In this document: positions 1 to 64,000 of the stretch, piece after piece | Layout: every line of letters starts with the position of its first letter | Position numbering within the stretch: position 1 is the first letter of the stretch | Notes under the pieces: generated by a model | Databases searched by the model: none | Seen by the model: the letters and a program-made list of their open reading frames with translations, nothing else | What the model was told of the DNA's origin: nothing | Position numbers and translations under genes: made by a program | Origin: Polynucleobacter sp. HIN5 | GTDB lineage: Bacteria; Pseudomonadota; Gammaproteobacteria; Burkholderiales; Burkholderiaceae | Length of the DNA: 64,000 nt | Direction: 5' to 3' | Assembly: GCF_030297555.1 (NCBI RefSeq) | Contig: NZ_AP028136.1 | Span: forward strand, 310,001 to 374,000

Positions 1-547
1 ATTTCCAATTCAAACCTCATTGTATGGGGCTTCCAAAGCCGCATGTGAAGGTTTAATATCAGCATATTGTGAGGGTTTTGGAATTCAGTCTTGGATATTC
101 AGATTCGTTTCTATTTTGGGAGAACGCTATACACATGGTCACATTTTTGATTTCTACCAAAAGCTTAAAAATAACCCCTCTTATTTGCCTGTTCTAGGAA
201 ATGGCAAGCAACGTAAGTCATATCTTTACATTCAAGACTGTATTGATGCAATTATGTTGGCGATACAAAAATCTGGGGAAAAAGTTAATATTTTTAATTT
301 AGGCGTCTCAGACTATGTTGAGGTGAACGACTCAATTAGTTGGATTTGTCAAGAGTTAGCTGTTAGTCCAAGACTTGACTACTCTGGCGGTGATCGTGGA
401 TGGATTGGAGATAATCCATTTATCTTTTTAGATACAAATAAGATTCAATCATTAGGATGGAAGCCTAAGCTTGGAATACGGGAGGGTGTAATCAAAACTG
501 TAGAATATCTACGTGCTAATGAATGGGTTTTTGTGAGCAGAAGGTAA
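1..547 (+). CDS. NAD-dependent epimerase/dehydratase, 5'-truncated by window edge
   Basis: The reading frame is open from base 2, so the N-terminal NAD-binding half lies outside the window; 181 residues are visible. The catalytic YGASK (YxxxK) of extended short-chain dehydrogenases is at visible residues 8-12. A C-terminal substrate-binding domain follows, with the usual nucleotide-sugar epimerase features (GNGKQRKSYLYIQD, then a W-x-P near the end). The family uses bound NAD to epimerise or dehydrate nucleotide sugars. The exact substrate cannot be told from this half. It overlaps the next gene by one base (TAATG), which supports an operon. Confident on family, not on substrate. Confidence 0.85.
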   Translation, partial: FPIQTSLYGASKAACEGLISAYCEGFGIQSWIFRFVSILGERYTHGHIFDFYQKLKNNPSYLPVLGNGKQRKSYLYIQDCIDAIMLAIQKSGEKVNIFNLGVSDYVEVNDSISWICQELAVSPRLDYSGGDRGWIGDNPFIFLDTNKIQSLGWKPKLGIREGVIKTVEYLRANEWVFVSRR

Positions 548-1398
548 TGACAAAATTTGCATTAATTACCGGCGCCTCCAAAGGATTAGGGGCGCACCTT
601 GTTCGACGATTTTGGTTATCTGGTTATAGTTTAGTCGTTGTAGCGAGAAAAATTAGAGATATTCAACTGATATTAAAAGATCTCCCAAATCGCAGCAGTC
701 AGAAAGTCATACCTCTAACCTGTAATTTATGTGAAAGTAGCGAGATAACCTCCTTAATAAAGGATATTCAACGAGTAATACCCGATTTAAAAGTTTTAGT
801 AAACAATGCGGCAATTCAGGGTCCAATTGGGCCATTTACTGATATTAGTCTTCAGGACTGGTATCAAACTTTACAAGTTAATTTATTTGCACCAGTTGCG
901 TTATCTCAAGGCCTTATTCCTTTACTCAAGAAATCTGGTGGCGCATCCATCATCAATTTGTCTGGCGGAGGTGCCGCAAGTCCTCGTGCAAATTTTAGTG
1001 CTTATGCAACTGCAAAAGCTGGTTTGGTTCGATTCAGTGAGACTATAGCTGAAGAGCTAAGGGACCAAGACATTCGAGTTAATTGCATTGCTCCTGGAGC
1101 AATGAAAACCGGAATGTTAGAAGAGGTACTAAGAAGTGGGGGTGCAGCAGGTATTCATGAAACATCTATGGCAATTAAGGTTCTTGATGGTGGCGGAGCC
1201 TCAATGGATCGAGTTGCTGATTTGGCTCTCTTTTTGGCCAGTGATTCTAGCAAAAGAATTACTGGTAAGTTAATTAGTGCTATTTGGGATAATTGGGAAC
1301 AGTGGCATCAGGACTTGGAATATCTTTCTCAGAGCGATGTTTACACTTTGCGTCGCATTATTGGTAGAGATCGTGATTTTCATTGGGGCGACAAGTGA
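547..1398 (+). CDS. SDR family oxidoreductase
   Basis: A classical short-chain dehydrogenase of 283 residues. The cofactor motif TGASKGLG is at residues 8-15, NNAA is near 88, the catalytic Ser lies in LSGGG, and Tyr153/Lys157 form YATAK. I chose the ATG at 547 because it overlaps the preceding stop and places the first beta strand at the N-terminus. A longer in-frame start at 523 would add eight unlikely residues. It lies among nucleotide-sugar genes, so it probably oxidises or reduces a sugar intermediate, but FabG-like activity cannot be excluded. Confidence 0.85.
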   Translation: MTKFALITGASKGLGAHLVRRFWLSGYSLVVVARKIRDIQLILKDLPNRSSQKVIPLTCNLCESSEITSLIKDIQRVIPDLKVLVNNAAIQGPIGPFTDISLQDWYQTLQVNLFAPVALSQGLIPLLKKSGGASIINLSGGGAASPRANFSAYATAKAGLVRFSETIAEELRDQDIRVNCIAPGAMKTGMLEEVLRSGGAAGIHETSMAIKVLDGGGASMDRVADLALFLASDSSKRITGKLISAIWDNWEQWHQDLEYLSQSDVYTLRRIIGRDRDFHWGDK

Positions 1399-2405
1399 CG
1401 GAAAAAAAAAGTGTATTTGGCATAGGTATCATTGGATGCGGATTGATAGGTCAAAAAAGAGCAAATGCATTAGGTTCTGGCGGTAAGTTAATTGCATGTG
1501 CTGATATAGCTATTGATAGAGCTAACTCACTGGCCAATCGCTTTAACGCTAAATCATTTAATGATTGGAAAGATTTAATTTCAATGAATGAGATTGATAT
1601 TGTGATCATCTCAACATTGCATGACTCTTTAGCAGAGATTACCTTGTCTGCAGTCAGTTCTGGTAAAAACGTATTAGTGGAAAAGCCTGCAGCACGAACT
1701 AGTGCTGAGCTGCAGCCAATTTTATTGGCATTACAGGAAAGTGGCGCAAAAGTTCATGTAGGCTTTAATCATCGCTACCATCGAGCACTAAGAAAGGCGA
1801 AAGAGATTGTTCTTTCTGGTGTTTTAGGTGAATTAATGTTTATACGTGCGCGCTATGGACATGGCGCTCGTTTGGGCTATGACAAAGAATGGCGTGCCGA
1901 TCCTAAATTATCAGGAGGAGGCGAGCTAATTGACCAAGGCCCCCATCTGATAGATCTCTCGCGTTGGTTTTTAGGTGACTTTTCTGAAATCGATGGTTTT
2001 GCCCACACCTACTATTGGAGTATGCCAGTTGATGATAATGGATTTATGCTTTTAAAGACTCCCAAAAAGCAAGTGGCTTTTTTGCATGCTTCATGTACAG
2101 AATGGAAAAATCTTTTTTCCATGGAGATTTATGGCAAAAATGGAAAATTAGAGATTTCTGGACTGGGCGGCAGTTATGGATTAGAAAAATTGACTTATTA
2201 CAAAATGCTTCCGCAGATGGGCCCCCCTGAGACCGTGTCGTGGGAGTACCCTATGGGTGACGATTCATGGGCTGTGGAGATGGCTGAATTTTATGAAGAT
2301 ATTCAATTAGATCGTACCCCTGCGGCCGGGCTAAATGACGCCTATCAAGCTCTAAAAATAATTGAAAAAATTTACAAGGATTCTGGATATGATTATTGCG
2401 CGTAG
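1395..2405 (+). CDS. Gfo/Idh/MocA family oxidoreductase
   Basis: A 336-residue protein with an N-terminal Rossmann motif (GIIGCGLIG, residues 11-19) and the family EKP motif at 96-98, followed by the C-terminal alpha/beta domain. The family oxidises or reduces sugars and nucleotide sugars with NAD(P). The GTG start at 1395 overlaps the SDR stop codon (GTGA), a typical coupling arrangement. The next gene starts inside its 3' end. Substrate unknown; the context suggests a sugar bound for the heptose-containing glycan. Confidence 0.85.
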   Translation: MTEKKSVFGIGIIGCGLIGQKRANALGSGGKLIACADIAIDRANSLANRFNAKSFNDWKDLISMNEIDIVIISTLHDSLAEITLSAVSSGKNVLVEKPAARTSAELQPILLALQESGAKVHVGFNHRYHRALRKAKEIVLSGVLGELMFIRARYGHGARLGYDKEWRADPKLSGGGELIDQGPHLIDLSRWFLGDFSEIDGFAHTYYWSMPVDDNGFMLLKTPKKQVAFLHASCTEWKNLFSMEIYGKNGKLEISGLGGSYGLEKLTYYKMLPQMGPPETVSWEYPMGDDSWAVEMAEFYEDIQLDRTPAAGLNDAYQALKIIEKIYKDSGYDYCA

Positions 2406-3372
2406 TCCACTTCGCATTACCTTGGGAGGCGGTGGAACTGATCTGGCTTCTTATTATGAAGACCATGAAGGTTTTTTAATTGCAGCAGCAATTGATAAGT
2501 ATGTCTATGTAACAGTCATGCGGCCTTTTACGGAGGGTATTTATCTCAAATACAGTCAACTGGAGCATGTAGAAAAAACTTCAGATGTTCATCATCCGAT
2601 TATTCGGGAGGCTTTGGACATTATGGATTTTCGTACGCCGCAAGTGGAAATCACCACACTTGCAGATATTCCCGCGGGTACGGGTCTCGGTTCTTCGGGC
2701 AGCTTTACTACTGCTTTGCTGAAGGCACTTTATACGCATCGTAAGCGTCACATACATCAAGAGGAGTTGGCTGAGTTAGCATGTCATATTGAGATTGAGC
2801 GCCTTGGAGAGCCTATTGGGAAGCAGGATCAATACGCTGCTGCCGTAGGGGGGTTAACTTGCTTTACTTTCCATAGAGATGGAAAAGTAACCGCTATTCC
2901 ATTGAAGATTAGCATGGAGACTATGTTTGATCTTGAGGACAATTTACTGCTCTTTTTTACCGGTTTTTCAAGAAGCGCTAGCGGAATATTAAAAGATCAA
3001 AAGGAAAAGTCACAGCAAAATAATGCTGACATGATCGCCAATTTACATTATGTAAAAGATTTGGGGCATAGAAGTAAGGCGGCATTGGAGGTTGGGGATA
3101 CCAAGTTATTTGGTCAGCTCATGCATGAACATTGGGAGCATAAAAAGCGTCGATCAGGCGGTATGAGTAACCCCAAGATTGACGAGTGGTATCAATTGGC
3201 TATAAGTAATGGCGCGATTGGTGGAAAGTTGGTTGGGGCTGGCGGCGGCGGTTTTTTGATGTTCATGGCAAAAGACCGCACTCAATTACGTCAGGCGATG
3301 GCTGGTGCTGGATTAGAAGAGGTGCGCTTTAGGTTTGATTTTGAAGGCACCAAGGTCATGATGTCATCCTAA
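2389..3372 (+). CDS. hddA: GHMP kinase, D-glycero-D-manno-heptose 7-phosphate kinase-like (HddA)
   Basis: A GHMP-superfamily sugar kinase of 327 residues. It begins MIIARSPLRITLGGGGTD, has the ATP-binding GLGSSGSF near residue 100, and ends with the glycine-rich GAGGGGFLMF. HddA phosphorylates D-glycero-D-manno-heptose 7-phosphate to the alpha-1,7-bisphosphate. The ATG at 2389 has an AAGGA ribosome site eight bases upstream and lies 17 bases inside the previous gene. The assignment rests on the family plus the adjacent guanylyltransferase, isomerase and phosphatase that complete the pathway. A fucokinase-type activity is the main alternative. Confidence 0.8.
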   Translation: MIIARSPLRITLGGGGTDLASYYEDHEGFLIAAAIDKYVYVTVMRPFTEGIYLKYSQLEHVEKTSDVHHPIIREALDIMDFRTPQVEITTLADIPAGTGLGSSGSFTTALLKALYTHRKRHIHQEELAELACHIEIERLGEPIGKQDQYAAAVGGLTCFTFHRDGKVTAIPLKISMETMFDLEDNLLLFFTGFSRSASGILKDQKEKSQQNNADMIANLHYVKDLGHRSKAALEVGDTKLFGQLMHEHWEHKKRRSGGMSNPKIDEWYQLAISNGAIGGKLVGAGGGGFLMFMAKDRTQLRQAMAGAGLEEVRFRFDFEGTKVMMSS

Positions 3373-4085
3373 TGTTCTCAGTCGCAATATTAGCGGGTGG
3401 CTTGGCTACACGCCTACGCCCCATAACAGAAGAAATCCCTAAGTCACTCATTGAGGTAGCTGGCAAACCATTTATTTGCCATCAACTCGATTATCTTCGT
3501 AAACAAGGCATTAATTCAGTAGTTTTATGTATTGGATTTTTAGGTGAAATGATTCAAGAAGTTGTAGGGAATGGCTCTCGATGGGATATGCACGTTAGCT
3601 ATTCTATAGATGGTCCAGCACTCCTAGGGACGGGGGGCGCACTCAGACAGGCCCTGCCATTGCTTGGAGAACATTTTTTTATTCTATATGGCGACTCTTA
3701 TCTACCTATTGATTTTGGTGATGTGGGAAAAACCTATTTAGCTAGTGGTAAAAAAGGTTTAATGACCGTACTGAAGAATCAGAATCGTTGGGATAAAAGT
3801 AATGTGGAGTTTGCTGCCGGTCAAATTATTGAATATAACAAGACTGTAATACGACCTCAAATGCATTACATCGATTATGGCTTAGGCATACTGCAAAGAA
3901 CCGTACTACGAGCTTACCCTCCTAGACGGCCATTTGATCTTTCCAAAGTTTATAATAATTTATCGTTAGTCGGAGAGTTGGCTGGCTATGAGGTTTTTGA
4001 GAGATTTTATGAAATTGGGTCATATCAAGGAATAGTGGATACTCAAGCTTATTTATTAAAGCAAGTAGAAAAGGGTGATTTATGA
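3372..4085 (+). CDS. hddC: Nucleotidyltransferase, heptose 1-phosphate guanylyltransferase-like (HddC)
   Basis: A 237-residue nucleotidyl transferase. The signature AGGLATRLRP is at residues 8-17, with PKSLIEVAGKP following and a YGDSYL metal-binding segment. HddC transfers GMP from GTP onto D-glycero-alpha-D-manno-heptose 1-phosphate to give the activated sugar for glycan assembly. Its ATG shares a base with the kinase stop (TAATG) and its stop overlaps the next start (ATGA). The protein alone could be another sugar-1-phosphate nucleotidyltransferase; the neighbours make HddC the best call. Confidence 0.8.
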   Translation: MFSVAILAGGLATRLRPITEEIPKSLIEVAGKPFICHQLDYLRKQGINSVVLCIGFLGEMIQEVVGNGSRWDMHVSYSIDGPALLGTGGALRQALPLLGEHFFILYGDSYLPIDFGDVGKTYLASGKKGLMTVLKNQNRWDKSNVEFAAGQIIEYNKTVIRPQMHYIDYGLGILQRTVLRAYPPRRPFDLSKVYNNLSLVGELAGYEVFERFYEIGSYQGIVDTQAYLLKQVEKGDL

Positions 4086-4681
4086 GTTATGCAGAGCAAC
4101 ATCTAACCGAAGCAGTTGAGATCATCAAAAAGATGGATACAGCCGCAATTGAAAAAATGGCAGATCTATTGGCTCAAGTTAAAACAGATGGTGGCCGAAT
4201 CTTTTTTTTAGGTGTGGGTGGTAGTGCAGGGAACTGTTCGCATGCCGTGAATGATTTTCGAAAAATTGTGGGTATCGAATCTTATGCCCCCACTGATAAC
4301 GTATCTGAGTTAACTGCACGCACAAATGATGAGGGATGGGCCTCTATTTTTGTTGAATGGCTCAAAATTAGCAAACTTTCCTCTAAAGATATGCTGTTCA
4401 TTTTTTCTGTTGGCGGTGGCAATCTAGAAAAAAATATAAGCCCTAATTTAGTTGAAGCTTTAAAGTATTCCAAATCTGTCGGTTCTAGAGTAATTGGGGT
4501 GGTAGGTCGTGATGGGGGATATACCGCCCAAGTCGCCGATGCTTGCGTGATTGTTCCAACGGTAAATACCGATAATGTGACCCCACATTCAGAAGCCTTT
4601 CAGGCAGTAGTTTGGCACCTCTTGGTTTCACATCCTAAGTTAAAAGCAAATCAAACCAAATGGGAATCCACCGCTAAATAA
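4082..4681 (+). CDS. gmhA: SIS domain protein, sedoheptulose 7-phosphate isomerase-like (GmhA)
   Basis: A 199-residue SIS-fold isomerase with the phosphosugar-binding loop FFLGVGGSAGNCSH at about residues 42-55 and a second phosphate loop, FSVGGGN. GmhA converts sedoheptulose 7-phosphate to D-glycero-D-manno-heptose 7-phosphate, the first step of ADP- and GDP-heptose synthesis. The ATGA overlap with the guanylyltransferase indicates translational coupling. The length fits GmhA (about 190-200 residues). A dedicated copy in a surface-glycan cluster usually feeds the GDP-heptose branch. Confidence 0.85.
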   Translation: MSYAEQHLTEAVEIIKKMDTAAIEKMADLLAQVKTDGGRIFFLGVGGSAGNCSHAVNDFRKIVGIESYAPTDNVSELTARTNDEGWASIFVEWLKISKLSSKDMLFIFSVGGGNLEKNISPNLVEALKYSKSVGSRVIGVVGRDGGYTAQVADACVIVPTVNTDNVTPHSEAFQAVVWHLLVSHPKLKANQTKWESTAK

Positions 4682-4699
4682 GTTGGTGATATAAATTCA

Positions 4700-5227
4700 T
4701 TGAGGCGCGCAGTCTTTTTAGATCGGGATGGGGTAATTAATCGGGCAATTGTGCGTGATGGTAAGCCCCACCCTCCGTCTTCATTGGCGGAGCTAGAAAT
4801 TTTGCCGGGAGTTTATGAAGCACTCCAAAAGCTTCATGATGCAAATTATTTATTGATAGTTGTGACTAATCAACCCGATGTATCGAGAGGTGCTGTAAAG
4901 AGGGAAGACGTTGAGCTGATGAATGCTTTTTTGGCGTCTCAATTGCCAATAGACGGCTTTAAGACCTGCTATCACGATAGTAGCGATGGATGTAGTTGCA
5001 GGAAACCGTTGCCCGGTGCATTGCTTGAGGCAGCCCAGGAGCACAATATTGATTTGTCTAAAAGTTTTATGGTCGGGGATCGTTGGCGCGATGTTGAGGC
5101 GGGAGCTGCTGCTGGATGTAAGACCTTTTTTATAAATTACCGTTATGCCGAACAAAAACCAGATGCGCCCGATTTTATTGTGTCATCTTTATTAGAAGTA
5201 AAAAAAATTATCCTTGGAGAGTTTTAA
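4700..5227 (+). CDS. gmhB: HAD-IIIA phosphatase, heptose 1,7-bisphosphate 7-phosphatase (GmhB)
   Basis: A 175-residue HAD phosphatase with nucleophile and acid Asp8/Asp10 in FLDRDGVIN. A Cys/His zinc loop (CYHDSSDGCSCRKP) is characteristic of the GmhB/HisB group. It removes the 7-phosphate of the heptose bisphosphate made by the kinase. The start is a TTG at 4700, the only in-frame start that puts the DxD motif near the N-terminus. It ends immediately before the transaldolase start. Confidence 0.87.
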   Translation: MRRAVFLDRDGVINRAIVRDGKPHPPSSLAELEILPGVYEALQKLHDANYLLIVVTNQPDVSRGAVKREDVELMNAFLASQLPIDGFKTCYHDSSDGCSCRKPLPGALLEAAQEHNIDLSKSFMVGDRWRDVEAGAAAGCKTFFINYRYAEQKPDAPDFIVSSLLEVKKIILGEF

Positions 5228-5944
5228 ATGAAAAAAGTAGAAGATTTAAAAGTGAAGATTTTTGCTGATGGGGCCGATAAAGCCGGAATGCTTGATATGT
5301 ATCAAAAGACTTTTATCAAAGGTTTGACAACCAATCCCACTTTAATGAGGAAGGCGGGCATCACAGATTACCGAGCATTTTGTAAAGATATTCTAACTTT
5401 TATTAAAGATAAGCCCCTCTCATTTGAGGTCTTTTCTGATGATTTCAATGAAATGGAGCGTCAAGCTTTGGAGATTGCCAGTTGGGGAGATAACGTTTAT
5501 GTAAAAATTCCCATCACTAATACCAGGCAAGAAACCTGTTACGCGCTAGTAGAAAAACTTGCAAATCAAAAGGTTAAATTGAATGTGACTGCAATAATGA
5601 CTCTAGATCAGGTTCGCAATGTGGTTGCCGCTTTAGATCCAAATACTCCAAGTTACGTGTCAGTCTTTGCTGGTCGTATAGCTGATACCGGGAATGATCC
5701 AGTTCCACTCATGACCTCTGCTTTGGGCTTATTAAAGTCGGCACCTGCAGCTGAATTAATTTGGGCAAGTCCAAGAGAGTTATTGAATATATTTCAGGCT
5801 GATGAAATTGGTTGTCACGTTATTACGGTTACTAATGACATTCTTAAAAAATTGCCTCTTATTGGTTATGACTTAAAGGAGTACTCTTTGGATACCGTAA
5901 AAATGTTTTATACAGATGCAGTAGCCGCTGGCTTTAAGCTTTGA
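5228..5944 (+). CDS. Transaldolase family protein
   Basis: A short transaldolase of 238 residues, the TalC/MipB size class. TTNPTLM is near residue 35 and the Schiff-base lysine is Lys93 in VYVKIP. The family moves dihydroxyacetone units or performs the fructose-6-phosphate aldolase reaction. It directly follows gmhB without spacing and has a GGAGA ribosome site. I infer that it raises the supply of sedoheptulose 7-phosphate for the isomerase two genes upstream; this is a context argument only. Confidence 0.82.
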   Translation: MKKVEDLKVKIFADGADKAGMLDMYQKTFIKGLTTNPTLMRKAGITDYRAFCKDILTFIKDKPLSFEVFSDDFNEMERQALEIASWGDNVYVKIPITNTRQETCYALVEKLANQKVKLNVTAIMTLDQVRNVVAALDPNTPSYVSVFAGRIADTGNDPVPLMTSALGLLKSAPAAELIWASPRELLNIFQADEIGCHVITVTNDILKKLPLIGYDLKEYSLDTVKMFYTDAVAAGFKL

Positions 5945-5968
5945 TGATTCCTTCTTTTGCGGACAAAT

Positions 5969-5990
5969 TTAGGATCATTGGTGATCCTAA
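5969..5990. other. Inverted repeat between transaldolase and FkbM genes
   Basis: TTAGGATCA and TGATCCTAA form a perfect 9-bp stem around a 4-base loop, 25 bases after the transaldolase stop. No T-run follows on the + strand, so it is not a classical Rho-independent terminator. It could attenuate the operon or protect the upstream mRNA 3' end. Confidence 0.5.
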
Positions 5991-6032
5991 GGCTTGAACA
6001 TAGTTTTTACCCGCCTAGGATTGGTTAAATAA

Positions 6033-6767
6033 ATGAGCATCGACTTATATATTATTCGCATCAAAAAAGCCGGTCGTATCCTGAGGTCTCCTAGGTTATT
6101 GCTCGCATTTTTTAGGTATGGTGTTTTTGCTGGTGTTGAGCACTACTCAGTTTTGAAACCTGGCTTTAAGACAATTGTTGATATAGGGGCTAATAAGGGA
6201 CAGTTTGCTCTAGCCTGTCGAGAACGCATTCCTCATGCTCGTATAATTTCATTTGAGCCCCTAAAAGCCCCCGCAAAGAAATTTAAGACTTTATTTAGAA
6301 ATGATGCCAGTGTCTGTTTGAAAGAAGTGGCAATTGGCCCCAAAACTATTCGTTCAGTGATGCATGTATCTGCCCACGAAGATTCCTCATCTTTACTACC
6401 TATAGGCCCCAATCAAATTGAATTCTATCCAGGTACTCAAGAGAAAAATATAATCGAGGTTGACGTAGCTCCGCTGACTTCATACTTAATGCCAGAGGAT
6501 ATAAATTCTCCTGCTATGTTAAAGCTTGATGTGCAGGGCTTTGAGATGGAGGCCTTAAAGGGTTGTGAGGCATTGATTGAAAAATTTGATTTTATTTATT
6601 GCGAATGTTCATTCATTGAACTGTATTCTGGACAAAAATTGGCTTATGAGATTATTGAGTGGTTACACCATCACAAATTTAATCTTATCGGAATTTTTAA
6701 TTCTAACTATGATCTATCGGGCCAAGCTATTCAGGCTGATTTTTTATTTAAACAAAAATTTATTTAA
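6033..6767 (+). CDS. FkbM family methyltransferase
   Basis: A 244-residue SAM-dependent methyltransferase. The SAM-binding motif DIGANKGQF is at residues 50-58, FEP at the end of strand two, and LKLDVQGFEMEALKG marks the FkbM C-terminal part. The family O-methylates sugars and small molecules. In this cluster it probably methylates a glycan residue. The start ATG follows the hairpin region with an 88-base gap, so it may belong to a second transcription unit. Confidence 0.85.
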   Translation: MSIDLYIIRIKKAGRILRSPRLLLAFFRYGVFAGVEHYSVLKPGFKTIVDIGANKGQFALACRERIPHARIISFEPLKAPAKKFKTLFRNDASVCLKEVAIGPKTIRSVMHVSAHEDSSSLLPIGPNQIEFYPGTQEKNIIEVDVAPLTSYLMPEDINSPAMLKLDVQGFEMEALKGCEALIEKFDFIYCECSFIELYSGQKLAYEIIEWLHHHKFNLIGIFNSNYDLSGQAIQADFLFKQKFI

Positions 6768-6798
6768 TTTGTAATGCCTTTTTTCAATTTTTTTTAAA

Positions 6799-8067
6799 AT
6801 GAAAATAGTCATTCAATCCATAAATTTTCATCCGGATCTTATTGGAATAGGAAAATATACCAGTGAAATGGCGAGCTGGCTTGCCTCGAAAGGTCATGTC
6901 GTTCACGTAATAACTGCTCCCCCTTATTATCCACAATGGAAAATCAGATCAGGGTATAAAAAATACTTTTGGAGTAAAGAAACATGGTGCGGCGTAAAAG
7001 TTTGGCGCTGTCCAATTTGGGTTCCAATGAGGCCAAGTGGTGTCACAAGGATATTGCACCTAGCAAGTTTTGCGCTTAGTAGCTTTCCAATTATCTTAGC
7101 GCAAATATTTTGGCGTCCGAATATTATTTTTACCATTGAGCCACCTCTATTTGCAGCGTCTGCTGCGCTAATTACTGCTCGTATTGGTGGAGCTAAGGCC
7201 GTAATGCACATTCAAGATTTTGAGGTTGACGCAGCTTTTGATTTGGGTTTACTGAAGAATATATGGCTTAAAAAAATAATTCTAGGCATTGAGAAATTTT
7301 TACTAAAGCGCTTTGATTTAGTTTGTACAATTTCAAGATCAATGGTTAATAGGGTTCATAGTAAAGGTGTATTCGCTGAAAATGTTTACTTATTTCCCAA
7401 CTGGGCGGATATTCAAGCTGTGCGTAGATTACCCTTAAATCTAAATGCAGCAAATGGTCAAGAGAAATTTTCCTATCGAGAGCTTTTAAAAATTCCTTCC
7501 GATTCAGTTATTGCTATGTATTCCGGAAATATGGGCGCAAAGCAAGGCTTGGAAATATTGGGGCAGGTTGCGATTCGATTTCAGCGGAATAATAAATCAT
7601 CGCCCCCGATCCATTTTGTTTTTTGTGGTGATGGTATTGCTAAGGACAATTTGGTTAAGCAATGTGAAGATCTAAATTTTGTTCATTTTTTGGAATTGCA
7701 GCCAACAGAGAGATTATCACAATTTTTGGCGACGGCTGATATACATTTGTTGCCCCAACTTTCCGGCGCTGCAGATTTAGTTTTGCCAAGCAAACTCATC
7801 GGAATGATGGCTAGCTCAAGACCTGTACTAGCTTGTGCTCAAATGGGAACTGAGCTTGCCAACATAGTTCTACATTGTGGCCTGATAGTGCCACCAGAGG
7901 ACCCCGACGCTTTTTATGAGGCCCTACTAATTTTGAGCGCCGATAAGGATTTTAGGCAAAAACTTGGAGCGGCAGGATATAGTTATGTATCCAAAAATTT
8001 GAATAAAAACGATATTTTGCTCAGCTTTGAATCTAGGTTAAAAAAAATATTACCGTCTGGGCTTTAA
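6799..8067 (+). CDS. GT4 glycosyltransferase, WcaI-like
   Basis: A 422-residue GT-B glycosyltransferase. The N-terminus (NFHPDLIGIGKYTSEMASWL) resembles WcaI, the colanic-acid glycosyltransferase. The C-terminal domain has YSGNMGAKQGLE and the acceptor/donor region LPSKLIGMMASSRPVL. It is expected to add a sugar from a nucleotide donor to the growing lipid-linked glycan at the cytoplasmic membrane face. Donor and acceptor cannot be read from the sequence. The gene is AT-rich like its neighbours. Confidence 0.85.
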   Translation: MKIVIQSINFHPDLIGIGKYTSEMASWLASKGHVVHVITAPPYYPQWKIRSGYKKYFWSKETWCGVKVWRCPIWVPMRPSGVTRILHLASFALSSFPIILAQIFWRPNIIFTIEPPLFAASAALITARIGGAKAVMHIQDFEVDAAFDLGLLKNIWLKKIILGIEKFLLKRFDLVCTISRSMVNRVHSKGVFAENVYLFPNWADIQAVRRLPLNLNAANGQEKFSYRELLKIPSDSVIAMYSGNMGAKQGLEILGQVAIRFQRNNKSSPPIHFVFCGDGIAKDNLVKQCEDLNFVHFLELQPTERLSQFLATADIHLLPQLSGAADLVLPSKLIGMMASSRPVLACAQMGTELANIVLHCGLIVPPEDPDAFYEALLILSADKDFRQKLGAAGYSYVSKNLNKNDILLSFESRLKKILPSGL

Positions 8068-8090
8068 TTTATTTAAATTAAATAATTAAT

Positions 8091-8816
8091 ATGATGTTAA
8101 ACATTAATGAGCCAACAGAGGCTTTTCCTTATAAACCTCCGACAGCAGAAATAGTTAAAAAGTATCCTCATATTTTTGAAATAAAACAAACGCTCCCCCC
8201 CCGCTTTTTTAAAGTTCTTTTTGACAAAATAACTGCACTAATATTTTTAGTAATTTCAGTGCCAATACTAATACTACTTAAACTAGCTTTTGTTATTGAG
8301 GGTTGGCTTATTCCGGAAAATTCTGGCCCCATGTTCTTTTATTACAATGGTATAAGTGCAGGAAAGGTGATTCCTAAATATAAGATTCGTCTAATAAAGA
8401 CAAAATATATCGATCCTGAGGGTGCAAAACGGCACGATTGGATTGCTTATTCCGCAGAGTGGACTCCAAATAGTCGCACTTATATTGGTCAATTTGTTAA
8501 GAAATTCTATCTTGATGAATTGCCTCAGTTTTGGAGTGTCCTTAAAGGTGATATGAGTATTGTTGGTCCACGTCCATTATCAGTATTGCATTATGAGAGA
8601 GATCGTGCCCAGGGCAATGTCACTCGATTTTTATTGCGTGGCGGTCTTTTGGGACTAGGTCATATTAATAAGGGTACCACTGAGATGGGAAATCCAGTTT
8701 ACGAATATGAATATGTTGATCAGTATCTAAAGCGCTCATCATTCAGTTTGTTGTGTCTTGATCTTTGGATTATTTGGAAGGGCATATTGGTCATTGTTAA
8801 GGGCGGTGGTCATTGA
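8091..8816 (+). CDS. Phosphoglycosyl transferase (bacterial sugar transferase)
   Basis: A 241-residue sugar transferase with one membrane segment at about residues 47-67, then the catalytic domain with DELPQFWSVLKGDMSIVGPRP, the hallmark of the WcaJ/WbaP C-terminal family. It starts glycan assembly by moving a sugar 1-phosphate to undecaprenyl phosphate. It lacks the extra N-terminal helices and CoA-binding-like domain of full WcaJ, so it is the small monotopic type. The ATG at 8091 or 8094 could be used. Last gene of the polysaccharide cluster. Confidence 0.87.
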   Translation: MMLNINEPTEAFPYKPPTAEIVKKYPHIFEIKQTLPPRFFKVLFDKITALIFLVISVPILILLKLAFVIEGWLIPENSGPMFFYYNGISAGKVIPKYKIRLIKTKYIDPEGAKRHDWIAYSAEWTPNSRTYIGQFVKKFYLDELPQFWSVLKGDMSIVGPRPLSVLHYERDRAQGNVTRFLLRGGLLGLGHINKGTTEMGNPVYEYEYVDQYLKRSSFSLLCLDLWIIWKGILVIVKGGGH

Positions 8817-8904
8817 TCTTGTTGGCCCTAATAATTATCAATCACTTTGGATAGTTGATGTTGTAATGAATTTTGGTGGCGCATGTATTAAGCTTATGAA
8901 TTAT

Positions 8905-9555
8905 TTATATCAACTTTTGTCTCAGTATCGCCTTACGATCCGGTGCGCTCTGACTTGCGTACACCATCGCTGGCTTTTCCAGCATTGGTGGTGTTATCGG
9001 TATTTTCAATTCCGGCACACTAATCCCAAATGCCAGTCGTGCGCACTGTTGTAGGGTTTTATGTCGCAACATCCGCCTCGGCATTTGATTCCAGATGGGA
9101 TGATCGGTTTTGAGTTCTGCGTAGTATTCCCGCACAGTCATCGGTTGGATGAGATCTGCGCGATAGATAGAGCACTCCATCCAAATCGGAATGCCCTCCT
9201 CGATTTCAGTGGCTTGACTAAAGGTGAGCCCCTTAAAACTGGGTTCCCGGTGGACCATGGCAATCCAGCCATCAATCGGTATATATACTTCATAGCTTCC
9301 ATCTAGATTGAGTTCCCAGTCAATCTGACCCAATATGGGATTGAGCTGATAGCGTTTAGCAACCCTTAGGATCAATTTCAAGACCTCTTTGGGAACTACC
9401 GCTTCTTTAGTCCAATCACTGAGTTCTTGAGTGATTATCCCAAAGGTATTGGCCACCTCCGTCACCAATGTATCCAGTTTGGGATCGCTGGGTGGATTGG
9501 GTGGATCCTCTTCCAAAAGATCCTCGGGTAAATCTTGAATGGATGCTCTCTTCAT
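8905..9555 (-). CDS. recT: RecT/Bet-family phage single-strand annealing protein
   Basis: A 216-residue protein with the RecT/Bet core: RYQLNPILGQIDW, then IPIDGWIAMVHREPSFKGL, then HPIWNQMPRRMLRHKTLQQC leading to ARLAFGI. The family anneals single-stranded DNA during phage recombination. Its ATG overlaps the exonuclease stop (ATGA), so the two are co-translated. No phage structural genes surround it. The final 20 residues are not recognisable, so a small C-terminal loss is possible. Confidence 0.87.
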   Translation of the reverse strand: MKRASIQDLPEDLLEEDPPNPPSDPKLDTLVTEVANTFGIITQELSDWTKEAVVPKEVLKLILRVAKRYQLNPILGQIDWELNLDGSYEVYIPIDGWIAMVHREPSFKGLTFSQATEIEEGIPIWMECSIYRADLIQPMTVREYYAELKTDHPIWNQMPRRMLRHKTLQQCARLAFGISVPELKIPITPPMLEKPAMVYASQSAPDRKAILRQKLI

Positions 9556-10571
9556 AAAGCCACCCCTTCCATTGCTTTTTCCTCAAGGATTAGTTCATAT
9601 GGCATCAGTTCCTCTGGTAAATCCTTCACTACAAACCGCCGACTGCTCTGAACTGGACTTTGGTAAGCCTTTACTAGCTCGGGATGCTCTAGACCCAAGC
9701 GTTTGGTATCAATCCGATAGGAAGCTTTCGGAGCCTTCCAGGTAATTACAGGTTTGCCAAGGTAAGTCAGCACTTCAGCATCCGCCATGGTTTCCATGAG
9801 GGCTTGCTTAATCCCATCAATTTGCACCTCTTCAACCTGAGTCTGAGACTCCAAGGCTTTGAGCTTTCGGATGAGTTCTAATGCTTCCGAGGAAGCTTCT
9901 AGCGTTTTACCAATACTCGCTCGCTGAAAGAGTGCTTGGCAATCATCAATGGATTGAGGCTTGGGCGGCATGTCTTTCTGAACATGCTCGGTCCAAAAGA
10001 AGGCGGCTTTCTCGAACATTAAGGACTCAAGCTCAACATCTCGGGTAACCGTATAGACCCTAAGATCTGACCCTCCCAAGAGCACGGCAACATCAATCTC
10101 TGATAGATTGGTAATGCCTAAGTACCACAAGCACTGACAGAGATAGGGTAGGGGAATGGCATCGGTTCCCGGTTCACCCCAATCACTTTGACTGTAATGA
10201 TTAGCGGTTTTGCATTCCAAAAGCTTCTTGGCATTAAGACCTCCGTCAGAATGAAAGAGAGGTAATTCTTTCTTCTCCAACACAAAGCGATCAATGTGCC
10301 CCACGCAAAAGGAATACTGAGGATGAGCCAGACCCTCTGAATGTTCAATCAGATGCTCTCCGGTGAGCAGAGCGTATTCATCGGCAATAAAGGACTCCGC
10401 AAACGAACCAAAGCGCAGGGCAAAACTATCTTTGTGATCTACGCGCTTCCCTGTTTTCTCCAACCACACATCCATGGCCGAGCAGTACTTGGAGACCCCG
10501 AGAATCGCTCCAATATCACTGCCACCTAGGAAAGAAGCCCGATTGTGTGTAAAATCTTGATTATTAAGCAT
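9552..10571 (-). CDS. YqaJ-family recombination exonuclease (lambda exonuclease fold)
   Basis: A 339-residue YqaJ viral recombinase. FLGGSDIGAILG lies near the N-terminus, and the PD-(D/E)xK nuclease residues appear as GHIDRF and LLECKTAN, followed by PLPYLCQCLWYLG. Such enzymes resect double-stranded DNA to load the partner annealing protein encoded immediately downstream. The C-terminal third resembles a coiled segment of the phage exonuclease group. Transcription is from the AT-rich region shared with the HTH gene. Confidence 0.87.
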   Translation of the reverse strand: MLNNQDFTHNRASFLGGSDIGAILGVSKYCSAMDVWLEKTGKRVDHKDSFALRFGSFAESFIADEYALLTGEHLIEHSEGLAHPQYSFCVGHIDRFVLEKKELPLFHSDGGLNAKKLLECKTANHYSQSDWGEPGTDAIPLPYLCQCLWYLGITNLSEIDVAVLLGGSDLRVYTVTRDVELESLMFEKAAFFWTEHVQKDMPPKPQSIDDCQALFQRASIGKTLEASSEALELIRKLKALESQTQVEEVQIDGIKQALMETMADAEVLTYLGKPVITWKAPKASYRIDTKRLGLEHPELVKAYQSPVQSSRRFVVKDLPEELMPYELILEEKAMEGVAL

Positions 10572-10606
10572 TTTTTAATCCTTTCATATTAATAATTAAT
10601 AGATAC

Positions 10607-10623
10607 TTAGTAATTATTACTAA
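10607..10623. promoter_or_regulatory. 17-bp palindrome between divergent exonuclease and HTH genes
   Basis: TTAGTAATTATTACTAA is a perfect palindrome with one central base. It lies 19 bases before the HTH start and 36 before the exonuclease start, in very AT-rich DNA. The placement fits an operator bound by the small HTH regulator, controlling both directions. Binding is inferred from position only. Confidence 0.5.
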
Positions 10624-10641
10624 TAATATATTAAAAATAAC

Positions 10642-10878
10642 TTGATTACAAGCGATCAAATTCGTGCTGCTCGAGCCTTGTTGCGATGGAGCGGGAAGGA
10701 CTTGGCTGATAAAACAGGTCTAGGTTTTTCTACTTTGATGCGTTTAGAGGTACTTGAGGGAGTACCTAGTGCTCAGGCAAAAACACTAGAGATCATTCAA
10801 AAGACTTTTGAAGAGGCTGGAGTTGAATTCATTGGTACCCCTGAATCTGGAGCAGGGGTGCGGTGGAAAATCCAATAA
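10642..10878 (+). CDS. Small XRE-family HTH transcriptional regulator
   Basis: A 78-residue helix-turn-helix protein (IRAARALLRWSGKDLADKTG, then STLMRLE) of the type often found beside prophage and island genes. It consists of the DNA-binding domain plus a short tail (GVEFI, GVRWK). The TTG at 10642 is the only start that retains the first helix. It is divergent from the RecT/exonuclease pair with a palindrome between them, so it is probably their local repressor. Confidence 0.8.
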   Translation: MITSDQIRAARALLRWSGKDLADKTGLGFSTLMRLEVLEGVPSAQAKTLEIIQKTFEEAGVEFIGTPESGAGVRWKIQ

Positions 10879-11120
10879 GTAATTTTAAATTGCTTCAAAT
10901 CCGCTATTCGGGCCATGCGAACCGCAGAATATTAAAAATTCTGGATTTCTAATTATTTAATATTCCCCACCGCAAATATCGGCGGCGACCTCTCATGCAA
11001 GTTGATCATCCGTGCGGGGACTGTCGCCAAATAGCATCCGCTGTGAGTTTTGGTATTTCATGATAATTTACTGGCCATACTAATCACTTGGACTTTGATG
11101 ACTCTATCAAAACGTTTGAT

Positions 11121-11612
11121 ATGACATCCATCACATTTCCATTGCATCCAGCGCTGATGTATCGCAAGCGCTCTATTCGGCGTGAAGTACGCGAAGCACT
11201 CACGCGCTACCAATTCCCAAGCGAGGTTTTTAAACAGGTCGAAGATATTCTGGTGCGGCAGATTCGCATCTCACGGCTAATAAATCGCCATGTTCCAGCC
11301 ACGCGCTTTAAAAATACCCAGGATGTGCTCGACCGTTTTGATGCGGAGCGCTTTGTGTGGCCCAAAGGTCGGGGTCGTAAAAATGAGGATCTCAAGCGCG
11401 CCCACCTGATGTCGACTTTATTTCGGGTGTGGGTGATTGGTTTTGGCGAGGAGCCCAAAATTAACAATAGGGGCTTTGCCCGCACCCCGTTTGTGCAATT
11501 TGCCCATCTGATTTTGCGCCATGAGGGCATTGGGAAGCTAGAGATGCACTTAGAAGGCTATCAATCCTATCGCAAAAGAGCATTGCAAGGCGTGTCAGTC
11601 ACCGCAGCTTAA
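11121..11612 (+). CDS. Hypothetical protein
   Basis: A 163-residue protein from the ATG at 11121; a TTG at 11088 would add 11 residues. I do not recognise the family. It is basic, with many Arg/Lys in the first half (RKRSIRREVREALTR), a KGRGRK stretch in the middle and no membrane segment or signal peptide. It may be an all-helical nucleic-acid-associated protein, but no motif proves it. It is separated from the HTH gene by about 240 bases in which I see no gene, only an AT-rich inverted segment. Confidence 0.6.
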   Translation: MTSITFPLHPALMYRKRSIRREVREALTRYQFPSEVFKQVEDILVRQIRISRLINRHVPATRFKNTQDVLDRFDAERFVWPKGRGRKNEDLKRAHLMSTLFRVWVIGFGEEPKINNRGFARTPFVQFAHLILRHEGIGKLEMHLEGYQSYRKRALQGVSVTAA

Positions 11613-11728
11613 TGGCGAGAGCAAAATCTCGCGATTAAACGGGGGGTAGTTTTGCCCTTTTGGGCCTTACCAACTCTTGTTTTTCTTTCTATATTTGATG
11701 CTCCGATAACCCTTATTAAGGAGCAAGC

Positions 11729-12658
11729 ATGACACAAGCAAATGTAATTGCCATTCAAGCCATCACCGAGATCACTGGTGATGATTATGTAACCTCGAAT
11801 CAAGAGCTGGCGGTCACTGAGATGCCAAAAACCAAGATCGATCGTAAGCCAGCGAATAAGTCAGGACCTAAATCTCAGGCGGGCAAACAAAAATCTGCGC
11901 GCAATGCCTTTAAAAGCGGCTTTTTTAGTAAAGGCCTTTTGCCTTGGGAAGATGCTAAGCGTCAAGAAGCGCAGTGGCAAGCATTAGTGGACTATTGGGG
12001 TGCGCATGATCCCGCCCGGGTGGGCTTACTTCGCGGTTTGGAGTTTGCTCTCTTGCAGCAAGAGCGCCTCATGGTGATCGAGCGCGATAAGATTTTGGGA
12101 GCGATGCAATCGGTTGATGTGGCCTTGGAATTTTGTAAGCGCGCTGGTTTATCGACGATTACCTACATGAACCTGCCCACCTGGTTTTTCACCATCGACG
12201 ATGAGGGTGAAAAAGAGTGGGCAATCACTGTTGGGAATATTTGTTTGGAGGCGCTTCATTTAAAAGAGCAGTACCACGATCGCTTAGTTGGGCAGATTCC
12301 AAAAGACTATCCGCATTTATACAGGTATGTCATGGATCAACACAAAACGAGCCCCTCGTTTTTGATTGCCCTGGGGCAGGTCTATAAACAACAGACGCCT
12401 ATTTTGAATCTCGCGGCTCTGATTAATGAATTGTACGAGCGCTACCCACACCATTTGACCTGGGCACAGGCCCCCGAGCGGTATCAATTGCTCATCAATG
12501 GTTTACGTTCGGACGTGACTGAGAAGTTAGTGGACGTTGATAAGAGTTATGCGCGCGCCGCCGCGATTCAAAATCGTGTCCTCAAATCACTTGCTGGATT
12601 GGCCGCCATGAATCAGCAAGAAGTCCAGGCATCGGCCGCTAAGCGCTTATCGGAGTGA
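11729..12658 (+). CDS. Hypothetical protein with RNAFKSG motif
   Basis: A 309-residue protein with a clear AAGGAG ribosome site before the ATG. Residues about 45-75 are Lys/Gly/Ser-rich and contain SGPKSQAGKQKSARNAFKSG, the short basic motif (RNAxKHG-like) seen at the N-termini of many uncharacterised bacterial and phage proteins. The rest is predicted helical with no recognised domain. The basic segment could bind nucleic acid. Its position beside the phage recombination pair suggests an island, though gene order alone cannot show it. Confidence 0.65.
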   Translation: MTQANVIAIQAITEITGDDYVTSNQELAVTEMPKTKIDRKPANKSGPKSQAGKQKSARNAFKSGFFSKGLLPWEDAKRQEAQWQALVDYWGAHDPARVGLLRGLEFALLQQERLMVIERDKILGAMQSVDVALEFCKRAGLSTITYMNLPTWFFTIDDEGEKEWAITVGNICLEALHLKEQYHDRLVGQIPKDYPHLYRYVMDQHKTSPSFLIALGQVYKQQTPILNLAALINELYERYPHHLTWAQAPERYQLLINGLRSDVTEKLVDVDKSYARAAAIQNRVLKSLAGLAAMNQQEVQASAAKRLSE

Positions 12659-12673
12659 GTGTTTTAAAAAACG

Positions 12674-12706
12674 AACCCCTGAATTCATCAGCGAAATCAG
12701 GGGGTT
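12674..12706 (+). terminator. Hairpin after the RNAFKSG gene
   Basis: AACCCCTGA pairs with TCAGGGGGTT (one bulged G) around a 14-base loop, starting 16 bases past the stop. The following bases are only weakly T-rich, so it is a plausible but not ideal terminator. It lies between two converging genes. Confidence 0.45.
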
Positions 12707-12753
12707 AGCATTTAGCGGATCGATCAATTGGGCAAAAGGATTATTTGGATCTA

Positions 12754-13869
12754 TCAGTCGATTGATTTACTGATTGATTTACTTTTTTTTGGGGGGCTGC
12801 CTAACCAATTGGGAGTGCGAAAGGTGACGATTTGTCGATAGGTGAGGTTATAGAGAATTACAAAAACCACGGCACTTGCCATGAGCGCTGGGGTGGAGTT
12901 CCACCATAAAAGCGCTGGAATGACACCTACGCTTGAGAGCACCCAAAGGTAGGGGGAGGTTTTGGCATTGGCCCAATAGGACTGATCACCTGGGTGCGCC
13001 CAGCGCATAATGCGTCGGTAAATGAGACTATGAAAATGCGCACCATCGGGCAGACCCGGGTTCTTGCCTTGATGGACACTACGTCGCCAAATCGTAAAGA
13101 GCGTTTCAAAAATCGGATAGGCATTGACCATGATGGCAAACCAGGGCGAGACGCTGGAATTGCGCGCGACTAACGCAATCGATAGCACAGCAATGACAAA
13201 GCCAATCAGATAGGCTCCACCGTCGCCTAAAAAAATGAGACCCCTTGGATAGTTCCAAAGAAAAAACCCTGCAATTGCACCGATTAGAATGAATGCAAGA
13301 TGCAGTACCAAGGGATCACTCACCTTAAAGGCTACATAGGCAATCGCAAGGCAAGTAATAATGGCGACCATGCTGGCAAGTCCATTAAAGCCATCAATAA
13401 TGTTATAGGCGTTCGAGAGCCCCGTAACCCCAAAGGCTAAAAAAAGGATTACAAACCAGGGGTGATTCAGCCAAACGTCAAGTGCGCCAAAACCAAAGCG
13501 CATGGTGGTGATATCAAAAAACCATAAAAATAGAAGACCCGCGATAAAGCCGGCAAGGAGTCGCATTTTCACACCCACGCGTTTGGTGAGATCTTCCGCA
13601 ATGCCGGCGATAAAGACGGGAAGGCTGGCAACCAATACCAGCACGAGGAGCATGCCAAGCGTTGGGTTGACGATCCATTGGTAGAGCGTTGCAATCGCAA
13701 TTCCCATTAATATGGCCACGCCACCGATACGAGGGGTGATGGCTGTATGAAACTTTTGGGGACCATCAAAATCATGATCGCCACTGACATGATTATGCAA
13801 ATGCTGATAGCGAATTACAAAGCCGGTGAGGATAACGCTCGTCGCAAAAGAGAGGATTAATAACCACAT
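12754..13869 (-). CDS. MraY/WecA-family undecaprenyl-phosphate sugar-1-phosphate transferase
   Basis: A polytopic membrane protein of about 371 residues with some ten hydrophobic segments. Family motifs are DGPQKFHTAITPRIGG, NAYNIIDGFNGLASM and FLGDGGAYLIGF, with HFHSLIYRR in the last cytoplasmic loop. These enzymes transfer a HexNAc 1-phosphate from a UDP-sugar to undecaprenyl phosphate, starting O-antigen or capsule synthesis. The ATG at 13869 is preceded by an in-frame GTG at 13872. Because MraY needs its own muropeptide motifs, a WecA-like role is preferred. Confidence 0.87.
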   Translation of the reverse strand: MWLLILSFATSVILTGFVIRYQHLHNHVSGDHDFDGPQKFHTAITPRIGGVAILMGIAIATLYQWIVNPTLGMLLVLVLVASLPVFIAGIAEDLTKRVGVKMRLLAGFIAGLLFLWFFDITTMRFGFGALDVWLNHPWFVILFLAFGVTGLSNAYNIIDGFNGLASMVAIITCLAIAYVAFKVSDPLVLHLAFILIGAIAGFFLWNYPRGLIFLGDGGAYLIGFVIAVLSIALVARNSSVSPWFAIMVNAYPIFETLFTIWRRSVHQGKNPGLPDGAHFHSLIYRRIMRWAHPGDQSYWANAKTSPYLWVLSSVGVIPALLWWNSTPALMASAVVFVILYNLTYRQIVTFRTPNWLGSPPKKSKSISKSID

Positions 13870-14091
13870 CACTTCATTATAAATCTTAAAACGAATTCAT
13901 TCCAAAAATTTAGGATCTAAACCAAGGCTGCAACTTATAGTTTTGAAACATATTCAAAGATGAAGGTGCTGGATCAACTACATCAAAAAATTAAAGTAAA
14001 AATACCTAAAGTAGTATTATTGATATTAGAATCACCTTTCCTTCGTAAACTCCCTTTCCTGGGTGGGGGTCAATAATTTGAGGTTAATTAA

Positions 14092-16608
14092 GTGTTTAGA
14101 TTAAAAAACTCCGTATCCCATATTGCGCTTTGCATATTCCTTGGTGTTTTTTGGGGTTCGGCAAGTTATGCCCAATCAACATTTCTAATACAAGAAGACG
14201 CAACCTTAAGTTATGACGCAAATACCAGTACTTATTACGTGACCGATAGCAATGGCACGTTTCCTGCTTCATTCCCCTTAGGATTTATTAACGCAACCAT
14301 TCCAACCGCTCCTGTCACGGTCAACATTGATGTTGGCAATACTTCTCCATCCAATACATACCCATCGTCTAATATTGAATATTTAATTATTGATAGCGAT
14401 AGCATCAACATCAATGCTATTTCAGGTTTTATGCCCATCCAAAATGGCAATCTGCTTTCCGCGGGTTATAACATTGATAATGTAGTGGTAGCAAGAGATG
14501 TGGTATTTTCATATCCTTCATTACTATTGAATACGACAGTCCCTTTAATTAGCAATAACGGCACTATAGGACTGATTGAAAATCTAGGCTCGCTCACCAA
14601 TACCTATACTGGTATTTACAACACTGGTACTATTAATCAGATTACTAACACGGGCACCATCTCCGTATATGATGAAAGTACTATCAAAAATACTAATGGT
14701 GCAACGATTAACAGTATTGTTAACGGTGGAAACATTTTAGCCACTGGAATTACTGGACTTCAACCAAATATCGGTATCGAAAATACTAGTTTTTCCACAA
14801 TCGGTAGCATACAAAATACGGGGACTATTGCGGGTGATTCAGGTGGATCTGGAAATAACACTTTTGGTATCCTGAACAGCGCTGTAAATTCTATAACTAC
14901 TGTTACAAATTCAGGAGTAATCTCAGCAACGGGAGATGCTACTGCAGGTTATGCGCAAGCTATTGGAAACTATGGCTCAGTTACAAATATCACCAATCTC
15001 TCTGGCGGCCAAATTACTGCAACATCTCCGTATTCCGGTCTTGGCGGTGGTGCCTGGGGTATTTACAATGGAACCCTGATATCTGGAACAATTACAAATG
15101 CAGGAACTATTTCAGCTTATGGCTCTATAACTGCATATGGTATTCAAAATGAAGGTACGATCGCCGCGATAAGTAATACTGGACTTATTACTGGAGCAGG
15201 GTATGGTATCGACAATACTGCGACTGGAACCATAACCACAATAACCAACGATATTGGGGGAGCAATCAGTGGTGCCCTCGCCAGTATTAATAACCTTGGA
15301 ACAATCAATACACTGAATAACGCTCAGGATAGTTTGACCTTCACTGGGCGTCTTCCTCAAAATTACGGAATCATTCTCGGCTCTACTGCATCCGCTTATG
15401 GTAAGTTGACAGTAACCTCTGCAACCAGCTGGGATGGTGCAAGTGGCACTACTAACTTCGGTATTTATGGTGGCTCAGTAAAGTCTACTCGCTATGCTGG
15501 AGTTATTTCTGGTGTGACTGCCAGCCTACTTACTTCATCATCATTGACTGGAACGTATACCAGTGGCGGCAAGACCTATGCTTATACCCTCGCTTTAGAG
15601 TCGGGTAGCGTTGATGTTTGGGAATTATTATTTCCAACCTACTACGCCGGGCCTTCGATCGCCAATACCAATCAATCTTTAGTTAACACCGCTTCTGTAT
15701 TGCAAGGCACCTATGCATTACAAAACTCAATACTTGCTAATAGCTTTACTTATGACTGTAATGTCTTTGGTGCCAATAATGTCTGCGTGTCTGCAGGCGG
15801 TCGTAATACTGCTGTTCAAGCCGCAAATGGTCTGAATAATACAAGCGCACTCCTCATTGCTGCTTATCGCCTCACTAAAAATTTCCGTATTGGCGCTTAT
15901 GCTGACCAAAATTTATCAGTGACCAATCCGGGCGGTACTGTGAACTTGGGTAACAGCACACCGCTTGTTGGCCTTTTCGGCGCTTGGAATCAACGTCTAA
16001 ACGGTACTGGTGCTGAAGTCAAAGTAGCGGCCGCATATGGTCAAAAGAATGCGACCATCACTCGCTCAGCAGTCGGTTCTGGAGATGGCGCCTCAGAAGC
16101 GGGATCTGGCTCATCCCAGCTCAATAGCTTAGGTGTGCAAGCAACGGCTAAATATGGCTTTGGAATTACTCAAGACCTGATTGTCTCCCCGTATTTTGGT
16201 GTGCGCTATACCCAAAATAACATGGGTGGCTATACCGAAGCAACATCAAGCTCAGTGACCGCACCGCTTACGTATTCCGCCTTAAATACCAATGCCACGA
16301 CTGCATTGGCTGGAATTGGTGCTAGCTATCGAGTAACCCCAAGCTTAACGACCTTTGCAAGTGCTGGTGTTGAAACTGATACTAATACTGCTAATGGCAC
16401 CTATACCGCCAGCAATGCGTCGATTGGTGCGCTTACGCCGGTGAACTTTAATGCCAATCCTGTCAAAACCAGATCCACTGCAACGCTCGGTGGCTATTAC
16501 GATATCCTCAAGAACCAACGCATTGGCATCACTGGTATCTATCGACAAGAAGCCTATCAGGCCGTATCTACAACTACAGTGCTGGCGACCTACACGATTG
16601 GTTTTTAG
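14092..16608 (+). CDS. Autotransporter outer-membrane protein with NTGTI-type beta-helix passenger
   Basis: An 838-residue type V secreted protein. A Sec signal peptide spans residues 1-27, cleaved after ASYA. Residues about 140-450 carry degenerate repeats (NTGTI, NSGVI, NAGTI, NEGTI) of a beta-helix passenger. The last 280 or so residues form the autotransporter beta-barrel, ending in TYTIGF with the C-terminal Phe needed for BAM recognition. It starts with GTG. No obvious protease or adhesin catalytic motif is present, so its exposed role is unknown. Confidence 0.85.
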   Translation: MFRLKNSVSHIALCIFLGVFWGSASYAQSTFLIQEDATLSYDANTSTYYVTDSNGTFPASFPLGFINATIPTAPVTVNIDVGNTSPSNTYPSSNIEYLIIDSDSININAISGFMPIQNGNLLSAGYNIDNVVVARDVVFSYPSLLLNTTVPLISNNGTIGLIENLGSLTNTYTGIYNTGTINQITNTGTISVYDESTIKNTNGATINSIVNGGNILATGITGLQPNIGIENTSFSTIGSIQNTGTIAGDSGGSGNNTFGILNSAVNSITTVTNSGVISATGDATAGYAQAIGNYGSVTNITNLSGGQITATSPYSGLGGGAWGIYNGTLISGTITNAGTISAYGSITAYGIQNEGTIAAISNTGLITGAGYGIDNTATGTITTITNDIGGAISGALASINNLGTINTLNNAQDSLTFTGRLPQNYGIILGSTASAYGKLTVTSATSWDGASGTTNFGIYGGSVKSTRYAGVISGVTASLLTSSSLTGTYTSGGKTYAYTLALESGSVDVWELLFPTYYAGPSIANTNQSLVNTASVLQGTYALQNSILANSFTYDCNVFGANNVCVSAGGRNTAVQAANGLNNTSALLIAAYRLTKNFRIGAYADQNLSVTNPGGTVNLGNSTPLVGLFGAWNQRLNGTGAEVKVAAAYGQKNATITRSAVGSGDGASEAGSGSSQLNSLGVQATAKYGFGITQDLIVSPYFGVRYTQNNMGGYTEATSSSVTAPLTYSALNTNATTALAGIGASYRVTPSLTTFASAGVETDTNTANGTYTASNASIGALTPVNFNANPVKTRSTATLGGYYDILKNQRIGITGIYRQEAYQAVSTTTVLATYTIGF

Positions 16609-16810
16609 GCCCATGTAATTGGTTAACTTAGCTGTGGATAAATATTAAGGGTAAATATTTGCCGCAATGGCGGCTTGAAAATTTGTTGATGTAAATTTAA
16701 ACGCTAATAAATGTTTAAACTCATCTAGGCTTCTTATCTTATTTTCAGAACCCGCAAACGATCATCGTAAAAATGATCGCGTTTGATAAATCAATATAGT
16801 TTATAGCGGT

Positions 16811-16836
16811 GTGTAAACCATGCGACCGGTTTACAC
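16811..16836. other. Hairpin between autotransporter and tRNA-Lys
   Basis: GTGTAAACC pairs with GGTTTACAC (9 bp) around an 8-base loop. It lies 12 bases beyond the 3' end of the minus-strand tRNA-Lys, where a terminator for the tRNA would be expected, but there is no T-run on that strand. A second imperfect hairpin (AAACGATCAT with ATGATCGCGTTT) lies at about 16757-16784 and could end either transcript. No gene is visible in 16609-16847. Confidence 0.4.
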
Positions 16837-16847
16837 CCGCTTTGTAA

Positions 16848-16923
16848 TGGTGGGTCGGGCGAGACTCGAACTCGCGACCAACGGATTAAAAGTCCGCTGC
16901 TCTACCGACTGAGCTACCGACCC
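16848..16923 (-). tRNA. tRNA-Lys (anticodon TTT)
   Basis: On the minus strand the sequence folds as a 76-nt cloverleaf: acceptor GGGTCGG/CCGACCC, D-loop AGCTCAGTCGGTAGAGC, anticodon loop CTTTTAA (anticodon TTT), T-arm GCGAGTTCGAGTCTCGC, and an encoded CCA. It reads both AAA and AAG lysine codons. It stands alone between the autotransporter and the amidase gene. Confidence 0.97.
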
Positions 16924-17101
16924 AGTGTGGTGTTGCTAGATTCAAAACTGAACGAGCAAGAAATTTGCCAAATGAGAATGCTGCATGAAAACCGCTTTAA
17001 TTCATTAATTTAGCAAAACCAAGATTATAGCAAGATGTTGGGAGCTTACTGGGTCCCCCGTTTTGACTTCTGGCTTATCTTCACCTGACGATGAATTGCT
17101 C

Positions 17102-18484
17102 CTAGCTGCGCCGTGCCATGGGTGGGTTTTTGGCAAAGTAATCCTTAATGCCCGCCAAAATCGCATCTGCTATCCGCTCTTGGTAGGTCTCATCATTGAG
17201 CCTTTTTTCCTCTTGGGGGTTACTAATAAACGCGGTCTCAATCAGGATCGAGGGAATATCAGGAGCTTTTAAGACCGCAAAGCCGGCTTGCTCGACGCGG
17301 TTCTTGTGTAGTGGCGCAAAGTTACCAATGTTGCGTAAGACCGAGTTACCCACCCGTAAAGAATCGTTGATCTGCGCCGTGGTCGACATATCAAGAAGTA
17401 AATGCGCGACTTGCTTATCCTTGGTTTTGATGTTGATCCCACCAATGAGATCCGAGGCATTTTCTTTATTGGCCATCCAGCGCGCGGCAGAACTCGTCGC
17501 TCCTTGTTGAGAAAGTGCAAAGACCGATGCTCCTTTCGCATGCGGCTGAATAAACGCGTCTGCATGAATCGAGATAAAAAGGTCGGCTTCCACTTGCCGT
17601 GCTTTAAAGACGCGGCGATGCAGGGGCACAAAGTAATCGCCATCGCGGGTTAAAAAGGGCCGCATCGAGTCTTCTTGATCGATCTTACTCTTTAAGCGCT
17701 TGGCAATCGAGAGCACAATGTTTTTCTCGTGCGAGCCTCGTGCGCCAATCGCGCCTGGATCCTCGCCCCCGTGACCGGGGTCAAGTGCTACCGTAATTAA
17801 GCGCTTAAAGGGAATGCGTTGGGTGTTAGCAGTGGTGGCGCTTGGTGGACTCAGTGGGCTTTGTTGAGTGGTACTGGAACCACCCTTTTTACTGGGAGCG
17901 GTATCTTTTTTGGCAAAGGCAGCAATCGGGTCATCCTCAGCTGCACTCCCTTTTGGATTTTTCGCCTGTTCTTCTGCCAATAACTTCTCTTTTCTGGCGG
18001 ACTCTTTCACCAGTTGCATGAGTGGATCGGGAGGATTAGTGGGATAGAGATCAAAGATCAAGCGGTATTGATACTCGGCAATCGGCTCAAGGGTGAAGAG
18101 TTGGGGTTTGACCGCTTCTTTGAGATCAAATACGAGACGTACCACGGTCGGTTGGAATTGCCCCACCCGAATTTGCGCCACATAGGGATCATTGGGTTTG
18201 ACCTTCGCGACCAAATCTTTCAAGGTGGGGTTGAGTTCCAAGCCATCAATATCGACCACCAATCGATCAGGACCTGTGAGTAGTTGATGAGAAATCGGCA
18301 ATGCCTTATCCGATTCTAGGGTGATGCGCGTGTAATCCTCCGAGGGCCAAATGCGCACCCCTAAGAGTTTGGCACCGCTATTGGCTTGCACCAGTTCACT
18401 TTCAGTTAGCAAGAGATAAAGCACACCCAGTGACCCCATCGACTGCAGCCCTTGCGAAATCATCTGGCGACGTTTGGGGTTCAT
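17102..18484 (-). CDS. amiC: N-acetylmuramoyl-L-alanine amidase (AmiC-like)
   Basis: A 460-residue periplasmic amidase. The N-terminus has a hydrophobic export segment after basic residues (MNPKRRQM), then an AMIN domain (about 40-150), a low-complexity linker rich in Ser/Pro/Lys, and an Amidase_3 domain with zinc ligands in LDPGHGGEDPGA, FISIHADAF and the catalytic Glu in IETAFISNP. It cleaves septal peptidoglycan during daughter-cell separation. Its start overlaps the tsaE stop (ATGA), the usual betaproteobacterial order. Confidence 0.92.
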   Translation of the reverse strand: MNPKRRQMISQGLQSMGSLGVLYLLLTESELVQANSGAKLLGVRIWPSEDYTRITLESDKALPISHQLLTGPDRLVVDIDGLELNPTLKDLVAKVKPNDPYVAQIRVGQFQPTVVRLVFDLKEAVKPQLFTLEPIAEYQYRLIFDLYPTNPPDPLMQLVKESARKEKLLAEEQAKNPKGSAAEDDPIAAFAKKDTAPSKKGGSSTTQQSPLSPPSATTANTQRIPFKRLITVALDPGHGGEDPGAIGARGSHEKNIVLSIAKRLKSKIDQEDSMRPFLTRDGDYFVPLHRRVFKARQVEADLFISIHADAFIQPHAKGASVFALSQQGATSSAARWMANKENASDLIGGINIKTKDKQVAHLLLDMSTTAQINDSLRVGNSVLRNIGNFAPLHKNRVEQAGFAVLKAPDIPSILIETAFISNPQEEKRLNDETYQERIADAILAGIKDYFAKNPPMARRS

Positions 18485-19038
18485 GGATTGATTGATGATT
18501 GGGTGATGAGGGATTGAAGGACGGCTTCACCCTTAGGGGTCTGTGCGGCAATTTCAACCGTTCTCGCAAGCTCGGATTCATGGTCTTGGGGATGAATGAG
18601 GGTGATCGCAAGATCCATCGTGGGAAGCGTGTGCTCGGCTTTCTCTGGCCACTCAATGATGCACAGCGTCGGGTATTCGGAATGCGTGAAGTGCTCTAAG
18701 AGACCAGCATCGCCCCATTCGGCTGGGCTTTGCATGCGGTAGAGATCAAAGTGAAAGACGTGGAGTGCTTGATTGGGTAAATCCAAAATGTGCTCTTCAC
18801 ACAGGCTATAGGTCGGACTTTTGACATTGCCCTGATAGCCCATTGCTTGGAGCAGGTAACGGGTGGCGGTGGTTTTGCCTGCTCCTAGATCCCCATTCAG
18901 ATTCATAAAGAGTGATTGAGGTTTTTCGGGGGTAGAGGCATAAAACGCAAGAATTGCATTGGCGAGCAGTTGCACCGCCTCTGCGGTGGCCTTCTCATCT
19001 TTACAATGGATCGTATGGTTGATTGCCAAGCGCGTCAT
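18481..19038 (-). CDS. tsaE: tRNA threonylcarbamoyladenosine biosynthesis ATPase TsaE
   Basis: A 185-residue P-loop protein with Walker A GDLGAGKTT and the TsaE signature KSPTYSLCEEH, then FHFDLYR and IIEWPEKA. TsaE works with TsaB, TsaC and TsaD (TsaD is encoded at 51131-52192) to make t6A37 on ANN-decoding tRNAs. It is divergent from queG, whose start region overlaps its own 5' end by a few dozen bases depending on the start used. Confidence 0.93.
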   Translation of the reverse strand: MTRLAINHTIHCKDEKATAEAVQLLANAILAFYASTPEKPQSLFMNLNGDLGAGKTTATRYLLQAMGYQGNVKSPTYSLCEEHILDLPNQALHVFHFDLYRMQSPAEWGDAGLLEHFTHSEYPTLCIIEWPEKAEHTLPTMDLAITLIHPQDHESELARTVEIAAQTPKGEAVLQSLITQSSINP

Positions 19039-19066
19039 GACCTCGTGCGTTCACACTCATTTAGGG

Positions 19067-20302
19067 ATGGATTCTAAATTGCCCATGCATTCTCACGCAT
19101 TTTCGCAAGAATTGCACACCCAGTGGGGAGCGTTGCGTACTTGGCTAAATACCCGTGCCAAGGAGTTGGGTTTTGGGGAAGTACGCATTACCGATACCGA
19201 TGTCAGTCATGCTCACCCTCATTTAGTAGAGTGGTTAGAGGAGGGTCGTCATGGCCAGATGGCCTATATGGAGCATCACAAGGATCTGCGTTCCGACCCG
19301 AGCCGTTTACAAGCAGGCGCGATTCGTAGCATTTGCCTCACCATGCCGTATTTGAGTAAGCGAAGTAAGTTTCATGAGCAGCATGGGCAGCCTGAGCCGC
19401 ATGAGATAGATGCGTCTTCAGTCGAGCAAATCGTTCAGCGTGAAGAGAAGCGTCTCTTGGAGAGCGATCAAGCGGTGGTTTCACTCTATGCCAGAGGGCG
19501 GGATTATCACAAGGTGATTCGCTCGCGCTTACAAATCTTAGCGATGGAGCTAGAAGAAAAACTACAAGCGGCGTTCAGTGAACTAAATCATTCCTTACAA
19601 TACCGCGTCTTTACCGACTCTGCGCCGCTCATGGAGGTGGAGTTGGCGCGCAAAGCCGGTTTGGGCTGGCGGGGTAAGCACACCTTGCTGCTTAATCGCG
19701 ACTCCGGGTCGTTTTTCTTCTTAGGCGAAATCCTCATTAACGTCCCATTACCAATCGATGCGCCTGTGGAGGCGCATTGCGGATCTTGCCAGGCGTGCAT
19801 GGATATTTGCCCCACAAATGCAATTGTTGCTCCTTATCAAATGGATGCCAGGCGTTGCATTTCCTATTTAACAATTGAGCATCACGACGCAATTCCAGTG
19901 GAGTTTCGAAGCGCCATGGGTAATCGCATCTATGGCTGCGATGATTGCCAACTCGTATGCCCCTGGAATAAATACGCCCAGCTCTCGACCGTAGCGGATT
20001 TTGGGGAGCGAAATGGATTGGGAAGTGCATCACTACTGGAACTCTGGAGCTGGAGCGAAGCACAGTTTATCGAGCGCCATGCAGGTAGCGCCATTTTGCG
20101 CATTGGCTATGAGCGCTGGCGACGCAATCTAGCCGTTGCTCTGGGAAATGCTTTGGCATCGAATCTTGATGATGAAGTAAAGAGGGAGATTGTTTGGCAC
20201 TTACAAGAGGCCTTACCGAGCGCCAGCCCATTGGTCGCCGAGCATATCTCATGGGCGCTCAGTCGAGATAGCTCACAAGATCCCCAAGGGTCAAGCCGCT
20301 AA
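19067..20302 (+). CDS. queG: Epoxyqueuosine reductase QueG
   Basis: An iron-sulfur, cobalamin-dependent enzyme carrying out the last step of queuosine synthesis in tRNA. GRDYHKVIRSRL and the catalytic-Asp region VFTDSAPLMEVELA match QueG. The two 4Fe-4S clusters are bound by CGSCQACMDICP and CDDCQLVCPWN. Start choice is uncertain: ATGs at 19067 and 19085 both give a sensible N-terminus, while the longest frame (18959) would run deep into tsaE on the other strand and is unlikely. Confidence 0.9.
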   Translation: MDSKLPMHSHAFSQELHTQWGALRTWLNTRAKELGFGEVRITDTDVSHAHPHLVEWLEEGRHGQMAYMEHHKDLRSDPSRLQAGAIRSICLTMPYLSKRSKFHEQHGQPEPHEIDASSVEQIVQREEKRLLESDQAVVSLYARGRDYHKVIRSRLQILAMELEEKLQAAFSELNHSLQYRVFTDSAPLMEVELARKAGLGWRGKHTLLLNRDSGSFFFLGEILINVPLPIDAPVEAHCGSCQACMDICPTNAIVAPYQMDARRCISYLTIEHHDAIPVEFRSAMGNRIYGCDDCQLVCPWNKYAQLSTVADFGERNGLGSASLLELWSWSEAQFIERHAGSAILRIGYERWRRNLAVALGNALASNLDDEVKREIVWHLQEALPSASPLVAEHISWALSRDSSQDPQGSSR

Positions 20303-20319
20303 AATAGGGTAGATCCACT

Positions 20320-21180
20320 ATGAGTACACCGCCCACCCATTCGAACGATGTATCTGAAACGGGCGCTGAGCGTCCGGCTGATCGGGTGGTGAGCGAAATC
20401 GATGCGCTCGAGTCTCATGAGAAGGCGCTTCAATCGCCATCTAATTCACCTATCACTCCGCGCTTTACTAGCGCGCACGATGCCTTTTGGAGTGGGGTGC
20501 GCGATGCGCGAGGTGCCCCTGCCATGGTGCTCTTTGCTGGCATGGTGGGCTTTGGGGCGATGGGACGCACCAATGGCTTTGATCTGTGGTTTACCACCGC
20601 AACGAGCTTTTTAATGTTTGCACTTCCCGGTCAGATCGTGATGCTCGAGATGATTTTAGTGGGCGCCTCATCACTTACCATTGTGCTTGCGACCACGCTC
20701 ACCGCAACCCGCTTTGTAACCATGACCGCCACGTTGTTTCCGATGCTCCATCAGCGCGATCGCAATAAGGCGCTCTATGCCAAAGTGCACCTTCTAGCAA
20801 TGACTGCCTGGGCAGTTTCGTTGAAAGAATTCCAAACGATTGAACCTAAACATCGCCTAAGTTACTTTGTGGGGCTTGGGATCTTGTGCTGGTTAATTTC
20901 AGTACCCGGAACGATTGTGGGATTTTTAATTGCGGGCTCGGTCCCTATGCCCATTACTTTGGGACTCATCTTTATTAATCCCCTCTTTTTCTTGCTCACT
21001 TTTACCGAGATTAAGGTAAGTGGCTATCGCCTAGCCATTCTTCTAGGCAGCATTGCCGGCCCCATCTGTTATTTGCTCGATCGCGATACGAGCCTGTTAA
21101 CCGCCGGACTGATTGGCGGCACTTTAGCCTACTGGATCGATCGGCGTTGGATCAGGCGCTATGACCGAAAGGTGTCTTAA
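20320..21180 (+). CDS. azlC: AzlC family branched-chain amino acid exporter large subunit
   Basis: A 286-residue membrane protein. A polar N-terminal 55 residues precede the AzlC domain (FWSGVRDARGAPAMVLFAGMVGFG) and several hydrophobic helices. AzlC with AzlD exports branched-chain amino acids in characterised bacteria. The next gene overlaps by one base and encodes the AzlD partner. The long hydrophilic N-terminus is somewhat unusual; an internal start after residue 50 would remove it. Confidence 0.85.
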   Translation: MSTPPTHSNDVSETGAERPADRVVSEIDALESHEKALQSPSNSPITPRFTSAHDAFWSGVRDARGAPAMVLFAGMVGFGAMGRTNGFDLWFTTATSFLMFALPGQIVMLEMILVGASSLTIVLATTLTATRFVTMTATLFPMLHQRDRNKALYAKVHLLAMTAWAVSLKEFQTIEPKHRLSYFVGLGILCWLISVPGTIVGFLIAGSVPMPITLGLIFINPLFFLLTFTEIKVSGYRLAILLGSIAGPICYLLDRDTSLLTAGLIGGTLAYWIDRRWIRRYDRKVS

Positions 21181-21560
21181 TGAGTGTGACAGCATCTCTA
21201 GCCCAAAACCTCGATACCGCCTTTGCGATTCAGCAAGGGTGGGGCGCATGGCTTGCGCTTTTGGCAGCGTCTCTTGGAACTTATGTGTGCCGCGCGGTAG
21301 GAGTGATGCTCTCGGGGCAAGTCAGTCAAGATAGCGAATTCTTTCGCTGGCTCTCGGCAGTGACCTATGCGATGGTGGCAGCACTCACGATTCGCTTGAT
21401 TTTTTTACCGATTGGGCTCTTAGCTACGGTGCCGCTCTATCTGCGTATTCTGGTGTGCATCTTGGCTTTGGGGGTAATGCTCTCCAATCCCAATCGGCGT
21501 TTGGTGCCGGCATTGCTCACCGGTACTTTATTGATGGTCACGATTGGTGTGATGCGGTAA
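21180..21560 (+). CDS. azlD: AzlD family branched-chain amino acid exporter small subunit
   Basis: A 126-residue protein with four hydrophobic segments and the AzlD-type start (LAASLGTYVCRAVGVMLSG). It is translationally coupled to azlC by a TAATG overlap, as expected for a two-subunit transporter. The length is slightly above the typical 100-110 residues because of a short N-terminal extension. Confidence 0.83.
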   Translation: MSVTASLAQNLDTAFAIQQGWGAWLALLAASLGTYVCRAVGVMLSGQVSQDSEFFRWLSAVTYAMVAALTIRLIFLPIGLLATVPLYLRILVCILALGVMLSNPNRRLVPALLTGTLLMVTIGVMR

Positions 21561-21590
21561 CTCGTGACCCCAATTTCTAAGTCGGTCGAC

Positions 21591-24500
21591 CTAATTCAAA
21601 TGCTGTTCTAGAACCTTCGCAATATGCACTGCCTCGCGACTTGCCCCATCGGCGATTTGGTGACGACAGCTGGTGCCATCAGCAACCACGATTGAATTGG
21701 GCTCCTTGCGAATACGTGGCAATAAACTAAGTTCTGCCATTTGTTTGGAAGCCTCGATATGCTCCACCTCATACCCGAAGCTACCCGCCATGCCACAGCA
21801 CGAGGATTCAATCAGCTGGGGGTTGGCATTCGGAATGAGTTTCAGTAATTCAAGGGCGGGGCTCACGGCCGCAAAGGCTTTTTGATGGCAATGGCCGTGT
21901 ACCAATATAGACTGAGCGGACTCCTTGAAGTTGGGCACAAACCGATTGGCTTTGTGTTCGCTGGCTAAAAACTCTTCAAGGAGTTGGGCGTGCTTACTCG
22001 CGACTTGCGCAGCTTCACCCAGGCCCATGGTGAGTGCTTCATCGCGTAGCGTAAATAGGCAAGAGGGCTCTAGACCCACAATCGCTATCCCTTCTTTTGC
22101 ATAGGGTGCTATGTGATGAATGAGTGCTGAGAGTCGTGCCTTTGCTTCGCTTACCATGCCAGAGGCTAAGTAGGTGCGACCACAGCAAAATGGTTGTTGT
22201 TCATCTTGATCTTTTGCAGGTTGCGCCACATGAACCGCGTAGCCCGACCTTTGTAAGAGGGCAAGTGCCGCTTGCAAGTTCTCATTCTCAAAATAGGCGT
22301 TAAAGGTATCGGCAAATAGCACGACGCGTTTGTCACTTTTGGCTAGTGCCTCAGGGGTTGCAAATGGCAGGGGCGCTTGATTCCAAAAATGCTTGCTCTT
22401 CCACACCGGCAAGGAGCGCTGGGCGCTAATTCCGGTAAGCCACTCTTGGAGCTTGGCTAAGAGTGGGATGTGATTGCGCAGATTCATGAGCGCGGGCAAA
22501 CCAGGAATGCGTGCAATGATGGGGGCATAGTTCGGCAAATGGGCCACTAAGCGATCACGTAGGGTATGGCCAAAGCGCTCTTTGTATTGCGACAAATACT
22601 CAATCTTCATTTTGGCCATGTCCACGCCCGTGGGGCACTCACGTTTGCAGCCTTTGCAGCTCACGCACAAATCCATCACCTCTTTCACTGCTTGGGTGGC
22701 GAGTGGCAAATGGGCAGGAGGAGTATCACTCGTACTCGTAATTTGCCCTGAGATCGCTAGACGCAAGGTGTTGGCACGACCGCGGGTGAGATCTTTTTCA
22801 TTGCGGGTGATGCGATAACTCGGGCACATCACATCGGCATCAAACTTACGGCAATGCCCGTTGTTATTGCACATCTCAATCGCTTTGGCGAGACCCTGTG
22901 CAGGATCGCCACCGGTACCTACCGCGGTGACGGCTTCGGTCACGGGATTGTTTTGCACATTCCAGGCGGACCAATCGAGCTTCGGTTGAACAGTAATGAC
23001 CTGATAGGAAGGTGGATAGCGAAAGTAGGTGCTGTCATCCATCTTGGGGGGATTGACGATCTTGCCGGGATTAAGAAGCCCTTTGGGATCAAATTGTGTT
23101 TTGATCTTGGCAAGCGCCTCGGTAATCTTGGGACCAAATTGCCAGCTAATCCACTCCCCTCGGCACAGACCATCGCCATGCTCGCCACTAAAGGCACCTT
23201 TGTATTTGCGCACGAGCTCCGCCGCTTCCTCTGCAATCGCGCGCATCTTGAGAGCCCCATCGCGGCGCATATCCAGTATTGGGCGCACATGCAGGGTGCC
23301 TACTGATGCGTGGGCATACCAGGTACCGCGTGAGCCATATTTACTGAAGACCTCGGTCAAGGCTTGGGTGTAGTCAGCTAAGTACTCTAGGGGCACAGCA
23401 CAATCCTCAATGAAGCTCACCGGCTTACCATCACCCTTAAGGCTCATCATGATATTGAGCCCTGCTTTACGCACTTCCCATAAGTTCTTTTGCATCGCCG
23501 CGTCGGGCATCATCACGACCGACCCAGGTAAACCCAGATCACTCATGAGGGTGTTGAGATCTTGAAGTTTTTGTAAGAGGGGTGCATGCTCATCGCCACT
23601 AAACTCCACGAGCAAAATGGCATCGACTGTTTTAGCCTGGGCATCCACGAGCGCGGTCTCAATGGTTTTACGAAATGCGGGGTTATTGCGCGAGAGGTCG
23701 ATCATGGTGCGATCAACCAGCTCCACGGCGGTGGGTCCCAACTTCACGATGTGCTGGGCGCTATCCATCGCTTGATAAAAACTCGCAAAGTTTACGACCC
23801 CTAAGACCTTGTGTTTGGGCAAGCGCGCAAGTTTGAGTGTTAAGGATTTGAAATAGGCGAGAGTACCTTCACTACCTACGAGTAAATGAGCAAGATTGAC
23901 ACTGTTATCTAAGGTGTAGGGCAACTCACTTTGGGGATGAAAGACATCTAAGTTATAACCCGCGACTCGGCGCATCACTTTAGGCCAATGCGCGTCAATC
24001 TCGGGCTTGAGATCGTCTACCAAGTGCTTCACATAATCGCCTAGCTCTTTGGCACGACCCGTGCTCTCTGAATAAGGACCAAAGTTGGCAAGCTCACCAT
24101 CGGCAAGCCAGGCATTAATCCCTAAAACGTTGTGTACCATATTGCCGTAGGCAATGGAGCGGCTGCCACACGAGTTATTACCAGCCATACCGCCGATGGT
24201 CGCTTGGGCTGCTGTGGAGACATCAACCGGATACCAAAGTCCATGGGGTTTAAGGTGGGCATTGAGATGATCCAGCACCATACCTGGTTCCACCTCTACC
24301 GTAGCGTGATCCGGATCACTGAGATCAGAAGAGAGGATCTTACGAAAGTGTTTGCTGTTATCAATCACGAGTGCAGCACCCGTGGTCTGGCCGCATTGAC
24401 TGGTGCCGCCGCCTCTGGGTAAAACGGGAATACCTGACTCATTGGCAACCTCAAGAGCCGCTTCAATGTCCTGCGCCGATTTAGGAACGAGGACTGCTAC

Positions 24501-24656
24501 CGGAAACTGTTGGTAGATCGATGCATCGGTGGCGTAGCGCCCACGACTTGCGCCATCAACTAATACCTCACCCTTAACGTGCTGTTGGAGTTTGGTGGAA
24601 ATCTCAGGCGGCAGGCTGCTTACAGTAAAGCTAGGATCGGGTGCAATTTTGGTCAT
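21591..24656 (-). CDS. FAD-binding and Fe-S oxidoreductase, YdiJ-like D-2-hydroxyacid dehydrogenase
   Basis: A 1021-residue fused flavoprotein. An FAD-binding domain (PRGGGTSQCGQTTGAAL near residue 80), a FAD-linked oxidase C-terminal domain, then a ferredoxin-type cluster motif CVSCKGCKRECP at about 665, and a CCG-domain region with SSCCGMAGSFGYE. The architecture and length match E. coli YdiJ (1018 residues), reported to oxidise D-2-hydroxyglutarate. Electrons probably pass to the respiratory chain. Other D-2-hydroxyacids such as D-lactate remain possible. Confidence 0.88.
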   Translation of the reverse strand: MTKIAPDPSFTVSSLPPEISTKLQQHVKGEVLVDGASRGRYATDASIYQQFPVAVLVPKSAQDIEAALEVANESGIPVLPRGGGTSQCGQTTGAALVIDNSKHFRKILSSDLSDPDHATVEVEPGMVLDHLNAHLKPHGLWYPVDVSTAAQATIGGMAGNNSCGSRSIAYGNMVHNVLGINAWLADGELANFGPYSESTGRAKELGDYVKHLVDDLKPEIDAHWPKVMRRVAGYNLDVFHPQSELPYTLDNSVNLAHLLVGSEGTLAYFKSLTLKLARLPKHKVLGVVNFASFYQAMDSAQHIVKLGPTAVELVDRTMIDLSRNNPAFRKTIETALVDAQAKTVDAILLVEFSGDEHAPLLQKLQDLNTLMSDLGLPGSVVMMPDAAMQKNLWEVRKAGLNIMMSLKGDGKPVSFIEDCAVPLEYLADYTQALTEVFSKYGSRGTWYAHASVGTLHVRPILDMRRDGALKMRAIAEEAAELVRKYKGAFSGEHGDGLCRGEWISWQFGPKITEALAKIKTQFDPKGLLNPGKIVNPPKMDDSTYFRYPPSYQVITVQPKLDWSAWNVQNNPVTEAVTAVGTGGDPAQGLAKAIEMCNNNGHCRKFDADVMCPSYRITRNEKDLTRGRANTLRLAISGQITSTSDTPPAHLPLATQAVKEVMDLCVSCKGCKRECPTGVDMAKMKIEYLSQYKERFGHTLRDRLVAHLPNYAPIIARIPGLPALMNLRNHIPLLAKLQEWLTGISAQRSLPVWKSKHFWNQAPLPFATPEALAKSDKRVVLFADTFNAYFENENLQAALALLQRSGYAVHVAQPAKDQDEQQPFCCGRTYLASGMVSEAKARLSALIHHIAPYAKEGIAIVGLEPSCLFTLRDEALTMGLGEAAQVASKHAQLLEEFLASEHKANRFVPNFKESAQSILVHGHCHQKAFAAVSPALELLKLIPNANPQLIESSCCGMAGSFGYEVEHIEASKQMAELSLLPRIRKEPNSIVVADGTSCRHQIADGASREAVHIAKVLEQHLN

Positions 24657-24778
24657 GAATCAAACGAATTTAAATCAACAAACAATTGATTGTATTGATT
24701 TGGGGTTAAATTGGGGGAGGGTCCTAATCCATGGCAGAATGACCCTAAAGAAAGAATCAAAATACCAAGGAGACCGCG

Positions 24779-25189
24779 ATGCTAGCCAATAAACCCTATT
24801 TGCGCCAAGTCGATGTGCAAAAAATTTTAGATGCCGCCAATGCCCATGCCGAGAAACACAACTGGGCGGTCACGATTGCCGTGTGCGATGACGGCGGGCA
24901 TTTGTTGGGACTGATTCGTCGTGACGGTTGCGCCCCGGTGTCGTCCTATATTGCTCAAGACAAGGCGCGCTCTGCAGCGATGGGTAAGCGCGAGAGTAAG
25001 GTGTATGAGGACATCATTAATAATGGCCGAACTGCCTTTGCGACCGTTCCTCACATTAAGGGCATGCTCGAAGGCGGGGTCAATATTGATGTGGATGGGC
25101 ACACCATCGGTGCGGTAGGAGTTTCTGGCGTGAAGTCAGCCGATGATGCGGGCATTGCCCGTGCCGGTATTGCCTCGATTTTGCCCTGA
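24779..25189 (+). CDS. GlcG/HbpS-family heme-binding protein
   Basis: A 136-residue protein of the GlcG/HbpS family (formerly DUF336): NWAVTIAVCDDGGHLLGLIRRDG at the start, SAAMGKRESKVYED and a C-terminal IGAVGVSG. Members bind heme or act as accessory proteins next to oxidoreductases such as glycolate oxidase. It is divergent from the flavo-iron-sulfur oxidase, an arrangement echoing glcG beside glycolate oxidase genes. An AAGGAGA ribosome site precedes the ATG. Confidence 0.85.
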   Translation: MLANKPYLRQVDVQKILDAANAHAEKHNWAVTIAVCDDGGHLLGLIRRDGCAPVSSYIAQDKARSAAMGKRESKVYEDIINNGRTAFATVPHIKGMLEGGVNIDVDGHTIGAVGVSGVKSADDAGIARAGIASILP

Positions 25190-25216
25190 TCCAAAAAGCC
25201 AGTTTGTAGAAAAACA

Positions 25217-25244
25217 TGAGCCGTATTTTTAAAAATACGGCTCA
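25217..25244. terminator. Perfect 28-nt palindrome after the GlcG-like gene
   Basis: TGAGCCGTATTTTT followed by its exact complement AAAAATACGGCTCA forms a perfect palindrome about 28 bases after the stop. The T-run lies inside the arm, which fits a bidirectional terminator. A second GAGCC occurs just downstream. It could instead be a protein-binding site. Confidence 0.55.
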
Positions 25245-25402
25245 AAATGTGAGCCGATTCGTATAAATTGGCCGTTTACCTGACTTTTTTAACAGTTCTA
25301 TTGAGAAAGTCGGAACTTGGTTGGTGGTTTTTGATCCATGCTTTAGTTGGCAATATTTGACCAAAATCCTAAATGGGTCTCTAAAGCCTGTAAAATCAAG
25401 GG

Positions 25403-26782
25403 GTGTCTACAAAAACTGATCCAAACCTACCCGATTCGGGTAATGCGCCCAGCGCTAATTTTGCTGATTTCCAATTAGATCCCAAGATCCTCAAAGCGGT
25501 TGAGGAGCAGGGCTATACCCAAGCAACCCCAATTCAGGCCAAGGCGATTCCAGTCGTCCTAGAAGGTCGGGATGTGATGGGCGCAGCCCAAACTGGAACT
25601 GGTAAAACCGCCGCCTTTACCTTGCCGATTATTCAGAAGCTCTTGCCTCAGGCGAATACGAGTACTTCGCCTGCGCGCCACCCGATTCGGGCCTTAATTT
25701 TGACCCCGACCCGAGAGTTAAGCGATCAGGTGGCTGATAACGCGAGCCTCTATGCCAAATTTACGGATCTACGCACGGCCGTTGTATTTGGTGGTGTTGA
25801 CATCAAACCTCAAACAGCCTTGCTGCGATCGGGGGTAGAGATTTTGATTGCAACCCCTGGGCGTTTACTCGATCACATCACCAGTAAAACGGCCGATTTG
25901 TCACAAGTGCAACTTTTGGTATTGGATGAGGCTGATCGCATGCTCGATATGGGCTTTTTGCCCGACCTGCAACGCATCATCAATTTAATCCCCGCACAGC
26001 GCCAGACCCTATTGTTCTCTGCCACCTTTTCTCCAGAGATTAAGAAGCTCGCACAAACCTACTTGCGCAATCCCGTGACCATTGAAGTGGCTCGGCAAAA
26101 TGCCGCAGCCGATACGGTCAATCAAGTGGTGCACTTGGTACCCTCCGAACATAAGCGCGCAGCCATTGTGGCAATTTTGCAAAACCGGGTGAAGGCCGGC
26201 TTAAGCCGCCAGTGCATCATCTTTACCAATAGCCGCATGGGATGTGCGCGCCTAGCGAGTGCCTTGGAGCGCGATGGCATTAAAGCGGCTGCGATTCATG
26301 GGGACAAGAGTCAAACCGAACGGATGGCAACTTTGGAAGCCTTTAAGACCGGCGCGATTGATGCCTTAGTTGCTACCGACGTTGCAGCACGTGGCTTAGA
26401 TATTGCTGATATGCCGTGCGTGATTAATCATGAGCTACCCTTTAATGCGGAAGACTTCATTCATCGAATTGGTCGCACTGGGCGCGCCGGTAGCAAAGGT
26501 GATGCAATTGCCTTAGTCGATGACAGTGAAAAGCGCTTACTCGAGGATATTGAGAAGCTTATGAAGCGCAAACTCACGATTGCGCGCTTACCCACGAGTG
26601 AGCGAGAGAGTAAAAGCGGTGGTTCTAAAGCGATTGCAGCCGACCCATTTTTCTACATGCCTTATGAGCCTGGGCAAACCGCGGCAGTACCAAAGCAAGA
26701 ATCAACCAGTCCATCGATCAAGCCAAGTGCCAATCAAAAAAAGCCAGTGCTTGGGGCACTTTTGGGCGGCACTAAAAAGTAA
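25403..26782 (+). CDS. rhlE: DEAD-box RNA helicase, RhlE type
   Basis: A 459-residue RNA helicase with all core motifs in order: Q-motif GYTQATPIQ, AQTGTGKT, PTREL, TPGRLLD, DEAD, SAT, the helicase C ATDVAARGLD and HRIGRTGR. A short basic tail follows. It remodels RNA with ATP during ribosome assembly or mRNA decay. The start is a GTG preceded by AAGGG. RhlE is chosen on length and on the GDAIALVD context after the last motif; SrmB-like function is possible. Confidence 0.9.
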   Translation: MSTKTDPNLPDSGNAPSANFADFQLDPKILKAVEEQGYTQATPIQAKAIPVVLEGRDVMGAAQTGTGKTAAFTLPIIQKLLPQANTSTSPARHPIRALILTPTRELSDQVADNASLYAKFTDLRTAVVFGGVDIKPQTALLRSGVEILIATPGRLLDHITSKTADLSQVQLLVLDEADRMLDMGFLPDLQRIINLIPAQRQTLLFSATFSPEIKKLAQTYLRNPVTIEVARQNAAADTVNQVVHLVPSEHKRAAIVAILQNRVKAGLSRQCIIFTNSRMGCARLASALERDGIKAAAIHGDKSQTERMATLEAFKTGAIDALVATDVAARGLDIADMPCVINHELPFNAEDFIHRIGRTGRAGSKGDAIALVDDSEKRLLEDIEKLMKRKLTIARLPTSERESKSGGSKAIAADPFFYMPYEPGQTAAVPKQESTSPSIKPSANQKKPVLGALLGGTKK

Positions 26783-27745
26783 CTACATGAAGTGGCGTTC
26801 TTGCCACTCCTGCACCTTACGGTTTAACCACTGCGTGATACTTCCACTAATTGGATCGTTTTGTAATCCCAAGTGATTTGCCGCACGGCAGAGGCTTTCT
26901 CGAATCGACTCCGGGTGAGTGATATCAACCGCAGTTGCTTTCGTTTGTTTGCTGAGTTTCTCGCCAGCGTCATTGGTCACGAGTGGTAAATGCAAATAAC
27001 TCGGGGTTTGATAACCCAAGCATTGTTGTAAATGGATTTGGCGTGCGGTGTTGCTCAGTAAATCTTCGCCCCGAACGATATGCGTGATCGCTTGTAAATG
27101 ATCATCGACCACCACCGCTAACTGATAGGTGAAGAGTCCGTCAGCTCGGCGCAGAACAAAATCCCCCACTTGTGTATTGAGGTCTTGGATTTGCTTACCT
27201 AAATCTCGATCCGTAAAGCTGATCTGGCACTCGTGTGGCAAGCAAATGCGCAAGGCATGATTTTCAATCGATACCTTTCGTTCTCGACACACCCCTGGGT
27301 AAATCAATTCTTGATTAGGTTTAATCAAAACACATTTTTTCTGTAAAGCCTCTTCAATTTGCTTGCGGGAGCATTGACAGCCATAGATGCGATCGATCGT
27401 GTTGAGTTGTTCCAGAGCGTTTTGGTAATGAGTTGTTCGTTGCGATTGCCAGACCGGTGCTTCGTCCCATTCCAAGCCACATGCTTGCAGTTGATCCAAG
27501 ATCAACCGATCGGCCCCAGGTACTGATCTGGGAGTATCCACATCTTCGATGCGAACCAGCCATGTTCCACCATGCGCCCTGGCATCGAGCCAGCTTCCTA
27601 AAGCGGTTGTGAGCGAACCCAGATGAAGGGGTCCAGTGGGCGATGGAGCAAAGCGGCCGCGGTAGGGTTTTGGACTTTGGTGACCACCTCCTGACCTAGT
27701 GCCTTGATTGAATTGAGGATTTGAAGAGGAGGTCATCGGTCTCAT
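26783..27745 (-). CDS. gluQ: Glutamyl-Q tRNA(Asp) synthetase
   Basis: A 320-residue truncated class I synthetase that glutamylates queuosine on tRNA-Asp. Class I HIGH-type motif PSPTGPLHLGS is near residue 37, the zinc site is CQCSRK with YPGVCRE, and KLSKQ stands in for KMSKS. It lacks the anticodon-binding domain of full GltX, which separates the two. It abuts the helicase 3' end and is divergent from dnaE, which begins about 35 bases away. It acts on queuosine, whose last synthetic step is catalysed by QueG upstream. Confidence 0.92.
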   Translation of the reverse strand: MRPMTSSSNPQFNQGTRSGGGHQSPKPYRGRFAPSPTGPLHLGSLTTALGSWLDARAHGGTWLVRIEDVDTPRSVPGADRLILDQLQACGLEWDEAPVWQSQRTTHYQNALEQLNTIDRIYGCQCSRKQIEEALQKKCVLIKPNQELIYPGVCRERKVSIENHALRICLPHECQISFTDRDLGKQIQDLNTQVGDFVLRRADGLFTYQLAVVVDDHLQAITHIVRGEDLLSNTARQIHLQQCLGYQTPSYLHLPLVTNDAGEKLSKQTKATAVDITHPESIRESLCRAANHLGLQNDPISGSITQWLNRKVQEWQERHFM

Positions 27746-27779
27746 GATTTGGAAGTGCGCACAGCTAAAATCATCTCAT

Positions 27780-30700
27780 ATGGCAGCGCCCCAATTTATC
27801 CACCTTCGCTTGCATTCGGAGTACTCGATTACCGATGGGGTAGTGCGCATCGATGACGCGGTGCAGGCCGCTGCTTTGGATGGCATGGGCGCCCTCGCAA
27901 TTACCGACTTGGGCAATTTGTTCGGTCTCATTAAGTTTTACTCGGCTGCCCGCTCCTCCGGTCTGAAGCCGATTGCTGGTGCCGATGTGTGGGTGACCAA
28001 CACCCAGGAGCCCGACCAACCATATCGCATGTTGCTCCTGGTACAAAACCACACCGGTTACCTCAATCTTTGCGAGCTCCTAAGCAAAGCATCGCTTCAT
28101 AATCAGCGTCATGGAAGAGCGGAGATCCAACCGGAATGGTTGAGTGAGTCGCTGCCCGCAAGTACTAAAGGATCAAAGAAGAAAACATTGGCCGAGGGCT
28201 TAATTGCGCTCTCGGGTGGACATCTGGGGGATGTGGGAGTTGCACTCCTTAATGGGGATGAGGCTAAGGCGCGCGAGTTGGCCACGCACTGGCAAACGGT
28301 CTTTGGTGGCCGCTATTTTGTGGAGCTTCAGCGTTTTGGTCATGCTCAAGAAGAGGCGCATATTCAGCTTGCATGCCAACTCGCTAGTGATTTGAAGATT
28401 CCGGTCGTGGCGACACACCCAATTCAGTTTATGAAGCCCGAGGATTACACGGCGCATGAAGCGCGCGTCTGTATTGCCGAAGGCGAGTTATTGGGTGATC
28501 CGCGTCGTCCCAAACGTTTTACCGAAGAGCAATATTTTCTGACGCAAGCGCAAATGCAGGAGCGCTTTGCGGATCTCCCGACGGCGCTTGCCAATACGGT
28601 AGAAATTGCCAAGATGTGTAATCTCAGCCTGACCTTAGGACAGGCACGTTTACCCGAATTCCCAACACCCGATGGCATGCCACTCGATCAATACCTCATG
28701 CAACAGGCAGAGATCGGGTTGGATAAAAATCTGCGCAAACTCTATCCCAATGAAGAAGAGCGTATGGCCCTTGAGCCCCGCTATCGCGAACGCTTGCGCT
28801 TTGAGGTCAATACGATTGCGCAGATGGGTTTCCCAGGCTACTTCTTGATCGTCGCGGACTTCATTAACTGGGCAAAGAATAATGGCGTGCCGGTGGGCCC
28901 GGGTCGTGGGTCGGGCGCCGGATCCTTGGTCGCGTTCTCATTGGGGATTACCGATCTCGATCCATTACGCTACAACTTACTCTTTGAACGATTTTTAAAT
29001 CCCGAGCGCGTCTCGATGCCCGACTTTGATATCGACTTTTGTCAGCACGGGCGTGATCGCGTCATTGCCTATGTGAAAGAGAAGTACGGCAAGGATGCGG
29101 TGAGTCAAATTGCCACCTTTGGCACCATGGCGGCCAAAGCGGCCATTCGGGATGTGGGCCGAGTACTTGAGCAGCCCTATGGCTTTGTGGATGGCATTGC
29201 CAAGCTCGTCCCATTTAAGCCAGGGCAAGTGGTCACGATTGAGTCCGCCAAAAAAGAAGAAAAGCAACTCGCCGAGCGGGAAAAAAATGAAGAGGAAGTA
29301 CGCCAACTCTTGGCGCTGGCACAGCAGCTCGAGGGTATGACCCGCAATGTGGGGATGCATGCCGGAGGGGTGTTAATTGCCCCTGGCAAACTCACCGATT
29401 TTTGCCCGCTCTATACCCAAGATGGGGGCGACGCCAATGCAGGGGTGATTAGCCAATTCGATAAAGATGATGTGGAATCGATTGGTCTGGTGAAGTTTGA
29501 CTTCCTGGGACTCACCACACTGACTATTTTGGCGGGTGCCGAGCGTTGGATTCAGAAACTACATGCGGAACGTAAGGATTGGAGTATCAGTGATATCCCT
29601 CTCGATGATCCCAAAGCTTTTGAGCTTTTAAAGCGCGGTAATACGGTTGCCGTGTTTCAGCTGGAAAGTCGGGGTATGCAAGGGATGCTGCGCGATGCCA
29701 AACCCGATCGCTTTGAAGACATTATTGCCTTGGTGGCGTTATACCGACCAGGTCCTATGGATCTTATCCCCGATTACATTAAACGCAAGCACGGGCAACA
29801 GAAAGTGGAGTATCCCGATCCTCGCATTGAGCCCGTATTGCGTGAGACCTACGGCATCATGGTCTACCAAGAGCAGGTTATGCAAATGGCGCAGATGATT
29901 GGAGGTTACTCCTTAGGGGGTGCTGACCTATTGCGGCGCGCGATGGGTAAAAAGAAGCCCGAGGAGATGGCTCAACATCGCCAGATCTTTCGCGAGGGGG
30001 CGCAAAAAAATGGACTCACCGAGCACAAGGCCGATGAGATCTATGACCTCATGGAGCGTTTTGCAGGATATGGGTTTAATAAGTCCCATGCGGCTGCCTA
30101 TGCGCTCTTGGCTTATCAAACCGCGTGGCTTAAGGCCTACTACCCCGCTGAATTTATGGCGGCCAACTTATCGCTCTCAATGGATGACACCGATAAGGTG
30201 AAGATTTTGTATGACGATAGTCTGCACAATGGTTTGAAGATTTTGCCGCCAGATATTAATACCGGCATGTACGAGTTCACACCGATTGCAGATTCCAATG
30301 ATCAAGAACAAAGCGTAGGGATTCGTACGATTCGTTATGGCTTAGGAGCGGTGCGAGGTACCGGTGAGGGTGCAATCCAAATTATTGTAGAAGCGCGCAA
30401 AGCTGGCCTATTTAAAGATCTCTTTGACTTCTGCGCCCGGGTCGATCGCCGCCAAGTCAATCGCCGTGCCATTGAAGCCTTGATTCGGGCGGGGGCATTT
30501 GATTCGATTGCGACCGATGCTGCTAAAGGCTTCGCAAATACCTATGATGCGCGCTCCACACTTCTAGCCTCACTCTCCCGTGCGATCGAGGCTGCCGAGC
30601 AGGCCGAAGCCTCAGTGCATCAGGTAAGTCTCTTTGATGCAGAGGATGTGGCGCAAGCGCATGCACCCGAGTACGTGAAGGAACTTCCTTTTTCTGAGAA

Positions 30701-31370
30701 GAAGCGTCTGCAAGATGAAAAAGCGGCATTGGGCCTGTGTTTAACCGGACATTTGTTTGATGCCTACCGGCCTGAAGTAACGCACTTTATTCGTCAACCA
30801 CTCATCAAGCTCACAGAGGGTAAGGATCAACTCGTCGCCGGCATCATTACCTCGTCACGGATGCTGATGGGGCAGCGTGGACGGATGATGATTGCCACGA
30901 TTGATGATGGTGGTGCAGCCGTTGAGCTCACGCTCTATAGCGAAGTGTACGAACCCAATCGCTCTTGGCTTAAAGAAGATGAGTTATTAATTGCTAAGGT
31001 GAATGTCAGTCCTGATAAATTCTCAGGAGGCTTGCGAATTGTTGCTGAGAGTGTGATGGATATTGTGGGCGCACGTCTACGCTTTGCCAGAAACGTTCAT
31101 CTCAACTTAGATACCGGCATTGATCTAAAGGTTCTGAAAGCCCAGATCAATCCATTTTTAGTCAAAGCCCCAATGGGGAGCGCCCTACAAAATCCACCGA
31201 AAGGACTGCCATTGACTGCCGCTGTAATGGCTAAAGGCGGAGCTTGTTTAGTCCAGTTTCCAGAAGATGTCCGTCTTTACCCGGATGACAATTGCCTACG
31301 CAACTTGCATCAGATTTTGGGAAGTAAAACAGGCTCAAGCCCTAATCCGGTAGAAATTCAGTACGCCTAA
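27780..31370 (+). CDS. dnaE: DNA polymerase III subunit alpha
   Basis: The 1196-residue replicative polymerase. A PHP domain (FIHLRLHSEYSITDG) starts the protein; the catalytic palm has PVGPGRGSGAGSLVAF and the metal-binding PDFDIDFCQHGRDRVI. Thumb and fingers, a helix-hairpin-helix region (YGLGAVRGTGEGAI) and an OB-fold near residue 1000 follow. The ATG at 27780 gives the family's usual N-terminus; an upstream in-frame start at 27744 adds twelve unrelated residues. Length and domains are normal. Confidence 0.96.
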   Translation: MAAPQFIHLRLHSEYSITDGVVRIDDAVQAAALDGMGALAITDLGNLFGLIKFYSAARSSGLKPIAGADVWVTNTQEPDQPYRMLLLVQNHTGYLNLCELLSKASLHNQRHGRAEIQPEWLSESLPASTKGSKKKTLAEGLIALSGGHLGDVGVALLNGDEAKARELATHWQTVFGGRYFVELQRFGHAQEEAHIQLACQLASDLKIPVVATHPIQFMKPEDYTAHEARVCIAEGELLGDPRRPKRFTEEQYFLTQAQMQERFADLPTALANTVEIAKMCNLSLTLGQARLPEFPTPDGMPLDQYLMQQAEIGLDKNLRKLYPNEEERMALEPRYRERLRFEVNTIAQMGFPGYFLIVADFINWAKNNGVPVGPGRGSGAGSLVAFSLGITDLDPLRYNLLFERFLNPERVSMPDFDIDFCQHGRDRVIAYVKEKYGKDAVSQIATFGTMAAKAAIRDVGRVLEQPYGFVDGIAKLVPFKPGQVVTIESAKKEEKQLAEREKNEEEVRQLLALAQQLEGMTRNVGMHAGGVLIAPGKLTDFCPLYTQDGGDANAGVISQFDKDDVESIGLVKFDFLGLTTLTILAGAERWIQKLHAERKDWSISDIPLDDPKAFELLKRGNTVAVFQLESRGMQGMLRDAKPDRFEDIIALVALYRPGPMDLIPDYIKRKHGQQKVEYPDPRIEPVLRETYGIMVYQEQVMQMAQMIGGYSLGGADLLRRAMGKKKPEEMAQHRQIFREGAQKNGLTEHKADEIYDLMERFAGYGFNKSHAAAYALLAYQTAWLKAYYPAEFMAANLSLSMDDTDKVKILYDDSLHNGLKILPPDINTGMYEFTPIADSNDQEQSVGIRTIRYGLGAVRGTGEGAIQIIVEARKAGLFKDLFDFCARVDRRQVNRRAIEALIRAGAFDSIATDAAKGFANTYDARSTLLASLSRAIEAAEQAEASVHQVSLFDAEDVAQAHAPEYVKELPFSEKKRLQDEKAALGLCLTGHLFDAYRPEVTHFIRQPLIKLTEGKDQLVAGIITSSRMLMGQRGRMMIATIDDGGAAVELTLYSEVYEPNRSWLKEDELLIAKVNVSPDKFSGGLRIVAESVMDIVGARLRFARNVHLNLDTGIDLKVLKAQINPFLVKAPMGSALQNPPKGLPLTAAVMAKGGACLVQFPEDVRLYPDDNCLRNLHQILGSKTGSSPNPVEIQYA

Positions 31371-31373
31371 TTT

Positions 31374-32246
31374 TTATGAGCGATTTTTAAGATAAGACCC
31401 AAACTCATCTTTGAGTTCAGGATGTTTGAGTGCAAACTCAATAGTTGCCTTAAGGTAGCCCAACTTACTGCCGCAGTCATAGCGCACACCCTCGTACTCA
31501 TAAGCCAGTACCGGCTCATCCTTTAGGAGAGTTTGTATGGCATCGGTGAGTTGATATTCCCCGCCAGAACCAGGTTTGAGATTACGAATGTGACCAAAGA
31601 TCGAGGACGAAAGGATATAACGGCCCACCACCCCAAGATTGGATGGGGCATCCTTTGATGTCGGCTTTTCAATAATGCCGGTAACGGAGTGGATTCCAGC
31701 GCTTTGGGCTTTGGCTGCTACGACCCCATACGATTTGGTTTGCTCTGGCAGAATTTTCTCGACAGCCAAGACTGAAGCATTGTGTTTGGAATGCAGATCA
31801 ACCATTTGTTTGAGGACTGGAGTTTTGCCATCCAACAAATCGTCAGCCAAGATAATGGCAAACGGTTCGTCACGTACTAATTTCTCAGCGCATAAAACCG
31901 CATGTCCGAGGCCCAATGGCTCTGCTTGGCGTACATAGACGCAATCCACATGGCTGGGTTTGATATTGCGCACGATCTCTAGAAGGCTTTGCTTATTTTT
32001 CGCTTCAAGTTCCGCTTCAAGCTCATACGCCTTATCAAAGTGATCCTCAATCGCGCGCTTACTGCGACCGGTCACAAAAATCATTTCCGTAATGCCAGCA
32101 GCAATGGCTTCCTCGACTGCATACTGAATCAATGGTTTATCCACCACATTGAGCATTTCTTTAGGAGATGCCTTGGTAGCTGGTAAAAAGCGAGTACCCA
32201 ATCCTGCAACAGGAAAGACTGCTTTGGTGATGGGTTTTGAACTCAT
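31374..32246 (-). CDS. galU: UTP-glucose-1-phosphate uridylyltransferase
   Basis: A 290-residue nucleotidyltransferase with FPVAGLGTRFLPATKASPKEML at the N-terminus, VEKP in the middle and GGEYQLTDAI near the end, all typical of GalU. It makes UDP-glucose for surface glycans such as those of the cluster at the window start. It converges on dnaE with only three bases between the stop codons, so the two transcripts must overlap at their ends. Confidence 0.94.
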   Translation of the reverse strand: MSSKPITKAVFPVAGLGTRFLPATKASPKEMLNVVDKPLIQYAVEEAIAAGITEMIFVTGRSKRAIEDHFDKAYELEAELEAKNKQSLLEIVRNIKPSHVDCVYVRQAEPLGLGHAVLCAEKLVRDEPFAIILADDLLDGKTPVLKQMVDLHSKHNASVLAVEKILPEQTKSYGVVAAKAQSAGIHSVTGIIEKPTSKDAPSNLGVVGRYILSSSIFGHIRNLKPGSGGEYQLTDAIQTLLKDEPVLAYEYEGVRYDCGSKLGYLKATIEFALKHPELKDEFGSYLKNRS

Positions 32247-32264
32247 ATCAATAATTATGGGGCT

Positions 32265-35174
32265 TTAGGATGACAACTTCAACTTGGCTAATTGCTCAGT
32301 CAGCTTCGCATGGCTTACTTCAAAATCCGCTAGCCGTTTTTTCTCCTGCTCGAGGACCGCGGCGGGAGCACGGGACACAAAAGATTCATTATTCAGTTTG
32401 CTTTGGCATTTGGCGATTTCATTGGCAAGACGTGTAATTTCTTTGGTGAGGCGTGCCTGCTCTGCTTTGGGGTCAACCTCAATCTTCAGAAGTAATTTAT
32501 TACGACCGACGAGGGCAATCGGTGCTCCTGGCGCATCCTTTTCCAAAGTGGATTCATCGGTCACGATTTTCACCTCGGAAAGTTTTGCCAGTGCACTTAG
32601 GTAGGGAGCCGCTTTGGTTAAAAACTCTTTATCGCCATAGATCCATAAGGGCACCTTCTGAGCAGGCGAGATTTGCATTTCTCCACGCAAATTACGGCAC
32701 GCGTCAATAATGCTTTTAACTTCACCCATCCATGCCTCGCTAGCCGGATCGATCTTGTCACTTTGCGATACAGGGTAGGGTTGGAGTGCGATGGATTGCA
32801 ACGGTTGATTGGAAAGCACCTTACCACTCTTGGGACCAATGGTTTGCCACAACTCCTCGGTGATGAATGGAATGATGGGGTGAGCCAGGCGCAAAATGGT
32901 CTCGAGAACGCGCAAAAGCGTTCTACGGGTTGCCCGTTGTTGAGCAGGAGTACCTTGTTGCAACTGAACTTTGGCAAGCTCTAAATACCAATCGCAGTAT
33001 TTATCCCACACAAATTGATAAATGGCTGAGGCGATATTGTCAAACCGATAGTCGGCAAAGCCCTTAGCAACATCCGCTTCGGTGCGCTGCAGTTGCGAGA
33101 CGATCCAGCGATCCGCTTGCGAGAAATCCAAATAGCCTTCAGGGCCGCATTGGTTATCGCAAGGTGCAAAGCCATTGTCTTTTTCATCGCCAGGGCAACT
33201 CATCAAGACAAAGCGCGTGGCATTCCATAATTTGTTGCAAAAGTTGCGATAACCTTCGCAGCGTTTTTGATCAAAGTTAATATTACGTCCCAGTGAGGCA
33301 AGCGAGGCAAAGGTAAAGCGCAGTGCATCGGTACCAAATGCCGGAATGCCTTCTGAAAACTCTTTCTTTGTTTTCTTGGTAATGCTCTCCGCTTGTTTGG
33401 GGTTCATGAGGCCTACAGTGCGTTTTTGAACCAAGTCGTCGAGTGCAATACCATCAATCAAATCGATGGGGTCCAGAGTATTGCCCTTGGACTTACTCAT
33501 TTTCTGGCCTTCGGCATCGCGCACTAAGCCATGCACATAAACAGTTTTAAATGGTACCTTCCCAGTAAAGTGGCAGGTCATCATGACCATGCGCGCGACC
33601 CAAAAGAAAATGATGTCAAAGCCTGTGACCAAGACCGAGGAGGGTAAAAAGTGATCGAGCTCTTTGGTTTGTTTGGGCCACCCCAGTGAACTAAATGGTA
33701 CCAAGGCAGAACTAAACCAGGTATCTAAGACATCCTCATCACGCTTAAGTTCCCCGTGGTAGCCCGCTGCCTTGGCTTTAGCCTTGGCTTCTTCGGTATT
33801 GCGCGCCACAAAGATCTCGCCGTTATCTCCATACCATGCAGGGATTTGATGGCCCCACCATAATTGCCGCGAGATGCACCAGTCCTGAATGTTCTCGAGC
33901 CACTGGGTATAGGTTGAGATCCAGTTCTCAGGTACGAGTTGGATGTCACCCGAGGTGACCGCATGCAAGGCGGCTCCAGCAATCGATTGACCCGGTTGGT
34001 AGCGATTATTGGGACTTGCTTTCGACATCGCCACAAACCACTGATCGGTGAGCATCGGCTCAATCACGGTTTGGGTTCGATCACCCCGCGGCACCATGAG
34101 GGTGTGGGGCTGAACTTTTTCCAATAGATCAGCTGCTTCGAGATCGGCCACAATTTGCTTACGAGCGGTAAAGCGATCGAGCCCTTGATAGGCCTTCGGA
34201 GCATGCTCGTTAATTTTGGCATCGAGCGTTAAGACATTAATGAGTGGTAACTGATGACGCTGACCTACCGCGTAGTCATTAAAGTCATGGGCGGGCGTGA
34301 CCTTTACTACCCCAGTCCCAAAACTCATATCCACATAGGTATCCGCAATAATCGGGATGCTGCGTTGGCAAAGGGGAAGCTCAACAGTTTTACCAATCAG
34401 GTGACGATAGCGCTCATCCTCTGGATGCACCATGACCGCCACATCACCCAAGAGGGTCTCAGGGCGCGTGGTTGCGACCACCAAGTGGCCACTTCCATCG
34501 GAGAGGGGATAGCGTATATGCCAGAGGCTGCCTTGTTCCTCTGTGCTGACTACCTCTAAATCCGAAACGGCAGTACCTAACACGGGATCCCAGTTGACCA
34601 GGCGCTTGCCGCGATAGATCAGTCCTTGTTCAAAAAGTGTCACAAAAACTTCAATCACAGCCTCAGACATCTTCGGATCCATCGTGAAATACTCACGTGA
34701 CCAATCAATGGATGCACCAAGCCGCCGAATCTGCCGCGTAATCGTGGAACCGGATTCTTCTTTCCACTCCCATACCTTCTTTAGGAAGACCTCGCGCCCA
34801 AGATCATGGCGGGAGATTTTTTGGGCATCGAGTTGGCGTTCCACCACAATTTGGGTGGCAATTCCGGCGTGATCGGTGCCGGGAACCCAGAGGGTATTCT
34901 TGCCGGACATCCGTGCATGGCGCACCAAGCCATCCATGATGGTTTGATTAAACGCATGACCCATATGCAAGGTGCCTGTGACGTTCGGTGGTGGTAGCTG
35001 AATACAAAAATTGTCTTTGCCGTCATCAACCTTAGCGGTGGCAATGCCGCGTGTTTCCCATTCGGGTCCCCAGAACGCTTCAATGGGAGCCGGCTCGTAT
35101 GACTTGGCTAATTTGGCTAAGTCAGGATTGTGATTGAGCGAGGGTTTTTCAGGGGAATGGGTAGCGTCAGACAT
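32265..35174 (-). CDS. valS: Valyl-tRNA synthetase
   Basis: A class Ia synthetase of about 969 residues. HIGH appears in [15 protein letters not shown], the editing domain has [13 protein letters not shown], and KMSKSKGN is present. A C-terminal coiled coil (about the last 70 residues, Leu/Glu/Lys-rich) matches ValS. The ATG at 35174 gives MSDATHS; an ATG at 35180 is also possible. It is divergent from the helicase gene with about 25 bases between, so their promoters overlap. Confidence 0.96.
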
Positions 35175-35198
35175 AAGCATCAAATTATAATTGGGACG

Positions 35199-37535
35199 AT
35201 GTACGCTGATTTACTTGAGAACCTCAATCCTGAACAACGGGAGGCGGTGACCCTACCTCCAACTCACCCCGATGGGCGCCCTCAATCAGCACTGATTTTG
35301 GCGGGTGCAGGTAGCGGCAAGACCCGCGTTTTGACTACGCGCATTGCCTGGCTGATTCAAACGGGACAAATTTCTCCGATTGGGGTTTTGGCGGTGACTT
35401 TTACCAACAAAGCAGCTAAAGAAATGCTCACCCGCTTGGGTACGATGCTGCCCATTAATACCCGAGGTATGTGGGTAGGCACCTTTCACGGCTTGTGTAA
35501 TCGATTACTACGGGCGCATCATCGCGATGCGGGCCTGCCATCGACCTTTCAGATTCTGGATACACAAGATCAACTCTCCGCGATTAAACGGCTTTTAAAG
35601 AGCCTCAACGTCGATGATGAGAAGTTTCCACCACGGCAATTACAGTACTTTATTGCCAATACCAAGGAGCGGGGCAAGCGTGCCAAGGATCTCGATCCGG
35701 GGGATGATTTTGAGGCCCGCATGATTCAGTTGTATGAGGCATACGATGCCCAGTGTCAGCGTGAAGGGGTGTGCGATTTTTCGGAGCTTTTGTTGCGTAG
35801 TTATGAGTTGCTCAAACATCACGAGCTAATCCGCACGCATTATCAGGAGCGCTTTAAACATATCTTGATTGATGAGTTTCAAGATACCAATGCCTTGCAA
35901 TATGCTTGGCTCAAGCTCTTAGCCGGCAATGGTCAGATGACTAGTAGCTCGGTATTCGCGGTTGGTGACGATGATCAGAGTATCTATGCATTCCGGGGTG
36001 CAGATGTCGAGAACATGCGACTCTATGAGAAGCAATTTAAGCCTGTAACCGTGAAGTTGGAGCAAAACTATCGCTCACACGGGCATATCCTCGATGCTGC
36101 TAACCATTTGATTGCACACAATCAGGATCGCTTGGGTAAGAACCTGCGTACCGAAGCCGGTGTAGGTGAGCCGGTTCGTATTTATGAGGCCGCAAGCGAT
36201 GGCATGGAGTGCGCTTGGCTGATTGATGAGATTAAAGCCTTGATTCGTGGTGGCATGAGCCGCAGTGAGATTGCGGTGCTCTATCGTAGTAATGCTCAGT
36301 CACGCATCATTGAGCACGGGTTGTTCTCAGCCAATATCCCTTACCGCGTGTATGGAGGCCTACGCTTTTTTGAGCGCGCTGAGATTAAGCATGCATTAGC
36401 TTATATGCGTTTACTCGAGAATCCGAATGACGACACCTCCTTTGCACGAGTTGTGAACTTTCCAGCACGCGGGATTGGAGCGCGTTCGATTGAGGCCTTG
36501 CAAGACGCTGCCAAACAACACCAGTGCTCATTCTATGCAGCAGCCTCGTTCATCGAGGGTAAAGCCGGTAATAGCATCTCGGGGTTTGTGCGTCTGATCG
36601 AGCATTTGCGTGACTCAACTAAACACAATACCTTACCGGAGACGGTAGAGTATGTGATTCAGCATAGTGGCTTGATTCAGCATTATTTGACTGAGCGTGA
36701 GGGGCAAGATCGCGTTGAGAACTTACAAGAGCTGATTAATGCTGCGACCGCATTTGTGGCCGAAGAGGGCTATGGTCAAGATGTTCAAGCCGCTACGCCA
36801 CCCAGCCCTGAGCAAGCTGGAGTGGAGGATATTTCACCGCTGGCCGGATTTTTAGCTCATGCATCGCTCGAGGCTGGTGACAATCAAGCTGAGGCCGGTC
36901 AGGATGCGATTCAGTTGATGACTGTGCATTCGGCTAAAGGTTTGGAGTTCTCCGCTGTGTTTATGACTGGTCTGGAAGAAGGATTATTTCCTCACGAGAA
37001 CAGTATTTCAGAGCCCCGTGGACTTGAGGAAGAGCGACGTCTCATGTATGTGGCAATTACGCGTGCCAAAGAGCGCTTGTATCTTTCGCATACGCAGTCA
37101 CGCATGCTCCATGGTCAAGTGCGTTACAACATGCCCTCACGCTTTTTGGATGAATTGCCTGCGGAGAGCCTCAAACACTTAACACCTAAAGCAAAAGATG
37201 CCCGCTGGGGAGCAACATCGTGGCAAAAAGGACGATCTGCGAATACAAACAGTGTCGATGAGTTATGGTGGGGCGGTAACGAGAGTGATGTGCCCGTACG
37301 TAATGATCAGGTGAGTAACGCGATTGTCACGAGCTCTCTGCAGTTAGAGCAAAACAGGAAGCGCGGACATTCTTTTCGAGTAGGACAAGAGGTTTTCCAC
37401 ACCAAGTTTGGTGAAGGACGGGTGACCGCACTAGAGGGCGAAGGAGTCGATGCCAAAGCGCAGGTGAACTTCAAACGCCATGGTGCGAAGTGGTTGCAGC
37501 TATCGATTGCCAAGCTGGTGGCGGTTGAAAATTAA
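35199..37535 (+). CDS. uvrD: UvrD/PcrA-type 3'-5' DNA helicase
   Basis: A 778-residue superfamily 1A helicase. Motif I is [12 protein letters not shown], motif II DEFQDTN, motif [13 protein letters not shown], motif [12 protein letters not shown] and motif [10 protein letters not shown]. The C-terminal 60 residues ([20 protein letters not shown]) form a UvrD/PcrA Tudor-like tail. It unwinds DNA in nucleotide excision and mismatch repair. The ATG at 35199 starts [17 protein letters not shown]; the longer frame from 35130 overlaps valS and is rejected. Confidence 0.93.
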
Positions 37536-37551
37536 GTTTCCTAGGTTGCAA

Positions 37552-37836
37552 TTAAAGCAGCTTCGGCCAAACTCTGGATGTATGAAAAACTCGCAATACT
37601 TCCACTGAATTGTCTTTAATTCGATAAGGAACAATATACGGATATTTCTGAATAACTAGTTCTCTGGTTCCAGAGACCCTGCCAGGTCGTCCAAGCTCTG
37701 GAAACTTTGCTAATTGATTTACGCTTTTAACTACATAAGGAAAGAATGCTTTTGCAATTTTGGGATTTTCTTTGGCTAAGTAATTTGTTTCGTCATCTAA
37801 ATTTTGAGCTGCTGTTCTTAACCACTTAACCTGCAT
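37552..37836 (-). CDS. parE: RelE/ParE family toxin
   Basis: A 94-residue toxin of the RelE/ParE fold: VKWLRTAAQNLDDETNYLAKENP, LAKFPELGRPGRV, then RELVIQKYPYIVPYRIKDNSVEVLRVFH, the C-terminal strand set with the family's R-V-x-H. ParE-type members poison gyrase; RelE-type members cleave mRNA. The sequence leans to ParE. Its start overlaps the antitoxin gene by 11 bases, which couples translation. Confidence 0.87.
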   Translation of the reverse strand: MQVKWLRTAAQNLDDETNYLAKENPKIAKAFFPYVVKSVNQLAKFPELGRPGRVSGTRELVIQKYPYIVPYRIKDNSVEVLRVFHTSRVWPKLL

Positions 37837-38062
37837 GTTTTCTCACTAGCTTTGCAAATTCTCTTTCCGAAATAAAGTCTTTCTTATCAGCCTCTTTAAG
37901 GGCAGCTTTGATTTCATTAACTTGCCAAGCTTCAAGTTCAATATAACGCTCTATAGCTTCTGCAGCTAAGAAGGACTTGGTGCGATGGGTAGCGCCCGCA
38001 AGTTTATCAAGCATGAGCTTAGTTTTGCTATTTATTCGAAGGGTTAAAACGGCAGTGGTCAT
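37826..38062 (-). CDS. Ribbon-helix-helix antitoxin (ParD/CopG-like)
   Basis: A 78-residue protein whose first 45 residues form a ribbon-helix-helix domain (AVLTLRINSKTKLMLDKLAG, FLAAEAIERYIELEAW); the rest is the toxin-binding tail. It should neutralise the downstream toxin and repress the pair. The gene comes first in the operon, and an imperfect palindrome lies 19-38 bases upstream of its start. Confidence 0.85.
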   Translation of the reverse strand: MTTAVLTLRINSKTKLMLDKLAGATHRTKSFLAAEAIERYIELEAWQVNEIKAALKEADKKDFISEREFAKLVRKHAG

Positions 38063-38080
38063 ATAATTAATTGGGTTTTA

Positions 38081-38100
38081 ATACAGTGTATACATTGTAT
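38081..38100. promoter_or_regulatory. Probable toxin-antitoxin operator
   Basis: ATACAGTGTATACATTGTAT is an imperfect 20-bp palindrome centred on TGTATACA, upstream of the antitoxin start. RHH antitoxins normally bind such repeats next to their promoter. The assignment is from position and symmetry only. Confidence 0.5.
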
Positions 38101-38158
38101 TTTAAATTGATTATTAAAACAATCTCACAATAAAACTTTAAAAGTTAAGCAAATCTCC

Positions 38159-38944
38159 TTAATTCGGTAACTGCTCGTAATCATTACCCGTAAAGCAACC
38201 CTTCCAGGTCGCAAAGAACGAGCAGTACATCACGGTTAACGCAGCCATGGAGAAGGGCGCCACCACAAAGGATGCGTAACGGCTCAAACCGATGATATCC
38301 ATGATCATTCCCAGAGTGAGCGGAATCACAATCAAGACGACGCTCCAAATGGTGATGTAGTAAAAAAACGCACCTTTATTGGTCCAGCACGCCATCCAAC
38401 TCGCAAATAAAGCTTTGCTCGGTGGCATATCAGCCCATGCCACCAAGACGGGCGCAAACCACATCAGCATGGCTACTGGAATATACAAAATACCACCGAT
38501 CATGAGTGAGTAATACAACTGCTGCATGACCTCAGAGGTGATCGGTTTGTCATTGGTAATGAATGGCAGGAGCGCTTGAAAATCAATCACCATGCTGGCA
38601 ATCAAGCTCATGGTGAAGATCATGAGGGCATACACTAGCCCCAGTTGCAAGATACGTTTTTTAACCTCTGGGTTATTGGAGCGAAATGCTGCCAGATAAA
38701 CCGTTGGCAAAATTCGTTCCTTTTGAATCGTTTGACGACATGCGGTCATAAAACCCACCGATAGAGCAGGGGTCAAAATGAGGACCGCAAATACTCCAGC
38801 CAATGGAATCATGATGGCTAGCTGAGCCAGAAAAACATACATAAAGACCAACATCAAGAAGCCTAGCGGGTTTTGCTTGAAGAGCCAAACCCCCTGGCGG
38901 ACCCATACATAGCCTTCATTGGTTGCAACGGGATTGAGATTCAT
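38159..38944 (-). CDS. BPSS1780 family membrane protein
   Basis: A 261-residue integral membrane protein with about six hydrophobic segments and an N-terminal VWVRQGVWLFKQNPLGFLML, the pattern of the Burkholderiales BPSS1780 family of unknown function. It follows thrB in the same direction with a 16-base gap, so it is likely co-transcribed. No catalytic motif is visible. Confidence 0.75.
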   Translation of the reverse strand: MNLNPVATNEGYVWVRQGVWLFKQNPLGFLMLVFMYVFLAQLAIMIPLAGVFAVLILTPALSVGFMTACRQTIQKERILPTVYLAAFRSNNPEVKKRILQLGLVYALMIFTMSLIASMVIDFQALLPFITNDKPITSEVMQQLYYSLMIGGILYIPVAMLMWFAPVLVAWADMPPSKALFASWMACWTNKGAFFYYITIWSVVLIVIPLTLGMIMDIIGLSRYASFVVAPFSMAALTVMYCSFFATWKGCFTGNDYEQLPN

Positions 38945-38960
38945 AGGCGCTTAGCTTACC

Positions 38961-39938
38961 TTAACTTGTGTGACGGCGGTTGCGTAGAATTCGCTCAAAA
39001 TGCGTTGGATCATGGGGTGTGAGCATCTGCGCATTACGCGGTAGATAAAAATCCCAAAGCCGCGAGATCCAAAACCGCAGAGCGGCTGCACGTAACATCG
39101 CGCTCCACGATGCTTCTTCGCCATCGGTGAGTGGGCGCACTGCCATATAGGACGCCAATAAGGCGTGTAAACGCTCGCGATTGAGAGCGCCTGAGCCATT
39201 GGTAAAGGGCTCCTCCAAACACCAATCATTGGCAGTGACGGCTAAATCAAACAACCATTTGTCATTGCCCGCAAAGTAGAAGTCAAAAAAACCACCTAAG
39301 GATTCTTGACCGTGGTGGCGAGTAAAAAGCACATTGTCCCGAAAGAGATCGCAATGGCAAGGGCCCTGAGGAAGAGACTGATATACCGCCGACTGAAAAA
39401 ATGCTTCCTGAAATTGCATCTCGGATAAGAGCAATTCTTTTTGAGACGTATTAAGGTGTGGCACGATGACAGGAACGGTCTCTTGCCACCAGGAGAGGCT
39501 TCGTAAATTGGGTTGGGATAGCGCAAACGATTGCCCAGCCAGATGCATTTTCGCTAACTCTCTACCCACGGCATCGCAATGCTCGCTCTGGGGGGTAAGC
39601 TCTGATTGACCCGAGAGTTTGGTGACAATCGCTGCCGGTTTTCCTTTGATCTCAAACCATAGCTGTCCAGCACGATTGGCAATCGGCTTGGGAATTGAGA
39701 TGCCTTGATTAGCAAGATGAAGCATTAGCTCCAAGTAATAGGGCAGTTGCGCAGCGCTTAACCGTTCAAAGATGGTCAGAACATAGTGATTGATTTCAGA
39801 GGTTTGGCAATCCAGAAAGAAGTTGGAGTTCTCAATCCCACCATGAATACCTTTAAGTTCGATGGCATTGCCAATTGAAAAATCGTTCGCAATGCGAGGA
39901 GCGATCTCGTCAAGAGTGAGGGAGGTATAAACCGCCAT
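38961..39938 (-). CDS. thrB: Homoserine kinase (ThrB, APH-type)
   Basis: A 325-residue protein of the aminoglycoside-phosphotransferase-like homoserine kinase group. It begins MAVYTSLTLDEI, has GIENSNFFL, and the catalytic loop CHCDLFRDNVLF with the following FFDFYFAG metal site. It phosphorylates homoserine in threonine synthesis. This type replaces the GHMP ThrB in many betaproteobacteria. Its start follows the small DUF2782-like gene by eight bases. Confidence 0.9.
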   Translation of the reverse strand: MAVYTSLTLDEIAPRIANDFSIGNAIELKGIHGGIENSNFFLDCQTSEINHYVLTIFERLSAAQLPYYLELMLHLANQGISIPKPIANRAGQLWFEIKGKPAAIVTKLSGQSELTPQSEHCDAVGRELAKMHLAGQSFALSQPNLRSLSWWQETVPVIVPHLNTSQKELLLSEMQFQEAFFQSAVYQSLPQGPCHCDLFRDNVLFTRHHGQESLGGFFDFYFAGNDKWLFDLAVTANDWCLEEPFTNGSGALNRERLHALLASYMAVRPLTDGEEASWSAMLRAAALRFWISRLWDFYLPRNAQMLTPHDPTHFERILRNRRHTS

Positions 39939-39946
39939 GAGTCGGA

Positions 39947-40315
39947 TTACTTTATCGGAATCCGAATACTCGGAACGCTAATCAAATTATCCGATGACAT
40001 CCCGCCTGCTGGAAATACCGTTTGTGGGGGTGACATCTCATAAGTACCAAAGGCGGATTTCACCTCGATCTCAGTAGGTAAATTACTGTCCCGGTATTCG
40101 CGGATTTGAGTACCGGAGGGGTCGGTGTATTCAAAGCTGGGCTTGCGCTCTTCCTTGACGCCAAGACCCGCAGGATTTCTGGATGACGGAGCTAATGGCT
40201 GATTATTAATTTGGTTCAGATCTTCTTTGCTTAGCGCTTGTGTGCCAGATGTTTGGGCAAACACACCATGAGATAAGAGTGCGGCAGAACATACGATGAA
40301 AGCATAGCGCCTCAT
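39947..40315 (-). CDS. Exported hypothetical protein (DUF2782-like)
   Basis: A small periplasmic protein of about 122 residues. The ATG at 40315 gives a signal peptide (MRRYAFIVCSAALLSHGVFAQ) cleaved after VFA; a start at 40357 would add 14 residues before it. The C-terminal part (SGTQIREYRDSN and EIEVKSAFGTYEM) resembles DUF2782 proteins that sit beside thrB and polA in betaproteobacteria. Function unknown. Confidence 0.7.
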   Translation of the reverse strand: MRRYAFIVCSAALLSHGVFAQTSGTQALSKEDLNQINNQPLAPSSRNPAGLGVKEERKPSFEYTDPSGTQIREYRDSNLPTEIEVKSAFGTYEMSPPQTVFPAGGMSSDNLISVPSIRIPIK

Positions 40316-40477
40316 AAGTAGTCCAGATTTAGTAGGTAAATTGAGGGATATCGTCATTTTTATTAAGAGAGAATGCCACCTATTATCCTAAGAAACTAGG
40401 ATTTGCCCCACCGTTGCGCCGATACAGCAAAATCAGGGGTTTTCCAGACCCCAGCAACTAAATTGTACGATTGAGGC

Positions 40478-43240
40478 ATGTCAGCACACCAATTACTCCT
40501 TGTCGACGGCTCTAGTTATCTCTACCGAGCCTTTCATGCCATGCCGGATCTACGAAATAGTGCTGGGGAGCCGACCGGGGCAATCTACGGTATGGTCAAT
40601 ATGATGCGACGCGCCCGTGCGGAAATCGGCGCCGATCACATTGCCTGTGTATTTGATGCCAAGGGTAAGACCTTCCGAGAGGATTTATATCCTGAGTACA
40701 AGGCGCATCGTTCCCCCATGCCCGAGGATTTGGTGGCACAAATCGAGCCGATTCATGAGGTAGTTAAGGCGCTCGGATGGCCAGTGCTCATGATCTCCGG
40801 TGTCGAGGCCGATGATGTGATTGGCACTCTGGCCCGGCAAGCTGCTGAGATGGGCTGGTCAACCGTGATCTCCACGGGTGATAAGGATCTTGCGCAACTC
40901 GTGAATGACAAAGTAACTTTAGTGAACACCATGACCAACGAGAAATTAGATCGCACGGGTGTGGTGGCCAAATTTGGCGTGCCGCCAGAGCGTATTGTGG
41001 ATTACTTGGCCATTATTGGCGATAGCGTCGATAACGTTCCAGGGGTTCATAAAGCCGGACCCAAAACAGCAAATAAATGGTTGGCTGAGTATGGTGATTT
41101 GGATCAACTCATCGCCCACGCTTGCGAAATCAAAGGAGTGGTGGGTGATAACTTACGAGCGAGTCTTGATTGGTTGCCCAAGGCCAAAGAACTGCTGACA
41201 GTAAAACTCGATTGCGACCTCAATCCGCACATCGGTTCATTACATGATTTACACGCGAAGCCCGAAGACCCAAGCCAACTAAGAGCACTCTTTGAGCGCT
41301 ACGCATTTAAATCATGGTTGAAAGAACTAGACGCTAAGAGCGTATCCACTCCGACTTCACAGAGTGCCACGAATCATTCAGATGCCCCCGTCTTGCAAGA
41401 GCCTCTTTCGCAGGAGTCTCAAGCACCATCTAAAAGTGAGATTGCGCGTGACTACACATGCGTGACAACGCAAGAAGTGTTTGAACAATGGCTGCAGAAA
41501 ATTGAACATGCCACACTAACTTGCATTGATACCGAGACCACGAGCCTAGATGCCTTACAAGCCGAGCTGGTGGGGATTTCCTTATCGGTTGAAGAGGGTA
41601 AGGCCTGTTACATCCCGGTTGCGCATCGTACTGGCGAAGAGCAACTGGAACGGAATTGGGTGCTCGCTCGACTAAAGCCCTGGCTTGAGAATCCTGAAGC
41701 GAAGAAGCTTGGTCAAAATCTTAAATACGACATACACGTCTTTGGCAATTATCAAATTCAGGTGCAAGGAGTGGAGCACGACACCTTACTCGAATCTTAT
41801 GTATTGGAGTCGCACCTCAGTCACAGCATGGATAACTTAGCCCAGCGCCATTTGGGAGTGAAGACCATTCAATATGAAGAGGTCTGTGGCAAAGGCGTGC
41901 ATCAAATTGGCTTTGATCAGGTGGATCTCAAAACTGCGACCGAGTATGCCGCTGAAGATGCTGACATCACCCTACGCCTTCATCACCATTTATGGCCGCA
42001 ATTGGAACGCATGCCCAGCTTGCGGTACGTGTATGAACAGATTGAAATGCCAGCGATGCGCGTTTTGGGCATCATGGAAAATAATGGCATCACGATTGAT
42101 CGTGAGAAGTTAGCAATCCAGGGGCAGGAGGTTGGAAAAAAACTCCTCATCCTGGAAAAAGAAATTCATCAACTGGCGGGTCAGCCATTTAATATCCAAT
42201 CCCCCAAGCAAATCGGTGAAATTTTATTTGGGCAGCTGCAACTCCCCGTTGTCAAAAAAACCCCATCGGGAGCCCCGTCCACGGATGAAGAGGTTTTGCA
42301 AAAGCTTGCTGAAGACTTTCCCTTGCCTGCACGGATTTTGGATTACCGCAGTTTGGCCAAGTTGATGTCAACCTATATTGAGAAATTACCGCGCATGATC
42401 AATCCCAAAACAGGGCGCGTCCATACCAATTACGCCCAAGCCGTTGCGGTCACCGGCCGTTTGGCGTCAAATGATCCTAATTTGCAAAATATTCCAGTAC
42501 GCACCGAAGAAGGTCGTCGGATTCGGGAGGCCTTTGTTCCTCAAGCAGGCTATCGCTTGGTTTCGGCCGATTACTCGCAAATTGAGCTGCGCATCATGGC
42601 GCACATTGCCGAGGATGAAAACTTATTAGCTGCGTTTAAAGCGGGCAAGGATATTCATCAAGCGACTGCCGCCGAGATCTTTGCGATTCCACTGGAGCAA
42701 GTGAGTTCGGAACAACGGCGTTATGCCAAAGTGATTAACTTTGGTCTCATTTATGGCATGAGTGCCTATGGATTAGCTAGCAATTTAAAGATCGAGCGCG
42801 CCGCTGCACAGCAGTACATTGCAAAATATTTTGAGCGTTACCCAGGCGTTGCTCAATATATGGAACGCACTCGAGAAGAGGCTCGCACCAATGGGTATGT
42901 AGAAACCGTATTTGGGCGACGCTTATGGTTGCCGGATATCAAAGCCAATGGACCAAAACGCCAGGGAGCCGAGCGCGCGGCGATTAATGCGCCAATGCAA
43001 GGAACAGCCGCTGATCTTATTAAGTTGGCGATGGTCGCGGTACAAAATTGGCTTGAACAAGAGCAACTGAAGACCCGTATGCTCTTGCAAGTGCATGATG
43101 AGCTTGTCTTTGAGGCCCCGCCTGACGAGCTTGAGCATCTAAAATCATCTCTACCTCAACTGATGGGATCGATTGCCGAACTGAAGGTGCCTCTAATTGT
43201 GAGTATCGGAGTTGGCGATAATTGGGAAGAAGCGCATTAG
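40478..43240 (+). CDS. polA: DNA polymerase I
   Basis: A 920-residue polymerase with three domains. The 5'-3' exonuclease (VDGSSYLYRAFHAMPDL, GVEADDVIGTLA) is at the N-terminus. The proofreading domain keeps its DxE (CIDTETTSLDA) and YAAEDADITLRL. The polymerase domain has DPNLQNIPVRTEEGRRIREAF, SADYSQIELRI and QVHDELVFE. It processes Okazaki fragments and repair gaps. Intact metal ligands suggest an active proofreading exonuclease. Confidence 0.96.
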   Translation: MSAHQLLLVDGSSYLYRAFHAMPDLRNSAGEPTGAIYGMVNMMRRARAEIGADHIACVFDAKGKTFREDLYPEYKAHRSPMPEDLVAQIEPIHEVVKALGWPVLMISGVEADDVIGTLARQAAEMGWSTVISTGDKDLAQLVNDKVTLVNTMTNEKLDRTGVVAKFGVPPERIVDYLAIIGDSVDNVPGVHKAGPKTANKWLAEYGDLDQLIAHACEIKGVVGDNLRASLDWLPKAKELLTVKLDCDLNPHIGSLHDLHAKPEDPSQLRALFERYAFKSWLKELDAKSVSTPTSQSATNHSDAPVLQEPLSQESQAPSKSEIARDYTCVTTQEVFEQWLQKIEHATLTCIDTETTSLDALQAELVGISLSVEEGKACYIPVAHRTGEEQLERNWVLARLKPWLENPEAKKLGQNLKYDIHVFGNYQIQVQGVEHDTLLESYVLESHLSHSMDNLAQRHLGVKTIQYEEVCGKGVHQIGFDQVDLKTATEYAAEDADITLRLHHHLWPQLERMPSLRYVYEQIEMPAMRVLGIMENNGITIDREKLAIQGQEVGKKLLILEKEIHQLAGQPFNIQSPKQIGEILFGQLQLPVVKKTPSGAPSTDEEVLQKLAEDFPLPARILDYRSLAKLMSTYIEKLPRMINPKTGRVHTNYAQAVAVTGRLASNDPNLQNIPVRTEEGRRIREAFVPQAGYRLVSADYSQIELRIMAHIAEDENLLAAFKAGKDIHQATAAEIFAIPLEQVSSEQRRYAKVINFGLIYGMSAYGLASNLKIERAAAQQYIAKYFERYPGVAQYMERTREEARTNGYVETVFGRRLWLPDIKANGPKRQGAERAAINAPMQGTAADLIKLAMVAVQNWLEQEQLKTRMLLQVHDELVFEAPPDELEHLKSSLPQLMGSIAELKVPLIVSIGVGDNWEEAH

Positions 43241-43277
43241 CGCACGCGTTGTTGAAATCAAACTAGGAGACAAGACA

Positions 43278-44177
43278 ATGAGTAATGATCATAAGCAAAA
43301 TGATTTAGGTCGACGTGATTTCATGAAGACCTCACTGAAAGCCTCAACTGCAACGGTGACCGCCGGAGCCTTGGGGATTGGGTTTGTAGCCGCTTCGGAT
43401 CCTGTTTTGGCCCAAGCGATTAAAACCGACTTTACTGGCATTAAAGCGGGTGAGCAGGATATTCCAGTTGGGACATTTAATATGCCGGCTTATATTTCTC
43501 GTCCCGAGAAAGCGAGTGGCCCATTACCCATCGTGATTGTCGTGAGTGAGATTTTTGGTGTACATGAGTACATCGCTGACACCACTCGGCGTTTTGCAAA
43601 GTTGGGTTACATGGCGATTGCGCCAGAGTTCTTTACCCGTGCAGGCGATCCCAATACCTTTGGAACCATTGCCGAGATTCAGAGCAATATTGTGGCCAAG
43701 ACCCCCGATGCTCAAGTATTGGGCGATCTCAAGGCTGCGATTGCCTGGGCTGGTAAAAATGGCGGCGATCTTAAAAAAGTCGGTGTCACTGGATTTTGCT
43801 GGGGTGGACGCATTACCTGGTTAGCCGCAACGATGCCTGAGGTGAAGGCGGGCGTGGCTTGGTATGGACGCCTGGTGGGCGATAAAACCGCTAATAACCC
43901 AAGACAGCCCGTTGAGATTGCAGCCGATCTCAAAGCCCCAGTATTGGGCCTTTACGGTTCAGCTGATACTGGTATTCCACTCGATACCGTGGAGCAAATG
44001 AAAGCAGCGCTCGCTAAAGCAAGTTCCAATTCTGCAGCGAAAGCCTCCAAGTTCGAGATCTATCCGGATGCACCTCACGCCTTTCATGCGGACTACCGCA
44101 ATACCTACCGCGAGGGTCCCGCAAAAGATGGCTGGGCAAAATGCTTAGCTTGGTTTAAGCAGTACGGCGTTTCTTAA
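43278..44177 (+). CDS. Tat-exported dienelactone hydrolase family protein
   Basis: A 299-residue alpha/beta hydrolase. The N-terminus has a twin-arginine signal (LGRRDFMKTSLKAS, then a hydrophobic run ending near VLAQ), so it is expected in the periplasm. The nucleophile is Cys in GFCWGG, with Asp in GSADTGIP and His in APHAFHADY, the dienelactone hydrolase triad. The ATG at 43278 has a TAGGAGA site. A periplasmic location is less common for the family; the substrate is unknown. Confidence 0.87.
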   Translation: MSNDHKQNDLGRRDFMKTSLKASTATVTAGALGIGFVAASDPVLAQAIKTDFTGIKAGEQDIPVGTFNMPAYISRPEKASGPLPIVIVVSEIFGVHEYIADTTRRFAKLGYMAIAPEFFTRAGDPNTFGTIAEIQSNIVAKTPDAQVLGDLKAAIAWAGKNGGDLKKVGVTGFCWGGRITWLAATMPEVKAGVAWYGRLVGDKTANNPRQPVEIAADLKAPVLGLYGSADTGIPLDTVEQMKAALAKASSNSAAKASKFEIYPDAPHAFHADYRNTYREGPAKDGWAKCLAWFKQYGVS

Positions 44178-44198
44178 AAATAGAGTTAGTCGAGCGGA

Positions 44199-44987
44199 TT
44201 GCCTGTGGGTTTGAGCACACTTCAAATGATTGTTTTGGTCACCGCAGGCGCCGGGCTTGCGAGTGTGCTCGCTGCCGCAAGCCTTTCATTAACCCTGCTG
44301 GCCAAGATCGTCAACCACATGGTGAGCCTCTCGGTCGGTATTTTGTTGGCCACCGCCTTTTTGCATTCTTTGCCTGAGGCCTTTGAGATCCCAGGTGCGC
44401 AAGCCCACTATCTATTTGCCACCCTCTTGGGTGGATTGCTTGGATTTTTTCTCTTGGAAAAAATCGCGCTCCTACGTCATAGTCACCATCATGAAGGCGA
44501 TGGTCATGACCATCACCACGGCCACGATAAAGAAGCGGCGGGTAGTAGTGGTTGGATGATTTTGGTGGGTGACAGTATTCATAATTTTGTGGATGGTGTA
44601 TTGATTGCTGCGGCCTTCATGGTGGATGTGCAAATCGGCATCTTTACTGCCTTAGCCATCATTGCGCATGAGATCCCGCAAGAGATTGGAGACTTCATCA
44701 TACTTCTCAATGCGGGCTTCTCTCGGGCACGCGCATTGCTATACAACGGAATTAGCGGTTTGATGGCAGTGGTTGGCGGGGTGCTGGCGTATTACTTTTT
44801 AGAGCGCGCTACCCAAGTGATGCCCTATCTACTGGTGATTGCATCGAGCAGCTTTATTTACATTGCAGTGAGTGATTTAATTCCGCAGATGCATCGGCGA
44901 CCCCATTGGCAGGAGTCACTACGCCAAATCGTATTGATTGCAATCGGGGTCGGGATTGTGGTTTTACTGACCGACCACAACCACTAA
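44199..44987 (+). CDS. ZIP family metal transporter
   Basis: A 262-residue transporter with about eight membrane segments. A His-rich cytoplasmic loop (HSHHHEGDGHDHHHGHD) lies at about residues 90-107, and the metal-site helices are DSIHNFVDGVLIAAAF and IIAHEIPQEIGDFIIL. ZIP proteins import zinc, iron or manganese. The TTG at 44199 is the farthest start and gives a complete first helix; a GTG at 44205 is possible. Confidence 0.88.
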   Translation: MPVGLSTLQMIVLVTAGAGLASVLAAASLSLTLLAKIVNHMVSLSVGILLATAFLHSLPEAFEIPGAQAHYLFATLLGGLLGFFLLEKIALLRHSHHHEGDGHDHHHGHDKEAAGSSGWMILVGDSIHNFVDGVLIAAAFMVDVQIGIFTALAIIAHEIPQEIGDFIILLNAGFSRARALLYNGISGLMAVVGGVLAYYFLERATQVMPYLLVIASSSFIYIAVSDLIPQMHRRPHWQESLRQIVLIAIGVGIVVLLTDHNH

Positions 44988-45009
44988 TTTAAAAGAGTAC
45001 GAACTCGTT

Positions 45010-45843
45010 TTATCGCTCGATCGGACGACTTGGATCCGAACACCACTCACTCCAACTGCCCACATGTAAGCGTGAGCCACTGAGGCCCGCTGCTTCCATC
45101 GCTAACAGATTATGGCAAGCACTAACCCCAGACCCACACGAATGAATAATCGTTCCTGGTTTTTGCTGACCAATCAGGAGAACAAATTCTTTATAGAGCT
45201 GTTCTGGTGATTTAAATTTACCCGAGACCAAATTCTCCTTAAAGCAGCGATTGGTCGCTCCGGGAATATGACCACCGACCGGGTCTAAAGTTTCGTTCTC
45301 GCCGCGAAAGCGATCGGCAGTGCGCGCATCAATCACCATTTTGCGAGCATCGGCTTGGACGTTTTGCTCCATCTCATCAATCGTGACCACGCCCTGGTAG
45401 GGATAAGCCTCTGGCGAAGTGGTTAATGGAGTGGGCTCACGACCTGTATGACCAATACTGCCGTTCCAGGCATCTAAGCCGCCATCAAGTACTTGAACCG
45501 AGGCATGGCCAATCGAGCGCAGCATCCACCATAAGCGGCTTGCAAAGGTGCCGCCATGGCTATCGTAGGCAACCACATGCGTGTGATTGGCAATCCCAAG
45601 ACGTTGACGGGTTTTTGCCCAAGCCTCAGGGCTTGGGAGTGGATGCCGACCATTCTTCCCCGTTTTGGGGCCTGATAAATCTTTATCGACATTGACATAA
45701 ATGGCGCCAGTGATGTGGGCATTTTTGTACATTGCATAGCCGGCGTTGGCGTTGGTGAGATCAAAACGGCAGTCACAAATTAAGACATCACTACCCTCAT
45801 TGATGAGTTCTTCCAGTTGATTTGCGGTAATGATGGGATTCAT
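45010..45843 (-). CDS. sseA: Sulfurtransferase (rhodanese, two-domain)
   Basis: A 277-residue tandem rhodanese. The inactive first domain has DCRFDLTNANAGY and the second carries the catalytic Cys in IHSCGSGVSAC. It moves sulfane sulfur from thiosulfate or mercaptopyruvate. CGSGV is the loop of mercaptopyruvate sulfurtransferases. A strong AGGAGG ribosome site precedes the ATG. It is downstream of the Rieske gene in the same direction. Confidence 0.9.
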   Translation of the reverse strand: MNPIITANQLEELINEGSDVLICDCRFDLTNANAGYAMYKNAHITGAIYVNVDKDLSGPKTGKNGRHPLPSPEAWAKTRQRLGIANHTHVVAYDSHGGTFASRLWWMLRSIGHASVQVLDGGLDAWNGSIGHTGREPTPLTTSPEAYPYQGVVTIDEMEQNVQADARKMVIDARTADRFRGENETLDPVGGHIPGATNRCFKENLVSGKFKSPEQLYKEFVLLIGQQKPGTIIHSCGSGVSACHNLLAMEAAGLSGSRLHVGSWSEWCSDPSRPIER

Positions 45844-45866
45844 GTGGCCTCCTGGGTGAAGATCAA

Positions 45867-46973
45867 TTAGTAGTTCATTTCACGACGATACCATTCGTGG
45901 AAGTGTTGCATACCATCTTCCATGGGGCTTTGATAAGGACCCACTTCGTTCTGAGCGCGAGCAAGTAGTGCCGCACGACCTGCATCCATACGCTCGGCAA
46001 TTTCATCATCCTCAATGCAGGTTTCCATATACGCTGCGCGCTCAGCCTCGATAAACTCCCGCTCAAAAAGAGTAATTTCTTCAGGGTAATAGAACTCCAC
46101 GATATTGCGGGTCTTATTTGGGGCAATCGGATGCAGCGTTGAAATGCAGAGCACGCCTGGATACCACTCGACCATCACATTGGGGTAGTAGGTCAGCCAG
46201 ATGGCGCCATGCTTTGGCATCTGACCTTGGTGATGACGTAAAACCGCGTCGTGCCAGGCGCGGTAGGTGGGTGTGCCGGGCTTACTTAGTTCTTTATGAA
46301 TGCCGACGGTCTGGACGCTGTGCCAGTCACCAAACTCCCAGCGTAAATCATCGCACGACACAAACTTACCAAGCCCCGGATGAAAAGGGACTACATGATA
46401 GTCCTCGAGATACACCTCAATAAAGGTCTTCCAGTTGTAATTGCACTCGTGCACCTCGACATGGTCGAGCATATAACCCGAGAAATCTAAATCGCGTCCA
46501 ACAGAAAGTTTTCCGAGGTCTGCTTGTACATCGCGAGGACCCTCAAACAATAGACCCTGCCAGTTTTGTAGAGGCGATTTACCAAGATTCAAACAAGGCT
46601 TATCACCAAAATGCGGAGCACCTAGCAACTGACCTTCTAGGTCATAGGTCCAGCGGTGCAGTGGGCAAACAATAGTATCGACCTTGCCGCTACCATTGAG
46701 CATCAAGGCTTGACGATGGCGGCAGACGTTCGATAGCAGTTCCACGCCATTGGGGCCTTCATGGTTGCGAACTAGGATTCGCCCCTCATTTTCCGCTAGC
46801 AGGGTTCGGTACGAACCTGTTTCGGGAACCATGAGTTCATGGCCGACGTAGCCAGGCCCTTGCTGAAATAGCAATTGCAGCTCCCGTTGAAATAAATCAA
46901 CGTCAAAATATGCCGAAACCGGCAGTTGTAAATTGGACGGCGCAAGAAATTGCGCGGTAGCCAGATTAGTCAT
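45867..46973 (-). CDS. Rieske aromatic ring-hydroxylating oxygenase, alpha subunit
   Basis: A 368-residue oxygenase. The Rieske 2Fe-2S ligands are CRHRQALM and CPLHRWTY (about residues 85-108), and the mononuclear iron site is DYHVVPFHPG. The ATG at 46973 has GGGGAGA immediately upstream; the longer frame to 47099 adds 42 unlike residues. No reductase or small subunit is adjacent, so electrons must come from elsewhere. It resembles the choline-monooxygenase-like branch, but the substrate cannot be read. Confidence 0.88.
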   Translation of the reverse strand: MTNLATAQFLAPSNLQLPVSAYFDVDLFQRELQLLFQQGPGYVGHELMVPETGSYRTLLAENEGRILVRNHEGPNGVELLSNVCRHRQALMLNGSGKVDTIVCPLHRWTYDLEGQLLGAPHFGDKPCLNLGKSPLQNWQGLLFEGPRDVQADLGKLSVGRDLDFSGYMLDHVEVHECNYNWKTFIEVYLEDYHVVPFHPGLGKFVSCDDLRWEFGDWHSVQTVGIHKELSKPGTPTYRAWHDAVLRHHQGQMPKHGAIWLTYYPNVMVEWYPGVLCISTLHPIAPNKTRNIVEFYYPEEITLFEREFIEAERAAYMETCIEDDEIAERMDAGRAALLARAQNEVGPYQSPMEDGMQHFHEWYRREMNY

Positions 46974-47163
46974 TCTCCCCACCCCCGAAAAGTCAGCCGA
47001 AGCTAAGCGGAACAACCAATCCAACCATCGACATGTCGATATTGGAAAGGAAGAGGGATTATACCCATGGGGCAAAAATCTGCCTGTGACTTTTATCAAA
47101 AAGACGAAAACCTCAATAAACCCGCAAATTAGCTTGAATTGAATTCGGTATTAAGATGACGAA

Positions 47164-47391
47164 ATGGCAAGTAAGAAAACCACCTCGGCTTCGCCCGAAT
47201 CCAGCATTGACCCCCAAATGCGCTATGAGGCAGCCCTCAAGGAGTTGGAGTCCTTGGTGATGGCGATGGAGTCCGGCAAATTATCCCTAGAGGAGACCTT
47301 GGCCGCCTATCAGCGCGGTGCTGCCTTACTCAAACACTGTCAGGGTGTTTTGGCTCAGGTCGAGCAACAAGTCAAAGTGATCGAGAGTTAG
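47164..47391 (+). CDS. xseB: Exodeoxyribonuclease VII small subunit
   Basis: A 75-residue XseB with the family core YEAALKELESLVMAMESGKL then SLEETLAAYQRGAALL. It associates in several copies with the large XseA nuclease. It stands first in the xseB-ispA-dxs gene order common in proteobacteria, 19 bases before ispA. Confidence 0.93.
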   Translation: MASKKTTSASPESSIDPQMRYEAALKELESLVMAMESGKLSLEETLAAYQRGAALLKHCQGVLAQVEQQVKVIES

Positions 47392-47410
47392 GTCGATTAA
47401 CGCTGCATCG

Positions 47411-48319
47411 ATGAGCTCATTTTCATTCGAGGCATGGTTGGCCTCCCAATCGCAACGAGCAGAAAGCGCGCTTCTTCAGTACCTTGATCCGGATACGGTA
47501 GCGCCGCAGCATTTGCATACCGCGATGCGCTATGCCGTTCTTGGTGGTGGCAAACGAATTCGTCCCCTATTAGTATTTGCTGCGAGTGAGTTAGGGTCAG
47601 TTGATCAAGTGGATGGGTCGCTTGTGAATCGTGCCGCGAGTGCGATTGAGATGATTCATACCTATTCCCTGGTGCACGATGATTTGCCATGCATGGACGA
47701 TGATGATTTACGCCGCGGACGCCCTACAGTTCATAAAGCCTATGATGAGGCGACTGCTTTACTAGTGGGCGATGCATTGCAAACCCGTGCTTTTGAAATC
47801 CTCTCGTATCCAGTCGGTCCTGACCCAAAGACCGGTTTTGCACAGCTGCGCATGATTGCTTCCTTGGCCTACGCCTCCGGTTCTAAGGGCATGGCCGGTG
47901 GACAGGCGATTGATTTGCAGAACGTGGGCAAAAAAATGGACTTGCCCGCTCTAGAAGAAATGCATGCCATGAAGACCGGTGCTCTGCTCATTTGCGCTGT
48001 CCAGCTCGGAGGGATTGCCGCCCAATTGTCCGATCAAGCGATGGCTCAACTTGATACTTACGCAAAGGCGATTGGCTTGGCTTTTCAGGTGGTGGACGAT
48101 ATTCTGGATGCGACCGCTGATAGTGCAACACTTGGAAAAACGGCGGGCAAAGATGCGGCGCAAGATAAGCCTACCTATGTGACCCTGAAGGGTTTAGACT
48201 ATGCAAACGAACTGGCTAATGAATTAAAGGGGAGAGCGCTAAACAGTCTGAATGAGTTTGGGCCACAGGCCGATGCCTTGCGTCATATTGCTCATTTAGT
48301 TGTGGATCGCAAAAAATAG
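47411..48319 (+). CDS. ispA: Farnesyl diphosphate synthase (polyprenyl synthase)
   Basis: A 302-residue prenyltransferase with GGGKRIRP, the first Asp-rich motif [17 protein letters not shown] and the second DDILD. It condenses isopentenyl and dimethylallyl diphosphates to farnesyl diphosphate, upstream of undecaprenyl and quinone synthesis. The stop is followed after one base by the dxs start. Confidence 0.93.
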
Positions 48320-48320
48320 T

Positions 48321-50243
48321 ATGTTGCACTCGATCAATGACCCTCGCGATTTACGTAAATTAACACGTGAGGAGCTCCCGGCACTTGCCGATGAGCTAAG
48401 ACAGTACATCGTGGATTCTGTATCAAAGACGGGCGGTCACCTCTCGTCGAATTTAGGAACGGTAGAGCTATCGATTGCCTTGCATTATGTATTCGATACA
48501 CCGCACGATCGGATCGTGTGGGATGTGGGTCATCAAAGTTATCCGCATAAGATTTTGACTGGACGACGTGATCAGATGCATTCTTTGCGGCAATTTGGCG
48601 GGCTCTCAGGATTTCCAAGACGCTCTGAGAGTGAGTACGACACCTTTGGTACAGCACATTCCTCTACCAGCATCTCTGCTGCAATGGGAATGGCGCGCGC
48701 AGCGCAAACCAAGGGCGAGGATCGGGTGGCAGTTGCTGTGATCGGCGACGGCGCGATGAGTGCGGGGATGGCGTTTGAAGCCATGAACAATGCAGGCGTG
48801 TATGAGAACATGCCGCTCGTAGTGATTCTGAATGACAACGACATGTCAATTTCGCCAGCGGTTGGGGCGCTTAATCGCTACTTGGCACGTTTACTTAGCG
48901 GCAATATTTATTCGGCAACCAAAAAAGGAATTGATTCGGTTCTGTCCTCGATGGCGCCGCCTTTAAGGGAGTTTGCCAAGCGCCTTGAAGATCATGCCAA
49001 GGGTTTTGTATCACCATCGACCATCTTTGAGGAGTTCGGGTTTACGTACTTTGGTCCAATCGATGGGCATGATTTGGATACCTTAATTCCGATGATGCAA
49101 AACGTGCGCCGCTTGGCCAAAGAAGGTAACGGTCCTCAATTCTTGCACGTCATTACGCGCAAGGGCCAAGGTTATATGTTGGCTGAAGCGGATCCCATTT
49201 TGTATCACGGTCCCGGTAAATTTAATCCTCAGGAAGGTATTAAATCGAGTGGCGCTGGTAAAAAAACGTTTACCCAGGTATTTGGGGAGTGGTTATGCGA
49301 TATGGCGCAAGCCGATCCAAAGTTGGTCGGTATCACTCCTGCGATGCGCGAAGGTTCCGGCTTGGTCGAGTTTGAAAAACGCTTTCCCGATCGTTACTAC
49401 GATGTGGGGATTGCCGAGCAGCACTCGGTTACCTTTGCAGCTGGCATGGCCTGCGAGGGCATGAAGCCCGTTGTTGCCATTTATTCCACCTTTTTACAGC
49501 GTGCCTACGATCAATTGATTCATGATGTGGCCTTGCAAGATTTACCGATTGTGTTTGCAATTGATCGCGCTGGGTTGGTAGGCGCTGATGGTGCGACTCA
49601 TGCCGGGGCATACGACATTGCTTATTTGCGCTGCATTCCCAATATGCTAATCATGACCCCAGCCGATGAGGCGGAGTGCCGTGATTTATTGACAACGGCC
49701 TATCATCAAAATCACCCCACAGCGGTTCGCTATCCACGGGGTGCCGGTATTGGCAATCTACCATCCAAAGAATTACGCACCTTACCACTCGGTCGCGGTG
49801 AGATTCGGCGGGAGGCGCAAACGACCGGTAAGCGCCTAGCCATTCTTGCATTTGGAACATTGCTATATCCAGCACTTGATGTTGCGCAGAAGCTCGATGC
49901 TACGGTCGTCAATATGCGCTTTGTGAAGCCGCTTGATATTGACTTGATTCAGACGTTTGCCCGCAATCATGATTACTTTGTAACAGTTGAGGATGGTTGC
50001 GTTCAAGGTGGCGCGGGAAGTGCCTGTATGGAGGCCATGAACCTCTTGGGAATCACTAAACCATTATTGTCTTTGGGCCTGCCAGACGCCTTCATTGAGC
50101 ACGGGGATTACAACTTGCTGATGGCTCAGTGCGGATTGGATGCCTCAGGAATCGAAGCAGCAATTCTTGCCCGTTTCCCAGATTTGGGTACTGCGTCACT
50201 GAACCTCAAGACCCCAACGGATCAGGTCCCCGTCGGTAAATAA
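48321..50243 (+). CDS. dxs: 1-deoxy-D-xylulose-5-phosphate synthase
   Basis: A 640-residue thiamine-diphosphate enzyme starting the MEP isoprenoid route from pyruvate and glyceraldehyde 3-phosphate. The ThDP motif is [16 protein letters not shown], the N-terminal domain has [13 protein letters not shown], and the transketolase-like domain has [14 protein letters not shown]. The ATG at 48321 directly follows the ispA stop; an upstream in-frame start would overlap ispA without need. Confidence 0.95.
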
Positions 50244-50282
50244 TGCGCTTGTAAAAGCGCTCATTGAACCGGTTGGATTATT

Positions 50283-51125
50283 TTGAGCGAAAATAATGAT
50301 ATGAACGATCTCAACACCAGCTTTCTTAACACCAAAGCATTGCCTGATGTGCAAGGCAGTGACGATGCGCGATCACTAGCGATTGAGCGCGTCGGGATCC
50401 GTGGCATCAAGCATCCCATTCAGGTAGAAAGTGGCTCCGGTTCATTTCCAACGGTCGCTCGTTTTGAAATGGACGTGGCATTACCCGCCGATCAAAAGGG
50501 TACGCATATGTCGCGATTTGTGCAGTTACTGCAAGAACAGCAGGGCGCCTATGATGGCTTGGCGATTGTGCAAATGGCCAAAAACATGCTGCCTCTCCTG
50601 CATGCAAAGCAAGGTCGTATTCAAATGCAATACACCCACTTTGTCAAAAAAAGCGCCCCAATCTCCGCAGTTGAGAGTTGGATGGATTACGAGGTAACGT
50701 ATTTAGTTGAGGCAAAAGAAGGTTCCGATCAAACGATTGAGGCCGATCTTTATTTAAAGGCTATCGTACCGGTGATGAGCTTATGCCCTTGCTCCAAAGA
50801 GATTTCAGAGTATGGTGCTCATAATCAGCGCTCGCATGTCACCATTTTGGTCAAACTGGATGCCGGTGCCAATCTTGGTGTGGAAGAGGTGTTACGCATT
50901 GCTGAAACAGAAGCGTCTAGCGAGTTATGGGCCATTTTGAAGCGCCCTGATGAGAAATGGGTCACAGAGCACGCCTATGAGAATCCAAAATTTGTGGAGG
51001 ATCTGGTACGGGATGTCGCCACCCGCCTAAAGCATGATCAGCGTATTCTGTCGTTGACAGTGGAAGCGGAAAACTTTGAGTCCATCCATAACCACAGCGC
51101 GTTTGCCCGCATTAGTCTTCCCTAG
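50283..51125 (+). CDS. folE2: GTP cyclohydrolase I type B (FolE2)
   Basis: A 280-residue metal-dependent cyclohydrolase. The metal Cys motif CPCSKEISEYGAHNQRS is at about residues 160-176. It makes dihydroneopterin triphosphate for folate, and its product also feeds queuosine synthesis (queG and gluQ are in this window). The start could be the TTG at 50283 or the ATG at 50301. Confidence 0.9.
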   Translation: MSENNDMNDLNTSFLNTKALPDVQGSDDARSLAIERVGIRGIKHPIQVESGSGSFPTVARFEMDVALPADQKGTHMSRFVQLLQEQQGAYDGLAIVQMAKNMLPLLHAKQGRIQMQYTHFVKKSAPISAVESWMDYEVTYLVEAKEGSDQTIEADLYLKAIVPVMSLCPCSKEISEYGAHNQRSHVTILVKLDAGANLGVEEVLRIAETEASSELWAILKRPDEKWVTEHAYENPKFVEDLVRDVATRLKHDQRILSLTVEAENFESIHNHSAFARISLP

Positions 51126-51130
51126 TTTCT

Positions 51131-52192
51131 CTAAGTATTTAAAGAGCTTAGATCCCAACGGGGCTTAATATCAAACGCCCCATGCGTAGTTGAACCACTT
51201 TGTAGTAGTCGAAGTGCTCCTGCAAACGCAATCATCACTCCGTTATCAGTGCATAACTCGATTGGTGGATAGTGAACCTGGTACCCGCGCGCGGTTGCCA
51301 TCGTAGTGAGTTTTTTGCGAAGCTGAGTATTGGCACCCACACCTCCAGCAACCACTAAATCACGACAATTCATTTGCTCGAGTGCGGCCATTGCTTTATG
51401 ACTCAGAACATCGGTCACTGCTTCCACAAATGCACAGGCGAGGTTGGCACGAAAGGACTCGTTATAGCAATCATTGGACTGTGACTTTTTAACTTGATGC
51501 AAAACTGAGGTCTTGAGTCCCGAAAACGAAAAATCCAAATCCTTGGAATGCAACATCGGTCTGGGTAAATCAAAGCCAGCAGCTTTTCCAGACTCTGCCA
51601 ATTTCGAGAGCGCGGCCCCGCCTGGGTAGTCGAGGCCCAATAATTTGGCAGTCTTATCAAATGCTTCACCGGCCGCATCATCAACCGTTTCCCCAAGGAG
51701 TTGGTAGTCGCCAATCTGTCGAACCTGCATGAGCTGGGTGTGCCCTCCCGACACTAAAAGGGCGACAAACGGAAAAGTTGGCTTTTTTAGGGAGTCGTTT
51801 GCCAATAATGGCGAAAGCAGATGACCCTCTAGGTGATGGACCCCGATTAGGGGTTTTTGGATTGCCACTGCCAAGGCATTGGCAAAGGCCGATCCCACCA
51901 GTAGAGCGCCGGCAAGGCCTGGCCCCTGGGTATAGGCCACCCCATCGAGCTTATTGATATTGCAGGAGGATTCTTTTAACGCCTTGTTTAGTAAAGGAAT
52001 TAAGCGTCGAATATGGTCCCGCGAGGCTAGTTCAGGCACAACCCCACCGTAATCCTGATGCATCTCAATCTGGGAGTGCAAGGCGGCCCCTAAAACGCCT
52101 TGATGGGCGGGTCTTCCAGCCTCCCAGGCCCCTGTGTCATAAACAGCAAGGCCAGTTTCATCGCAGGAGGTCTCAATACCGAGGACTATCAT
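51131..52192 (-). CDS. tsaD: tRNA N6-adenosine threonylcarbamoyltransferase TsaD
   Basis: A 353-residue ASKHA-fold enzyme: [19 protein letters not shown], the metal-binding [19 protein letters not shown] and [10 protein letters not shown]. It transfers the threonylcarbamoyl group to A37 of tRNA, working with TsaE (18481-19038). It is divergent from rpsU, the classical arrangement. It converges on folE2 with five bases between. Confidence 0.95.
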
Positions 52193-52278
52193 TGGGGGCG
52201 GGGTCGTGCTAGAATCCGTGTTTTAGTAAATTTTGATCATTTTCTAGCAATCAAAGAGTAAAAGCGAGTAAAAACAGC

Positions 52279-52491
52279 ATGACCACAGTCCGCCTTCGCG
52301 AAAACGAACCATTTGAAGTGGCATTGCGCCGCTTTAAGCGCACCATCGAGAAGAATGGTCTATTGACCGATCTTCGTGCACGTGAGTTCTATGAGAAACC
52401 CACGGCCGAGCGCAAGCGCAAAAAAGCAGCCGCTGCAAAGCGTCACTACAAGCGGATTCGTAGCCAGATGTTGCCCAAAAAGCTTTACTAA
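52279..52491 (+). CDS. rpsU: 30S ribosomal protein S21
   Basis: A 70-residue basic protein: [20 protein letters not shown] near the N-terminus and a Lys/Arg-rich tail. It is the first gene of the rpsU-yqeY-dnaG-rpoD macromolecular synthesis order. A terminator follows, so much of the S21 message probably ends before the next genes. Confidence 0.96.
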
Positions 52492-52501
52492 TAATTCCTG
52501 G

Positions 52502-52569
52502 GGTTTTCGGGAAATTCCCGAAAACCGCCAATCATCAAAGCCCGCCTGCTGTGCGGGCTTTATTTTTTT
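52502..52569 (+). terminator. Tandem hairpins after rpsU, the second with a T-run
   Basis: GGTTTTCGGG and CCCGAAAACC pair perfectly around a 5-base loop (52502-52526). A second stem, AAAGCCCGC with GCGGGCTTT (52537-52561), is followed by seven T residues. The second is a typical Rho-independent terminator. The first may be an added mRNA-stabilising or processing hairpin. Confidence 0.85.
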
Positions 52570-52616
52570 AATCTCTTGGATAATGGATCCATTCGATTGA
52601 TATTTGGAGAACTTGA

Positions 52617-53063
52617 ATGACTCTCAAAGAGCAAATTACCGAAGACATGAAGTCAGCCATGCGTGCTAAAGAGGCCGAGCGTCTTGGCACCATTCGCTTG
52701 CTGTTAGCCGCGATCAAGCAGCGAGAGGTGGATGAGCGTATTACGGTGGATGATGCTGGAATTATTGCCATCATTGAAAAACTCATTAAGCAGCGTAAAG
52801 ACTCGATTGAGCAGTTTCAGAAAGCAGGGCGCACTGACCTAGTTGACCAAGAATCAAAAGAGTTAGGTATCTTACAAGCCTATATGCCAGCTCAACTATC
52901 AGAGGCTGAAGTGCAGGCGGTGATTCAAAAGACAATTTCGAGCTTGGGAGCTGCAGGCCCGCAAGATATGGGCAAAGTGATTGGGGCGCTCAAGGCGCAA
53001 CTTGCTGGGAAAGCGGATATGGGAATGGTATCTGGATTGGTCAAAGCCGCTCTCGCAAAATAA
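52617..53063 (+). CDS. GatB/YqeY domain-containing protein
   Basis: A 148-residue YqeY-type protein (LKEQITEDMKSAMRAKEAERL at the start, the helical QGVxxGAL-like tail QDMGKVIGALKAQLAGKADM). The domain resembles the tRNA-binding tail of GatB, but free-standing YqeY has no established reaction. It sits between rpsU and dnaG as in many betaproteobacteria. Confidence 0.9.
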   Translation: MTLKEQITEDMKSAMRAKEAERLGTIRLLLAAIKQREVDERITVDDAGIIAIIEKLIKQRKDSIEQFQKAGRTDLVDQESKELGILQAYMPAQLSEAEVQAVIQKTISSLGAAGPQDMGKVIGALKAQLAGKADMGMVSGLVKAALAK

Positions 53064-53074
53064 TGCTTTAATCC

Positions 53075-54967
53075 ATGGCGCTCATTCCTCAATCCTTTAT
53101 CTCCGATTTACTCAATCGGGTCGATATTGTTGATGTGGTCGGAAAGCACGTCAAACTCAAAAAGGCAGGCGCTAACTATCAAGGCTTGTGCCCCTTTCAT
53201 CAAGAGAAGTCACCCTCATTTTCAGTATCTCCCACGAAGCAGTTTTATCACTGCTTTGGTTGTGGGGCGCATGGCTCGGCAATCGGCTTCATGATGGAGT
53301 ACTCTGGCCAATCGTATGTCGATGCCATCGAAGAGCTCGCTCGCTCGGTAGGCCTCAATGTTCCTCGTGAAGAGCGCAATGTTCGTGATGTGATGGCGCA
53401 AAAGCAGGCCCTCGCGCTTGGTGAGGTGATGACGATGGCGAGTGATTGGTACTCCCAGCAACTAAAAGGATCGCAACGAGCCATTGACTATCTCAAGGGC
53501 CGTGGTTTGACTGGCGAGATTGCCAAGCGCTATGGCCTTGGTTATGCGCCCGATGGCTGGCAGGGGCTCGAAGCGGTATTTGATTCGTATAGTAAAGATG
53601 AAACCGCTAAGTTACTGATTGAGGCTGGCTTAATTATTCAGGGCGAGGGAACGGATAGCCTGGGTAAGGTTAAGCGCTATGACCGCTTTCGTGATCGGAT
53701 CATGTTCCCCATTCGTAATCCCAAGGGACAGGTGATTGCTTTTGGTGGACGAATCCTGGATCAAGGAGAGCCAAAGTATTTAAATTCTCCGGAGACCCCA
53801 CTGTTCTCCAAAGGAAATACCCTCTACGGATTATTTGAGGGGCGCTTGGCGATTCGGGATCGGGGATTTGTGTTGGTGTGTGAGGGTTATATGGATGTCG
53901 TAGCCTTGGCTCAACTGGGATTCGCTAATGCGGTTGCCACCCTAGGAACTGCATGCACACCCTTTCATGTGCGTACGTTATTACGCCAAACCGATCGGAT
54001 CGTATTCTCATTTGATGGGGATGCAGCTGGTCAACGTGCCGCGCAGCGCGCGCTAGAGGCAACCCTACCCATCTTGAGTGACGATAAAGAAATTCGTTTT
54101 TTATTCCTACCGAGCGAGCACGATCCCGATAGTTATATTCGGCAGTATGGAGCTGCTGCGTTTGAGCAGGCGATTCATCAGGCGATGTCATTATCGGGAT
54201 TCTTTTTCAAGCTCGCGAGCGAAGGCAATGATCTAGCAACTCCTGAGGGTCGGGCAAAAACCCATCACGTAGCCAAACCTTGGTTGCAATCGATGCCAGC
54301 CATTGCTTTGCGCTCTCAATTGCTGCGTGAGCTTGCGAATCGCACCGCATCGAGTGTGAGTGAGCTCGAGCAATTTTGCGCACTGACCCCAGCGACTAAA
54401 ACACTACCCCCTGCCACTCAAGCCCAAACTAAACTGCAGACTATCAAACCGGCAATTACAAAACCCGCCAACCCACGCTCGGCAAAGCAGTCTCGTCCCA
54501 ACGTTGAACCACCCAAGCCAACCGATTTATCAGAACACATCATGCGTTTACTGATTCAGTTCCCGATTCTTGGAAAAGACATGACCCCCGATCAACGACA
54601 ATTGGCAATGGAGGTCGCCAAAAAACGATCAGATAAGGCGCATAACTTAATGAGCGACCTGATTCATCAATGCGACATTCTGGAGATCAATACTCAAAAT
54701 CCAAATTCTTCCTTTGCAGTTTTTCAGGATCAGTTAGCAACCAGTCCATTGGCCGATTTGTACCAAATCCTCAGGCAACGCATTTTGGGTTCTGAGATTG
54801 AGTATCTTGGCGCAAAAGAAGATCTTGAGGGGGTCTTAAATAAGCTCGAACTCGGTCATTTGAAAGCCGAAATGACTGAAATTACCGAAAAAATGACGCA
54901 AGGACGTGCAAATCCACAGGATTTAGAGCGGTATCGACAAATTAGCCAGCGTTTGAGTAAGGGGTAG
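53075..54967 (+). CDS. dnaG: DNA primase
   Basis: A 630-residue primase. The zinc ribbon is CPFHQEKSPSF with FHCFGCG-like YHCFGCGAHG (about residues 40-65). The TOPRIM domain has VCEGYMDVVALAQLG and FSFDGDAAGQRAA. The last 200 residues form the DnaB-binding region, preceded by a Pro/Lys-rich linker. It makes RNA primers for lagging-strand synthesis. Confidence 0.95.
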   Translation: MALIPQSFISDLLNRVDIVDVVGKHVKLKKAGANYQGLCPFHQEKSPSFSVSPTKQFYHCFGCGAHGSAIGFMMEYSGQSYVDAIEELARSVGLNVPREERNVRDVMAQKQALALGEVMTMASDWYSQQLKGSQRAIDYLKGRGLTGEIAKRYGLGYAPDGWQGLEAVFDSYSKDETAKLLIEAGLIIQGEGTDSLGKVKRYDRFRDRIMFPIRNPKGQVIAFGGRILDQGEPKYLNSPETPLFSKGNTLYGLFEGRLAIRDRGFVLVCEGYMDVVALAQLGFANAVATLGTACTPFHVRTLLRQTDRIVFSFDGDAAGQRAAQRALEATLPILSDDKEIRFLFLPSEHDPDSYIRQYGAAAFEQAIHQAMSLSGFFFKLASEGNDLATPEGRAKTHHVAKPWLQSMPAIALRSQLLRELANRTASSVSELEQFCALTPATKTLPPATQAQTKLQTIKPAITKPANPRSAKQSRPNVEPPKPTDLSEHIMRLLIQFPILGKDMTPDQRQLAMEVAKKRSDKAHNLMSDLIHQCDILEINTQNPNSSFAVFQDQLATSPLADLYQILRQRILGSEIEYLGAKEDLEGVLNKLELGHLKAEMTEITEKMTQGRANPQDLERYRQISQRLSKG

Positions 54968-55038
54968 GAATAACAGAATGTCGATGACTTAAATCGATAT
55001 TTTTTATGCTTTTGTAGGTCTTACTTGACTCAATCGAG

Positions 55039-55044
55039 TATAAT
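55039..55044 (+). promoter_or_regulatory. Possible -10 element upstream of rpoD
   Basis: A consensus TATAAT lies 157 bases before the rpoD start in an otherwise AT-rich stretch. No -35 hexamer stands at a normal distance (a TTGACT is only eight bases away), so the promoter call is tentative. Confidence 0.3.
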
Positions 55045-55200
55045 ACGCATTTCCAGAAAAAACTATTTGAATCAGCCACTTACCTCCTTGGCCTGAGAAC
55101 CTTTGGATGATCGATACGGGTAAATGAACCAGATTGTCAGGACATACGGCTTAAGTAAGTAATCACTAACTTATTAGATTGATCGATTGCAAAGATATCC

Positions 55201-57636
55201 ATGAAAAAACCAGCATCCAAAGCCGCTTCTAAAAAATTAGCAAAACCGGTAGCGAAAGCAAAAGCCCCAGTTAAAAAGGCAAAGCCAGCACCGGCAAAGA
55301 AGTCAGTAAAGGCGGTTGCTAAGAAGCCCGCAAAGACTCCAGTAAAAAAAGTTAGCAAACCAGCGGGTAAAGCAATGAAGGCGCCAGCCAAAAAAGTAGT
55401 TTCTAAAAGCACAAAGCCCGCGGCAAAGACTGCCAAGCCAAGTGCTAAATCAGTGAAGGCGGCACCCAAGCTGACCGCGAAAGAATTGGCCAAAAAAGCA
55501 GCCGAAGAAAAAGCCTTAAAGAAGGCCCAAGAAAAAGCTGCTAAAGAGCAGGCAAAGGCAGAAGCCAAAGCTGCCAAATTAAAAGCCAAAGAGGCTGCTG
55601 TAGAGCTTGATGAAAATGGTCAGCCGATTAAAAAAACCCGTGGTCGTAAACCAAAGGTCGAAGTGGCGGGAGAGCCTGGCGTTGATAACCGCACCGATCG
55701 CCAAAAAGCGCGGGACCGCAAAGCAAAAGAAAAAGCACTCCTCAAAGAGTTTGCTGCACAACAATTAGGTAGCGAAGAGCAGCAAGAGTTGCGTCGTGCG
55801 CGCCTGAAGACCCTCATCAAAATGGGTAAATCCAAGGGTTACCTAACCCATGGCGAGATGAACGACGTGATGTCCGATGAGTTGTCAGAGGTGGACGCCC
55901 TGGAAACCTTAATCGGTCTTCTCAATGACATCGGCATTACTGTTTATGAGCAAGCTCCCGATGCGGAAACATTGCTCTTAAATGAACATGGCCCCACCGC
56001 AACTTCGGAAGAAGAGGCTGAAGAAGAAGCTGAGGCTGCTCTCTCAACTGTTGATTCGGAGTTCGGTCGTACTACCGACCCCGTGCGCATGTATATGCGC
56101 GAGATGGGTACCGTCGATCTTTTAACCCGCGAGGGTGAGATTGTCATTGCCAAAAAGATTGAAGCCGGTCTGAAAGATATGGTGATGGCTTTATCTGCTT
56201 GCCCGGTCACAATCTCGGAGATCCTTGCCAATGTTGACAAGATCGTTTCCGGTGAAATGGAAATCGATCAATTTGTTGATGGCTTAGTGGATCCCAATGC
56301 TGAAGATATTCCGATGGCTGCCGATGAGCCTGAGGATCTTGAGATGATGGATGAGGGTGAAGAGGGTGATGATGAGGAAGGTGGCGGCGGTGGTGCAAGC
56401 ACTGCCAGTGCAAAGCAGCTGGAAGAGCTAAAGCAGCGTTCCCTTGAAAAGTTTGCGGTGATTCGCACTCAGTTTGACAAGATGCGTCGCGCCCATGATC
56501 GCGACGGCTACAACTCACCCGGTTACCTAAAGGCGCAAGACGCGATTCGTAACGAGCTCTTGGGCTTTCGCTTAACCGCAAAGAGTGTTGAAAAACTCTG
56601 CGATACCATGCGTGCGCAAGTCGATGAAGTTTGGAAGCTTGAGCGTGGCATTGTGAGTATTTTGGTCGATAAGATCGGAATCCCCCGCGCTGAAGTTCTG
56701 CAAGCATTTCCAAAAATGGCCATGAACTTGCGTTGGACTGCAAATCTTCTCAAAGAGCCAAAGTCATATAGCGCCCTCTTGGAGCGCAATGTCCCTGCGA
56801 TTCAAGAGCTGCAACAAAAGTTGATTGATATTCAGACCAAAGTGGTGCTGCCGCTCAATGAACTCAAAGAAGTCAATAAGCAAATGATTGCCGGTGAGAA
56901 GCGGGCACGTGAAGCAAAGCGCGAAATGACCGTTGCAAACTTACGCTTGGTAATCTCGATTGCTAAGAAATACACCAATCGTGGCTTACAGTTCTTGGAT
57001 CTGATTCAAGAGGGCAATATTGGTCTCATGAAAGCAGTCGATAAGTTTGAGTACCGTCGTGGTTACAAGTTCTCAACGTATGCGACCTGGTGGATTCGTC
57101 AGGCAATTACTCGCTCGATTGCGGATCAGGCGAGAACGATCCGTATCCCAGTGCATATGATTGAAACCATCAATAAGATGAATCGTATTAGCCGCCAGAT
57201 TTTGCAAGAAACAGGACATGAGCCGGATGCCGCAACCTTAGCGCAAAAGATGGAGATACCAGAAGATAAGATTCGTAAGATTATGAAGATTGCGAAAGAG
57301 CCTATCTCGATGGAAACCCCGATTGGCGATGATGAGGATTCGCATTTGGGTGACTTTATTGAAGACTCCAATACGCTGGCGCCAGCCGAGGCCGCATTGC
57401 ATGACTCGATGCGCGATGTGGTGAAGGATGTGCTTGATTCCTTAACACCACGTGAGGCAAAAGTATTGCGCATGCGCTTTGGTGTCGAGATGAGCACGGA
57501 TCACACCCTCGAAGAAGTTGGTAAACAGTTTGATGTGACGCGTGAACGCATTCGTCAGATTGAAGCGAAGGCGTTGCGTAAGATGCGTCATCCGAGTCGC
57601 AGCGATAAGCTGAAGACTTTCCTCGAAGAGGATTGA
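55201..57636 (+). CDS. rpoD: RNA polymerase sigma factor RpoD (sigma 70) with H1-like N-terminal extension
   Basis: An 811-residue primary sigma factor, longer than the 613 residues of E. coli RpoD. About the first 140 residues are almost only Lys, Ala, Pro and Ser, like histone H1 tails. Region 1.1 follows, then an acidic insert ([13 protein letters not shown]), region 2 ([35 protein letters not shown]), region 3 and region 4 with the -35-binding helix ([20 protein letters not shown]). It closes the dnaG-rpoD operon; the tRNA-Ile region begins 12 bases after its stop. Confidence 0.95.
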
Positions 57637-57647
57637 TTAATTCTCAG

Positions 57648-57687
57648 GGGCCCATAGCTCAGTTGGTTAGAGCAGAGGACTCATAAT
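57648..57687 (+). pseudogene. Displaced 5' half of tRNA-Ile(CAU)
   Basis: These 40 bases begin with acceptor GGGCCCA, the D-arm and the anticodon arm of the functional tRNA at 57856, then break off. The first 38 are identical to 57856-57893. The fragment reads CATAAT after the anticodon, the order of an uninterrupted anticodon loop, where the functional gene has intron instead. It has no T-arm or 3' acceptor strand, so it cannot make a tRNA. It probably marks an old insertion junction. Confidence 0.85.
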
Positions 57688-57855
57688 GGACTTAACCATG
57701 AGGTCTAGCAGTAAAGACCTCAATGATTTCAAGCGGTTAGTGGTGAAATGAGTGGTTTAAATTCACTACACACCGCTTACACACCAACGGGTTTTTCATG
57801 GTGTGTAGTAAATAGGGTTTTAGTGTGGTTTTTGGTGTGTTAAAAAAGTTAAGTA
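57688..57855. mobile_element. Short spacer between tRNA 5' halves, likely remnant of an integrated element
   Basis: These 168 bases lie between two copies of the tRNA 5' half. They hold a 7-bp hairpin (GAGGTCT with AGACCTC, 57700-57721) and four copies of one heptamer: ACACACC at 57768 and 57779, and its complement GGTGTGT at 57800 and 57834. Repeated short sites beside a tRNA break point look like arm sites for a tyrosine integrase. No gene fits here, so an element end or deletion scar is the best reading. Confidence 0.5.
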
Positions 57856-58153
57856 GGGCCCATAGCTCAGTTGGTTAGAGCAGAGGACTCATAGCGAAAG
57901 TTGTGCACCAGATAGCGAAAGCTGCTGTGTGAATGGTGTCAAATTCGGTGAACGCTAAAGGTAGTTAAAAACTACATATGCCAACGCCGAGCCAAGCGGA
58001 ATCGCAAGATTCTGAAGGTGTAGAGACTAGACGGCACCCACCTAAGTAAGGATTTATAAATCTTTATACGGTGAAGGCATAGTCCAGGGAGTTAGGAAAC
58101 TAACACAAACCGGAATCCTTTGGTCCCAGGTTCAAGTCCTGGTGGGCCCACCA
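57856..58153 (+). tRNA. tRNA-Ile2 (anticodon CAT) interrupted by a group I intron
   Basis: The exons are 57856-57892 and 58114-58153. Joined, they give a 77-nt cloverleaf: acceptor GGGCCCA/TGGGCCC, anticodon stem GAGGA/TCCTT with loop CTCATAA, T-arm CCAGGTTCAAGTCCTGG, and an encoded CCA. The CAT anticodon would be read as Met, but the body (TTTGGTC variable region) resembles the minor Ile tRNA whose C34 is modified by TilS to read AUA. The intron sits between positions 36 and 37, next to the anticodon. A terminator follows at 58162. Confidence 0.92.
57893..58113 (+). ncRNA. Group I self-splicing intron in tRNA-Ile anticodon loop
   Basis: A 221-nt intron without ORF whose core closely matches, from memory, the Azoarcus tRNA-Ile ribozyme. 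P1 pairs exon CAT with GTG (57903-57905), giving the U-G pair at the 5' splice site. P2 has a GAAA loop (57917-57920). P3 is GGTGTC (57935) with GGCACC (58033). P4 is CGGTG with CGCCG (57985). P6 has a GCAA loop (58004-58007). P7 is GACTA (58025) with TAGTC (58080). P8 is CACC with GGTG. P9 is GTTAG-GAAA-CTAAC (58091-58104). The terminal G is 58113. Confidence 0.92.
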
Positions 58154-58161
58154 GAATACAT

Positions 58162-58196
58162 AACCCTGACCAGTAATGGTTGGGGTTTTTGTCTTT
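58162..58196 (+). terminator. Terminator of tRNA-Ile, first copy
   Basis: AACCC pairs with GGGTT with an inner ACCA/TGGT stem, followed by TTTTTGTCTTTT. It stands nine bases after the tRNA CCA. A similar but different hairpin follows the displaced 3' half at 60913. Confidence 0.75.
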
Positions 58197-58324
58197 TGAG
58201 TATTACTAATGCGTATATCATGCCTGAAATAGACCCAATTTTGACTCGCATTGACTGCAGTCAATCATGTTTCAGACTTTGCTTTCTATGATTTATTCAA
58301 CGAGTAAAAGAGTAAAAAGAACAC

Positions 58325-59965
58325 ATGGAATTCGAAATACCAGAAACCCTAGCCAATACGCTTCTTGGAATGATCGATGAGGATACGCTGCTTGCGAAGC
58401 GGCTTAGCGAGTACGGCCTTTCCCGCGGTAAACGTGTGGTATCCAGCCGACTTTTCGACGCCACCTCATTGAACACGCTCTACGGCCTGTGCCGCACGGC
58501 CGACGAGCGTGAGCTGATGTTCCAAATGATTGCGCTGGACAATATCCACGCCGCGCCGGCTGCCCGAAAAATCCCAAGCTTGGAGCATCTGATCCCTGGT
58601 CTGATCGCTTGGTTGTCGCGCGACATGATCGATGGCTGGCTCTACAAACTTGGCAAGGACGGTGTGTTGCTGCCCTGGCTGGTCCATTCTATGCGCTATG
58701 TGCAGCCTGTCGATGGCGCAGCTTACGTCATCATCGGCCTTCTGGCTAACACCTTGCAGGCCGCAGATCGTGAGCCAATTAACGATCCGAGGTTAAAGCG
58801 CACCGGCATGACCTACAGCATCACCTTTTATGCCGAAGATATTCAAGATCGCACGATTCCCGAATTGATGACGGGTTATGGTTACTTTAAAGAATGTGCA
58901 GAATTCAAAAACGAATACGAGACACACTTAAAGCATTTCATGCAGATACAGCCGAAGTTTGGTGCGCAGTTTACTGTTTCTGGCACTGTCTGGATGTCCA
59001 GCGAAGGACATCGTCCACATCTCGAATGCGTGCGGCTGCAGGCAGGCACAGCCGCCCGCTGCGTCAATGACGAAGAGCTGCTAGAACGCCACTTTGACAC
59101 CACCGCCGATGCAGGCTTCTGGCGCGGAAGCGGCATCAGCGAGGGTTTTGAGAGGATTCCCCAGCATTGCTATCTACATCTATTCCACCTGGATTACCAC
59201 CGTAATGTATGGGTGCATGTGCAAAATGTTAAGACTTATCGTTACAAACCAGAATTGCGTGACAAGCTGGTTCTGCCGCATGCTCATCGCGACCTGATTG
59301 ATATCTTGACCGCTGATCGTAACTTCCTAATGGAGGACATTGTCGAGGGTAAGTCGGGCGGTACAACCATCCTTTGCAAAGGCGCGCCTGGCTTAGGTAA
59401 GACGCTGACAGCAGAGGTCTATGCCGAGGTCGTCGAGAAACCTTTATACCGCGTACACTCTGGTCAACTCGGCGTGACGGCAAGCTCAGTGGAAGCCAAC
59501 CTTTCGAAAATCCTGCGGCGCGCAGCACGCTGGGATTCAGTACTGTTGCTCGACGAGGCCGATGTCTACATTCGCCGCCGCGACAATGATCTCCAGCACA
59601 ACGCTATCGTAGCTGAGTTTCTGCGTACTCTCGAGTACTTTAACGGCTTGCTATTCATGACCACCAACCGCGTAGCCGATATTGATGACGCCGTCTTGTC
59701 GCGCTGCATCGCTATCATCCAGTTCGAGACACCGACGCAAGAGCAGGCGAAACAACTATGGAAATCGCTAGCGCAGCAGTTCAACACCGAACTGCCCGAT
59801 GATCTAGTTGAGCGCTTGATAGTAACTTATCCAGCTGCTAGCGGCCGCGATATCAAGGAGTTGCTCAAGCTGACGCTAAAGTTTTGCAAAGGCAGGAATT
59901 TGTTACTGAACGAAGAAGCATTTGCTCAGTGTGCAGCTTTCCGTAGCATCAGTAAATCCGTCTAA
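58325..59965 (+). CDS. AAA+ ATPase of unknown function
   Basis: A 546-residue protein. The first 340 residues match nothing I know. The AAA+ module has Walker A GAPGLGKT at 353-360, Walker B VLLLDEAD with Asp410-Glu411, sensor 1 MTTNR at 445-449 and an arginine-finger-like LSRCIAI, then a helical lid domain. It resembles FtsH/Vps4-type core domains but lacks a protease part. It begins the cassette after the intron-bearing tRNA and is followed one base later by a hydrolase gene. The partner protein and substrate are unknown; a remodelling or defence role is possible. Confidence 0.85.
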   Translation: MEFEIPETLANTLLGMIDEDTLLAKRLSEYGLSRGKRVVSSRLFDATSLNTLYGLCRTADERELMFQMIALDNIHAAPAARKIPSLEHLIPGLIAWLSRDMIDGWLYKLGKDGVLLPWLVHSMRYVQPVDGAAYVIIGLLANTLQAADREPINDPRLKRTGMTYSITFYAEDIQDRTIPELMTGYGYFKECAEFKNEYETHLKHFMQIQPKFGAQFTVSGTVWMSSEGHRPHLECVRLQAGTAARCVNDEELLERHFDTTADAGFWRGSGISEGFERIPQHCYLHLFHLDYHRNVWVHVQNVKTYRYKPELRDKLVLPHAHRDLIDILTADRNFLMEDIVEGKSGGTTILCKGAPGLGKTLTAEVYAEVVEKPLYRVHSGQLGVTASSVEANLSKILRRAARWDSVLLLDEADVYIRRRDNDLQHNAIVAEFLRTLEYFNGLLFMTTNRVADIDDAVLSRCIAIIQFETPTQEQAKQLWKSLAQQFNTELPDDLVERLIVTYPAASGRDIKELLKLTLKFCKGRNLLLNEEAFAQCAAFRSISKSV

Positions 59966-59966
59966 G

Positions 59967-60683
59967 ATGGCAACGTTTGACACATCTATCCTTGGAGATT
60001 TGCTACTGGGCCGGCTCAGTTTTCGACCCGGCAACTTGCCCGACAAACAAGCCTTGCCCGCTGGTCGTCACAACCTGGGCATCGCTAGCGAGCGTGATGC
60101 AGTATTGATCGTGCCGGACGATCTCCAGCCCGGAGTTCCAGTTGCTTTACTTGTGATGTTTCATGGGGCTGGTGGCAGTGCTGATAAGGTATTGCCATTT
60201 TTGATCAAGCATGCGCGTCAGCATGGCTTTTTGCTTCTGTTACCGCAGTCTCAGTTTCCAACTTGGGACTTGGTTGTGGGTGGTAATGGCCCAGACCTAG
60301 AGCGGCTGGATAAAGCATTGCACGAAGTAGCCTCACGTTTTTATATCGATCCATCCCACTTGGGGTTTGCTGGGTTTTCAGACGGAGGCAGTTATGCACT
60401 GTCAGTAGGACTGACCAATGGCGACTTTGTTAGCCACGTGATCATTTTTTCTGGGGGCTTTATGTCAGTCCTTCAGCAAAATGGTGCGCCCCGCATTTTC
60501 ATCGCCCACGGTTTGGAAGACGAGCAACTGTCAATTGAAACTAGTGCGCGTCCTCACGTAACCAAACTTAAGGCTGCAGGTTATGACGTCACTTCTTTGG
60601 AATTCAAAGGTCCGCACCGCATCGAGCCAGCAGTGGTTTCGGTAGCAATGGATTTTTTCCTAAAACCAGCGACGCCACATTAA
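59967..60683 (+). CDS. Alpha/beta hydrolase (esterase/phospholipase-like)
   Basis: A 238-residue hydrolase with the nucleophile Ser138 in GFSDGG, oxyanion region LLVMFHGAGGSADK, an Asp candidate in GLEDEQL near residue 190, and His217 in GPHRIEP. It belongs to the carboxylesterase/phospholipase or LpqC-like group and has no signal peptide, so it is probably cytoplasmic. The ATG at 59967 lies one base after the AAA+ stop; an in-frame start at 59922 overlaps that gene. The tight coupling implies joint function with the ATPase. Confidence 0.85.
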   Translation: MATFDTSILGDLLLGRLSFRPGNLPDKQALPAGRHNLGIASERDAVLIVPDDLQPGVPVALLVMFHGAGGSADKVLPFLIKHARQHGFLLLLPQSQFPTWDLVVGGNGPDLERLDKALHEVASRFYIDPSHLGFAGFSDGGSYALSVGLTNGDFVSHVIIFSGGFMSVLQQNGAPRIFIAHGLEDEQLSIETSARPHVTKLKAAGYDVTSLEFKGPHRIEPAVVSVAMDFFLKPATPH

Positions 60684-60772
60684 CAAGCCGTGCTTAGAAT
60701 GCAGAAATTCTCATAGAACCGACAAACAGTAGTCAGCGGGTTGGCGATATTGCCAAAAGTCTTGTTTATTGT

Positions 60773-60905
60773 TGAAGGTGTAGAGACTAGACGGCACCCA
60801 TCTAAGTTGAGCAATCAATATGATGAAGGCATAGTCCAGGGAGTTAGGAAACTAACACAAACCGGAATCCTTTGGTCCCAGGTTCAAGTCCTGGTGGGCC
60901 CACCA
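60773..60905 (+). pseudogene. Displaced, diverged 3' half of the group I intron plus tRNA-Ile 3' exon
   Basis: Bases 60773-60865 repeat the intron from just before P7 to its terminal G, and 60866-60905 repeat the complete 3' exon with CCA. It matches 58013-58040 and 58072-58153 exactly, but the P8 region differs in length and sequence. Its P8 pair is CATC with GATG in place of CACC with GGTG, a compensatory change. No 5' exon, P1-P6 or anticodon is present, so it cannot splice by itself. Confidence 0.9.
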
Positions 60906-60912
60906 GAAAAGC

Positions 60913-60948
60913 AAACCCCAGTTAGAGATAGCTGGGGTTTTGTCTTTT
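60913..60948 (+). terminator. Terminator of the displaced tRNA 3' half
   Basis: AAACCCCAG pairs perfectly with CTGGGGTTT around a 10-base loop and is followed by TGTCTTTTT. Its presence shows that this copy is the end of a former complete tRNA gene, not a random fragment. Confidence 0.8.
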
Positions 60949-60999
60949 TATATACATGAGAAAGTATTAAAGTGAATGTACTTAAATTAGGCAATTAAT

Positions 61000-62304
61000 A
61001 TGAAGCCCTTGATAAATCCATTCACTTTTGCTCAAAGCCTTATACAAGAGAGAGGCGGCTGGACTGTCGCTGTTATAGAGACAAGCATATTTTGGCCTCC
61101 CCAAATTCAATCAGTTGAATACGAAGGCAAAAATTTCATTCTTATGCCTTATGAACAAGCGCAAGGGACGCCCACTCCAACATTGCCAGCTATTGCGTTA
61201 AAAGCAGACTCATACAATTTAAGTGTCGATGCAGCTAAAAAAGTAATTTTGGAATTTGCTAGTGCGCTAGCTTGGCTTGAAGGTGGGAAGCTTGAAATCG
61301 TACATTGGACGGGTGGGGACCGCCCAAGGTCAATGGGGATCATGCGAAATAATGGAATTTCAGATTATTTAGATCCAGAGCATATTCCGCAGCATTTAAG
61401 TGAGAACGCAAGAACTGCATTGGCATTTTTTAGAGAGGGTATTTCTCTAGAAAATCCATTCTATTCATTTTTCAGTTTGTATAAAGCATTTACTGTAGCA
61501 ATATCAAATGCCAAGAGTCGTGGTATTTGGATGAATGCAAATAAAGGAAATCTTGACGATCATCTGGCTGTTAAAAGATTAAGAGAGCTGGAAGTTGATG
61601 GACGTGATGTTGGGGAGTATTTATATAGTGGATGTAGGCATGCAATAGCTCATGCCGATACAGAGCCCTTCGTTAATCCAGATCAGTCTGAAGATTTAAT
61701 TGAAATTTCTAAGAATTTACCCCTTATTAGGAATTATGTTGAGCTAGCTTTAGAAGAAAGTTTTGGAATTAAAAGGCTAAAGACAATATATAAGGAGCAT
61801 TTATATGAGTTGGGTGGATTTAGGGGTCTCGTAGATTCAGAGGCGTATGCAATCCTTAAGAATGGTGGAACATTAGATCGAGATTTAGCTATTAATATTC
61901 CCGACAACTTGAGATTCGTCGCGCGAAGAGAGCAACATTTTTATGCCCTAGAGTCATTTAACGCCGATACCTATGCATTGACGAAAGGCGGCATTATTCT
62001 TAATTTCAAATCTGCAAATGAGCTTATAAAGCTACGAATTTATTTGGATTTTCTAAATGAAAAACTAAGATTTGATCCGCTTCATGATTTTAATGTCACC
62101 TCAAATAGGAGCGATCAATCGGCAATAAGTAATGAAATTACTGCGCTTGAATTTACAAGATGTATCTTGTCTAATGGGGTGTTAGAAATCTGGGATAGTA
62201 CTCATAGGCTTGGGTGTACGGAGGCATATATTCCAATAAATGCTATGGTTAATTTTGAGTATTTTGATGATCAAATTAATGAGTTAAAGGGAATGCTCAA
62301 ATAA
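61000..62304 (+). CDS. Hypothetical protein with HEPN-like RHAIAH motif
   Basis: A 434-residue soluble protein. The middle region is helical (NPFYSFFSLYKAFTVAIS) and contains YSGCRHAIAHAD with Arg213 and His218, the Rx4H spacing of HEPN ribonucleases. Such domains are often toxins or phage-defence effectors. The remainder resembles proteins annotated as MauJ-like, of unknown function. It stands alone beside an integrase. Whether it is a nuclease is inferred from this one motif. Confidence 0.65.
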   Translation: MKPLINPFTFAQSLIQERGGWTVAVIETSIFWPPQIQSVEYEGKNFILMPYEQAQGTPTPTLPAIALKADSYNLSVDAAKKVILEFASALAWLEGGKLEIVHWTGGDRPRSMGIMRNNGISDYLDPEHIPQHLSENARTALAFFREGISLENPFYSFFSLYKAFTVAISNAKSRGIWMNANKGNLDDHLAVKRLRELEVDGRDVGEYLYSGCRHAIAHADTEPFVNPDQSEDLIEISKNLPLIRNYVELALEESFGIKRLKTIYKEHLYELGGFRGLVDSEAYAILKNGGTLDRDLAINIPDNLRFVARREQHFYALESFNADTYALTKGGIILNFKSANELIKLRIYLDFLNEKLRFDPLHDFNVTSNRSDQSAISNEITALEFTRCILSNGVLEIWDSTHRLGCTEAYIPINAMVNFEYFDDQINELKGMLK

Positions 62305-62324
62305 GCGTTACTTAAAGTAACGCT
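62304..62324. repeat. 21-nt palindrome, copy 1
   Basis: AGCGTTACTT-A-AAGTAACGCT is a perfect inverted repeat with one central base, starting on the last base of the HEPN-like gene's stop codon. The same arms recur at 62815-62835 with a different central base. There is no T-run after it, so it is not a standard terminator. Confidence 0.8.
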
Positions 62325-62508
62325 CACCCCTCCATTCTTCTCCATAAACCATCCAATAATCCCCACTCTTAGCCACAAGTTCTTTTGGCTAAATTGCCCC
62401 CAGTAATTCATCCAATTAGGTTGTCCTAGCCTGGCTCTACAACCTATTAACAAACTCGATTTAAATTGATTGTTTATCCGAAAAGTAGGTCAAAACGCCT
62501 ATCGTACG

Positions 62509-62542
62509 TATATGGGTTATCGATATTGATAGCCCCATATAT
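62509..62542 (+). promoter_or_regulatory. Hairpin in the leader of the 80-residue ORF
   Basis: TATATGGG pairs with CCCATATA, with TATC/GATA extending the stem inward. It ends two bases before the GGGAGA ribosome site of the ORF at 62556. It could mask or present the site; no riboswitch class is recognised. The rest of 62325-62508 holds nothing I recognise. Confidence 0.4.
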
Positions 62543-62555
62543 ACGGGAGAAGCAA

Positions 62556-62798
62556 ATGAATCAAAGCAATCTTGCAGTTAATCAAGTTATCTCTTTTGAC
62601 ACTTTAAAAACTTCAGCATATGCCAGTGCCAAGATTAATCTTGGTGATGAATTGGATATGGACGACTTGGTGGCGTTGTTTGCTGTGAATGACTATTTTC
62701 AGCAAAGACTGGGGCATTCAGTGTTTTCTAGCATTGAAGTAGCTGGTATTGGCGATGCGCTAGAAAAGCATGGGATTATTTTCGTGGAGGCGCAATGA
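62556..62798 (+). CDS. Small hypothetical protein
   Basis: An 80-residue acidic protein (INLGDELDMDDLVALFAVND in the middle) with a GGGAGA ribosome site before the ATG at 62556. A start at 62466 would add 30 residues through the leader hairpin and is unlikely. I do not recognise the family. Its stop overlaps the next ORF (ATGA), so the two are probably translated together. Confidence 0.65.
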   Translation: MNQSNLAVNQVISFDTLKTSAYASAKINLGDELDMDDLVALFAVNDYFQQRLGHSVFSSIEVAGIGDALEKHGIIFVEAQ

Positions 62799-62950
62799 GT
62801 GCTTGCGTAGATCAAGCGTTACTTCAAGTAACGCTACGAATTCCAAGAGAGCCCCAAGAGATCACCATGACATTCCAAGAATTACCATTAATCAGCCAGT
62901 TTGCTTTGGACAAATTGATCAGGCGATTTGCCCAATACCGGTTGTCCTAA
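62795..62950 (+). CDS. Small ORF coupled to the 80-residue gene
   Basis: A 51-residue frame (begins MSACVDQALLQVTLR, ends RRFAQYRLS) whose ATG overlaps the preceding stop (ATGA). It contains the second copy of the 21-nt palindrome within its codons. It ends 27 bases before the integrase start. Small basic proteins in this position can be excisionases, but I see no HTH pattern, so no function is given. Confidence 0.45.
   Translation: MSACVDQALLQVTLRIPREPQEITMTFQELPLISQFALDKLIRRFAQYRLS
62815..62835. repeat. 21-nt palindrome, copy 2
   Basis: AGCGTTACTT-C-AAGTAACGCT repeats the arms of the palindrome at 62304 exactly, 511 bases further on and 143 bases before the integrase start. Only the central base differs. 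Confidence 0.8.
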
Positions 62951-62977
62951 GCCGCTATCAGAAACTAAAGTTACTAT

Positions 62978-64000
62978 ATGCCGCAAATCGTTGAAACTAC
63001 CCATGAACTGCTGCCTAGAGAGCTAGTCATATATCGCCGTGAGCGGAGTGGCATTTGGCAATGTCGCTATAAGGTTGCTGGAGTCTGGCAAAGAGCTTCT
63101 ACTAAGCAGCGCAAATTAGAGTTGGCTAAAGATCGGGCTAAAGAGATCTTTTTTGAAGCGGAAATTCGTAATCGCTCTAATCTGCCAGTAATAACCCGCC
63201 GCTTTAAAGATATCGCCAAGTTAGCTGTTGAGCGTATGGAGCAAGAATTGTCTGCTGGTAAAGGCAAGGTGATCTATAGAGACTACATTCGGGTGATTAA
63301 GGATTACATCATTCCTTCATTGGGCAATCGCATGATTACTAATATTGACTACGAAGCTTTAGAGCAATTTGATCGTGATCGCATTGAGTTTATGGGCAAG
63401 GAGCCCACTTCTAGTACTTTACATACGCAAAATGCGGCAATGAACAGGGTATTTGATGAAGCAGTCATTCGGGGCTTTTTAACAGAGGCTAATCGTCCTA
63501 AGCTGGTAGCAAGTAGTGGTAAGAAGAGCGATCGCAGACCTGCTTTTGAATTGTATGAGCTAAAAGCGCTATTAGCTAATTTAGAACCTTGGATTGATGC
63601 TGCTCGCAATCTTGCTAGCCGTGAACGCAGATTAATCATGCGCGACTATATTGAGATGTTGGTAGATACTGGTGCAAGACCTGGTATTGAGTTATTGGAT
63701 ATTAAGTGGAAGCAAATCCGCTTCATGATGAGCCCTGCGTCCACTTTGACCGATCAAGTCGATGAGCACGGCAATCGAATTGAGGTACATAACCTAAACC
63801 GTAGTTGTGAACTTACTGTTACTGGAAAGACTGGCACCAGACAGATTATTGGAAGGCAACCCACAGTAAAGGTGCTAGAGCGCATTGCTAAAAGAAACTA
63901 TGGAGTAGATAGCTCATTAACTGATCCACTCAAAGACTTAATTAATCCTAATAATGAAGATTACGTTTTTAGGACTAAGGACAAAAAAGAGGATGTAAGC
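62978..64000 (+). CDS. Tyrosine recombinase/integrase, 3'-truncated by window edge
   Basis: An open frame of 341 codons to the end of the window. The N-terminal half has the arm-binding and core-binding character of phage integrases (RRERSGIWQCRYKVAGVW; YIRVIKDYIIPSLGNRMI). The catalytic domain begins with VDTGARPGIELLDIKW, giving the first Arg at about residue 234, then the strand SCELTVTGKTGTRQII. The HxxR and Tyr motifs lie beyond the window. It probably moved the island that ends off the right edge. Confidence 0.85.
   Translation, partial: MPQIVETTHELLPRELVIYRRERSGIWQCRYKVAGVWQRASTKQRKLELAKDRAKEIFFEAEIRNRSNLPVITRRFKDIAKLAVERMEQELSAGKGKVIYRDYIRVIKDYIIPSLGNRMITNIDYEALEQFDRDRIEFMGKEPTSSTLHTQNAAMNRVFDEAVIRGFLTEANRPKLVASSGKKSDRRPAFELYELKALLANLEPWIDAARNLASRERRLIMRDYIEMLVDTGARPGIELLDIKWKQIRFMMSPASTLTDQVDEHGNRIEVHNLNRSCELTVTGKTGTRQIIGRQPTVKVLERIAKRNYGVDSSLTDPLKDLINPNNEDYVFRTKDKKEDVS

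Follow-up and report, generated by a model that had tools for sequence, protein, structure and literature searches.

A truncated group I intron copy at tRNA-Ile2(CAU) in Polynucleobacter sp. HIN5 is probably the relic of an island-borne replacement tRNA gene

Introduction

Group I introns favour anticodon loops, and the tRNA-Ile2 gene is one that the cell cannot do without. The closest described relative of the intron reported here, the Azoarcus-type group I intron of tRNA-Ile(CAU) (Rfam RF00028), is a small intron of this same tRNA, and its insertion site after the anticodon is presumably the one used at our locus.

At the anticodon-centred 'A' sites described in the available part of the Islander paper, a tyrosine integrase splits the tRNA gene, a fragment is displaced to the far end of the island, and island sequences restore the target. 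The word 'intron' is absent from the main text of that paper (text search). In tmRNA genes, according to the accessible part of a further report (PMC11915505), a group I intron can occupy a tRNA-like gene that is also targeted by islands, although these introns sit in the T-loop and are reported separately from the islands. A literature search that covered few subscription papers returned none that connects a group I intron in a tRNA gene with an integrase site.

Here we analyse a locus of Polynucleobacter sp. HIN5 within a window, meaning the whole stretch of 64,000 nucleotides under study (G000:C1:310001-374000), from a genome consisting of a single contig of 1.88 Mb. The complete intron in the window gives a full match to the Rfam family. 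Unlike the Azoarcus-type intron, it belongs with its tRNA to mobile islands, lies inside the presumed integrase core, and is accompanied by a second copy that comprises the 3′ half only. With the Islander 'A' sites, as the available part of that paper presents them, our island shares a tRNA gene apparently split by a tyrosine integrase and a fragment at the far end. It differs in that it brings a second, entire tRNA gene, in which an intron usually interrupts the att core. In contrast to tmRNA introns, the insertion is in the anticodon loop.

Results

All features lie on the forward strand, and positions are those of the window unless they carry the prefix G000:C1. The locus comes after rpoD, which was recognised by reading its translation. 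It opens with a 5′ half of tRNA-Ile2(CAU) (57648-57686) that forms the attL of an island and ends in the presumed integrase core CTCATAA (57680-57686). This half repeats the complete gene's 5′ exon at 100% identity, and all 41 such sites found read CTCATAA at this point. The island's left arm follows (57687-57855) with TTACACACC-type repeats, presumably the arm sites of the integrase; the arm motif occurs in 37 of 41 attL-type upstream regions and in 19 of 23 others. Next comes a complete replacement tRNA-Ile2(CAU) gene (57856-58153) with a 5′ exon (57856-57892), a group I intron (57893-58113) and a 3′ exon (58114-58153). The intron has the core and helices of its family, scoring 58.3 bits over the whole RF00028 model (gathering score 50), and its P8 hairpin (58039-58073) has the stem CACC/GGTG. 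A DNA search combined with an intronless pattern found this to be the only complete tRNA-Ile2 gene in the genome.

Between the two intron copies stands a module of two genes, one for an AAA ATPase of 546 aa (58325-59965; Pfam AAA, E 1.7e-15) and one for an alpha/beta-hydrolase-like protein of 237 aa (59970-60683; Pfam Abhydrolase_2, E 3e-4, below the cut-off). Within this pair (58325-60683) the ATPase has IetA-like PADLOC matches and its neighbour has no PADLOC match. The module is followed by the 5′-truncated copy (60767-60905), which runs from the 3′ strand of P6 to the end of the intron (60767-60865) and on through the tRNA 3′ exon (60866-60905). Beyond it lie a cargo ORF of 434 aa that is MauJ-like (61000-62304; Pfam PF17419, E 5.8e-20) and the tyrosine-recombinase integrase of the island, which starts at 62978, reaches the window's end at 64000 and continues to G000:C1:374339. 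The integrase matches PHROG_1 integrase at E 9e-31 and Pfam weakly; a PDB sequence search with it gave only matches at E 0.19 or worse. Further copies of the 3′ exon lie outside the window at G000:C1:390936 (85%) and G000:C1:400218 (100%). Genes for a multicopper oxidase, a MerR regulator, a P-type ATPase and an AcrB-type protein stand between the integrase and G000:C1:390936, and we therefore call this island metal-resistance-like. The layout is that of a tRNA-integrating island, with a 5′ half at 57648, a 3′ exon at G000:C1:400218 and an integrase at 62978. A short ORF at G000:C1:379613-380071 (6613-7071 of L005) shares 145 identical nt with the integrase and 67% identity over 82 aa; it is possibly a truncated second integrase inside the metal island.

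The second copy was recovered by DNA search with the intron-tRNA gene at G000:C1:370773-370908 (window 60773-60908) with 90% identity and an E value of 3.1e-49, so that it is not a chance match. Positions 60773-60905 contain the 3′ half of the group I intron of tRNA-Ile2(CAU), together with the tRNA 3′ half. No difference separates the copies in the first 27 nt (58013-58039 and 60773-60799) or in the last 84 nt (58073-58156 and 60825-60908), and identity with the complete copy (58013-58156) thus holds everywhere outside P8. The P8 stems are CACC(58039-58042)/GGTG(58070-58073) in the complete copy and CATC(60799-60802)/GATG(60822-60825) in the second, whose hairpin (60799-60825) also has a different loop, with the distal hairpin TTGA-GCAA-TCAA. 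Folded alone, each P8 segment forms a 4-bp stem and a distal hairpin. Downstream of the tRNA 3′ ends the copies diverge again, with ccagaatacataaccctg after one and ccagaaaagcaaacccca after the other. The parts that they share show strong conservation across the parsed introns of the genus, and their identity consequently says little about the age of the copy. The second copy lacks a complete catalytic core, its homology beginning at the 3′ strand of P6, and it has no RF00028 match at the gathering score.

These results bear out part of what a first-pass annotation had proposed. Alignment confirms that core and 3′ exon are the same in both copies and that P8 differs in stem and loop; the second P8 does pair, as its isolated 4-bp stem indicates; and the copy does lie at an insertion boundary. 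The annotation was also right to set aside a recent tandem duplication, in which near-identity throughout and a shared downstream flank would be expected, since both P8 and the 3′ flank differ.

Across the genus, a full or partial intron match is present in 85 of 186 genomes and an uninterrupted tRNA-Ile2 in 96 of 186 (pattern with at most one mismatch), some genomes holding the intron form as well. Upstream context was counted for 64 full introns with at least 400 nt of upstream sequence, the other 5 of the 69 having less. A second tRNA 5′ half lies 197-256 nt upstream of 41 of these 64, every one ending in CTCATAA, and 19 of the 64 have upstream an attP-like junction at CTCATAA, where an island's right arm meets a left arm, the arrangement that stacked islands would produce. 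Altogether, 60 of the 64 full introns have an island junction upstream at the very core, CTCATAA, that the intron interrupts. The TACACA-type arm motif accompanies 37 of the 41 introns with a doubled 5′ half and all 19 attP-like ones. Four introns (L025, L028, L154 and L157) have no island junction upstream, and three of them (L025, L157 and L028) stand behind rpoD-like sequence; in these four, either the native tRNA has apparently acquired the intron or the arm has disappeared.

The annotation had suggested deciding which P8 form is native to the locus and which is mobile. This contrast proved unworkable as framed and was dropped, because an island junction precedes 60 of 64 introns and the tRNA is uninterrupted in 96 of 186 genomes; both P8 forms therefore look like alleles of mobile islands. 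Further, an attL followed by an intact intronless replacement tRNA occurs in 7 of 186 genomes (L275-L281) and at the longer spacing in 0 of 186, while intron loci at the longer spacing alone number 34, in 33 of 186 genomes. These counts do not bear out the idea that a replacement tRNA must contain the intron. Among records with titles other than Polynucleobacter, a doubled 5′ half occurs in 5 of 32 loci, namely in Gulbenkiania mobilis, a Sterolibacterium MAG, a gammaproteobacterial MAG and two contigs from uncultured beta-proteobacteria, of which one equals G200:C116 of the genus set in length; loci in which the 5′ exon went unrecognised (13 of 48, all records) are uninformative either way.

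Integrase relatives were taken at 50% identity or more, and the tRNA 3′ exon was sought within 4.5 kb upstream. Such an exon was found at 16 places, of which 13 have a complete intron, two an intronless 3′ exon, and one is the truncated copy of the window. The 13 complete introns sit 0.1-2.1 kb upstream of the aligned integrase start, with a recognisable 5′ exon in 12. In G178, for example, an integrase 95% identical to ours has a complete intron-tRNA gene 2.05 kb upstream of the aligned start. This prevalence suggests that the truncated copy stands at the place of the island's own intron-tRNA gene. The closest integrase relatives (L073 and L074, 97%) have upstream only a 3′ exon without an intron. 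In nine further integrase rows the upstream sequence covered, 0.3-2.3 kb long in eight of the nine, contains no 3′ exon. An intact copy of exactly this island, with the MauJ-like ORF, behind a full intron-tRNA gene was not found among these relatives.

Of 122 parsed intron rows that were kept, 69 were counted as full. They contain 29 distinct P8 segments, all of which fold alone to a 4-bp stem and a distal hairpin. The P8 segment of the truncated copy recurs letter for letter in nine of the 69, on differing backgrounds. Linkage between intron modules was measured as Cramer's V against 1000 label shuffles. A first table held 68 distinct full introns (one duplicate combination dropped), with hairpin types assigned by motifs chosen by eye. 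A second held 65, leaving out three divergent introns (P8 stem GCC) that the first retains, as well as the flank type 'other'; types seen fewer than three times were dropped pair by pair in both.

In the second table the P8 loop proved independent of P9 (V 0.28, shuffled mean 0.30, p 0.61, n=57) and not significantly tied to the 3′ flank (V 0.36 versus 0.30 shuffled, p 0.11, n=54) or to P6 (V 0.32 versus 0.29, p 0.17, n=61), and P9 is likewise unlinked to the 3′ flank (V 0.25 versus 0.28, p 0.66, n=50). The positive control, loop against stem of P8, gave V 0.83 (0.27 shuffled, p 0 in 1000 shuffles, n=63). Links exist on the 5′ side: P5 with P6 (V 0.48, p 0), P2 with P5 (0.51, p 0.006), the P8 stem with P5 (0.60, p 0.002), P6 (0.53, p 0) and P2 (0.44, p 0.002), and P5 with the P8 loop (0.38, p 0.03). 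The loop is thus free relative to the 3′ side and only partly free relative to the 5′ side. Its tight link to the stem and its independence of P9 indicate that P8 is exchanged as a block, and the pair in the second copy therefore need not have co-evolved there. Most likely this P8 is a standing allele, a common variant swapped in or brought with the island, which did not evolve at the locus. The annotation had read the paired change as the mark of a separate functional intron lineage. Descent from an intron of the complete kind gains support from the identical segment in nine full introns; the further step to a separate lineage is not supported, given the independence of P8 loop and P9 and the lack of a significant tie to the 3′ flank. 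A paired change in P8 is no proof of a whole separate intron lineage.

Exchange of 3′ modules can also be followed at shared junctions. G193 aligns to window 58227-60909 as one continuous stretch of 89% identity that crosses the junction between module and truncated copy, but its P8 is CGCC..GGTG, unlike that of the window, which suggests that 3′ modules were exchanged after the junction had formed. Other truncated copies differ in their breakpoints, and some breakpoints recur with a different P8, P9 or flank. One junction is found at five loci with three P8 loop types, two more loci sharing it, and another at three loci with three P9 forms. At the recurrent junctions G013/G148 and G039/G018 the P8 is identical or almost identical between the two loci, so that exchange is not visible in every group. 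Many truncated copies begin in the core, which raised the possibility of a site-specific attachment site within the intron; this was rejected because the breakpoints range from P6 to P9 and, by reading, are free of arm repeats.

Two relatives are informative about the complete copy. G191 has an intron-tRNA gene identical over 294 nt and the same module start; the truncated copy is absent, and core genes are met about 2.4 kb beyond the module. In 100-nt bins, identity to G191 is 92-100% for 57700-58800 and 83-94% for 58800-60600, and the higher value over the tRNA region points to its recent exchange. The single intron of G068 shares rare alleles of P2 and P6, in its 5′ half, with the complete window copy, and its 3′ half matches the truncated copy at 98.5% identity over 137 nt.

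A different group I intron is found in G121 at CT^CATAA, 3 nt from the CTCAT^AA site of the first, in the same 7-bp core and the same island layout. It scores 35.6 bits against RF00028, below the gathering score of 50 (E 2.6e-7), and the core letters common to both introns suggest that they may be distant relatives. This type is matched in full or part in 14 of 186 genomes, in G134 and G230 over the 48 nt of shared core only. Of its 11 full copies with a 5′ exon, five have a doubled 5′ half 197-256 nt upstream, two an attP-like core and the remaining four neither junction by the patterns used. The CT^CATAA intron is seen in L183 (about 930-1180) and also in G156, G001, G019, G050, G157, G146, G025 and G043. 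One intron, L263/L035 (G029:C59), is a hybrid of a type-1 5′ part and a type-2 3′ part, probably broken since its predicted exon joins do not match; G029 also has two intronless tRNA-Ile2 pattern matches.

Discussion

The second copy is probably a dead, 5′-truncated relic of the intron-bearing replacement tRNA gene of the metal-resistance-like island. Islands of this genus of freshwater bacteria integrate at CTCATAA in the anticodon loop of tRNA-Ile2(CAU), splitting the host gene, as the attL, attR and attP-like junctions there show; the tyrosine integrase would be the catalyst. Such an island brings a complete tRNA-Ile2 about 200-250 bp inside its left end, replacing the lost gene, and this replacement is usually interrupted by a group I intron inside CTCAT^AA that, judging from its family, should self-splice. 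In the HIN5 genome a single left end (57648-58153) supplies the only complete tRNA-Ile2. The second island, with the integrase at 62978, would have lost the arm, the 5′ exon and P1-P6 of its own intron-tRNA gene on arriving behind the ATPase/hydrolase module, probably through a deletion that spared only the 3′ half at 60767-60905. Splicing of the relic is not expected, as P1-P5, the 5′ strand of P3 and most of P6 are missing. Its P8 would differ through modular exchange of P8 hairpins between island introns, plausibly by RecA-type recombination in the conserved stretches on both sides of each hairpin. Deletion, excision, splicing and recombination are all steps that we infer from sequence. Counting against a deletion relic are the intronless upstream exons of L073 and L074, the failure to find the same island intact among its relatives, and the intron of G068; the association of the P8 stem with P5 and P6 (V 0.60 and 0.53) counts against wholly unlinked modules.

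The G068 intron is also the main support for an unlikely alternative, that one intron was split by insertion. A circular or transferred segment, comprising a 3′ half with P8-CACC, the tRNA 3′ exon, the ATPase/hydrolase module and core, would have entered a resident G068-like intron by recombination in its conserved core. The complete copy would then be chimeric, and the second copy would be the 3′ half of the resident intron, displaced by the segment. G068 combines the 5′ alleles of the one with a close match to the other, and the recent exchange of the tRNA region seen against G191 fits as well. However, the relic's P8 family (30/68) and P9 allele (11/68) are common, and a chance match in both is expected in about 7% of pairs (the product of the two allele frequencies). 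In G068, moreover, two paired positions of P8 are different and so is the 3′ flank; G191 lacks the relic, although its complete intron is identical and the module is present; and the module/relic junction is old enough to occur in G193 too.

Duplication of the tRNA 3′ half in tandem at the locus, followed by divergence of P8, might be read from direct repeats 2.8 kb apart that are identical outside P8. We reject it as highly improbable, since stem and whole loop differ amid 111 identical flanking nt, the 3′ flanks differ, and the occurrence of the relic's exact P8 in nine of 69 introns elsewhere largely refutes local divergence. Only slightly less improbable is a CIME-like, cis-mobilizable cassette, with the 2.6-kb module moving as a unit and the 3′ halves of tRNA and intron together serving as its att site. 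The module does occur at 18 places in 17 of 186 genomes with at least 86% identity, and relics with recurrent junctions border other cassettes. Yet a CIME has attL and attR without a recombinase, and this module, neither of whose annotated genes is an integrase, has as its right end a truncated intron that, by reading, lacks the TACACA-type arm repeats of ordinary attR ends. The breakpoint of the relic also varies among genomes with the same module (G000/G193, G013/G148, G056/G171, G195), and in G121 and G192 the module stands between an ordinary attR and core genes. The reading as a deletion relic of the metal island remains our preferred one.

Why islands should carry a small intron at this place is a wider question, to which we offer a tentative answer, somewhat less probable than its converse. 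The intron may act as a shield: by splitting CTCATAA it would keep the replacement tRNA gene from being recut by the integrase, splicing would restore the tRNA at the RNA level, and frequent exchange between stacked islands would yield interchangeable hairpins. Two different group I introns, at CTCAT^AA and CT^CATAA, break this core in islands built alike. Given the preference of group I introns for anticodon loops, the shared location alone is no proof of such a role. The islands with an intronless replacement tRNA (L275-L281, 7 of 186 genomes) are a natural control for the idea.

Conclusions

An odd repeat in the window thus becomes a marker of island stacking at an essential tRNA gene, and a seemingly 'compensatory' pair can be an imported allele instead of a product of local evolution. 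The survey connects integrase target sites with the group I introns of tRNA anticodon loops and offers a possible reason for keeping a small intron, which may guard the replacement tRNA against the integrase of the same island. If that were true, the two P8 forms in the window would be a snapshot of an interchangeable set of hairpins.
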